Assembly (NCBI GenBank): GCA_026393455.1
Contig: JAPLAE010000018.1
Span: forward strand, 1-35,835
DNA length: 35,835 nt
DNA from: Actinomycetota bacterium
Lineage (GTDB): Bacteria > Actinomycetota > Acidimicrobiia > Acidimicrobiales > Acidimicrobilacustridaceae
Direction of reading: 5' to 3'
In this document: piece by piece, positions 1 to 35,835 of the stretch
How the letters are laid out: each line of letters begins with the position of its first letter
How positions within the stretch are numbered: position 1 is the first letter of the stretch
Notes under the pieces: model-generated
What the model saw: the letters and a program-made list of their open reading frames with translations, nothing else
The model's database searches: none
What the model was told of the DNA's origin: nothing
Position numbers and translations under genes: made by a program

Positions 1-1356
1 CGGGTTACGCGAATTCGGACGACCACCGGGCGTCTTGGCCGGTTCGGGAACATCGAGCATTGCCTTCACTTCAGAGGCGCTTTTCTTCAGTCGCTGACCG
101 GGAGCAATTTCCTGCAGTAGCGGTGAATCAGGGCGCACTTTCGTCACGGTGGGTTTAATACCCGCCTTGCGCATGAGTTGATCGGTGTCCTTGCGTTGCG
201 ATTCCGTTGCGAGCGTGACAACAACTCCTTCGTTTCCGGCGCGTGCTGTGCGTCCAGAACGATGGAGATATGCCTTGTGCTCCATGGGCGGATCGGCGTG
301 GATCACGAGCGATATGTCATCGACGTGAATTCCGCGCGCTGCAATATCGGTAGCGACCATGGCCGCTGCCGTTCCGTCGGAGAATGCCGCAAGATTTCGC
401 GTGCGGACATTCTGCGAAAGATTTCCGTGCATCTCGACCGAAACAACTCCGTGTGCGTTCAACTGACGCGTGAGTTGCTTGGCGCGATGCTTCGTACGAG
501 TAAAAATAATTGTGCGACCAGGTGCAGCAGCAAGATCGATAATGACGGGAAGTCGATCATCGTTCGTTACGTGCAGCACATGGTGCGTCATGGTGTTGAC
601 CGGCGACTGTTCAGAATCGACGCTGTGCGTGACCGGATCAGACATGTAGCGCTTAACGATGACGTCGACGCCCTTATCGAGCGTTGCTGAGAACAACATA
701 TGCTGCGCGTCGTCGGGAGTGCGATCGAGCAAACGCTTCACGCCGGGAAGGAATCCGAGATCGGCCATGTGATCGGCTTCATCAAGGACACATACTTCAA
801 CGCGATCAAGTTTGCAGAAGTTCTGGCTGATGAGATCTTCCAGACGACCGGGACATGCAACAACAACATCGACACCCTTGCGAAGCGCATCGACCTGAGG
901 GTTCTGACCAACGCCACCGAAGATGGTTGTGGTGCGAAGTCCAAGGCGACGTGCAAGCGGCGCAATGGTTGCGTCGATCTGCAGTGCGAGTTCGCGAGTG
1001 GGGGCAAGGATGAGCGCACGCGGACGGAATGGTTGACGCTCAAGCTGCAGCATCGAAAGACGAGTGAGCACAGCAAGTCCGAATGCGAGGGTCTTGCCGG
1101 AACCGGTGCGACCACGGCCGAGTACGTCGCGACCCTTTAATGAGTCGGGAAGGGTCGATACCTGGATCGGAAACGGATCGGTAATGCCTTCAAGGGCGAG
1201 AGCTCCGCACAGGGTCTCGGGAACGCCGAGAGCAAAGAAGCCATTGTCGGGGGCTAACGCCGGAAGAGCCGCTTGCGGGGCGAGCGGCTTTTCGTTGCGA
1301 GTCCGGGGACGCGCGGACGAAGAGGAACGATTGGAACGGGGGCGTGGTGGCGCCAT
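1..1356 (-). CDS. DEAD-box ATP-dependent RNA helicase (3' end beyond window)
   Basis: ATP-dependent RNA helicase that remodels RNA duplexes or RNA-protein complexes in the cytoplasm; in this family roles are ribosome assembly, mRNA decay or cold adaptation. 452 codons are visible without a stop, so the C-terminus lies off the left edge. Motifs in order: Q-motif region with PFPIQ at 61-65, Walker A GRTGSGKT at 82-89, PTRELALQI at 119-127, DEAD at 192-195, SAT at 223-225, motif IV IIFTRT at 283-288, motif V VATDIAARG at 334-342, motif VI HRSGRTARAG at 365-374. The ATG at 1356 is preceded by AGGAGA with about 8 nt spacing. A basic Arg/Ser-rich N-terminal tail of about 30 residues precedes the core. 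The overall style is RhlE/CshA-like, but the missing tail prevents a specific symbol. Confidence 0.93.
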   Translation of the reverse strand, partial: MAPPRPRSNRSSSSARPRTRNEKPLAPQAALPALAPDNGFFALGVPETLCGALALEGITDPFPIQVSTLPDSLKGRDVLGRGRTGSGKTLAFGLAVLTRLSMLQLERQPFRPRALILAPTRELALQIDATIAPLARRLGLRTTTIFGGVGQNPQVDALRKGVDVVVACPGRLEDLISQNFCKLDRVEVCVLDEADHMADLGFLPGVKRLLDRTPDDAQHMLFSATLDKGVDVIVKRYMSDPVTHSVDSEQSPVNTMTHHVLHVTNDDRLPVIIDLAAAPGRTIIFTRTKHRAKQLTRQLNAHGVVSVEMHGNLSQNVRTRNLAAFSDGTAAAMVATDIAARGIHVDDISLVIHADPPMEHKAYLHRSGRTARAGNEGVVVTLATESQRKDTDQLMRKAGIKPTVTKVRPDSPLLQEIAPGQRLKKSASEVKAMLDVPEPAKTPGGRPNSRNP

Positions 1357-1491
1357 ATAAAAAGTCTCCTACTGAGGTCCGCTGAGAAAGCAAGGGCCAA
1401 GTGGTGAGCACGACCGAAACTGTGTGAGTTGCGGGGTGCTGGGGCCTGAAGCGGTTCAGCGGCGCCGCTCCGGAAATGGAACGACCTGATC

Positions 1492-1497
1492 ATTGTA
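1492..1497 (-). promoter_or_regulatory. Possible -10 element for the helicase gene
   Basis: TACAAT on the minus strand, about 135 nt upstream of the helicase start, implying a leader of roughly 130 nt. No convincing -35 hexamer was found at 17 bp. The leader contains a 12-bp palindrome AGCGGCGCCGCT at 1458-1469 of unknown meaning. Confidence 0.3.
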
Positions 1498-1560
1498 GTG
1501 CGAGATGACGCGAAATCCCTCATCGCCCCCACTGTCAGTAGCGCGTGCGAGGCTCAACCC

Positions 1561-1929
1561 ATGGCATTCGGACAGCAATCAGGCCCACCCGCATCGTCGA
1601 AACAAGTCGAGGAACTCCTTGCCCTGTTTGAAGGTGCGGGTTACTCGTCATTCCGTGAAGCGCGTCATATCTATGGGCTTACCCAGCGTCAGGCTGGTGG
1701 AAAGTTCAGCCGGGGCGAAGCCGACGAACTCATTGCTCGCCTTGCCGCCGGCGAGGGCGAACTCAATGTCGAACAAGCCGAGCGGGCCATTGCTTCGTCA
1801 TCCGATGCCACCGAGCGCGCCGCAAAGCGCGCCGCAAATCGTCAGGCCGAAGCGGTTGCTGCGCTTCCCGACGAACTTCTCGCCGACGAACTCGTGCGTC
1901 GCGGCTGGGTCTGCATTCCCGGCGACTAA
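1561..1929 (+). CDS. Small conserved actinobacterial protein, function unknown
   Basis: A 122-residue acidic, soluble protein with no signal peptide or membrane segment. The N-terminal half contains KQVEELLALFEGAGY, then GLTQRQAGGKFSRGEADELI, a pattern I recognise from short actinobacterial hypothetical proteins. It resembles a small helical domain that opens many such proteins. The C-terminal half is Ala/Glu/Arg-rich helix ending in DELVRRGWVCIPGD. I chose the ATG at 1561 because similarity to the family begins just after it; a GTG at 1498 would add 21 unlike residues. It is divergent from the helicase gene and converges on the SMP-30 gene with a 13-nt gap. No function can be assigned. Confidence 0.72.
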   Translation: MAFGQQSGPPASSKQVEELLALFEGAGYSSFREARHIYGLTQRQAGGKFSRGEADELIARLAAGEGELNVEQAERAIASSSDATERAAKRAANRQAEAVAALPDELLADELVRRGWVCIPGD

Positions 1930-1942
1930 CTCGCCGACAACT

Positions 1943-2824
1943 TCAGGGCTGGCCCGCGTGCGGAACTGCGACCTGCACCACTTCAATCGCGCCATTGCGT
2001 GCGAGCGGCGCGTGACGTGAGTCGGAAGTGGGCGCGGTCATGGCAAAAAGGTGTTTGCCTTCCGGGCCACCAAGCATGCACGCGTAGGTGTTCATTGTTG
2101 TTTCGACATCATCAAGAACAACGCCGCCCTCGCCGATACGCATGAGGCGCGGCGCAAGCGCGTTCGCGATCCAAACCGCGCCTTCGGCATCGAGACAAAT
2201 ACCGTCGGGCGCGGCCATCTCGGCGGAAAGATCAGCCCACACCCGTTGGTTCGAAAGTGAACCATCGGCATCAACGTCAAACGCGGTGAGGCGAAGCGCA
2301 AGCGTTTCGGCCACGATCATTGTCTTGCCGTCGGGCGTGATGACCATGCCATTAGGAAAAATCAAACCATCGGACGCGACATTGATGGTGCCGTCGGGAT
2401 CAACGCGACACATCACAGTTGTGAGCGAATCGGGGTCGGCGAACAGCCCTTCAATCCCCTGCTCATCGAGAAACACTTCGTAGTCGAAACCAAAATTGCC
2501 GATGTACGCGCGCCCTTGGTGATCGACTAGAAGATCGTTGGCGTGCCAGGTGAAGTGCGTGCCGAGATCGGCGTAAACCGTCAGCGACGAGCCATCCCAA
2601 CGCATGAGCTTGCGGTCGAGCATCGACGTGATGAGCAGATCGCCGTTGGGCAGCCAGCCGAGACCGGATGGCTGCGACTCAACCTCAACAATGCGTTCGT
2701 CGTTGCCGTCAAGGTCGATGGCATGCACGGCGTGGTCGTAAAAGTCGGAATACCAAAGGCGACCTTCGTGCCACCGAGGGCCTTCACCGAAGAACAGACC
2801 GTCTCGAAGGATGGTGGTGCTCAA
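1943..2824 (-). CDS. SMP-30/gluconolactonase/LRE family lactone hydrolase
   Basis: Predicted six-bladed beta-propeller metal-dependent lactonase, 293 residues, the usual family length. The expected divalent metal ligands can be placed at E14 (FGEGPRW), N158 (FPNGM) and D207 (APDGICLD), with N96 (WHAND) as the substrate-side Asn. No signal peptide, so cytoplasmic. The start codon overlaps the stop of the upstream alpha/beta-hydrolase lipoprotein gene as ATGA (2821-2824), indicating translational coupling; it is the last gene of a three-gene operon. The context suggests hydrolysis of a lactone or ester product in the same pathway as the two secreted hydrolases, but the substrate is unknown. Confidence 0.9.
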   Translation of the reverse strand: MSTTILRDGLFFGEGPRWHEGRLWYSDFYDHAVHAIDLDGNDERIVEVESQPSGLGWLPNGDLLITSMLDRKLMRWDGSSLTVYADLGTHFTWHANDLLVDHQGRAYIGNFGFDYEVFLDEQGIEGLFADPDSLTTVMCRVDPDGTINVASDGLIFPNGMVITPDGKTMIVAETLALRLTAFDVDADGSLSNQRVWADLSAEMAAPDGICLDAEGAVWIANALAPRLMRIGEGGVVLDDVETTMNTYACMLGGPEGKHLFAMTAPTSDSRHAPLARNGAIEVVQVAVPHAGQP

Positions 2825-4386
2825 GACGGCAATTTGGCGTTCTTGACGACGGTGCGCAGCTGAACAGCATCGGCTTCGAGGATGTTGCCCTTGGCAACCG
2901 CGTCATCAAGCGCTGCAATCCATGCTGCGTCGAATGCCGCACGACCGTTCGGAAGTGCCCATGATGCAAAGGCTGCTGGCGGGGCACCCACCGTTGTGCC
3001 GAACAACCCACAGAATGCGGAACCGGTTTGACCAAGTCCCGACAAGGTTGCAACGGGAACATCGACCTGTGGCGTTCGGATACCACCAGCGGCATTGCCC
3101 TTCGCGTCGAGTGCAAATGCGCCGCTGCTGACATCCAGCAACGGGCGCGACTCGGGAGCTTCGCCAGTACGAATCCAGTGATCGAGCGAGTTCAATGCCG
3201 ATCGCAAGACGTAGGTGTGCGGTCCGGCGTTGATGGGTGTCGAGCACGCCAATAATCCACCGTATAGAGAAGCCGGCGGGGTGAGCATCGCTTGGAACAA
3301 CGCTGCATCTCCGGCACCGTCACCGTTGTCGGTGTCACCAATTCCCAAGTTGTAGGCATCGGCATGCGCGGTGCCCGCAACTTCCCAGGATCGAATCATG
3401 TCGGTATCGGGTTGGCGAGCGCCGATGAAGTTGAGTCCCCTGCCCAACATGTCGGTTTCGGAAAGGAACTGCAGAACCGGAACCTTGAGATCAGTTCGGA
3501 TGCGCTGATCGGCAGGCATCTTCACATCAACATTCAGCGCAGCACCCGCGTTGCCCCGACTGTGGATGAGATAGCCATCCCAAATGTCAGTCTTGGGTCC
3601 GACTGCATTGACATAGGTCGTGAGTCGGAATGCAGATTGCGACTCGCCAATAGAAATGACTCGCTCGGGCTTCAGGCCGCCGAGCAGAACGTCGTTCGCG
3701 AACCAGGCAGCCGCACCGGTTTGCGTGTACATGTCATAGGAGTACTGATCGCCAGGATGCACAAGCGATCCGTAACGGCCGGGATCAGCAGCTTTCAACG
3801 TGTACCCAGCGACGAGACCCATTGATGGCCCGCCATCGATGCCAACCACCTGTGCCGACAGGCCAACCCACGCGTAGCCCTCGCGAATGAGTTCGACGTG
3901 TGTGTAGGTCCAGTCCGGCGCGGCGTCGAGACCACCGGAAACATTCAACCACTCAACAATCACGTTTCCGTTGAACTTGGCTGGGTCGGTCGGACGACGA
4001 ACGATGGCACGGGTCTTGTACGCGGCAGTGGAGGCTGGTTCAACGTTCCAATTTCCATCAACAGTTAACGCGTTAGCCGACTGGTATGCAGTCGCTGTTC
4101 CACTTATATAGAACTCCGACTGTTCGTAACCGGCCGCGGCAAGGTCGCCGCTGGCAGCAGCAATAAACGCTTGACCGCGACCACCCGTTGCAGGAACAAC
4201 CGTTGGCACAGTTACCGAATCACGCGATGGAGGCGACGGTGCAATCACTTTGGGACCTTTCGTCGATGACGAACTCTTCGAAGAACAGGCCACGAGCCCT
4301 ACCCCCAAGAACGTGACTGCCAGCAGAGCACCCAATCGTTGCCATGTTCGCATTTGCGTCACTTTCGTTGGGGCCGCCGAAACCAC
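2821..4386 (-). CDS. Secreted alpha/beta-hydrolase domain lipoprotein (copy 2)
   Basis: 521-residue predicted lipoprotein with an N-terminal hydrophobic stretch and lipobox LVAC (acylated Cys34 counting from the first start), followed by a Ser/Thr/Pro linker and a large alpha/beta-hydrolase domain of the Abhydrolase_10 type. Candidate catalytic residues are Ser249 in GESQS, Asp312 in SETDM and His341 in TAHAD. It is a clear paralogue of the gene immediately upstream (shared blocks such as VIVEWLNV, DWTY, GESQSA, RLTTYV, RQPDTD and TAHAD). The GTG start at 4386 lies 3 nt after the upstream stop; an ATG at 4353 gives a more typical signal peptide but has no clear Shine-Dalgarno. Its stop overlaps the SMP-30 start. 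Likely an esterase or lactonase at the cell surface; substrate unknown. Confidence 0.88.
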   Translation of the reverse strand: MVSAAPTKVTQMRTWQRLGALLAVTFLGVGLVACSSKSSSSTKGPKVIAPSPPSRDSVTVPTVVPATGGRGQAFIAAASGDLAAAGYEQSEFYISGTATAYQSANALTVDGNWNVEPASTAAYKTRAIVRRPTDPAKFNGNVIVEWLNVSGGLDAAPDWTYTHVELIREGYAWVGLSAQVVGIDGGPSMGLVAGYTLKAADPGRYGSLVHPGDQYSYDMYTQTGAAAWFANDVLLGGLKPERVISIGESQSAFRLTTYVNAVGPKTDIWDGYLIHSRGNAGAALNVDVKMPADQRIRTDLKVPVLQFLSETDMLGRGLNFIGARQPDTDMIRSWEVAGTAHADAYNLGIGDTDNGDGAGDAALFQAMLTPPASLYGGLLACSTPINAGPHTYVLRSALNSLDHWIRTGEAPESRPLLDVSSGAFALDAKGNAAGGIRTPQVDVPVATLSGLGQTGSAFCGLFGTTVGAPPAAFASWALPNGRAAFDAAWIAALDDAVAKGNILEADAVQLRTVVKNAKLPS

Positions 4387-4389
4387 TGA

Positions 4390-5949
4390 TTACTGCAGAA
4401 CCTTCGAAGCCTTGGCTGCAGCGATCAGATGGTCGACATCGTCATTGAGAATGGCCCCAGCGGTAGCGGCCTTCTTGGTTGCTTCGCTGAACTTGGTGAC
4501 GAAAGCATCGTGAGTCCCATACTTCGTGGTGAGTGCGGCCGAGGTCAATGGAGCCGTGCCACCAAACAACGAACAGAAGGCGTTGCCTTTCTGACCTAAG
4601 CCGGTCAACACAGCAATCGGAACATCGACGTGAGGTGTTCGGATGCCACCCTTGGCAATTCCCAGTTCATCGACGTTGTAACCGGTGCCGGCAGCATCAA
4701 TCTGAAGTTGCGGCTGCGAAACCGGAACCTGGTTCTTCGTGATCCAAAGATTGAGGTCGCGCAGCGCAGCACGAAGGATGTACGTATGGGGTCCTGTGTT
4801 GATTCCATCAGCACAGGTGATGAGGTTGTCGTACACGCTCTTCGGCGGAGCAAGCATCGAATTGAAATACGTGATGTCGTTCTTGCCATCGCCGGTATCG
4901 AAACCGCCACCACCAAGGTCGTAGTAGTCAGCGTGTGCGGTTCCGGTGGCTTCCCAGCCGCGGAACGTGTCGGTATCGGGCTGACGCGCTTTGTTGTAAC
5001 CCTTCGCACCAGCAACGTCGGTCTCGGAGCTAAAGGTCAACACTGGTTTACCGAGATCGGTTCGAATGGTCGTTCCAAGCGGCGGAGTCATTGCCGGCAA
5101 TGGATCGACAGAGAGTTGCGCAGCATTTCCACTTCGACTGTGAATGAAATAGCCGTCAAAGACTTTGGCTGCCGGTGCGACTGCATCGACGTACGTGGTG
5201 AGTCGACTCGCCGATTGTGACTCACCCATCCCGATGACGTTCTTGACCTTCAAGTCGCCGAGCAATGTTGAAGCATTACGACGCACGGCGGCGCCAGCTT
5301 GGCTGAAGATGTCATAGGAGTAGTTGTCGCCAGGGTGTGAGAGTGAGGAGTAGCGCGCAGGGTCGAACGACTTCAGAACGCGATCGACACCCAACGACAT
5401 GCCGCCGCCTTCAATGCCAACTTTCTGAGCCGAAACTCCAACCCAGGCGAATCCCGATCGAATGATTTCCGGCGCCATGTACGTCCAGTCCGGCGCGGTA
5501 TCGAGACCAGCGGTGACATTCAGCCATTCAACAATAACTGTGCCGTTGAATTTCTTCGGATCGCTCGGACGGCGAACCACAACTCGCGAGGCATACGGTG
5601 CGGTTCCCGCAGCGCGTGTGGTCCACATTCCGTCAGCGGTCAGTGCCGTATCACTCGTGTACGCAGTCGCATTACCTGACAAGAAGTACTCGTCTTCTTG
5701 ATAGCCCACCGTCTTGAGATCAAAGACTGTTGGTTGTTGACCATCTTGTGGTGGCGTTGGCGCAAGAACAACGAATCCCTTGCCCCCAGTTATTGGTCCC
5801 TTAATCGTCACTTCAGCAACGGGACTTGAAAACACTGTGGTGGCCGTCGACGACGAACCCTTTGACGATGAGCACGCTGCAGCGGTGGCGCCAAGCACCA
5901 CGACTGCAACAACTCCTACCAGGAAACGCAAAGAAGACTTGTAATGCAT
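4390..5949 (-). CDS. Secreted alpha/beta-hydrolase domain lipoprotein (copy 1)
   Basis: First gene of the three-gene minus-strand operon. From the ATG at 5949 the product is 519 residues with a signal peptide ending in the lipobox AAAC (Cys26), a Ser/Thr-rich linker and an Abhydrolase_10-like domain with nucleophile motif GESQSA, acid motif SETDV and histidine motif TAHAD. The 5949 start is preferred because GGGGGGAAC sits directly upstream; an in-frame ATG at 5985 would add 12 residues without improving the signal. It is homologous along its whole length to the next gene, so the two arose by tandem duplication. Predicted location is the outer face of the membrane. Substrate unknown. Confidence 0.9.
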   Translation of the reverse strand: MHYKSSLRFLVGVVAVVVLGATAAACSSSKGSSSTATTVFSSPVAEVTIKGPITGGKGFVVLAPTPPQDGQQPTVFDLKTVGYQEDEYFLSGNATAYTSDTALTADGMWTTRAAGTAPYASRVVVRRPSDPKKFNGTVIVEWLNVTAGLDTAPDWTYMAPEIIRSGFAWVGVSAQKVGIEGGGMSLGVDRVLKSFDPARYSSLSHPGDNYSYDIFSQAGAAVRRNASTLLGDLKVKNVIGMGESQSASRLTTYVDAVAPAAKVFDGYFIHSRSGNAAQLSVDPLPAMTPPLGTTIRTDLGKPVLTFSSETDVAGAKGYNKARQPDTDTFRGWEATGTAHADYYDLGGGGFDTGDGKNDITYFNSMLAPPKSVYDNLITCADGINTGPHTYILRAALRDLNLWITKNQVPVSQPQLQIDAAGTGYNVDELGIAKGGIRTPHVDVPIAVLTGLGQKGNAFCSLFGGTAPLTSAALTTKYGTHDAFVTKFSEATKKAATAGAILNDDVDHLIAAAKASKVLQ

Positions 5950-6022
5950 TGTTCCCCCCGGATCACTTTTGATCAACAAGAACATCTTTCCACAGCCTCG
6001 GCGTTCAATGTCGGCTCAAGCC

Positions 6023-6034
6023 TACGATCACACA
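6023..6034 (+). promoter_or_regulatory. -10 element TACGAT of a leaderless promoter
   Basis: TACGAT at 6023-6028 ends exactly 6 nt before the ATG at 6035, which has no Shine-Dalgarno. This spacing fits a transcript starting on the A of ATG. Confidence 0.45.
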
Positions 6035-6997
6035 ATGAGTCAAATCTTCGTGCGGCGGGTAGTCACCGGAATCGATGCCGCTGGTCGTCATGTGATTACT
6101 GAAGACGGTGCGGCCCCCAACACCATCGAGACCGAGACCGTTGCGGTTAGTGAAGTGTTGTGGATTGACGGGCCGCTACTTTCGATTGCTGAATCTCCCG
6201 ATAAGGCCAATTCCGGGTTCGCACTTGAGCCACCACCAGGCGGCGCCAGCGCTCGTGTCATTCGCATGCCTGGGATTCCTGCGGGCGCCGATCCCGACAC
6301 CACGTGGCTACGCGTCGCTGGCGATGACGCCGATACTCCCGGCATGCACGCCACCAACACGCTCGATCTCATGGTCGTACTCGAGGGTTCGGTAGTGATG
6401 GGGCTTGAAGACGGCGAACGCACAATTGGCCCAGGCGAGTTTGTGATTCAGCGCGGGACCTTGCACCGGTGGCGACCGGCCGATGAACACGGGTGGACCT
6501 ATTTCGTCGCGATGCTTCGCCCGGATGTCAACGCGAGCGCCGACATTGTCGGTGTGAAGCCCGCGACCGCCGGAGAGAAACCACTTCGTCGCGTCGTGAC
6601 TGGTTCGCCAGTAGTCGATGGTGGCGCGGCCGACGCGGTGTCATCACCGACGACAACGATGACCGACCTTTGGCATACCGGCGGCCCGCTGCAATCAGTC
6701 GCACAAGGCGGCGACCCTCATGGACCGTGGTCGCTTGTTCCTCCGGCTGGCGGCTTGTGGTTCCGCCTCGTTGAGCTCACTCCCGCGCCGCCTATCGAAC
6801 AGGGTTGGCATGTCACTCCGACGGTGGATGTCGATGTCGTGTTGCGCGGACGCGTGTTACTCGAACTACCCGATGGGGTGCAGACCGAACTTGGTCCCGG
6901 GGACGTTGTGATCCAACGAGGAACCAATCATCGTTGGACTGCAATCGGTCACGAACAATTCGCGATGGCATCAGTGATGATCGACGCCACTCATTAG
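6035..6997 (+). CDS. Bicupin (tandem cupin-domain) protein
   Basis: 320-residue soluble protein made of two homologous cupin halves. Each half opens with RRVVTG (residues about 7-12 and 186-191) and ends with a barrel strand pair: PGEFVIQRGTLHRW in the first and PGDVVIQRGTNHRW in the second. The equivalents of cupin motif 1 read MHATNTLDLMVVLEG and WHVTPTVDVDVVLRG, so each half keeps one early His and the late His of motif 2, a reduced metal site. I chose the ATG at 6035 because the first RRVVTG repeat follows at once and a TACGAT hexamer lies 6 nt upstream; ATGs at 5969 and 6008 are in frame. It is divergent from the hydrolase operon. Function (dioxygenase, isomerase or ligand binder) is not determinable. 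Confidence 0.82.
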   Translation: MSQIFVRRVVTGIDAAGRHVITEDGAAPNTIETETVAVSEVLWIDGPLLSIAESPDKANSGFALEPPPGGASARVIRMPGIPAGADPDTTWLRVAGDDADTPGMHATNTLDLMVVLEGSVVMGLEDGERTIGPGEFVIQRGTLHRWRPADEHGWTYFVAMLRPDVNASADIVGVKPATAGEKPLRRVVTGSPVVDGGAADAVSSPTTTMTDLWHTGGPLQSVAQGGDPHGPWSLVPPAGGLWFRLVELTPAPPIEQGWHVTPTVDVDVVLRGRVLLELPDGVQTELGPGDVVIQRGTNHRWTAIGHEQFAMASVMIDATH

Positions 6998-7034
6998 TTA
7001 TTTTCGAGATCGCTGAGGAATAACGCCCAGCCGA

Positions 7035-8909
7035 TCAGGGCAGAACGATTGCGAAGGCCGGATCAGGCGGGTCGAGCATGCCGCGCAACGTGTCGAGTGC
7101 GGTCAGATCGCCACTCGCTGTTGCGATGCCTTGTTCAACGAGTGCTTCCAACGTCACCAAACCAACGACGAGCAGCAAAAGATGTGAACGCGGAACGCCC
7201 ACCGACAAGACGGCGCCGTCAACATGACGGCCAGCGACATTCGAAAGAACCCCATTTTCAAGTCGCAGAAGGTGTCGTTCGCCAGTGTCGGAAAGAGTCC
7301 AATTGATCGCGAACTGATGCTCGGACGCTTTTATGCCATCGAGGCGGGTCGCTACCGCATCAAATACCTGCGTCACCGAAATATGAGCCATGAGAGCGAG
7401 AGCGTTACGCCCCGCTGGCGGAGCAACGTCAATGCCGCGCAACTCTTGGGCACCAGTGAGGAAGAAATTTCGCCAAGTCGCGTTCTCTTGTGCGTACCCC
7501 ATCTGCATATAGGTACGAGCGAGTAACTCGCGCGCTTCCATATTTGAAGGGTCGGCGAACACAACGTGATTGACAACCTCGGCAACCCACCGGTAGTCGC
7601 CTTCTTCATAGGACTGTTCCGCTTTCGCGAGCGCGGCATCGGCACCACCCATGAACTCGACGTACTTCACGGCAGCAGCTTCGGGCGGGTGGGCCCATAG
7701 GTGTGCAGGGTTCCCGTCGAACCAACCCATGTACCGTTGATAGACGGCTTTCACGTTGTGGCTGACCGAGCCGTAGTAGCCGCGACAATGCCAAGACGAC
7801 GCGAGCGTCGGCGGCAACTCAATCATTTCCGCGATCTCGGCGCCGGTGAATCCCTGATTTAAATATCGCAGTGTTTGATCGTTCAAATACGCGTAGAGGT
7901 CGCGCTGCTTGGAGAGGTAATCGACGATGTTGTCAGTTCCCCATGTTGGCCAATGATGCGATGCGAATGAAACATCGCTATCTGCAGCGAACAACGAAAT
8001 GCTTTCATCAATGAAACCCGCCCATGCATGGGCATCGCGTACAAGTGCTCCACGAAGCGTCACGACGTTATGCAAATTGTGCGTTGCGTTTTCGGCCATA
8101 CAGAGCGCCCGAAAGTCGGGGAAGTGGAAGTTCATTTCCGCGGGCGCCTCGGTGCCGGGTGTCATCTGAAAAACAATGCGAACTCCATCAAGCACAAGTT
8201 CTTGGGCAGTGTGGGTGATGTCAACCGTTGGGGGAAGCAACGAAAGCGTTCCCGAGGACGGTGATGGACCAAGACCACACGTCATCTGACCTTCTGGACC
8301 GCGAGGTAGAAGAGTTCCGTACATATAGGTGGAGCGGCGGCTCATGGCCGCTCCAGCCTGCAAGTTTTCGCTTACGGCATGTTCGAGGAAATGTTCGGGC
8401 GCGACAATGGGAATATCACCAGGGTCACCGTTGGGAACCACTCCCCCAGCACCACCGAAGTGGTCAACGTGACTATGCGTATAAATGAGCGCGGTTACAG
8501 GTCGATCGCCCCGCACGGACCGATACAACGCAAGTGCGGCAGCAGCGGTTTCACAGGAAACGAGCGGATCAATAACGATCACACCCTTCTCGCCTTCCAC
8601 CATCGTCATGCTGGAAATATCAAGACCGCGCACTTGATAAATACCAGGGACAACTTCGAACAACCCGTCGATGAGATTGAGTTGGGCTTGGCGCCACAAA
8701 CTTGGGTTCACTGTTGCAGGAGCGTCGCCAGATGTGTCGCCGTATGGGCCAAGGTCCCATACGACGCGTCCGTCGGTTGCCTCAATCAGCGTGTCGTCAA
8801 GCGCAGCGAGTAATCCCCGCTGCGCATCAACGAAGTCCTGTTCATTATCGAACGGCAGATCCATCGTGACTGCGTGCTGATGTGCCGCAGTATGTTCAGT
8901 GACCGACAT
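7035..8909 (-). CDS. Type III alkyl/aryl-sulfatase (metallo-beta-lactamase fold)
   Basis: 624-residue enzyme of the SdsA1/Bds1 type that cleaves sulfate esters such as alkyl sulfates. The N-terminal metallo-beta-lactamase domain carries the binuclear zinc motif THSHVDHFGG (His145, His147, Asp149, His150), followed by family blocks AENATHNLHN and SHHWPTWG. A helical dimerisation region follows, then a C-terminal SCP2-like domain from about residue 500. Length is normal for the family. No evident signal peptide, so cytoplasmic unless exported in an unusual way. The ATG at 8909 follows GAGGTCGCACC. The gene is monocistronic on this reading, about 70 nt downstream of the histidine kinase stop on the same strand, so read-through from the two-component operon is possible. 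Confidence 0.93.
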   Translation of the reverse strand: MSVTEHTAAHQHAVTMDLPFDNEQDFVDAQRGLLAALDDTLIEATDGRVVWDLGPYGDTSGDAPATVNPSLWRQAQLNLIDGLFEVVPGIYQVRGLDISSMTMVEGEKGVIVIDPLVSCETAAAALALYRSVRGDRPVTALIYTHSHVDHFGGAGGVVPNGDPGDIPIVAPEHFLEHAVSENLQAGAAMSRRSTYMYGTLLPRGPEGQMTCGLGPSPSSGTLSLLPPTVDITHTAQELVLDGVRIVFQMTPGTEAPAEMNFHFPDFRALCMAENATHNLHNVVTLRGALVRDAHAWAGFIDESISLFAADSDVSFASHHWPTWGTDNIVDYLSKQRDLYAYLNDQTLRYLNQGFTGAEIAEMIELPPTLASSWHCRGYYGSVSHNVKAVYQRYMGWFDGNPAHLWAHPPEAAAVKYVEFMGGADAALAKAEQSYEEGDYRWVAEVVNHVVFADPSNMEARELLARTYMQMGYAQENATWRNFFLTGAQELRGIDVAPPAGRNALALMAHISVTQVFDAVATRLDGIKASEHQFAINWTLSDTGERHLLRLENGVLSNVAGRHVDGAVLSVGVPRSHLLLLVVGLVTLEALVEQGIATASGDLTALDTLRGMLDPPDPAFAIVLP

Positions 8910-8980
8910 GGTGCGACCTCAATCATCAGGAAGACAGCGAAAGCAGATGATTGGACCGTAGCCCGAGACGACTCGATCCC

Positions 8981-10345
8981 TCAGGGGTTTGACGCCGTCG
9001 GTAACTCAAACCAAAACGTGGAACCGAGCCCCACAACTGAATTCACTCCGTAGGTTCCGTGATTGCTGCTGATGATCGAAGCCACAATCGCAAGACCGAG
9101 TCCGTTGCCGCCGGCAGCACGCGATCTTCCTGAGTCGGCTCGGTAGAACCGATCGAAAAGTCGAGGCAAATCTGCTTCGACAATGCCTGGCCCTCGGTCG
9201 GATACTTCGACCCGAGCTCGACCATTGTTCATCGACGCCCTCAGAATGATTTCGGCAGAGGTATCGGTGTAACGGAGCGCATTTGTGGTGAATGCAGTGA
9301 TCACCTGCATGACGTGATCGCGATCGATGAGTGCGACCACTGTTTCGGGACACTCAACAGAAACTGGGCGACCTGGCTGCACAACAGTGATATCCGATGC
9401 GAGATCACGTAAAACACCGCCTAACTCCACTGGCTCCGGAGTTGGCGCACCGTGTTCATCGAGTTTGGCCAGAAGTAGGAGGTCGTCAACGATGCGTCCC
9501 ATGCGGGCGGCTTCATTGCCCATCCGCCGCATTGCGTCATCGAGATCTTCTTTACGTTCGAACCCACCCGCTTCGTAAAGAGCGGTGTACCCGCGCAATG
9601 TGGTCAGCGGTGTTCGTAATTCATGCGACGCATCGGAAACAAACTGGCGTAATCGAGTTTCTGTGGCCTGCGTCGTATCAATCATCGTGTTGAGTGCATG
9701 ACCTAAACGAGCGGCTTCTGTTCCATCCGAGGGCACGTCGACACGTGTGTCAATAGAACCGGCGGAGATGGCATCGGCCGCCTCGGTCATGCGACGGATT
9801 GGTCGAATGCCAAGACGAACAACCCAGAACACCACGAGACCCATAACGCTCAGCACGATGAGCGATGCGATTCCTTCGGTGATGATCAGCCGACGAATTG
9901 CGGCTTCGGTGGCACTCATCGAAACACCGAAAATGCTGATGGAGCCATCATTCAGTCGCGTCTCAATAATCCGAACTCTGTTCACCGAACCGCCAGACGT
10001 TCGAACCGTTAATGGAGTTCCATAAACGGGCACCGTTGGAAGTTCAGGCACCAATTCGAGATCACTTACGGGCGCAACGAATGTCTGCAGGCGCCCATCA
10101 GAGGCAACGCGACCAATGTAGAACTCGGAAAACTCACTCTGAAGCGCACTCTGGGCATTGGGGCGCGTGGCGTTGTTCGCCAAACGCGAGATCACCGCAC
10201 CCGCCGCAGGAGTCAGGTTCGTCAGTTGCTGATCAACCTGATCCATCAGATACGAACGTTGAACCAGAGTAACTACGACACTGCTAACGCCAAGCAAAAC
10301 AAACATGGACACAAACGCTGCAACCAATCGAGACCGAAGTGTCAT
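8981..10345 (-). CDS. Two-component sensor histidine kinase
   Basis: 454-residue membrane kinase. Transmembrane helix 1 lies at about 7-29, an extracytoplasmic sensor domain of about 125 residues follows, then transmembrane helix 2 at about 156-179, HAMP at about 180-231, and the dimerisation/phosphoacceptor domain with SDASHELRTPL (phospho-His241). The ATPase domain has the N box around TTNALRY (Asn355) and G boxes DRGPGI and GNGLGLAI. The start codon overlaps the response-regulator stop by one base (TAATG at 10343-10347), so the pair is co-translated. It presumably phosphorylates the regulator encoded upstream. Architecture is that of the MprB/PrrB-like EnvZ family; the signal is unknown, though the divergent secreted Cys-repeat protein is a plausible target or partner. 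Confidence 0.94.
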   Translation of the reverse strand: MTLRSRLVAAFVSMFVLLGVSSVVVTLVQRSYLMDQVDQQLTNLTPAAGAVISRLANNATRPNAQSALQSEFSEFYIGRVASDGRLQTFVAPVSDLELVPELPTVPVYGTPLTVRTSGGSVNRVRIIETRLNDGSISIFGVSMSATEAAIRRLIITEGIASLIVLSVMGLVVFWVVRLGIRPIRRMTEAADAISAGSIDTRVDVPSDGTEAARLGHALNTMIDTTQATETRLRQFVSDASHELRTPLTTLRGYTALYEAGGFERKEDLDDAMRRMGNEAARMGRIVDDLLLLAKLDEHGAPTPEPVELGGVLRDLASDITVVQPGRPVSVECPETVVALIDRDHVMQVITAFTTNALRYTDTSAEIILRASMNNGRARVEVSDRGPGIVEADLPRLFDRFYRADSGRSRAAGGNGLGLAIVASIISSNHGTYGVNSVVGLGSTFWFELPTASNP

Positions 10346-11028
10346 TACGGTTCCCGGATGCTGTAGCCGATACCGCGGACCGTATGAATGAGTTTTGGAT
10401 CGATGTTGTCAACCTTCTTGCGCAAGTTCGACATAAACGATTCGATAATCGATGACTCTCCATCGAAGTCGTACTGCCAGACATGATCAAGGATTTGCGC
10501 GCGCGTAACTGCTCGACCTGCATTCGAAGCCAAGCAGAAAAGCAACCTGTATTCGGTGGCGGAAAGAAAGACCTCTATTTCGGCACGCCATACGCGGTGG
10601 GCATCGTTATCAATCACTAAGTCATGAATCTGGATGCGAGACGAAAGCGGTGAGCTGCCGCGTCGGCGTAATTGGACCTGGACGCGAGCCACCAACTCCT
10701 CAAGGACGAACGGTTTCACGATGTAGTCGTCACCGCCGGCCATCAGCCCGTGCACTTTGTCATTGGTGTCATCACGAGCTGTGAGAAAAAGGACTGGTGC
10801 TTCGCACCCTGCGTTTCGGATCCGGCGTAAAACTTCAAAACCATCAAAGTCAGGCAACATGACATCAAGCACGATCGCGTCGGGTGCGAACTTCTCGACC
10901 GCATCCACTGCTTCTCGACCGGTCGCAGCAGCCCGAACCTCGCAGCCGTCCAGCTTTAGGGCCGATGCCACCAGAAATGAAATGTTCTCTTCGTCATCGA
11001 CCACGAGAACCTTGGGAGTCGTTGTCAT
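10345..11028 (-). CDS. OmpR-family response regulator
   Basis: 227-residue DNA-binding response regulator. The receiver domain has acidic pocket Asp11/Asp12, phospho-acceptor Asp55 in VLDVMLPD, Thr83 and Lys105 (VKPF). The C-terminal winged helix (about 128-227) contains TEYRLLFCLASNAGRAVTR and ends in VDNIDPKLIHTVRGIGY, typical of OmpR/PhoB regulators. It is the first gene of an operon with the kinase. Upstream, in the divergent gap to the secreted Cys-repeat gene, CTTGAGA occurs twice exactly 11 bp apart, the spacing expected for tandem binding by an OmpR-type dimer, so autoregulation is likely. The ATG at 11028 lacks a strong Shine-Dalgarno. Confidence 0.95.
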   Translation of the reverse strand: MTTTPKVLVVDDEENISFLVASALKLDGCEVRAAATGREAVDAVEKFAPDAIVLDVMLPDFDGFEVLRRIRNAGCEAPVLFLTARDDTNDKVHGLMAGGDDYIVKPFVLEELVARVQVQLRRRGSSPLSSRIQIHDLVIDNDAHRVWRAEIEVFLSATEYRLLFCLASNAGRAVTRAQILDHVWQYDFDGESSIIESFMSNLRKKVDNIDPKLIHTVRGIGYSIREP

Positions 11029-11061
11029 GAAGAGAGCCTGCCTGTCGGGCCTGTTCCGAAC

Positions 11062-11115
11062 CTCAAGAGAACCTTGAGATCGGCTTGAGAACGAATGTTC
11101 CAGCCGATCTCAAGG
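11062..11115. promoter_or_regulatory. Candidate response-regulator operator between divergent genes
   Basis: CTTGAGA at 11073-11079 and again at 11084-11090 are direct repeats with 11-bp phasing. They lie within a perfect 14-bp inverted repeat: CCTTGAGATCGGCT at 11072-11085 and AGCCGATCTCAAGG at 11102-11115, with a 16-bp spacer. A further inverted copy CTCAAG at 11062-11067 pairs with the first CTTGAG. The block sits between the regulator gene (start 11028, minus) and the secreted-protein gene (start 11213, plus), so one site could control both. Confidence 0.6.
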
Positions 11116-11212
11116 GTACGTTGGCCATCACTACAGGTGGGTTCGCCAAGGTATGAGGGTCTCGACGGGTTGTCCATCGAGACTCCCCCAGAAGAACACA
11201 AAGAGGTCAACC

Positions 11213-11686
11213 ATGAAATCCAACAAGATCCGCACCCATATCGCAGCCGGCGCACTCGGTGCCGTTGCAATCACCGGTTTGTTTGCTGTCAGTTCTGCAA
11301 GTGCGCAGCCCGGCGATCAGACCACCCAGGCCGCACAAGGAAAGGGCGCATTCATCAAGTCGCTCACTCCTGACCAACGCGCATGTCTCAAGAGCAACGG
11401 CGTGGCCAAGCCCGATCACAAGCTGACCACCGAAGAACGCGCAGCCGCCAAGGCAAACTTGGAATCCGCAGCAACCACCTGCGGCGTGACACTTCCGGCT
11501 CGTCCCGCTGTGGCGAAGCTGAAGGACATGCGTGCTGACATCAAAGCTCTCAGCGCTGACCAGAAGAATTGTCTCAAGACCAACGGCATCACGAAGCCTG
11601 ACCACAGGCTTACTAAGGTCGAACGTCAAGCTGCGCATGCAGCCCTTGAAGCAGCGGCTCAAACCTGCGGCATTGCCCTGAGTTAA
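11213..11686 (+). CDS. Small secreted protein with two cysteine-containing repeats
   Basis: 157-residue exported protein. A signal peptide with hydrophobic core at about 10-28 ends at ASA-Q (cleavage after residue 31). The mature part contains two homologous repeats at about 51-94 and 113-156. Each starts as L(T/S)xDQ(R/K)xCLK(S/T)NG, continues with KPDH(K/R)LT and ends in a helix and TCG. The cysteines (58 and 90, 120 and 152) have identical 32-residue spacing, so one disulfide per repeat is likely. The ATG at 11213 is preceded by AGAGG; an upstream in-frame start at 11153 would spoil the signal peptide. It is divergent from the two-component operon and a likely target of it. I recall similar single repeats in uncharacterised actinobacterial secreted proteins; function unknown. 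Confidence 0.86.
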   Translation: MKSNKIRTHIAAGALGAVAITGLFAVSSASAQPGDQTTQAAQGKGAFIKSLTPDQRACLKSNGVAKPDHKLTTEERAAAKANLESAATTCGVTLPARPAVAKLKDMRADIKALSADQKNCLKTNGITKPDHRLTKVERQAAHAALEAAAQTCGIALS

Positions 11687-11709
11687 CTGAAATCGTCACA
11701 ACCTCTGAG

Positions 11710-11735
11710 AACGGCACCCTTTCGGGGGTGCTGTT
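11710..11735 (+). terminator. Hairpin terminator after the Cys-repeat gene
   Basis: Ten-bp stem AACGGCACCC / GGGTGCTGTT (one G-U pair) with a 6-nt loop, located 23 nt after the stop at 11686. The T tract is only TTT within the stem end, so a weak intrinsic terminator. Confidence 0.6.
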
Positions 11736-11780
11736 TCACATCTGAAGGCGGAAAATGACGCTATGTGGGAGAATGTGCGG

Positions 11781-12671
11781 ATGAAACAGCGGACAGCATC
11801 GATGGGGCTTCCGCGTTTCGTTCTGCCTGTTGGGCTTCTGGCAGTGACCGCGCTCATTGCATTCTTGATGACACAGCCTCTGACGTCGACATCTCAATCA
11901 GCCGCCGTCACAGTCGAGTTGAACCCTTCGCCGACAACTCAAGACACGGGAACGATCCCACACGATCATGTCGCTGATGCCGCTGATGTCGCCAGCCATG
12001 ATCACACGCAGGTTGCTGACACCGCAGTTACCGATCCAACTCATCAACACGCCAACGCGGTAACGAACCCCTCTGACGCGGGGGCAACTGATGCACATGT
12101 GCACGACGCTGCTGCTCCCCCCGTCCCGACCGCTGGACCAATTGTTTCGGTCAATGATCCACGCCTCACACCAGCCCAGCAAAGTGCTGCAAGCGCACTT
12201 TTGGTTGCATCGCGTGCGGCGATGGCGTCGCTACCGACCACCACAGCTTTGGCCGCAGGTGGGTACGTCTCGGCAGGAGACAATTCTGGCGGTTTACAGC
12301 ATTGGGTGAACGACTCCTATACCCATGATGGCCGAGAACTTGATCCGAGCCGTATCGAGTCATTCGTCGTCAATCCCACTTCAGGTCGCACTGTGGGTGC
12401 CATGTTCACGCTCGAGCCAGGAAAGACCATGGCGAATGTGCCCAATATCGCCGGCGAACTCACGATTTGGCACGTCCACCCAACTATCTGCTTCAGTAAC
12501 ACTCAGATCTGGCACTTTGTTTCCTTCGCTGTCAATAAAACGTGCCCGACCGGTTCAACGCCGCGAGAAGTGCCTCCAATGATGCACGTGTGGTCTGACG
12601 ATCCTCCGTGTGGTCCATTCGTTGGCGCTGAAGGCCACGGCACCACGAGTTGTAGCGCTCACGCTCACTGA
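11781..12671 (+). CDS. Membrane-anchored or exported His-rich protein, function unknown
   Basis: 296 residues from the ATG at 11781, chosen because GGGAG lies 8 nt upstream; an ATG at 11763 lacks this. An N-terminal hydrophobic helix (about 12-33) is followed by a low-complexity Asp/Ala/Thr region rich in His (HDH, SHDH, HQH, HVHD), which looks like a metal-loading segment. The C-terminal half is a folded domain beginning near LTPAQQ, with GGYVSAGD, LQHWVNDSY, DPSRIESFVVNP, WHVHPTICFS and four Cys (near ICF, TCP, PCG and SCS) that could make two disulfides. It ends in AHAH. It is downstream of the Cys-repeat secreted gene but separated by a terminator. Copper or zinc handling is an inference from composition only. 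Confidence 0.8.
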   Translation: MKQRTASMGLPRFVLPVGLLAVTALIAFLMTQPLTSTSQSAAVTVELNPSPTTQDTGTIPHDHVADAADVASHDHTQVADTAVTDPTHQHANAVTNPSDAGATDAHVHDAAAPPVPTAGPIVSVNDPRLTPAQQSAASALLVASRAAMASLPTTTALAAGGYVSAGDNSGGLQHWVNDSYTHDGRELDPSRIESFVVNPTSGRTVGAMFTLEPGKTMANVPNIAGELTIWHVHPTICFSNTQIWHFVSFAVNKTCPTGSTPREVPPMMHVWSDDPPCGPFVGAEGHGTTSCSAHAH

Positions 12672-13517
12672 TCAGTCGAGAGTTGGCGGCGTCGGCAGTT
12701 GCAACGTCTGCATATCTTCGTGACGAGCACGGATTTGGTCGTGATAACTCGGCTGCGTAGGAATCCAGAAGTTACCGGCCTCCACCGCGTCGAAGACGAG
12801 ATCGGCAACTCCGTTGGGATCCATTCCCGCCGCTGTTGAATCGGCCAGCATTGCTTCAACAAACTCGGCATCGGGAGTTGCTTCACGACCACGATCAATC
12901 CAACGTTCCTGGCGATTCCGTCCCGAGGTTCCGATGTTCGTATTGATCAAACTGGGAACGAGCACCGATGCGGAAACGTTCTTGCCAGTGGTTCGGAGAT
13001 CTTGAGCAAGACAATCAGTGAGACCAACGGCGGCGAACTTCGAGGTGAAGTACGGGCCAGAATAGGCGCCAGTGACAAGGCCACCCATTGAGGCCGTGTT
13101 CACAATGTGCCCAGGAGTTTCAGAATCAAGCATGCGCGGAACAAACGCACGAACAGCGTGGATAAGTCCGTCGACATTGACGCCCATTACCCATTTCCAA
13201 TCGGCCATCGTGCGTTCCCACATGAGGCCGCCACTGAATACTCCAGCGTTATTGCAAAGAAGATTGACCTGCCCGAACTCGGCGAAGGCAGCGTCGGCGA
13301 GACGCATAACATCGTCTTCAACCGAAACATCGGTGCGCACACCGATCGCTTGTGCGCCGATCTGGCCTAGAGCAGCAACGGTGTCATCAAGACGAGGTTG
13401 CTCGATATCGGCAGCAACAACGCGCATTCCTGATTGCGCTGCCTTCTCAGCGAGCGCCCGCCCGATGCCACTTCCAGCACCAGTAATTACCGCGACCATT
13501 CCCGCTTCGATTTTCAT
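12672..13517 (-). CDS. Short-chain dehydrogenase/reductase (classical SDR)
   Basis: 281-residue NAD(P)-dependent oxidoreductase. The cofactor motif TGAGSGIGR is at 12-20, NNAG at 89-92, catalytic Ser143, Tyr156 and Lys160 (YFTSK) are all present, with a C-terminal extension of about 30 residues beyond the usual 250. The ATG at 13517 is preceded by AGGAACAA. The neighbour upstream on the same strand is the amidohydrolase-like gene (6-nt gap), so both are likely cotranscribed. Its stop abuts the stop of the His-rich gene with no intergenic base. Substrate unknown; the remote extension recalls SDRs acting on long alcohols or aromatic aldehydes, but this is weak. Confidence 0.92.
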   Translation of the reverse strand: MKIEAGMVAVITGAGSGIGRALAEKAAQSGMRVVAADIEQPRLDDTVAALGQIGAQAIGVRTDVSVEDDVMRLADAAFAEFGQVNLLCNNAGVFSGGLMWERTMADWKWVMGVNVDGLIHAVRAFVPRMLDSETPGHIVNTASMGGLVTGAYSGPYFTSKFAAVGLTDCLAQDLRTTGKNVSASVLVPSLINTNIGTSGRNRQERWIDRGREATPDAEFVEAMLADSTAAGMDPNGVADLVFDAVEAGNFWIPTQPSYHDQIRARHEDMQTLQLPTPPTLD

Positions 13518-13523
13518 TTGTTC

Positions 13524-14405
13524 CTACTTGTCCTGATCAAGCTTGAAGACGCGCAAGGCGTTTTCACGCAAGAACTTCGGCCATACGTTGTCGTTGAACG
13601 GAACGTTGGGCATGTCGGAGAACTGACGCTCGAGCGAAAGTCCTGCGGGGAAATATCCGCAATACATGATCTTGTCGCTGCCGCGAGTGTTCGCGTACTT
13701 GATGATGTCCTTGGGGTAATGCTTCGGAGCGAACGCGCTGGTCATGTAATGAAGCCCTGGCCACTTGAGCATGAGCTTCACTGCGAGTTCGGTCCACGGC
13801 TCGCCACCGTGCATCATGACCATGGTCAGATCAGGGAAGTCGTAGAGAACTTCGTCGAACTGTTCAACGTGCTGCGGCCAACTTGGCATGCGCGGCCCGA
13901 CGATTCCACCGTTGATGCAGATCGGAATGTCGAGTTCACAACAGGCGGCATAGATCGGGTACATCTTCTTGTCGCCCACGCCCACCTGCGGAACCATGCC
14001 GCTCGGAAATGTCATGGCAGCCACGATGTTGTTCTCGGCTTTGAGGCGCTTCAGGTTGCGAACCGCTTCCATCCCCTTGTTGGGATCAGCCTGCGCGCAC
14101 AGATGGAAACGGCCGGGGTGTTCAGCCTTGGCGCGGATCGAATGTTCGTTCACACCGGTCATGCACTGTTCGATGTTGAACGCGTCCATCTTTTCGACGA
14201 TCCAGGCAACGACATCGGTATCGGGTGTCACAACGTCGGGAACATCTTTGAACATGTACTGAGCGGGAAACTCCATTTCCTTCAGCGATTCGTTGTCCTT
14301 CAGGTTGGCCTTGAAGAAGTCATACGCGGCCTTCTTGTCTTCGACGCTCGTATATGGGAAACCCATACCGAGATCAACAATGCCGAGATCTGTCGGCATA
14401 CCCAT
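13524..14405 (-). CDS. Amidohydrolase-2-like TIM-barrel protein lacking canonical metal ligands
   Basis: 293 residues. The overall pattern (MFKDVPD, MMHGGEPW, LMLKWPGLHYMTSAFAP, PKFLRENALRVF) matches a family of amidohydrolase-related proteins common in mycobacteria and other actinobacteria. The usual ligand positions are changed: the N-terminal DxHxH reads VDLGMGFP, the mid-barrel His position reads ICINGG, and the terminal GSDxP reads MYCGYFP. Only MMHGG retains His. It may therefore be metal-free or use another chemistry. The ATG at 14405 follows GGGGGACAGAAC, better than an upstream start at 14486. It heads a likely two-gene operon with the SDR. Cytoplasmic. Confidence 0.87.
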   Translation of the reverse strand: MGMPTDLGIVDLGMGFPYTSVEDKKAAYDFFKANLKDNESLKEMEFPAQYMFKDVPDVVTPDTDVVAWIVEKMDAFNIEQCMTGVNEHSIRAKAEHPGRFHLCAQADPNKGMEAVRNLKRLKAENNIVAAMTFPSGMVPQVGVGDKKMYPIYAACCELDIPICINGGIVGPRMPSWPQHVEQFDEVLYDFPDLTMVMMHGGEPWTELAVKLMLKWPGLHYMTSAFAPKHYPKDIIKYANTRGSDKIMYCGYFPAGLSLERQFSDMPNVPFNDNVWPKFLRENALRVFKLDQDK

Positions 14406-14481
14406 GTTCTGTCCCCCTGCTGCGGTGCACCGATCTGATAATCGGGCAGTGCGACGAGTGTAGGACCACGGGAAGTTCCAC

Positions 14482-14511
14482 TTCACCTTGCGATCAGCTT
14501 CGACCTAGCGT
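14482..14511 (+). promoter_or_regulatory. Putative leaderless promoter of the CoaA-like gene
   Basis: TTCACC at 14482-14487, an 18-bp spacer, and TAGCGT at 14506-14511. The -10 ends 6 nt before the GTG at 14518, which has no Shine-Dalgarno. Confidence 0.45.
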
Positions 14512-14517
14512 TTCGGT

Positions 14518-15231
14518 GTGAGCCCACCCGATCTCGACCCAATCTTGTCGCTCATCATTGGAGCGCAAGCGATCAAGGGTTCCACCGTGGTCGTTGGGGT
14601 CACTGGCGGAGTGGCTGTCGGGAAGAGCACGTTCAGCAACTCGCTTGCCACGCTCCTTTCTGAAGACACCGGCCTCGACGTCGCCGCCATCACCAGCGAC
14701 GGATTTCTCTACCCCAATGCCGTCCTTGCCGACCAAGGCCTGACCGACCGCAAAGGGTTTCCCGAGAGTTACGACGTGGCAGCGATTGCCGCGTTTCTCG
14801 CCGAAGTCAGAGCTGGCAAACCATCGTCGGTTCCGGTCTATGACCACCACATCTACGACATCATCAATGACGTCGTCGAAGTCTCGGCTGTCGATGTGTT
14901 GATCTTCGAAGGTGTGAACGCATTGCAGTTCCACGATGACTTCGACGTGAGTATCTACTTAGATGCCGACGAACCGATCATGCGCGAGTGGTTCATTCAG
15001 CGCACGATCAAATCTCGAGACGCAGCTCGCATCGAGTACTCGCCGTTCTTCGAGCCATGGATCAACGTCGCCGACGAACTCTTTCTTGAGATGGCGAACG
15101 GCGCTTGGGACCTCGTGAATCTTCCCAACCTTGTTGACAACATCGAACCCAACCGACCGCTGGCTCACGCAGTGATTGAGTGGGAGGCTGACCACACAAT
15201 CCGTTCGATCGCCATCCGGGAATCATCATGA
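14518..15231 (+). CDS. Type I pantothenate kinase-like P-loop kinase (N-terminally short)
   Basis: 237-residue kinase of the CoaA/uridine-kinase superfamily. Walker A reads GVTGGVAVGKST (about 27-38); TSDGFLYPN and DRKGFPESYD are hallmark CoaA blocks; VLIFEGVNALQ and SIYLDADE follow, and the C-terminal part aligns with CoaA (INVADE..., LVNLPNLVDNIEPN, RPLAHAVIEWEADHTI). Authentic CoaA is about 310 residues with roughly 60 more before the P-loop; these are absent here. It may phosphorylate pantothenate (first step of CoA synthesis) or a related alcohol. The GTG at 14518 lacks a Shine-Dalgarno but has TAGCGT 6 nt upstream, consistent with a leaderless mRNA. Divergent from the amidohydrolase-like gene. 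Confidence 0.85.
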   Translation: MSPPDLDPILSLIIGAQAIKGSTVVVGVTGGVAVGKSTFSNSLATLLSEDTGLDVAAITSDGFLYPNAVLADQGLTDRKGFPESYDVAAIAAFLAEVRAGKPSSVPVYDHHIYDIINDVVEVSAVDVLIFEGVNALQFHDDFDVSIYLDADEPIMREWFIQRTIKSRDAARIEYSPFFEPWINVADELFLEMANGAWDLVNLPNLVDNIEPNRPLAHAVIEWEADHTIRSIAIRESS

Positions 15232-15247
15232 GCATGATTGATCTGGT

Positions 15248-16066
15248 CTAACGCACTCCACCTGGATTCCGCGGCGATGGGTTTGATGGGCGGTTGCGAG
15301 AAAGAAATGCTCCGGCATCGGCCAGAATCAATTGGCCAGTGATGCAACGAGCGAGATCGCTCACAAGAAACACCGAAAGACGTCCGAGTTCATCGAATTC
15401 CGTCATTCGTTGCAGTGGGGTTGCAGCCACGAGTGCCTGCAAATGCTCATCGTCGAACACACCGCTGACCGTTTCGGTGAGCGTGGTGCCCGGTGCAATC
15501 GCATTCACACGAATGCCTTGTGGTCCGAGTTCAACCGCCATTGTTTGCGTCAAATGATTGATAGCTGCTTTCGCTGCTCCGTAGGCAGCCATGAACGGAG
15601 CGGGGCGAGTGGTTTCGCCCGAACTCACGTTCAAGATCACTCCGCCACCCGTTGCCGCCATGTGTCGTGCTTCGGCGGCAGCAGAAAGCGCAGTAACAAC
15701 AAGATTCTGATTGATTAATTCGCGCCAATGCTCGCCATCAAGTGTCATGAATGGTCCGGGTGATGCTTCTCCGTACATTCCGACGTTGTTCACGGCGATA
15801 TCAAGGCGACCACCGAATCCACGCACTGCATCATCAATTGCGTCCGCGAACGCTTGGTCGTCACGGGCATCGGCAATAACGGCAAAGGCGTCGCCGCCGT
15901 CAACCGAAATAGAGCGAACAACTTCGCTGGCCTTCTCAACACGAATGTCATGAACAGCCACACGAGCGCCCGCTCGTGCCAGCCAACGTGCGATTTCTGA
16001 ACCGATGCCTGCGCCAGCACCGGTCACGATTGCATTGCGACCAGAAAGATCGATCTCAATACTCAT
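15248..16066 (-). CDS. Short-chain dehydrogenase/reductase in UGSC operon
   Basis: 272-residue SDR with TGAGAGIGSE at 15-24, NNVG at 93-96, catalytic Ser149, Tyr162 and Lys166 (YGAAK), and RVNAIAPGTT. Full classical SDR length plus a short basic Pro/Arg tail. Its start codon overlaps the stop of the UGSC gene as ATGA (16063-16066), so it is the third, translationally coupled gene of the operon that begins at 17684. NAD(P)H-dependent oxidation or reduction of a carbonyl in the same pathway is likely. No terminator seen in the 16 nt to the convergent kinase gene. Confidence 0.92.
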   Translation of the reverse strand: MSIEIDLSGRNAIVTGAGAGIGSEIARWLARAGARVAVHDIRVEKASEVVRSISVDGGDAFAVIADARDDQAFADAIDDAVRGFGGRLDIAVNNVGMYGEASPGPFMTLDGEHWRELINQNLVVTALSAAAEARHMAATGGGVILNVSSGETTRPAPFMAAYGAAKAAINHLTQTMAVELGPQGIRVNAIAPGTTLTETVSGVFDDEHLQALVAATPLQRMTEFDELGRLSVFLVSDLARCITGQLILADAGAFLSRNRPSNPSPRNPGGVR

Positions 16067-16614
16067 TGCGTGGTCCCGGTGAACAGGGCGATCAGTTGAT
16101 CAACGGCCGCTTCGGCCCATGTGTTGAGTGTGGGTTCATCAGTGCCGCCGATTGGATGGGGAAGAACAAGTAGACGTGTGTCGGGAGCTCCGAAACTTGT
16201 CGACAATGTCTTGGCCACCGGTTCGAACTGCGTGGTTGTGGCCACAACCGTGGGCTTGCCATTGCGTTCGAGTTCGATGGCATCGTGCACGGAATAGGCA
16301 GTACACGAACCACAATCGGCTGCTCCGGTGATGACGATGTCCGCCTCGGCAAGAAGTAACGCCAGACGATCTTCCGCTAACGGAATCGCTGCATTCGCAG
16401 ACTGGCCAAGCGGGCCCTTTTTGGTGATGACCGAAACCACTGCACCTGTACGCGCCGCCAGTGCTTCGGCGGCATGAATCATCACCACATCGGCGTTGGG
16501 CTTTCCGTTATCAAGAACGGCGATGCGCAGACCCTTCAAAGACGACGGCGACGCCGCAAGAGAGGTTGAGATGGGGCCGGGTTCAGAATCGGGGAGGTAC
16601 ACAGAAACAGTCAT
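16063..16614 (-). CDS. UGSC-family redox protein (Cys form)
   Basis: 183 residues. It contains the GAADCGSCTA block in which C101-G-S-C104 corresponds to the U-G-S-C redox motif of the UGSC (seleno)protein family; here the first position is a TGT Cys codon, not Sec. The surrounding Rossmann-like alternation (LRIAVLDNGKPNAD, DIVITGAADCGSC, KPTVVATTTQF) fits that family. The middle gene of the operon: its ATG at 16614 lies 2 nt after the previous stop and follows GGAGGG. An upstream in-frame start at 16659 would lie inside the previous gene. Cytoplasmic. Family members are uncharacterised; a thiol-based reductase or transferase role is inferred from the CxxC pair. Confidence 0.85.
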   Translation of the reverse strand: MTVSVYLPDSEPGPISTSLAASPSSLKGLRIAVLDNGKPNADVVMIHAAEALAARTGAVVSVITKKGPLGQSANAAIPLAEDRLALLLAEADIVITGAADCGSCTAYSVHDAIELERNGKPTVVATTTQFEPVAKTLSTSFGAPDTRLLVLPHPIGGTDEPTLNTWAEAAVDQLIALFTGTTQ

Positions 16615-16616
16615 GG

Positions 16617-17684
16617 TCAACCCTCCAGCGGCAGTGTTGCACTGCGAGTCATTCCCCACGAGGGAACCACCAACGAATGTTTGCCGGGGCCGCCCGATAC
16701 CAGCACTCTGATGTTGTCAGCATCGCCGGTCATTGGCAGAAGTTCCTCGTCGTCAACGGCCTTCATCCAATTCGCCCACGCAAGTTCTTGGAAATGTTTG
16801 CGGAACACCCAGGCGGGGATGCGGGCGGTATTGAACAAGTAGTTCGAAACATCGCGTCGTGTCATGGCTCGTTCAGCGATGCTCGCTGCGTGTTCGGGGC
16901 CAAGAACAATGAAGTACTCAGCCTGACTAATCGGCGCATTGTTCTGACCAAGCGAGGTCATCGCAGAACCAATTTTGTCGAGAATGAGAGCGGGGTCGCC
17001 GGCAGCTCCAGCGTCGTGCACATTGTGCGGACCTTCACCGCAATGCACAGTGACCGCGCTCGGTGCCGTTACGCCCCGTGATAGCGGATAGGACTCCCAC
17101 GGTGTTGCTTCAAGATTTTCTGCCGCACAGAACGTGTACTTCGCGGGTTGACCGTGCGTTGCTGCGTCTCCAAAACCGGGTTTGGCTCCTGCAACATGTA
17201 ACAACACAAGACGAACCGCACGCCCAACAGTTGCATTGGCTCGATTGCCTGGCCCGAATGCGCCGACCCCAGAAGCAAACCCAGCGGACTTCACGATCTC
17301 ACCATGAACGATGATCATCGGCGCAACCGGGTGCGTTGTTGCATTCACACCGCGAAGATTGACTTCGGGTCGAGCTAACGCTCGCAGTGCGGTGAGCACA
17401 ACAGGAAACACCTCGGGGGGACAACCAGCCATCACGGCGTTAATGGCCACAACGCGTCGAGTGACAATCCCCGAACGCGGCTGCAACGTGAACAGCACCT
17501 CGTCGGCATCGCCGGTGGCGAACTGCAGCATCGCTTCCACCCGTTCACGGGTTGGCGCCACGACTGGAAGACCGTCGCCAAGTCCCCGCGAAGAAAGCAG
17601 GCCAAACATCGCCTCCGGCGAGTCATCGGCAATGTCGACGAACTCAGGTTCGTAGCGACGGTCTCTCTCAATAACCTCAGACAT
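16617..17684 (-). CDS. Conserved protein of unknown function, first gene of UGSC operon
   Basis: 355 residues from the ATG at 17684, which follows GGGGGTGTGT; a longer reading from 17747 adds 21 unlike residues that overlap the divergent gene. No signal peptide or membrane segment. Distinctive blocks are LGDGLPVVAPTRERVEAML near the N-terminus, VVAINAVMAGCPPEVFPVVL, NATTHPVAPMIIVHG, GFASGVGAFGPGNRAN, and a C-terminal region with VLVSGGPGKHS. From memory, proteins opening with GDGLPVVxPT occur beside UGSC proteins in several actinobacteria and proteobacteria; I could not verify this. Only 2 nt separate it from the UGSC gene. No enzymatic motif was recognised with certainty; the Gly-rich loops could bind a phosphate or nucleotide. 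Confidence 0.82.
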   Translation of the reverse strand: MSEVIERDRRYEPEFVDIADDSPEAMFGLLSSRGLGDGLPVVAPTRERVEAMLQFATGDADEVLFTLQPRSGIVTRRVVAINAVMAGCPPEVFPVVLTALRALARPEVNLRGVNATTHPVAPMIIVHGEIVKSAGFASGVGAFGPGNRANATVGRAVRLVLLHVAGAKPGFGDAATHGQPAKYTFCAAENLEATPWESYPLSRGVTAPSAVTVHCGEGPHNVHDAGAAGDPALILDKIGSAMTSLGQNNAPISQAEYFIVLGPEHAASIAERAMTRRDVSNYLFNTARIPAWVFRKHFQELAWANWMKAVDDEELLPMTGDADNIRVLVSGGPGKHSLVVPSWGMTRSATLPLEG

Positions 17685-17728
17685 ACACACCCCCAGCGAG
17701 TACAGCCCCGCCTTGCGTGCTGAAACCG

Positions 17729-17734
17729 TATCGT
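17729..17734 (+). promoter_or_regulatory. -10-like TATCGT before amidohydrolase start
   Basis: TATCGT ends 5 nt before the ATG at 17740, which has no Shine-Dalgarno. No -35 was recognised. Confidence 0.35.
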
Positions 17735-17739
17735 GGCGC

Positions 17740-18594
17740 ATGGCCACCGTCCCCGGGCATCAAGAGATCATTGACACCCACACGCATGTGGCCATCAGTG
17801 ATGACCCCCGCTTTCCGCTCTCTGCCTCAGATCTCGCAACGAGTTGGTGGACATCGGGCGCAACAATCGACGACGTACTCAGCCAACTCGATGCCAACGG
17901 TATCGGTCGCCTCGTTCTTGTTCAAGCGGTAGGCGCGTACGGCTACGACTGTTCCTATGCCGCAGCATCAGCCGCGGCTCATAGCGATCGCGCTGCTTTT
18001 GTCGCTGCCGTCTCTATGCATGCAGATGATCCCGTTGCCGAACTCGCCGCGCTTTGTGACGCTCCACCAAGTGGTGCAGTGATTGCCGGTGTTCGGCTCT
18101 TCGGTGTTGACGGAACCGAGCCAACCTGGCTCACCGATGGTCGCGCTGCTGCGGTCTGGGACTTCGCCGCTGAACACAATCTGGTGGTTGTTCCCACGGT
18201 CTTTGCCAATGAGTTCAAACACCTCAGTACTCTCGCGGAACAGTCACCGAGTGTCAGCGTCGCGATAGATCACTGCGGCTTCACCGACATGGTCGAGGGC
18301 GATGGCCAAGTAATGCTCTTCGCACTCGCAGACATTCCTTCACTTCACTTGAAGGTGACTTCCTATGTTCTTGAAGCGGCCGAACGAGATGACGGTGACG
18401 CGGCGATACTCATCGAGCGATTGGCCGAAGTGTTCGGTGCCGACCGACTGTGTTGGGGATCAGATCATCCGCAAGATCAACGCCATGACTACGCAGGAAA
18501 ACTTGCGCTCGCGCGCCATGCCACGCGCGCGTTCGACGACGCGTCACGAAACTCGTTCTTCAACACAACCGCAAGCCGGTTGTTCTTTACTTAA
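17740..18594 (+). CDS. Amidohydrolase-2 family metal-dependent hydrolase
   Basis: 284-residue TIM-barrel hydrolase or decarboxylase. The N-terminal metal motif IIDTHTHV (Asp12, His14, His16) is intact, with VAIDHCG mid-protein and a terminal CWGSDHPQ supplying the usual Asp. It is the canonical counterpart of the altered amidohydrolase encoded at 13524-14405. Typical family reactions are lactone hydrolysis (2-pyrone-4,6-dicarboxylate type) or aromatic acid decarboxylation. The ATG at 17740 is preferred over upstream TTG 17713. It is divergent from the UGSC operon with 55 nt between starts, so the two may share regulation. Cytoplasmic. Confidence 0.9.
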   Translation: MATVPGHQEIIDTHTHVAISDDPRFPLSASDLATSWWTSGATIDDVLSQLDANGIGRLVLVQAVGAYGYDCSYAAASAAAHSDRAAFVAAVSMHADDPVAELAALCDAPPSGAVIAGVRLFGVDGTEPTWLTDGRAAAVWDFAAEHNLVVVPTVFANEFKHLSTLAEQSPSVSVAIDHCGFTDMVEGDGQVMLFALADIPSLHLKVTSYVLEAAERDDGDAAILIERLAEVFGADRLCWGSDHPQDQRHDYAGKLALARHATRAFDDASRNSFFNTTASRLFFT

Positions 18595-18603
18595 CGAAAT
18601 CGA

Positions 18604-19533
18604 TCAGCCGAATTCGTTGCGGACTGCCCGCACAACCTCCGAGTAGACGTCGAGCGCTTCTTCGTACTGTTCCGGATGATTCACCGTGACACGAAGATCG
18701 GTAACACCTGCTTCGATCATTGGCCGTGAAGCAGCCATCGTGGCGACGAGATCCAGATTTCCATCGCCATCGCGAACTGCGGCGGCATGGCCTTGCACCT
18801 GGAACGACGGATCGCCACCAGCCTTTTCGACTGCAGTGCGCAATTTCGGAATGGCGTTGACGAGATCGCCGCCATCGGCACCCCACGGAATCCAACCTGA
18901 ACCGAATGCGGCAAGACGACGAATCACACGAGCGTTGATTGTTCCGCTGATCCAGATCGGAACGCCTCCGGCCTGACGAGGCTTCGGCATCTGATGAATC
19001 TTTTCGAATGACAGTTCTGGCGATGAATAGGTGGCAACTTGCTCGCGCCACAGCAATTGGCACACCTCGATGGTGTGATCGAGGAGACGCCCGCGGTTGT
19101 CGTAATCGAGCCCGCACGCGTCGTATTCCTCTTTCTGCCAACCAACACCGACGCCGAGTTCAAGACGACCGCCAGTGAGCACATCGATTGTTGCGGCCTG
19201 CTTGGCGAGCACGGTCGGCGTGCGCAATGCGGCAATCAGAATTGCAGTGTTGAGGCGAATTCGCTCGGTGAGCGCGCCCATTGCGGTGAGAACAGTGAGG
19301 GGCTCAAGCCAGTTGCCATCGGAATCGGTGGGCTGCTTGCCACCAACCGAGCCACCCTTCTTCGGGTCGCCATAGGCCTCGAGGTTCTCGCCGTAAGCAA
19401 CGTGATCGCTCACGGCTACACGATCAATTCCCGCCACATCGGCAGCTCGGGCCTGATCAAGGACATAAGAAAACGACCCTGGATCGTTCTGACGGAATGT
19501 GCGCAATTGAATAGAGACCTGAGGTGTCGTCAT
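18604..19533 (-). CDS. LLM-class (luciferase-like) probable F420-dependent oxidoreductase
   Basis: 309-residue TIM-barrel oxidoreductase. Blocks typical of actinobacterial LLM proteins: AADVAGIDRVAVSDHV near the N-terminus, EPLTVLTAMGALTERIRL, KQAATIDVLTGGRLELGVGVGW, GGVPIWISG and the C-terminal AGVTDLRVTV. Such proteins reduce or oxidise substrates using F420 or flavin; F420 is inferred from the actinobacterial setting. The ATG at 19533 has no Shine-Dalgarno, but CAACAT lies 6 nt upstream. It is convergent with the amidohydrolase gene (9-nt gap), and divergent from the PQ-loop gene. Substrate unknown. Confidence 0.92.
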   Translation of the reverse strand: MTTPQVSIQLRTFRQNDPGSFSYVLDQARAADVAGIDRVAVSDHVAYGENLEAYGDPKKGGSVGGKQPTDSDGNWLEPLTVLTAMGALTERIRLNTAILIAALRTPTVLAKQAATIDVLTGGRLELGVGVGWQKEEYDACGLDYDNRGRLLDHTIEVCQLLWREQVATYSSPELSFEKIHQMPKPRQAGGVPIWISGTINARVIRRLAAFGSGWIPWGADGGDLVNAIPKLRTAVEKAGGDPSFQVQGHAAAVRDGDGNLDLVATMAASRPMIEAGVTDLRVTVNHPEQYEEALDVYSEVVRAVRNEFG

Positions 19534-19607
19534 GGGCTCATGTTGTCACGCCAACTGATCGAGCGCAGATGCACGACGGGCCGCTCGGTTTCGTCTAGAA
19601 ACCTTCG

Positions 19608-20288
19608 GTGATTCCGCTCTGGGCCCAGATCGCCGGCGCCGCCGCCGCCATTGCATCAATTATCAGTTCGTCGACCCAGACCACTCGAATGCTGAAGTCT
19701 CGAACCGCTGCCGGCATCTCGCCATCAACATGGATTCTTCTCACCATTTCTTCCGTGGCGTGGTTTGGCTACGGAGTTTCGGTTCGCTCGCCGCAGCAAA
19801 TCATCGCCAATGGTTCTTGGGTTGTTCTCATCGTCCCACTCACGTGGTTCATGCTCCATGATCGGCCACGACGAACGCGGATTCTTGCCGAAGCGGGCAT
19901 CGCCCTTTCGCTGGTCATCGTCATCGCTCTCGGAACGGTGAACGAGAACATTCCTGGTTGGATCGGCATTCCCGCTTCGCTGCTCGTTAGCGCTCCACAA
20001 ATCCGCTATTCACTTCGTCACGGACGAGGTCCAGGAATCTCTGTGGTGGCGTGGGCCTTTCTCGCAGCATCGTCGTATTTGTGGTTCACCTACGGCATCG
20101 GTTCACGAGAACTTCCCGTCATCGCAAATTCAGGGATTGCCGCAGTATTAGGAACGATCGTTGTGGTCGCGCTTCTTGTTCGGCCTGCTCCGATCGAAGG
20201 CTCAAACCTGGAGACGGCGAGCGATGCTGACTTCGTGTCCGGCGGGATCAACGATGTGGAAGTACCGCTCTCCCCACGAAGCATCTGA
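19608..20288 (+). CDS. PQ-loop repeat membrane protein (SWEET/cystinosin-like)
   Basis: 226-residue integral membrane protein with two homologous three-helix halves. The second half has a canonical PQ motif (SAPQIRYSLRHGRGPGIS followed by WAFLAASSYLWFTYG); the first half has TQTTRMLKSRTAAGIS then WILLTISSVAWFGYG, with the proline missing. About seven hydrophobic helices in total. Such proteins move sugars or amino acids or act as receptors; the substrate is unknown. The GTG start at 19608 has no Shine-Dalgarno; TAGAAA lies 6 nt upstream. The last 87 nt overlap, tail to tail, the VOC gene on the other strand. The C-terminal hydrophilic tail (from about residue 195) is encoded within that overlap. 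Confidence 0.86.
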   Translation: MIPLWAQIAGAAAAIASIISSSTQTTRMLKSRTAAGISPSTWILLTISSVAWFGYGVSVRSPQQIIANGSWVVLIVPLTWFMLHDRPRRTRILAEAGIALSLVIVIALGTVNENIPGWIGIPASLLVSAPQIRYSLRHGRGPGISVVAWAFLAASSYLWFTYGIGSRELPVIANSGIAAVLGTIVVVALLVRPAPIEGSNLETASDADFVSGGINDVEVPLSPRSI

Positions 20289-20573
20289 CGGTGCCAACGT
20301 CGGCGTGTATCCAGCGGCGATGAACGCGTCGTGAGCGGCGTCAACGTCGTCGACCCACAAAATGAATCGGCCCCACCCCTGCGTTGGTCGAACCCAAGTG
20401 GCGTCGAGGAGCAGATTCAAAAACTGCGCATTGCCAAGTCTGAGTGTCGTAAATGACGCTTGGGCACCACCAAAGGCCAACTCGCACTCCAGAACTTCAT
20501 AAAAAGTGACCGACGCTGCCATATCGGCGGTGATCAAGGTGATTGCATTTATCGATTCGACTCGTTTCGCCAT
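20202..20573 (-). CDS. VOC (glyoxalase/bleomycin resistance) family protein
   Basis: 123-residue single-module VOC protein: beta-alpha-beta-beta-beta pattern repeated twice, with INAITLITADMAASVTFYE at the start, a central WVDDVDAAHDAFIAAGY and C-terminal RYFHIVDPAGHEVSIA. Candidate metal or ligand residues are few; His in FHIVDP and Glu in GHEVSIA occupy usual positions, while the first-strand His is absent (NAITL). Ligand unknown. Its 3' end overlaps the PQ-loop gene by 87 nt on the opposite strand. The ATG at 20573 is preceded by AGAGAGGT at very short spacing. Confidence 0.88.
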   Translation of the reverse strand: MAKRVESINAITLITADMAASVTFYEVLECELAFGGAQASFTTLRLGNAQFLNLLLDATWVRPTQGWGRFILWVDDVDAAHDAFIAAGYTPTLAPSDASWGERYFHIVDPAGHEVSIARRLQV

Positions 20574-20643
20574 ACCTCTCTATTGAGTCACATTTGGGCT
20601 CATCTCGCGTGCGGTCTCGCCACAAGCGAGCCACAATCAGTAG

Positions 20644-21420
20644 ATGGCCCTGACCATCACTCCCCTGCCCGCGGCACTTGGCGCCACCGTTACTGGGCTT
20701 GATCTTTCCAGTGGCATCAGCAACGAACTCGTCGACTCGTTACATCACGCGTGGTACGAACACCTGGTGCTGTTCTTTCCCGAAGCGCACCTCACCCTCG
20801 ATCAGCACATTGCGCTCGGCGAAACCTTTGGACGTCTCGCCGCGACGACAACGGGCGACGAGGACTACCGGGGCCAGCCGACGCTGGGGCAGAACGGTGA
20901 GGTTCTCGTTCTCGATGCATCAACCCCACAGGGACGAGCCAACGCGTGGCATACCGATGTGACCTTCGCGAAGACTCCGCCCAACGGTTCGTTGTTAGCG
21001 ATGCAAATTTGTCCGTCGACCGGTGGCGACACCTTGTGGTCGAATCAGTACAACGCCTATGACGCGCTTGCTCCGGCCATGAAGGAACTCATCGATGGTC
21101 TTGACGCTATGCATGGTCGCCCTGGCCTCACCGGGCTCAACCCGCATCCCATGGTGAAGGTTCATCCCGTCACTGGTCGCAAGGCATTGTTTGTTAATCG
21201 CGGTTGGACCACCTCAATTGTTGACATGAGCCAGACCGAAAGCATCGGCCTTCTTGCGTCACTGTTCAATCATGCCGAAAAGCCCGAGTTCAACACCCGA
21301 TGGCATTGGACTCCAGGCGACGCGGCGCTGTGGGACAACCGCTGCACCATGCACTACGCGGTCAATGACTACGAAGAAGCTCCTCGCATTCTTCATCGCG
21401 TCACCATTTATGACCGTTAG
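20644..21420 (+). CDS. TauD/TfdA-family 2-oxoglutarate-dependent dioxygenase
   Basis: 258-residue Fe(II)/2-oxoglutarate dioxygenase. The iron ligands are His103 and Asp105 (WHTDVTF) and His237 (MHYAVND); Arg252 in HRVTIYD or Arg248 binds 2-oxoglutarate, as in the family. Length is close to that of TauD. Typical reaction is hydroxylation that liberates sulfite, an aldehyde or an alcohol from taurine, alkyl sulfates or aryloxyacetates. With an alkylsulfatase elsewhere in the window, an organosulfur role is possible but unproven. Start ATG 20644 has no Shine-Dalgarno; CACAAT lies 6 nt upstream. The gene is divergent from the VOC gene (70-nt gap). Confidence 0.93.
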   Translation: MALTITPLPAALGATVTGLDLSSGISNELVDSLHHAWYEHLVLFFPEAHLTLDQHIALGETFGRLAATTTGDEDYRGQPTLGQNGEVLVLDASTPQGRANAWHTDVTFAKTPPNGSLLAMQICPSTGGDTLWSNQYNAYDALAPAMKELIDGLDAMHGRPGLTGLNPHPMVKVHPVTGRKALFVNRGWTTSIVDMSQTESIGLLASLFNHAEKPEFNTRWHWTPGDAALWDNRCTMHYAVNDYEEAPRILHRVTIYDR

Positions 21421-21653
21421 CCACCTGCACCGGTAGCGTCCCTTCGATCACCCCCGCGTTCACGGGCTGAGTCGACATTTCACTAACTGATTGAGCGCCG
21501 ATCAGATTCGGGGCTCATTCAGCGCGCACAGTTCAACGTGCATCGATATCCCGCCCCAGCACTGGGATCGGGGACTGTCACACCCTCTGGTCATACTGAG
21601 TTCGAGGTTGAAATTCCGCTTCCACCCCCTATCCGCCTAGCTGGAGGTTCCCA

Positions 21654-22247
21654 TTGAAACGAAGTTCAAATCATCCGTCCGCCCGTCGGCAGTCCGCTGC
21701 CGATATCGCACGTACCGAGTACTGGATCAGGGTGCGGGCCCAGGTCGAACGCATCATCAATGCACGTCGTGAAGGTTCCGAAGACGTCGAACAGATGGTG
21801 GCCGAGCAGTTCTTGGCGAATACCGAACAGATCATGGCTGCGTACGAACCAGAAGTGTTCGCCAACGTGGCGGTGCGTTCACGCGCCGACGATTGGCGCC
21901 GCACCGAGCGCATTCAAAAAGGCGAAGGTGCCCGTATGTACCGCGACCCCGCCGACGATTTGGCCAAGCCTGGTCGCCAGGTGTGTTCCATCGATTCCAT
22001 CGACGAGGCTCTTGTCGATGCTGTCACCATTGCTGCCGATTCGCAGCAGTCAACCGTCGATGCACTCGAAGTGCGTGAAGCACTCACATTGCTCGACGAG
22101 AACCAACGCAAACTTGTTTTCCTGGTTGATGTTCAGGGTTACACCGTGGTCGAGGCAGCTCCCATGGTGAGTCTTTCCCGCGCGTATGCGCAACGTCGTC
22201 TCGGTGCCGCACGCAACACCATCATCCGTTACGTGATCGCGGCGTAA
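21654..22247 (+). CDS. ECF-like sigma-70 family factor
   Basis: 197-residue protein with sigma-factor layout. Region 2-like helices at about 40-95 (EDVEQMVAEQFLANTEQI, then NVAVRSRADDWRRTERIQ), a linker, and a region 4-like helix-turn-helix at about 140-195 (LTLLDENQRKLVFLVDVQGY, VSLSRAYAQRRLGAARNTI). Region 2 is atypical, lacking the usual DxxQE core-binding motif in clear form. The start is TTG at 21654, directly after GCTGGAGGTTCCCA, a strong Shine-Dalgarno at good spacing; no ATG alternative fits as well. No anti-sigma gene is adjacent. The stop abuts the convergent toxin gene with no base between. Possible regulator rather than a true sigma factor. Confidence 0.72.
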   Translation: MKRSSNHPSARRQSAADIARTEYWIRVRAQVERIINARREGSEDVEQMVAEQFLANTEQIMAAYEPEVFANVAVRSRADDWRRTERIQKGEGARMYRDPADDLAKPGRQVCSIDSIDEALVDAVTIAADSQQSTVDALEVREALTLLDENQRKLVFLVDVQGYTVVEAAPMVSLSRAYAQRRLGAARNTIIRYVIAA

Positions 22248-22823
22248 TTACGTCTTCGTGTCAGCTTCACCGGTCAACTTGTCACCAGTGATGTGGCGCT
22301 CCCAGAGTTCCAAAGCAGCTTCTGCATCGAGTGACTCAACATCACGACGGGCAATTCCTGCGGTATAAACAAGGCGCGAAAGTAGCCACTCGGGCACTGG
22401 TTCACGACGTTGTTGCTCGGGGGCGCGCAGCCCCATAGAGGTTCGCCCTAGCGACTCGATGACATCGGAAAGCGCGATCGTTTGCGGATTTTTGGGAAGC
22501 GTTGTTACACGACGAGTCATCTCTGCATAAAGAGCCGACGCAACACGCGCTCCATGTCCCCATACTTCAGCAACTTCGCAGATGACGTCACTATTCGATC
22601 TGGTGATCTCCCGCCAGAGAATCCGTCCCTGGCCATCACCAACTGATATTTGGCGGAGTCCGATGAGATCACCAAGCACTGGTTCGCCGATTGTTCGATC
22701 AGTCTCGATCGCAAGTAACCGTTTCACCAACTGACGAATGATCTGCGGGTTAGACCGAACCAGCATCGTCAGGTCGTGGGCGGCAGGCTCAAGAAAGCGC
22801 ACTCGGACGCGAGACGTTGCCAT
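22248..22823 (-). CDS. RelE/ParE-like toxin with C-terminal extension
   Basis: 191 residues. The first 100 or so match a RelE/ParE fold: RVRFLEPAAHDLTMLVRSNP, then helices (IIRQLVKRLLAIE), GLRQISVGDGQGRILWREI and a beta strand leading to EVAEVWGHG and YAEMTRRV. Classical members stop near 90-110 residues; here about 85 more follow, Pro-, Arg- and Leu-rich, with no recognised domain. Family function is mRNA cleavage at the ribosome or gyrase inhibition. It follows the Phd-type antitoxin gene on the same strand with an 18-nt gap, without its own clear Shine-Dalgarno. The extension could be a chaperone-like or dimerisation add-on. Confidence 0.78.
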   Translation of the reverse strand: MATSRVRVRFLEPAAHDLTMLVRSNPQIIRQLVKRLLAIETDRTIGEPVLGDLIGLRQISVGDGQGRILWREITRSNSDVICEVAEVWGHGARVASALYAEMTRRVTTLPKNPQTIALSDVIESLGRTSMGLRAPEQQRREPVPEWLLSRLVYTAGIARRDVESLDAEAALELWERHITGDKLTGEADTKT

Positions 22824-22841
22824 GAGCTCGGAGCGAATCGC

Positions 22842-23183
22842 CTAGAGGTACCCGGCGCGGCGGTCGGCGTCGAGTTCCGTTTCAAGCTCGGCCCGATTGA
22901 ACCCGAGCGAAGCAATTACCTCGTCAAGACCAACTCGCACGCCGTTATCGGTGGCCAACCGAGCGAGAACGAGCGCGGCGCTACGAAGATCAGCCTCGAG
23001 TTCTTCGAGTTCCTCGAATCGGGCAAGACCCACGACCGCGGCTAACGGGGTCCCGTGCTTTTCCACCACGATGTCGTGGCCCTGGCTGGCCCGGCGCACC
23101 AGATCGGAGACCCCCAGGCGCGAGGCCTCGGTGACGGTGATGGATTCGGCCGAGTTGGCCGCAGAGGTCACGGATGAGGCCAT
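22842..23183 (-). CDS. Phd/YefM-family antitoxin
   Basis: 113-residue antitoxin. N-terminal dimerisation and DNA-binding domain: ITVTEASRLGVSDLVRRASQG, HDIVVEKHGTPLAAVVGLARFEELEE, as in Phd/YefM. The C-terminal segment (RSAALVLARLATDNGVRVGLDEVIASLGF) is longer than usual and should wrap the toxin. First gene of the pair. The ATG at 23183 has no Shine-Dalgarno but a TATAGT hexamer ends 6 nt upstream, suggesting a leaderless mRNA, and an imperfect palindrome overlaps that promoter. Confidence 0.85.
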   Translation of the reverse strand: MASSVTSAANSAESITVTEASRLGVSDLVRRASQGHDIVVEKHGTPLAAVVGLARFEELEELEADLRSAALVLARLATDNGVRVGLDEVIASLGFNRAELETELDADRRAGYL

Positions 23184-23189
23184 GGCTTA

Positions 23190-23210
23190 ACTATACAGAT
23201 TTCTACATAG
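23190..23210 (-). promoter_or_regulatory. Promoter and putative operator of the Phd-type antitoxin
   Basis: TATAGT (23195 to 23190 on the minus strand) ends 6 nt before the ATG. The imperfect palindrome at 23191-23210 (CTAT..AGA/TCT..ATAG) overlaps it, as expected for antitoxin autorepression. Confidence 0.45.
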
Positions 23211-23320
23211 AACTCGGTAGCTCGCTCAGATCATAAGCCCGCCTTGGAAATTTTGATCGTTGTGCACATTTCGCCCGCGGTCGTGCGTTTCACATCTAAC
23301 AAGGCGAGGAGGTTGCCACC

Positions 23321-24223
23321 ATGGCGATCGAACAGTTGGAACGGGCGTCGGTAGGACGTCCGATTACTCGGGGTGGAGTTTCCCTCTATCCCATTTATCT
23401 CCATGGTGGAGCGGGCATCGACATTGCCGCTCGACCATCTGATGTGGAAATCACCGAGCAAGGTTCGGCGGAAGTCCCGACAATCACTGTCACCAACTCC
23501 GGGCAGCGTCCGGCGCTGTTGGTGGAGGGCGAAACCGTCACCGGTGGTCAGCAGAACCGAGTGCTGAACGTTTCGGTACTTGTACCTGGTGGTGCAACCA
23601 TCAACGTTCCGGTGTCGTGTGTCGAGGCGGGCCGTTGGAATGGCCGTTCCGCATTCGAACGGGGTCGCACGTTTGCGCCGCGTCGTGTGCGCCGAGTCAA
23701 GAACATGACCGTGAGTGATTCGGTGAAACGCGGCGGAACGAAGTCTTCCGATCAAGGCGCCGTGTGGAACAGCATCGATTATGAGCTCGACCGTTTGAAG
23801 GTCGACTCCTCCACTCGTGCGATGCACGCGTCGGAGTTGCTGTTCGAGGCCGACAGCAGTTTGGCCATCGCCGCACAGGAACTCGTTGGCGTGGGCCCGT
23901 TGCCAGGCCAGTGCGGCATTGTGCTCGGTCACGGCAAGCGCATCGTTGCTGCCGAGATCTTTGCTACTCCCGAATTGCTTGCCGCAAATTGGGAGGCGCT
24001 GATTCGTGCGGCATTGCTCGATGCACCAGAACGCATCGAAGGCAGTCCTTCGGTGTCTCGTGCATTGCGATTCGTTACTCGCATCGGCACTGCACGCGGA
24101 ACAAGTTCACCGGGCGTCGGTCTCGGTGAAGAGCTGCACATGGAAACCACTCGCATGGTGGCCCAAGCACTCACGCTTGACGGTGCTGTAGTGCACGCCA
24201 GCGCATTCGCCCTCGCTGCCTAA
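23321..24223 (+). CDS. ARPP-1 family protein (DUF6569-like)
   Basis: 300-residue soluble protein. The pattern ALLVEGETVTGGQQNRVLNVSVLVPGG, then NVPVSCVEAGRW, is the hallmark of the ARPP-1 (ARG and rhodanese-phosphatase-associated) family. Later blocks are LVGVGPLPGQCGIVLGHGKRIVAAEIF and LGEELHMET. Members occur in conserved contexts with ADP-ribosylglycohydrolase and rhodanese-phosphatase genes, which are not present in this window; molecular function is unknown. GAGGAGGTTGCCACC precedes the ATG at 23321. A strong hairpin follows the stop, so the gene is monocistronic. Confidence 0.87.
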   Translation: MAIEQLERASVGRPITRGGVSLYPIYLHGGAGIDIAARPSDVEITEQGSAEVPTITVTNSGQRPALLVEGETVTGGQQNRVLNVSVLVPGGATINVPVSCVEAGRWNGRSAFERGRTFAPRRVRRVKNMTVSDSVKRGGTKSSDQGAVWNSIDYELDRLKVDSSTRAMHASELLFEADSSLAIAAQELVGVGPLPGQCGIVLGHGKRIVAAEIFATPELLAANWEALIRAALLDAPERIEGSPSVSRALRFVTRIGTARGTSSPGVGLGEELHMETTRMVAQALTLDGAVVHASAFALAA

Positions 24224-24256
24224 TTCAGGCTTCGAGGCAGTATGGCGGGAGCCAGG

Positions 24257-24288
24257 CGGGCCGTCCCCGGCGGAATGGGGGCGGCCCG
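24257..24288 (+). terminator. GC-rich hairpin terminator after ARPP-1 gene
   Basis: Twelve-bp stem CGGGCCGTCCCC / GGGGGCGGCCCG (one G-U pair), 8-nt loop, then TTCCCGTTTT. It begins 34 nt after the stop at 24223. Confidence 0.8.
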
Positions 24289-24340
24289 TTCCCGTTTTCA
24301 ATTCATTAAGGTCAGAAGAGGCGGATCGACGGAGGCATCA

Positions 24341-25081
24341 GTGTTCGAGAACTACAAAACCAAGCGGGCAGCGGCGAAAGTCGAGCGGGAAGCAAAGGCC
24401 GAGGCCACACGGGCCGCCAAACTCGCGGCCGAGCGAGAGTCACTGCGCAAACCAATCCTCGATGAACTCGAATTCGCGAAAGCTCGCCTTGATGCGGTGC
24501 AGAACTTCCACGGCGTCACTGGTGCCGACAAGCCCGATGACATCAATGTGGTGGTCAAAGCCAGTGAGTCGATTTATTGCCATGTCACCGATGCCGTCTT
24601 GGTCGAACCGAAGAAAGGCCCTGGCCAGTGGAACGGTCGCAGTCAGGGCTTGTCGATGCCCATCCCCGGCACACGGTTGCGTTACCGAGTTGGCGCGTCC
24701 AAGGGGACTTTTGAACAGGGTGAAGAGACGCCAACTGCTATCGATACCGGAACGTTCACTGTCACAAGCACGCGCGCCATCTTCGCTGGGCAGAAGCAGT
24801 CTCGTGAATGGACGTGGTCGAAACTCCTGAGCGTCACGCACTACGACCCAGGCTGGACGGCGATAGCTGTTTCGAACCGCCAGAAGATCAGCGGCGTTGG
24901 TATCGACAGTGCGAACCGTGAGTTGTTCGAGTTCTGGATCGACCTTGCCGTTGCGCGCGCGACTGATGATGTCGCGTCACTTGAAGCCGATTGTCAGAGC
25001 GACGTTGATCAACTCACTGAACAGTTGAACAGTCTCGGCCCAGCGCCTGCTGCAACTGGCGAGTTGCCGCCGGCAAACTGA
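24341..25081 (+). CDS. Coiled-coil plus PH-like-domain protein, function unknown
   Basis: 246 residues from the GTG at 24341, which follows CGGAGG by 6 nt; a longer reading from 24242 runs through the terminator hairpin and is rejected. Residues about 5-40 are Lys/Ala/Glu-rich and predicted coiled coil. The middle and C-terminal part resemble a bacterial PH-type beta domain: RYRVGASKGTFEQGEETPTAIDTGTF, TSTRAIFAGQKQSREWTWSKLLSV, then VGIDSANRELFEFWIDLAVA. No signal peptide or transmembrane segment. The neighbouring small membrane-protein genes are on the other strand. Possibly a membrane- or phosphopeptide-binding adaptor, by analogy only. Confidence 0.75.
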   Translation: MFENYKTKRAAAKVEREAKAEATRAAKLAAERESLRKPILDELEFAKARLDAVQNFHGVTGADKPDDINVVVKASESIYCHVTDAVLVEPKKGPGQWNGRSQGLSMPIPGTRLRYRVGASKGTFEQGEETPTAIDTGTFTVTSTRAIFAGQKQSREWTWSKLLSVTHYDPGWTAIAVSNRQKISGVGIDSANRELFEFWIDLAVARATDDVASLEADCQSDVDQLTEQLNSLGPAPAATGELPPAN

Positions 25082-25099
25082 TCGTTTGATTGAACTGAA

Positions 25100-25537
25100 T
25101 CAGTTCGAGTTTGGCGACCAGTAGTTGAGGATGACAATGACGATGTAGAGAACGAAAAGTCCGATCGCCACTGCACCACAGATTGCGCCAGCAAGCGCCA
25201 TGCCTCGGCCTTTCAGCGCGCCACCAGATGCATCGACCTTCTTCATGCCAATGATGCCGAAGACCACTCCAAGGATTGCGGGAATGAGCCCGATGCCGCA
25301 GAGCACCAACGTCGCTAAACCTGAGATGCCGCAAACAAGACCAGCGATCGACATGCCGTCATTCTTCGGACCCGTGGCCTGGGGGTAATAGGCCGGCGGG
25401 GCTCCGGGTGCTTGAAACGTGGGTGGTGCGGGAGGCGCGGGTGGTGCAGGTGGTACCGGTGGAGCGGGGGGTGCCGGCGGATACCACTTGCCGTCAGCCG
25501 CCATCCACCAGCCGGGTCCTTGCGAACTATCACTCAT
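25100..25537 (-). CDS. DUF4190-type small membrane protein with Pro-rich N-terminus
   Basis: 145 residues. The N-terminus carries GPGWWMAADGKWYPP, similar to DUF2510-type motifs at the front of actinobacterial membrane proteins, then a repeat of PPAPPAPP units (about 21-50). Two long hydrophobic spans (about 62-93 and 113-137) flank GMKKVDASGGALKGRGMALAG, as in DUF4190 proteins. The start at 25537 is chosen because the GWW motif follows at once; an upstream ATG at 25549 has no better Shine-Dalgarno. Function unknown; such proteins often associate with the cell envelope. Confidence 0.8.
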   Translation of the reverse strand: MSDSSQGPGWWMAADGKWYPPAPPAPPVPPAPPAPPAPPTFQAPGAPPAYYPQATGPKNDGMSIAGLVCGISGLATLVLCGIGLIPAILGVVFGIIGMKKVDASGGALKGRGMALAGAICGAVAIGLFVLYIVIVILNYWSPNSN

Positions 25538-25628
25538 GTCAACCGCCATTCGTCGTTGAGACGCTCAAGTGCGCCGCCACCTCCCTCAACGCTAGCCATC
25601 GCAGGATCGATAGCGGCGCCCAAACGCG

Positions 25629-25662
25629 AGTCGACCCGGCGTGTGGGGTGGCCGGGTCGACT
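25629..25662 (-). terminator. Perfect 12-bp hairpin after the Gly-rich gene
   Basis: AGTCGACCCGGC at 25629-25640 and GCCGGGTCGACT at 25651-25662, 10-nt loop. On the minus strand it follows the Gly-rich gene stop (25727) by 64 nt and is followed by CGCGTTTGG, a short T run only. It could be a U-poor terminator of the type seen in actinobacteria. Confidence 0.45.
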
Positions 25663-25726
25663 TGGGTACAGGTTGAATGGCTTTCGCGAGCCCGGGTAAG
25701 CACGCGAAGCGCTGTTCACCCTGCAG

Positions 25727-26158
25727 TTAGTTGGGTGCTACTGCACCAGGTTGGGTTTGAGGACTCTGCTGGGTCGCTCCACCTTGTGCGTTGGTATCGG
25801 GCTGCGGCATCTGGCCTCGCGGACCGTTCGGCATCTGTTGGCCTTGACCACCAGGCATCATCTTGCCGCCGCCGGAGTTGCCTCCGCGACCTTGAGGCAT
25901 CTGGCCACCGCCGTTCTGTCCGCCTTGACCGCCGCGACCTTGCTGACTCATCGCCGGCCCACCGCGACGACCTTCATGGTGTTCATTGCTAAAGCCCAGC
26001 CAACCAATACCGAGACCGATAACGAGACCGATCGCAGCAGCTCCACCGGCAATAGCGGCAAGCTTTCCTCGACCTGACTTTGGTGCAGTTGTGGGAGCCG
26101 CGGCTGCCACAGGAGCGGCCGGGGTTTCTGGAATTGGAGTTTCAGAGGTTTTGCTCAT
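25727..26158 (-). CDS. Gly/Gln-rich single-pass membrane protein, function unknown
   Basis: 143 residues from the ATG at 26158. A Pro/Ala-rich N-terminal stretch is followed by one transmembrane helix (LAAIAGGAAAIGLVIGLGIGWLGF, about 32-55) and a low-complexity tail rich in Gly, Gln, Met and Pro (GQGGQNGGGQMPQGRGG and similar). N-in topology would place the tail outside. No catalytic motif. The tail may be an adhesive or matrix-interacting segment, or disordered. The start is inferred from the lower-complexity translation, as no Shine-Dalgarno was seen; an upstream start at 26329 overlaps the cupredoxin gene. Downstream of the cupredoxin gene on the same strand (113-nt gap). Confidence 0.7.
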   Translation of the reverse strand: MSKTSETPIPETPAAPVAAAAPTTAPKSGRGKLAAIAGGAAAIGLVIGLGIGWLGFSNEHHEGRRGGPAMSQQGRGGQGGQNGGGQMPQGRGGNSGGGKMMPGGQGQQMPNGPRGQMPQPDTNAQGGATQQSPQTQPGAVAPN

Positions 26159-26271
26159 AGGGACAGCATCGGCCTCAAAGGTGAGAGGAAGGTGTGAAAA
26201 CCACGGAAAATTGGTGAGAATCCCGAATTCAGGCCGAAAACTGCTGCCCAGCATTCGGTTCACCCACTCAC

Positions 26272-26787
26272 TTAGAGAACGCGAAACGCAGACCACATGC
26301 CGTTCTTGTAGTGGCCGGCAATGTTGCATAACAACTGGTATTTGCCCGCCGCCAAATCCGTCACGGTGAACATTCGTGTTTCACCAGGCTCAAGAGGATC
26401 GCCACCGGTTTCACCGACGCTTCCATCTTCACTGATTTTGTCTGCACCGGAAACTACGGGCACCGGCGGATCTCCACTGTCGGTGAGTGGAATCTGTCCA
26501 GGAAGCGCATTCGAAAGTACGACTAACAATTCATGGGGCATCGTTCCCGCGTTTGTCACCACGAATGTGACATCGCCAGCAAGCGCAGTTGGCGGCGCGG
26601 TCACCGAATATTCCTTGACAGTCACATTTACCGTTGTGCCCGCACTCGGTGTTTGATCGCTTGTTGCAAGCGCAAAAACAAGCGATGCCGCTGCCAATGC
26701 AACGGCAAAGACGAGGACAGCTGTGACGACCCCAACGAATGGAATCGAATTCGTTCCTTGCGACCACTCTTGTTCGCTCTGGCTCAT
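26272..26787 (-). CDS. Membrane-anchored cupredoxin (type 1 copper protein)
   Basis: 171 residues. An N-terminal transmembrane helix at about 17-41 anchors an extracytoplasmic plastocyanin-like domain. The complete type 1 copper set is present: His85 in MPHEL, then Cys154, His159 and Met164 in LLCNIAGHYKNGM. The strand after the anchor (VNVTVKEYSV, TFVVTNAG) and ETRMFTVTDLAAGKYQ are typical. The role is electron transfer or copper handling at the outer membrane face. The ATG at 26787 follows GGGGGCAGCA; an upstream TTG at 26799 would put the Shine-Dalgarno inside the gene. The Gly-rich gene is next in the same direction. Confidence 0.88.
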   Translation of the reverse strand: MSQSEQEWSQGTNSIPFVGVVTAVLVFAVALAAASLVFALATSDQTPSAGTTVNVTVKEYSVTAPPTALAGDVTFVVTNAGTMPHELLVVLSNALPGQIPLTDSGDPPVPVVSGADKISEDGSVGETGGDPLEPGETRMFTVTDLAAGKYQLLCNIAGHYKNGMWSAFRVL

Positions 26788-27048
26788 TGCTGCCCCCAAG
26801 GGTCAACCCGCCGTGAGCCAGCCGAAATGACACGAGTCCTCGCCGAAACCCGTCGCTCCACACCAAACCTACTGTCTTCGAAGCAGATTTTGCTTGGAAA
26901 GCTCGGTTCCTGTGCACATATCGGATCTCTCGGTGCGTTCCTCAGATATGAAAACAACACCCAGCATTTCCGACCCGGCTGCCTGGCACAGGCGCCACTG
27001 CCATATCAACAAATAGAGCGTGTCCTCGATGAAGACTCGCTCGACGAT

Positions 27049-28026
27049 TTATCCGGCTACCTCAAAAACTTTCTGGCTCTCGACATAATGCGCTTGAAGA
27101 ATCTCACTTCTAGGTCGGTGTCGTGCTTCAACCAAGAGTTCATTTCCAGAGATACATCGATAGGTTTCGAACTTACTGAGACTTGGTGCCACTTCAATTT
27201 GCCATGTTGAAGGATTAACGGTCATTAAGTGCCTGTCAAAGAGCGTATGAAAATCCCGCCTTAGCAACAGTCCGCCATCACGATCGTGAAGTCCTGTTTT
27301 CGCAAAGCTGACTACGTGCGCCGCTTCGAGAACTTCTGCGGGTTGCTCTCCGGAAAAGGCGCACATCTCGCCGAAACGCTGCAACAAATGCAATCGGAAT
27401 TCTCGTTGCCCTCGCCTACGTCGAGTGATCACCTCAACATGTCCACCCGCAATATTCACGATTTCGTCGCCCAATTCGAAGTCTGGTTGCCTGTTTCGAC
27501 CCGAAATCTGGTGAATGATTCTCTGCGCTCCCTCGATCGACAACGGCCGAATCGAGGAAAAGGTGCTTTTTGTTGAAAGTGCAGATGAAACAAGTGGATC
27601 TTTGATTGAGAGCGGGCGGACAGCTTCTTGCCAGGAATTCGCGTAAAAAGCCTTGAACTCTGTAACCACAAGCTCCCGCTGGAGAATCTGAGACTGTTCG
27701 AACTCTGACTTACATTCATCACATTTGAAAGCAGGGGTGACTGTCGTTCGGAACCGTGGGTTTGACTTATTGCATCCCGGACAGCAAAACAAAATCTTCT
27801 GTGAGTTCGGTCTATGTTCGATCCTCTCAACTAGCGCCCATCCGGCTACAAAGTGATCCTCACGAACAACAACTAGGTCCCCAATAGTTATCTGACTGCT
27901 ATTCCCAACATTGTTGTCGAAAGAATAATACATACCAACTGAATCGTCGTATGAGTAACCAATGGGGCTGAGCTCTTGCTCACTACTTTTCACTACCAAC
28001 ATCCAAGCCCGACTAGAACCGCTCAT
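27049..28026 (-). CDS. HNH endonuclease with zinc finger and possible PUA-like N-terminal domain
   Basis: 325-residue HNH_2-type endonuclease. Residues about 8-70 (YSYDDSVGMYYSFDNNV, ITIGDLVVVRE, GWALVERIE) resemble the small beta-barrel reader domains, PUA/EVE-like, that sit before HNH domains in some modification-dependent nucleases. A Cys4 zinc finger follows (Cys82, Cys85, Cys102, Cys105). The HNH core is at about 203-275: LHLLQRFGEMCAFSG, AAHVVSFAK (His237), GGLLLRRDFHTLFDRHL (His260); the central Asn of the NG pair is Gly, as in related proteins. Hand-counted GC of 60-base blocks falls to 37-50% here against about 60% nearby, suggesting transfer. The ATG at 28026 has no clear Shine-Dalgarno. 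Likely a DNA defence or recombination nuclease; specificity unknown. Confidence 0.82.
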   Translation of the reverse strand: MSGSSRAWMLVVKSSEQELSPIGYSYDDSVGMYYSFDNNVGNSSQITIGDLVVVREDHFVAGWALVERIEHRPNSQKILFCCPGCNKSNPRFRTTVTPAFKCDECKSEFEQSQILQRELVVTEFKAFYANSWQEAVRPLSIKDPLVSSALSTKSTFSSIRPLSIEGAQRIIHQISGRNRQPDFELGDEIVNIAGGHVEVITRRRRGQREFRLHLLQRFGEMCAFSGEQPAEVLEAAHVVSFAKTGLHDRDGGLLLRRDFHTLFDRHLMTVNPSTWQIEVAPSLSKFETYRCISGNELLVEARHRPRSEILQAHYVESQKVFEVAG

Positions 28027-28157
28027 ACGACAAGCTTGACACTTTTAGCTCCTGAAGTTTGTGGTCTTCCGTCGAACTTCTATCGCGGCAGAACCCACAC
28101 CGATGCAACGCTTCTGGCAGGATCACTTTTGACCACTAATTTTGAGGATCTCTTGGT

Positions 28158-28979
28158 GTGAATAAATTCTTGGGCCTTGTCCTGGTTCTTCTTACCGCCC
28201 TCCTTCTCTCGTCATGCGGTAGCTCTTCGTCGACTTCGCCTCCAGAAGATCCCTCGACAATCGAATCGACAACAACTGCACCGACAACCACTTCATCGAC
28301 CACTACGACCATCGCTCGTCATTCGCTCAGCGGGAAGGTCATCGCCATCGATGCCGGCCACAACGGTGGCAACGCCGCACACTCTGCCGACATCAATCAA
28401 CTCGTCGACGCCGGCAATGGCGTCACAAAAGCCTGCGATACCAGCGGAACTGCATCGAACGAGGGCTACGCCGAATACGAGTTCACACTTTCGGTTTCCA
28501 AAGATCTTCAGGCGTTACTGCAAGCCCAGGGCGCAACCGTTGTGATGGTGCGCACCGATTCGGCCGGCTGGGGTCCGTGCATCACGCAACGAGCAAAGAT
28601 CGGTAACGACGCGCACGCCGACATCGCTATTTCCATTCACGGCGATGGCAACGATTCGGCCGGCACTCGTGGCTTCCACGTGCTCGTTCCCCAAACAACA
28701 AACGTGAATGCAGCGATCGCTCCGGCCTCGAACCGGTTCGGCACACTGCTGCGCGACTCGTTCGTCACTACTGGTATGCCGGTGTCGAATTACTTGGGCA
28801 CGAACGGCATCATGCCCCGAGGCGATCTCGGCGGACTCAACCTCTCCACCGTTCCCAAGGTGTTCATTGAATGCGGGAACATGCGCAACGCCACCGATGC
28901 ATCAATGATGCGCTCGGGGACATTCCAGCAATCTGCGGCCGCTGCCATCGATGCAGCGATCGTTCAGTTCCTGAACTAG
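28158..28979 (+). CDS. N-acetylmuramoyl-L-alanine amidase lipoprotein (Amidase_3)
   Basis: 273-residue cell-wall hydrolase that cleaves the amide bond between MurNAc and L-Ala. A signal peptide with lipobox LSSC (Cys20) is followed by a Ser/Thr-rich linker and an Amidase_3 domain from about residue 58. Zinc-site candidates are IDAGHNGG, the Glu in YAEYEFTL, and SIHGDG; IECGNMRN supplies the catalytic Glu. The GTG at 28158 is preceded by GAGG at about 10 nt spacing. Located on the outer membrane face. It is divergent from the HNH gene with a 131-nt gap that contains TTGACA at 28036-28041 but no matching -10. Confidence 0.9.
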   Translation: MNKFLGLVLVLLTALLLSSCGSSSSTSPPEDPSTIESTTTAPTTTSSTTTTIARHSLSGKVIAIDAGHNGGNAAHSADINQLVDAGNGVTKACDTSGTASNEGYAEYEFTLSVSKDLQALLQAQGATVVMVRTDSAGWGPCITQRAKIGNDAHADIAISIHGDGNDSAGTRGFHVLVPQTTNVNAAIAPASNRFGTLLRDSFVTTGMPVSNYLGTNGIMPRGDLGGLNLSTVPKVFIECGNMRNATDASMMRSGTFQQSAAAAIDAAIVQFLN

Positions 28980-29085
28980 CAGGCAGTTGCCCAAACCGCT
29001 GTCTCACCCGAGTGCTCCGATAGCAACACGGCACTCGATGCCGTTCGCTCTTCCCCGGCCCAAACCACGCAACGAGGAGCTGTCT

Positions 29086-29607
29086 ATGAATCCGGAATCG
29101 CAAGCTGGAACTGGTCGTCCCGGGTATGACGTACCTTACGTACTTAACGTACTCCCTATCGGCAGTAGCCTTCAGGACATGACCATTCGCCACTTCCCCT
29201 CTTATTCCGAGGCTCGAGCCAACCTCCGCGGGGTTCTCGATGCTGCGAACTCTGGTGTGGTCACCACGCTTGAGCGCGACCACACCCGCTTCGCAGTTGT
29301 CGACGGCGAACTGCTTCGGTCGCAACTGGCCGCACTTCGTCCCGCCGGCGCAGTCGTTACCGCTGAAGGTGGCGGTTGGTCGGCGTTCCTGCCGGGTCTC
29401 CCTGTCTCGGGCGAAGGTGAAGACCTCGACGCGGCCATCGACGATCTCATCGACGCGCTGCGCGATTACGCAGCCGATTGGAATGATCGTCTACATATCG
29501 CATCGAACCACCAGGACAACTGGTCACTCGCAGCGCTGGTGGAATTGAGTACCGACGAACAATTGCGGGACTGGTTGCTCACCATCGACACCATCGCCGA
29601 ACAATGA
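29086..29607 (+). CDS. RelB/PHD-like antitoxin of second toxin-antitoxin pair
   Basis: Antitoxin of the actinobacterial RelE/RelB-type system: conserved blocks IRHFPSYSEARANLRGVLDAA, ERDHTRFAVVDGELL, EGGGWSAFLPGLPVSGEGED, LIDALRDYAADWNDRL and HQDNWSL. Two starts are possible. ATG 29086 follows GAGGAG at good spacing and gives 173 residues. ATG 29179 gives 142 residues, agrees with where family similarity begins, and has TTAACG-N16-TAGCCT seven nt upstream, as in leaderless genes here. The 93 nt between them contain ACGTAC three times at 9-bp spacing, which could be an operator. Its stop overlaps the toxin start as ATGA (29604-29607). Confidence 0.84.
   Translation: MNPESQAGTGRPGYDVPYVLNVLPIGSSLQDMTIRHFPSYSEARANLRGVLDAANSGVVTTLERDHTRFAVVDGELLRSQLAALRPAGAVVTAEGGGWSAFLPGLPVSGEGEDLDAAIDDLIDALRDYAADWNDRLHIASNHQDNWSLAALVELSTDEQLRDWLLTIDTIAEQ
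29129..29171 (+). promoter_or_regulatory. Operator-like ACGTAC triple repeat and internal promoter
   Basis: ACGTAC at 29129-29134, 29138-29143 and 29147-29152 (9-bp phasing), then TAGCCT at 29166-29171 with TTAACG at 29144-29149 (16-bp spacer). The last ACGTAC overlaps the -35, which would suit repression by the antitoxin complex. Confidence 0.4.
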
Positions 29608-30038
29608 AGCGCCGCGCCGCCACCCGGCGCGAGCACGTCCGCTTCTGCGAGGTCGAAGGTTGGCGGCAGGTGCAGAGCGCTCGTGAGAGTGCGAACAAGC
29701 ACCACATCACCTTTGAACTTGCGCTCAATGATGGGCGCATCCTTCGCACACGTATCTCACGCCCACCGAACAACGACAGTTATGGCAAAGCGTTGTGGTC
29801 GCACATCCTTCGCGATCAACTCTGTGTAACTCAAAGCGAATTTTGGACGTGTGTCGACAACGGCCACGCGCCAGTTCGATCCTCATCGGGTTCAGCACCG
29901 CCACCGGCCGCACTTCCCGCCGGACTCGCTCACCAATTGGTGCATGTTCTTGCGTTGTCTTCAAAGGAAGTAGCCGCTCTTTCACTCGACGACGCAATTG
30001 CGCTGATGAACGAACACTGGTCACAACAATCTGACTGA
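29604..30038 (+). CDS. Toxin of second pair (RelE-type translational repressor)
   Basis: 144 residues. Conserved blocks RREHVRFCEVEGWRQV, HHITFELALNDGRILRTRI, NNDSYGKALWSHILRDQL and VTQSEFWTCVDNG match the actinobacterial family annotated as cytotoxic translational repressors of toxin-antitoxin systems. The fold should be RelE-like or HicA-like, acting on mRNA; the catalytic residues are not assigned here. The C-terminal part (about 95-144) carries a Pro/Ser-rich linker and a helix ending in LMNEHWSQQ, likely for contact with the partner. ATGA overlap with the antitoxin gene ensures coupled translation. Downstream, 22 nt away, lies the gamma-glutamylcyclotransferase gene, which might be cotranscribed. 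Confidence 0.85.
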   Translation: MKRRAATRREHVRFCEVEGWRQVQSARESANKHHITFELALNDGRILRTRISRPPNNDSYGKALWSHILRDQLCVTQSEFWTCVDNGHAPVRSSSGSAPPPAALPAGLAHQLVHVLALSSKEVAALSLDDAIALMNEHWSQQSD

Positions 30039-30060
30039 ACCAACACTTAAGGAGTCGCCC

Positions 30061-30507
30061 ATGCAACTGAACAACCTTCTGAATCCCCATCTGTATTTCG
30101 CTTACGGATCGAATCTTGATCCCGAGCAAATGGACTGGCGCTGCCCCGATGCCATCGCTATCGGCCCCGCCCTTCTCGAGAACTGGGCCTGGCGGATCGG
30201 TGGCCGTGGCTATGCCACCGTCTCCCCGTCACCGGGCGCCCAGGTTTGGGGCGGCATCTGGAATGTGTCCGATGCCGACCTCGCCCGCCTCGATCGTTAC
30301 GAAGGCGTGGCTGGTGGGCACTACCGGCGGGAATTCGTTACCGTCATGGCCCAGAACCAGCCCGTCGAGTTACACCTCTATATAGAGAACTACGACGACC
30401 ACGGATTACCCCGCCCCGACTACCTCGAACGCATCATCGCCGGGGCCCGCTGGTTCGACCTTCCCCAGGCCTGGATCGCCAATCTCACTGCTATCGAAGC
30501 GGCCTAA
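30061..30507 (+). CDS. Gamma-glutamylcyclotransferase (AIG2/GGCT-like)
   Basis: 148-residue enzyme that converts gamma-glutamyl amino acids, or related gamma-glutamyl amines, to 5-oxoproline. The substrate loop LYFAYGSNLD is at about 11-20, and the catalytic Glu is most likely E81 in DRYEGV; YRREFVTV follows as in the family. Soluble. AAGGAGTCGCCC precedes the ATG at 30061. It follows the second toxin-antitoxin pair by 22 nt on the same strand, which may or may not be functional. The exact gamma-glutamyl substrate is unknown. Confidence 0.9.
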   Translation: MQLNNLLNPHLYFAYGSNLDPEQMDWRCPDAIAIGPALLENWAWRIGGRGYATVSPSPGAQVWGGIWNVSDADLARLDRYEGVAGGHYRREFVTVMAQNQPVELHLYIENYDDHGLPRPDYLERIIAGARWFDLPQAWIANLTAIEAA

Positions 30508-30522
30508 CCGCCCTAGCCGGTT

Positions 30523-30717
30523 TTGACCTCAGCACTTGTTGATCCGACAACTGGGGTCTTCACCGAGACCGTGTCCGTGAGCGGTCCCACCCAAAGCAAC
30601 CCCAGCGGCTACATCTTTCCTTGGGCGTTCGCAGTGCTTCCGATCCCGGTTGAACTGGAACCAGAAACAGAAACAGAACCAGAACCCGCGCCGGTTGCGC
30701 CGATCTTCACTCGCTGA
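30523..30717 (+). CDS. Possible small ORF with Glu/Pro/Thr-rich tail
   Basis: 64 codons from a TTG, 16 nt after the previous stop. The second half is low complexity: PVELEPETETEPEPAP. No Shine-Dalgarno, and no family recognised. It may be a fragment of a secreted protein, chance coding, or a small regulatory peptide gene. Included only because it fills the otherwise empty gap before the SDR gene. Confidence 0.25.
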   Translation: MTSALVDPTTGVFTETVSVSGPTQSNPSGYIFPWAFAVLPIPVELEPETETEPEPAPVAPIFTR

Positions 30718-30755
30718 GGACTCGCCGATTTTCAGCGGAGAAGCAATGAGACGCG

Positions 30756-30761
30756 TACGTT
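30756..30761 (+). promoter_or_regulatory. -10-like TACGTT before SDR gene
   Basis: TACGTT ends 6 nt before the ATG at 30768, which lacks a Shine-Dalgarno; fits a leaderless start. Confidence 0.4.
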
Positions 30762-30767
30762 GTCGCC

Positions 30768-31583
30768 ATGACTTCCGAAGCCGAGCTCACCAACCGATTC
30801 CTGCTCACTGACCAGGTCGCCATCATCACCGGCGCCGGCAAAGGCATCGGTGCGGCAATCGCCACGACGTTCGCTGCTGCCGGAGCCGACGTCGTGCTCA
30901 CCGCCCGCACCGAAGCCGATCTTGAATCGGTCGCTGCTGAAGTTCGGGCGCTCGGCCGTCGAGCACTTGTGCTTCCCGGCAACGTGAATGACCTCGGTGA
31001 ACTCGCGAACATTGTCGAGCGCACCGTTGCCGAATTCGGCCGGCTCGACATTGTCGTCAACAACGCCGGCGGCTCAGTTTCAAAGCCGTACCTCGAAACC
31101 TCTGTCGACCAAATAGAAAAGTCGTTCCACTTCAACGTGTCGGTTCCGTTTGAACTCGTTCGTCTGGCCACGCCTCACTTGCTGCACAGCGAGAACGCCT
31201 GTGTGGTCAACATCAGTTCGGTTGCCGGCCAACATGCGCTGCGCGGTTCATTCACACACAGCCTCACGAAAAACTCCAAGTCGCATCTCACGAAGTTGAT
31301 GGCGGCCGAACTCGCACCCCGTATTCGAGTCAACGCCGTACTGCCCGGCGCTATCGAAACCGATGCACTCGCCACTTACCTTTCAACTCGTGGCGCAGAA
31401 ATTCGTGACACCATGCACGCCAACACGCTCATGGGCCGCAACGGAACGCCCCAAGACATCGCCGACGCCGTGTTATTCCTCGCTTCGCCCGCAGCGTGCT
31501 GGATCACCGGCAAGTTGCTTGAAGTCGATGGCGGCGCGGCCGAGAATCTCGTGCCCAAGGCCATTCCCGACCTCGCGCCCTGA
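30768..31583 (+). CDS. SDR-family protein with catalytic Tyr replaced by His
   Basis: 271-residue SDR fold: ITGAGKGIGAA at about 20-30, NNAG, NISSVAG with Ser151, and RIRVNAVLPGAIETDA, WITGKLLEVDGG at the end. Where the active-site YxxxK is expected, 13 residues after Ser151, the protein reads THSLTK: His164 (codon CAC, 31257-31259) instead of Tyr, with Lys168 kept. A single T-to-C change would explain this. The remainder is normal and reads like an actinobacterial hydroxysteroid or acyl-alcohol dehydrogenase. It is followed at 39 nt by the maleylpyruvate isomerase-like gene, probably the same transcript. Activity is uncertain. Confidence 0.85.
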   Translation: MTSEAELTNRFLLTDQVAIITGAGKGIGAAIATTFAAAGADVVLTARTEADLESVAAEVRALGRRALVLPGNVNDLGELANIVERTVAEFGRLDIVVNNAGGSVSKPYLETSVDQIEKSFHFNVSVPFELVRLATPHLLHSENACVVNISSVAGQHALRGSFTHSLTKNSKSHLTKLMAAELAPRIRVNAVLPGAIETDALATYLSTRGAEIRDTMHANTLMGRNGTPQDIADAVLFLASPAACWITGKLLEVDGGAAENLVPKAIPDLAP

Positions 31584-31621
31584 CTCTCGCCGGCCCACGC
31601 TCAAACTGAAAGACTCACCTC

Positions 31622-32290
31622 ATGACTGAACTCTTCCCCGCCTACGACGCCACTCGCGCTCGCATGCTCGACATCGCTCGCTCTGCCGGGCCCGGGGCAC
31701 TGACCACAACAGTCCCATCGTGTCCCGACTGGTCGGCGCTGCAACTCATCACCCATTGCGTATCGATGCCGGCAGCGTTGGGCGCCGGCGACTTCCCATC
31801 GGGAGACACGGGCAATTGGATCGACAAAATCCTCAACGATCGTGCTGGTCATTCGCTCGATGAACTCGATGCCGAGTGGGCCTCGGCCAACGACACCATT
31901 GCCGGAATGGTCAATGGGGGTGGTGCGGTGTTGTTCGACGATCTCGTTGTGCACGAACACGATCTGCGCGGTGCGCTTGGCGTGCCTGATCATTCCGCAC
32001 TCGATGCAGACGTCATGGTTCCGAGCAGCCTCGCTTCTTGTGTTGCTGCTCTTGAAACCGCTGGTCTTGGCAGTATCGAAGTTCGCAGCGCCGAGGGAAC
32101 CTGGCGTTCGCACGATACCGAACCGGGCTGGGTGCTTGAGGTCAGTCCCTGGGAAGCAGTGCGCGTTCTCTACAGCCGGCGCACTGCCGACGAACTTCGT
32201 GCGCTTGGCGGCAGCGCCAACATCGAGGCCTACATCGGCCTTCTCGACGCGCATCTCCCTCTCCCCACCTCGTCGCTCGGCGAGCGCTGA
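31622..32290 (+). CDS. Maleylpyruvate isomerase N-terminal-domain / DinB-like protein
   Basis: 222-residue helical-bundle protein of the TIGR03083/mycothiol-dependent type. Typical blocks: VPSCPDWSALQLITH near residue 31 (His in LITH), DDLVVHEHDLRGALG near 107-121, which would hold the other metal His residues, and a C-terminal domain with PWEAVRVLYSRRTADELRALG. Members use mycothiol or act as thiol transferases or metal-dependent enzymes; substrate unknown. No clear Shine-Dalgarno, so translation may depend on the upstream SDR gene (39-nt gap). Cytoplasmic. Confidence 0.82.
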   Translation: MTELFPAYDATRARMLDIARSAGPGALTTTVPSCPDWSALQLITHCVSMPAALGAGDFPSGDTGNWIDKILNDRAGHSLDELDAEWASANDTIAGMVNGGGAVLFDDLVVHEHDLRGALGVPDHSALDADVMVPSSLASCVAALETAGLGSIEVRSAEGTWRSHDTEPGWVLEVSPWEAVRVLYSRRTADELRALGGSANIEAYIGLLDAHLPLPTSSLGER

Positions 32291-32336
32291 AGATTTTCCC
32301 TAACGTTCCTCACACCACGCACGAAAGAAGACGCAC

Positions 32337-33407
32337 ATGACCGTTACGCCTTGGGATGACTATCCCGTTCATCAGTCCTCCAACTGGATCGCCCACGTCG
32401 CCACCAGCGATCGCAACTTCTACGACCGCTACTACTTCAACGTGCTCGACACACAAGGCCGCTTCATGGTCGTGATGGGTCTCGGTCAGTATCCCAACCT
32501 CGGGACCACCGACGCGTTCGTAACGGTGCGCGTTGGCGAAAAGCAACATGTTGTTCGCGCTTCAAAGCCGCTCGTTGATCGTTCCGACATTTCGGTTGGT
32601 CCGCTTCGCATCGAAGTGATCGAACCGCTCAAGCGTCTGCGCTTTGTTGTCGAACCCAACGAGCACGACGTTTCTCTTGATCTCACTTGGGAAGGGTTCG
32701 GCCCCGCCATTCCTGAACCGAACCAGTTCATTCGCAACGGCACGCGCATCACGTTTGATACGCAGCGTCTTGCACAGATGGGTTCGTGGTCGGGCACGAT
32801 CACCGTGGCCGGCGAAGTCATTGAGGTAAAGCCCGAAACTACGTGGGGTTCTCGCGATCGTTCTTGGGGTGTGCGGCCAATCGGCGAGCGCGAGCCCGAA
32901 GGCATTTACCGTGACACCTTTAAGCCCGGCGGCATGTGGAGTTATTTCCCCATGCGCTTTGAAGATCACTGCATCTATTACATCTGCTCTGAAGGCGCCG
33001 ATGGCTCACGCAGTCTCGAACAGGCTGAACGTGTGTGGCTCGATGGTCGCGTTGAGCAACTTGGTCGCACCGAACACGCCCACGAATTTGAACCCGGTAT
33101 TCGCTTGCTCACCGGTTCGACAATTTCGTTCCCCGATTCAGGCATCGACATTCGTTGCACGCCGCTGCTCGCGAACTTCCTTGCGGTAGGCACGGGCTAC
33201 GGCCTCGAACCCGACTGGCGTCACGGCATGTATCAGGGCCCCGATCTTGTCGTGCAGGGAATCACCTACGAAGTTCCGGAAATTCGTCAGCTCGGCGCGT
33301 ATGCCGTTGTCGATCACGCCGCTCGCTTCGAATACGACGGACATGTCGGTTACGGGCTCTACGAGCACTCCTTCTCGGGAGCAATGCCGAAGTACGGACT
33401 CGAATAA
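32337..33407 (+). CDS. Conserved beta-rich protein of unknown function (lipocalin-like)
   Basis: 356 residues, no signal peptide. Alternating beta strands, with landmarks FNVLDTQGRFMVVMGLGQYPN, ETTWGSRDRSWGVRP and YDGHVGYGLYEHS. The GSRDRSWGVRP region resembles AttH/CrtC-like double lipocalin proteins, so a two-barrel fold binding a hydrophobic ligand is my best guess. The ATG at 32337 is preceded by GAAAGAAGACGCAC, and TAACGT at 32301-32306 could be its -10. The next gene is an SDR with a separate promoter. The neighbourhood suggests modification of a lipid or terpenoid, but no direct evidence. Confidence 0.7.
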   Translation: MTVTPWDDYPVHQSSNWIAHVATSDRNFYDRYYFNVLDTQGRFMVVMGLGQYPNLGTTDAFVTVRVGEKQHVVRASKPLVDRSDISVGPLRIEVIEPLKRLRFVVEPNEHDVSLDLTWEGFGPAIPEPNQFIRNGTRITFDTQRLAQMGSWSGTITVAGEVIEVKPETTWGSRDRSWGVRPIGEREPEGIYRDTFKPGGMWSYFPMRFEDHCIYYICSEGADGSRSLEQAERVWLDGRVEQLGRTEHAHEFEPGIRLLTGSTISFPDSGIDIRCTPLLANFLAVGTGYGLEPDWRHGMYQGPDLVVQGITYEVPEIRQLGAYAVVDHAARFEYDGHVGYGLYEHSFSGAMPKYGLE

Positions 33408-33423
33408 CAGTCAAGAGTTTCGC

Positions 33424-33452
33424 TGCACACACTCCCCTGCACGTCCTAGCGT
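33424..33452 (+). promoter_or_regulatory. Putative promoter TGCACA-N17-TAGCGT
   Basis: TGCACA at 33424-33429 and TAGCGT at 33447-33452 with 17-bp spacing, placing transcription start near 33459 and leaving a short leader with the GGGGAGG site of the SDR gene. Confidence 0.5.
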
Positions 33453-33478
33453 GAAGACGCAGGTTCGGGGAGGAACAA

Positions 33479-34222
33479 ATGGCTACTGAACACTCAACGT
33501 CACTTGAAGGACAGGTCGCGATCGTGACCGGCTCTGGCCGCGGAATCGGGCGGGCAATTGCTCTTGCCTATGCCAACGCGGGCGCTCAGGTTGTAATCAC
33601 GGCTCGAAGCCAAGATCAGATCGATTTGGTTTGCGGCGAAATCGGCGCAGCCGGCGGAACGGCCATTGCTGTTCGTGCTGATGTCACCAATCGCGCCGAT
33701 GTCGTTGCCCTTGTTGCGCAAACGCTGGAAGCCTTCGGGCGACTCGACATTGTCGTCGCCAACGCCGGCGCAACATCGCCCGAACTTTCTGTTTCACCGA
33801 TCGATGACTTCGCCTACGTCGTTGATGTGAACCTCACAAGCGTTCAACATCTCGCTCTGACTTGCGAACCTCATTTGCGGGAACAGGGCGGAAAGTTCAT
33901 CGTGATGGGTTCAGGTGCAGGCCGTCGTCCATTCAAAGGTGGGGCTAGCTATTCCGTTTCGAAGGCGGCGGTTTCGATGTTGGTGCGCTGCCTTGCGGTG
34001 GAGTGGCGAGAATCAGCGATCGCCGTAAACGAAATCGTTCCTGGTCCGGTGCATACCGAAATGGCCGCGAAAATTCTTGATGTTCCCAATATCGATGCCG
34101 CGATTCGTATGGACTGGCACAAGACCCCCGACGACGTCACGCCTCTTGCTCTCTTCCTGGCTCAGCAACCAAACAACGGGCCAAGCGGTCAAGTATTCAG
34201 TCTTTTAGGACGCGATCTGTAA
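33479..34222 (+). CDS. Short-chain dehydrogenase/reductase (FabG-like)
   Basis: 247-residue classical SDR with TGSGRGIGRA at 17-26, ANAG at 94-97, catalytic Ser145, Tyr158 and Lys162 (YSVSK), and AVNEIVPGPVHTEMA. Complete active site, unlike the SDR at 30768. GGGGAGGAACAA precedes the ATG at 33479. Probably a 3-oxoacyl or hydroxy-compound reductase; the substrate is unknown. Converges on recD with a 20-nt gap. Confidence 0.92.
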   Translation: MATEHSTSLEGQVAIVTGSGRGIGRAIALAYANAGAQVVITARSQDQIDLVCGEIGAAGGTAIAVRADVTNRADVVALVAQTLEAFGRLDIVVANAGATSPELSVSPIDDFAYVVDVNLTSVQHLALTCEPHLREQGGKFIVMGSGAGRRPFKGGASYSVSKAAVSMLVRCLAVEWRESAIAVNEIVPGPVHTEMAAKILDVPNIDAAIRMDWHKTPDDVTPLALFLAQQPNNGPSGQVFSLLGRDL

Positions 34223-34242
34223 GTCGGCAGCGGTGCGCGGGC

Positions 34243-35835
34243 TTATGCCGGTGAGGCTTGTAGTAACGCAGCCAACCCAGACACCCGGACCGACGGGTTG
34301 TTGATTGCGTTGGTCAGTGCGTCGGCTGAGCCGACGATGACTGCGTTGCCGCCTGCTCGCGTAAGGCCGGTGTAGAGAAGTTCACGGGTGAGCAGCGGCG
34401 AACCTTCATTCGGCAGCATCAGCACCACAAGCTCTTTGTATTCCGATCCCTGGCTCTTATGCACCGTCATCGCGAAGGCCCGCTCAACCGGCGGCAGATC
34501 AACCGTCGAGATGTAACGGGGCTCATCGTTGGTGCCGAAGCACACCTTGAGACCGTCTTCAGTTTCAACCACGACACCAATATCGCCATTGACCAGACCA
34601 ACTCGCGGCGAGTTCACCGTGACCAGCAATGCACGGCCAGGAACCATCAGATCTCCTGATCGCAACTGCAATCGACGGTCGATGATGTCGTTCCACTGAT
34701 CGATACCCAGCGGACCCCGACGCATGCCGCACAACAAGCGACTGCCCGCAATCTTTTCCAACGCCTTTGCATGATCGGCGGTCTTGGTCGAACGAGCGAG
34801 GTTTCGGACTTCGCGGTAGGTGGTGGCTAATGCATCGATGACCGAACTCGCCGGCTTCGCGCCCACTGTCGTCTCGACAAAGGTGAGTTGCGGGCCCGAG
34901 TTCCGAATTGCGGCTAGCGCTGTCTCTGTCTCGCCCTTGCGGATCATTGGGGCGACAGTCGCAATCGGATTATCGCCGGTGATGCGACGCACTTTTTGCA
35001 GTTCGAACACGCTGCCATCGAGCAACGCTGCAGATGACACGAGATCGCGAAGTACCGAACCCGATTCAACGCTTTCAAGCTGCGCGTCGTCGCCCACCAG
35101 AAGCAACCGTGACCGAGAACCCAGCGCCTCGAACAATCGGGCCATGAGTTGCAACGGAACCATTGAGGTTTCGTCGATGATCACAAGGTCGTGATTCAGC
35201 GGACGTTCGCGGTCGTGGGCGAAACGCGTGTTCAAGCCCCGCTTGTTACCCAGTAACCCGTGAATTGTTGTGGGCTTGATCGCCCGCAATTGCGCCAATA
35301 CGGCATCGGACGGGCGGTTGTCGCTCTTCTCAAGCGTGTCGGCGAACTCGTTGAGCAGTTCTTTCGCCCGAGTCGCGGCCTTCCCCGTGGGTGCAGCAAC
35401 AGCCACCGACACTTCTTGGCCCTGCTCTTCAGCAGCCACCAAAAAGACCAGCAAACAACGGGTGAGTGTGTAGGTCTTTCCGGTGCCTGGGCCGCCGGTG
35501 AGCACATTGAATGAACGAGCGAGCACCGATTTGGCCAATTCATTCTGACGAGCGTCGTCGTCTGACACTTCGAGTTCGCGGTCGATAAGCGCGAGCGCCG
35601 CAGGCGAGGTGACATCGTCGGAATGAGCAATGAGTTCGCGCACCGATTCGGCCACCAGCACCTCGTCGGCAAATTGTCGCTGTGAGCTGAAACGATTCTC
35701 GAGCAACACCAACGGTCGAGTATCGGCCAATGCCTCGGCCGAAGTGCCCGTAGCATCGAGCACTCGCACCAGTGAAGACGATCGCAACGCCTTGTCGAAC
35801 TCCTTTGCCGTTGGCAGTGCAGGAAGTTCCCACTC
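34243..35835 (-). CDS. recD: RecD-like exodeoxyribonuclease V alpha subunit (start beyond window)
   Basis: Superfamily 1 DNA helicase subunit of RecBCD, involved in double-strand break repair and degradation of foreign DNA. An open frame continues from the right edge; no ATG, GTG or TTG lies in the first 16 codons, so the true start is probably off the window, and TTG at 35787 is not convincing. Motifs counted from the edge: Walker A TGGPGTGKT at about 114-121, IIDETSM (Walker B) at about 219-225, then TVHKSQGSEY and a C-terminal YTGLTRA. Visible length 530 residues against about 600 for the family. recB and recC would be expected to the right. Convergent with the SDR gene. Confidence 0.9.
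   Translation of the reverse strand, partial: EWELPALPTAKEFDKALRSSSLVRVLDATGTSAEALADTRPLVLLENRFSSQRQFADEVLVAESVRELIAHSDDVTSPAALALIDRELEVSDDDARQNELAKSVLARSFNVLTGGPGTGKTYTLTRCLLVFLVAAEEQGQEVSVAVAAPTGKAATRAKELLNEFADTLEKSDNRPSDAVLAQLRAIKPTTIHGLLGNKRGLNTRFAHDRERPLNHDLVIIDETSMVPLQLMARLFEALGSRSRLLLVGDDAQLESVESGSVLRDLVSSAALLDGSVFELQKVRRITGDNPIATVAPMIRKGETETALAAIRNSGPQLTFVETTVGAKPASSVIDALATTYREVRNLARSTKTADHAKALEKIAGSRLLCGMRRGPLGIDQWNDIIDRRLQLRSGDLMVPGRALLVTVNSPRVGLVNGDIGVVVETEDGLKVCFGTNDEPRYISTVDLPPVERAFAMTVHKSQGSEYKELVVLMLPNEGSPLLTRELLYTGLTRAGGNAVIVGSADALTNAINNPSVRVSGLAALLQASPA

Follow-up and report, generated by a model that had tools for sequence, protein, structure and literature searches.

The window, i.e., the whole stretch of 35,835 nucleotides that was analysed, carries a two-component operon that diverges from a gene for a secreted protein. 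The three genes flanking the intergenic region of interest are as follows.

8981-10345, reverse strand: sensor histidine kinase (HAMP, HisKA, and HATPase_c domains), with a one-base overlap with the regulator gene
10345-11028, reverse strand: PhoP-like response regulator of the OmpR/PhoB family (Pfam Response_reg and Trans_reg_C)
11213-11686, forward strand: secreted Cys-repeat protein with two LTxxQ..C...C helical repeats (from alignment, model, and context)

Pfam matches to PF00072 (E 2.2e-29) and PF00486 (E 3.2e-23) place the response regulator in the OmpR/PhoB family, and its closest sequence in the PDB is that of M. tuberculosis PhoP (E 7.5e-71). Further along the reverse strand, the product of 7035-8909 presumably resembles the alkyl sulfatases with a metallo-beta-lactamase fold. 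On the forward strand, the gene downstream of the secreted protein (11763-12671) encodes a His-rich, exported-looking product of 302 residues, for which Pfam gave no matches at E<=0.001.

The secreted protein itself is 157 residues long and consists of two repeats of the form LTxxQxxCL..G(V/I)xxP...CG(V/I), with 11 invariant columns in the alignment, four of which are cysteines. AlphaFold2, when run with 16 sequences, predicted six helices as two repeats of three (mean pLDDT 75.7, pTM 0.46). A PDB fold search with this model (pTM 0.46) returned no match at E<=0.001, and no family in Pfam or NCBIfam matched the window protein at the same threshold.

Repeats and half-site arrays between the divergent genes

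On the forward strand, CTTGAGA occurs at 11073-11079 and 11084-11090, with an inverted copy (TCTCAAG) at 11108-11114, and a perfect 14-bp inverted repeat has its arms at 11072-11085 and 11102-11115. These 11-bp-phased repeats and the inverted repeat, both noted in a preliminary description, are indeed present, local, and beyond chance. With up to two mismatches, the tandem CTTGAGA-N4-CTTGAGA gives three matches in the window against 0.17 expected, a number reached by none of 100 shuffled windows, and the window holds no second perfect 14-bp inverted repeat with a loop of up to 40 (about 0.005 expected). As for the same repeats recurring elsewhere in the genome, this did not hold for the perfect tandem, which has a single match in the whole 2.28 Mb assembly (82.9% complete), at this locus, and the tandem with up to two mismatches gave 17 matches genome-wide against 11 for its reversed control. 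The loose pattern alone is thus uninformative genome-wide, and we dropped a regulon search with it, as its matches are barely separable from the control. Two genome matches carry a single mismatch, one within a gene (L113) and the other (L114) flanked by two genes of the opposite strand, which we take to be transporter-like and desaturase-like.

Comparison with relatives sets the register at CCTTGAG-ATCG-GCTTGAG (11072-11078 and 11083-11089), shifted leftward by one base from the CTTGAGA reading. The full structure spans 11035-11152, with candidate half-sites from 11050 to 11137 that reach beyond 11062-11115, and is laid out as follows.

11035-11040, reverse strand: -10-like hexamer CAGGCT of the predicted regulator promoter (clade column A 19/23, T 17/23)
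11050-11056, reverse strand: regulator-side promoter-proximal half-site GAACAGG, 9 bp upstream of the -10 (A20 13/23, G21 16/23)
11061-11067, reverse strand: regulator-side half-site CTTGAGG, in the 11-bp register and conserved in the genus alignment
11072-11078, reverse strand: regulator-side half-site CTCAAGG (CCTTGAG on the forward strand)
11083-11089, reverse strand: regulator-side distal half-site CTCAAGC (GCTTGAG on the forward strand)
11072-11115, no strand: inverted repeat, as two facing boxes, both with an ATCG spacer
11098-11104, forward strand: secreted-gene-side distal half-site TTCCAGC
11109-11115, forward strand: secreted-gene-side half-site CTCAAGG
11120-11126, forward strand: third register position GTTGGCC, a degenerate half-site or -35-like element
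11131-11137, forward strand: secreted-gene-side promoter-proximal half-site CTACAGG (clade A20 21/21, G21 20/21)
11147-11152, forward strand: -10-like hexamer CAAGGT of the predicted secreted-gene promoter (clade A33 21/21, T37 21/21)

Rather than the one site between divergent genes that had been proposed, the sequence thus reads as two opposed arrays of four 7-bp half-sites each, at 11-bp pitch, with one array per divergent gene. The sense strand of each array reads (YTCnAGS-N4) repeated, and 9 bp separate the last half-site of each from a -10-like xAnnnT. In keeping with the original suggestion, the spacing matches that of a tandem dimer of the OmpR/PhoB family, with 7-bp half-sites and 4-bp spacers beside a regulator of that family. 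Because the arrays face each other, an inverted repeat arises; moreover, both spacers in the window are ATCG (both are ATCA in L035), and through this likeness the inverted repeat appears longer than the part commonly required. In the secreted-gene hexamer CAAGGT, the C, A, and T are invariant in five genus members, and TACGTT (11117-11122) was dropped as the -10 of this gene, since the invariant A and T fall at 11148 and 11152. For the regulator gene, the final T of the -10 and the ATG are 7 nt apart, from which a leaderless mRNA is predicted.

Conservation of the arrays and spread of the secreted gene

A 92-protein tree groups every regulator that has N, S, or T at PhoP position 220, 33 in total, into one clade (support 100/99). 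The window regulator belongs to this clade and M. tuberculosis PhoP falls outside it, so that the window regulator is not a PhoP orthologue; it also carries N212S, V213I, Y217F, and Y220N. For the comparison of upstream regions, we used 91 regulator loci, made up of 80 named contigs and 11 further relatives from our own regulator search (other loci of that search, some of them the same records as named contigs, were excluded), and the removal of near-copies gave 86 regions. Self-similarity over these 86 nonredundant regions is highest at an offset of 11 bp (569, with 147 expected; z 19.8), with a second peak at 22 bp (z 12.6) and smaller ones at 6, 9, 12, 15, and 18 bp that likely reflect codon periodicity. 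At p<=0.03, 18 of 30 clade loci and 42 of 56 others have a box of two CT-core half-sites, spaced at 11 bp, ahead of the regulator gene, and 19 of 30 clade loci versus 4 of 56 others have a further box on the opposite strand; by the scoring used, 12 of the 30 clade loci are without a significant upstream box and 11 without a significant second one.

On the secreted side of the clade, the 37 columns that follow the anchored box in the direction of the gene comprise a half-site at 16-22 (A20 in 21/21, G21 in 20/21), then 9 bp, and then xAnnnT, with A33 and T37 each in 21/21; this column table holds 21 of 23 loci (L006 and L048 excluded), and a table with all 23 spans 20 columns. The TTG within GTTGGCC is likewise conserved in the clade (T6 16/21, T7 19/21, G8 15/21). 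On the regulator side, the corresponding -10 columns are A33 in 19/23 and T37 in 17/23, and among the non-clade regulators the -10 likewise lies 9 bp from the last half-site (A 32/49, T 37/49). Many non-clade PhoP-like regulator genes were seen to have the box, the 9 bp, and the xAnnnT, closely followed by an ATG, and leaderless autoregulated regulator genes may be common among the PhoP-like group. With a profile built on 30 non-genus units, each kept only if the A and T were present at the -10, the two window promoters take the top two ranks over both strands (25.1 and 23.9; next 16.3), though with a profile of regulator-side units alone the secreted side drops to fourth in the window. The third-ranked match (3372-3429, forward strand) was taken as chance, as it lies inside an opposite-strand gene (2821-4386, reverse strand). 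Conservation of the repeats in close relatives, on which the initial proposal had been staked, thus did not turn out to refute it, and conservation, spacing, and orientation all recur outside the genus.

Within the genus, regulator orthologues (at least 76% identity) occur in 6 of 21 genomes, and the secreted gene occurs in the same six, always adjacent; a seventh genome has a regulator relative at 53% identity (L017) from another branch, without the secreted gene. More broadly, 22 of 33 clade regulators have a Cys-repeat gene upstream, in one case (L048) at a distance of over 1 kb, and none of the 58 other regulators has one. Regulator and Cys-repeat gene together are found in Acidimicrobiales, Intrasporangiaceae, and Propionibacteriaceae. 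Loci L040, L042-L051, and L055 carry this module in the latter two families, far from Acidimicrobiia, and this distance suggests horizontal transfer or old loss. In four clade loci without the Cys-repeat gene (L010, L039, L058, and L072), the divergent gene is lipoprotein-like, with CMRxNGVxFPDP-type motifs whose likeness to the Cys-repeat was judged by eye in the translations of L039 and L058.

Operator specificity and a further candidate target

For M. tuberculosis PhoP, the published account gives the box as TCACAGC-N4-TCACAGC, i.e., repeats of 7 bp set strictly 4 bp apart, and describes tighter binding on longer arrays (PMC4832192). In the PhoP-DNA crystal structure, Tyr217 and Tyr220 contact the first bases of TCACAGC, and Glu215 the complements of its last two bases (PMC4832192). 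The window shows the PhoP-type operator arrangement of at least two tandem 7-bp half-sites with 4-bp spacers, though its half-sites (CTCAAGG and TTCCAGC) do not match TCACAGC; the terminal AGS agrees and the first bases differ. Here, we noticed that the half-site is SCTkGAG in the clade with Asn, Ser, or Thr220 and SCTGnGA with Tyr220. In fact, at half-site position 6 (read as SCTGnGA, forward-strand boxes), G is found in 84 of 92 cases with Tyr220 regulators and A in 31 of 44 with Asn/Ser/Thr220 regulators. The half-site bases that differ in the clade are those contacted by residues 217 and 220 in the crystal structure. On the tree, the specificity change has a single origin, so the covariation of residue and half-site counts as one event; it is consistent with a change of specificity and is no repeated test of one.

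A regulon model (R1), built from sequence only, combined 28 units, namely 26 of the 30 profile units and the two window units. Over the 21 genus genomes, R1 found both promoters in G000, G006, G005, and G010, but only one in each of G014 and G008, a point against the regulatory model below. Matches at E<=1 occur in 12 of the 21 genomes, and the remaining listed ones are weak. Among the weak matches, those in G000, G006, and G005 (E 0.016, 0.033, and 0.064) are orthologous (L147, L148, and L149) and precede an exported DUF1800 gene (PF08811, 3.5e-96) with the same four-half-site layout; for the first genome, the feature is given below.

G000, contig C68, 4858-4912, reverse strand: candidate array before the DUF1800 gene (L147)

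The exported DUF1800 protein is thus a probable third target, and its gene is predicted to be leaderless. By inspection, both box half-sites fit YTCnAGS in all three genomes with the regulator and in none of five without it, these five being drafts (78-92% completeness) in which the regulator was not found and the DUF1800 orthologue, at 80-92% identity, is preceded by box half-sites with one or more changes. DUF1800 matches were found in 12 genomes, of which four at about 50% identity stand outside this comparison. The difference is only suggestive, however, since the promoter profile score of G001 (-3.8), one of these five, is on par with those of the regulator-bearing genomes (-3.9 to -6.6).

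Regulatory model, alternatives, and known systems

The sequence, spacing, orientation, cross-family conservation, and match between half-site and recognition helix were all computed, and on these grounds we consider it highly probable that the intergenic region is a divergent control region where the adjacent PhoP-like regulator acts on two arrays, toward its own operon and toward the secreted gene. Autoregulation together with control of the secreted gene, as envisaged in the preliminary description, appears well supported, though not proven, and conservation points to both. The phosphorylated regulator would bind head-to-tail on the 7-bp half-sites, which, with their 4-bp spacers and 11-bp pitch, would lie on one helix face. 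From one array, it would govern the regulator-kinase operon (autoregulation, probably with a leaderless mRNA) and, from the other, the secreted Cys-repeat gene. Binding itself, its dependence on phosphorylation, and the sign of regulation are what we infer from the sequence. Given binding, we lean toward activation, since an array just upstream of the -10 occupies the position of a class II activator.

A reversed sign, in which the regulator-bound array on the secreted side represses and the system switches the secreted gene off, seems to us rather unlikely. Its appeal is that four-half-site arrays extend over the -35 region, at which a bound protein can keep RNA polymerase out, and that the conserved TTG (11121-11123) could be a -35 element occluded by the regulator. 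Yet the TTG hexamer would stand 20 bp from the -10, a long distance if the promoter were to be strong without a regulator, the 9-bp gap to the -10 is as in class II activators, and the regulator's own promoter and those of the wider family have the same layout. It is still more doubtful that the arrays belong to another OmpR-family regulator of the genome. There are nine own-genome matches at E<=0.001, with the adjacent one included, and the DUF1800 promoter retains a partial array in genomes where the adjacent regulator was not found; against this, adjacent regulator and arrays co-occur across families, the half-site differs in step with that regulator's recognition helix, and intact DUF1800 half-sites go with its presence (3/3 versus 0/5).

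The inverted repeat had been put forward as a potential hairpin or cruciform, and if it worked as such, or as an RNA structure, the repeats would be a by-product. As a single strand it does fold at -19 kcal/mol versus -7.35 when shuffled (z -5.4), and over five genus sequences 88.6% of cells pair, with 2 of 14 pairs changed on both sides, a result matched by 48 of 500 shuffles. Nonetheless, pairing is imperfect in four of the five aligned members, transcription from either predicted start site would begin downstream of the inverted repeat, and across the 12 clade loci whose two boxes both reach p<=0.03 the boxes are separated by anything between 8 and 47 bp (L036 has a gap of 5 and L039 one of 64, each with one box at p 0.04-0.05). 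Moreover, the nonredundant loci L045, L046, L049, and L051 retain the secreted-side box only. Since relatives keep the boxes but not the distance between them, the symmetry is explained by two boxes that face each other, and we set the hairpin aside as a very improbable function. That these are chance repeats in intergenic DNA has next to no likelihood; the loose genome-wide pattern, not clearly above its reversed control, speaks for it, and both the shuffled windows and a column conservation across families with p down to 3e-16 speak against it.

On a broader and more speculative note, which we hold to be doubtful as a whole, the PhoP-like branch might have changed its operator specificity once (Y217F with Y220N/S/T, and the outer half-site bases swapped), and thereby insulated a small circuit of sensor and regulator, a Cys-repeat protein with CpxP-like feedback on the sensor, and, for the present genus, the exported DUF1800 protein, with regulator and secreted gene lost or gained as a unit. 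A literature search did not show this module among the matches listed. What the locus offers is a testable DNA code for a PhoP-like branch in Actinomycetota, in which helix residues are set against half-site bases from sequence alone, and a promoter layout (four half-sites, 9 bp, and xAnnnT) that permits regulon prediction in uncultured species. An uncharacterised family of secreted Cys-repeat proteins thereby gains a putative regulator, as does, tentatively, the DUF1800 gene.

Among known systems, the cpxRA-cpxP locus of E. coli has a two-component operon divergent from the gene of a small exported helical LTxxQ-like protein, with one control region. The window locus is similar in pairing such an operon with a divergent small exported helical LTxxQ-like protein over a common control region, though the Cys-repeat protein, unlike CpxP, has conserved cysteines and no detectable homology. 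PF07813 (LTXXQ) matched 1 of 16 Cys-repeat members (E 0.0071) and not the window protein itself, and with this and the lack of a PDB fold match at E<=0.001, we dropped homology to CpxP. In class II promoters with a pho box, PhoB binds direct repeats at 11 bp, and some 9-10 bp lie between the last of them and the -10. Both the 11-bp direct repeats and the distance from the last half-site to the -10 are similar here, whereas four half-sites per promoter, two opposed arrays, and a different half-site set the window apart. As for M. tuberculosis PhoP, the base-reading N212, V213, Y217, and Y220 are replaced by S, I, F, and N in the window regulator, and the half-site begins with CT, not TC, with the AG before the last base retained; alike, by comparison, are the tandem 7-bp half-sites with a 4-bp spacer, the possibility of longer arrays, and the conserved Glu215 and Ser216. 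Judged from the sequence, the mechanism would thus be an ordinary one (tandem PhoP-like binding, autoregulation, and one divergent target) on an unusually regular, conserved, and clade-specific operator.
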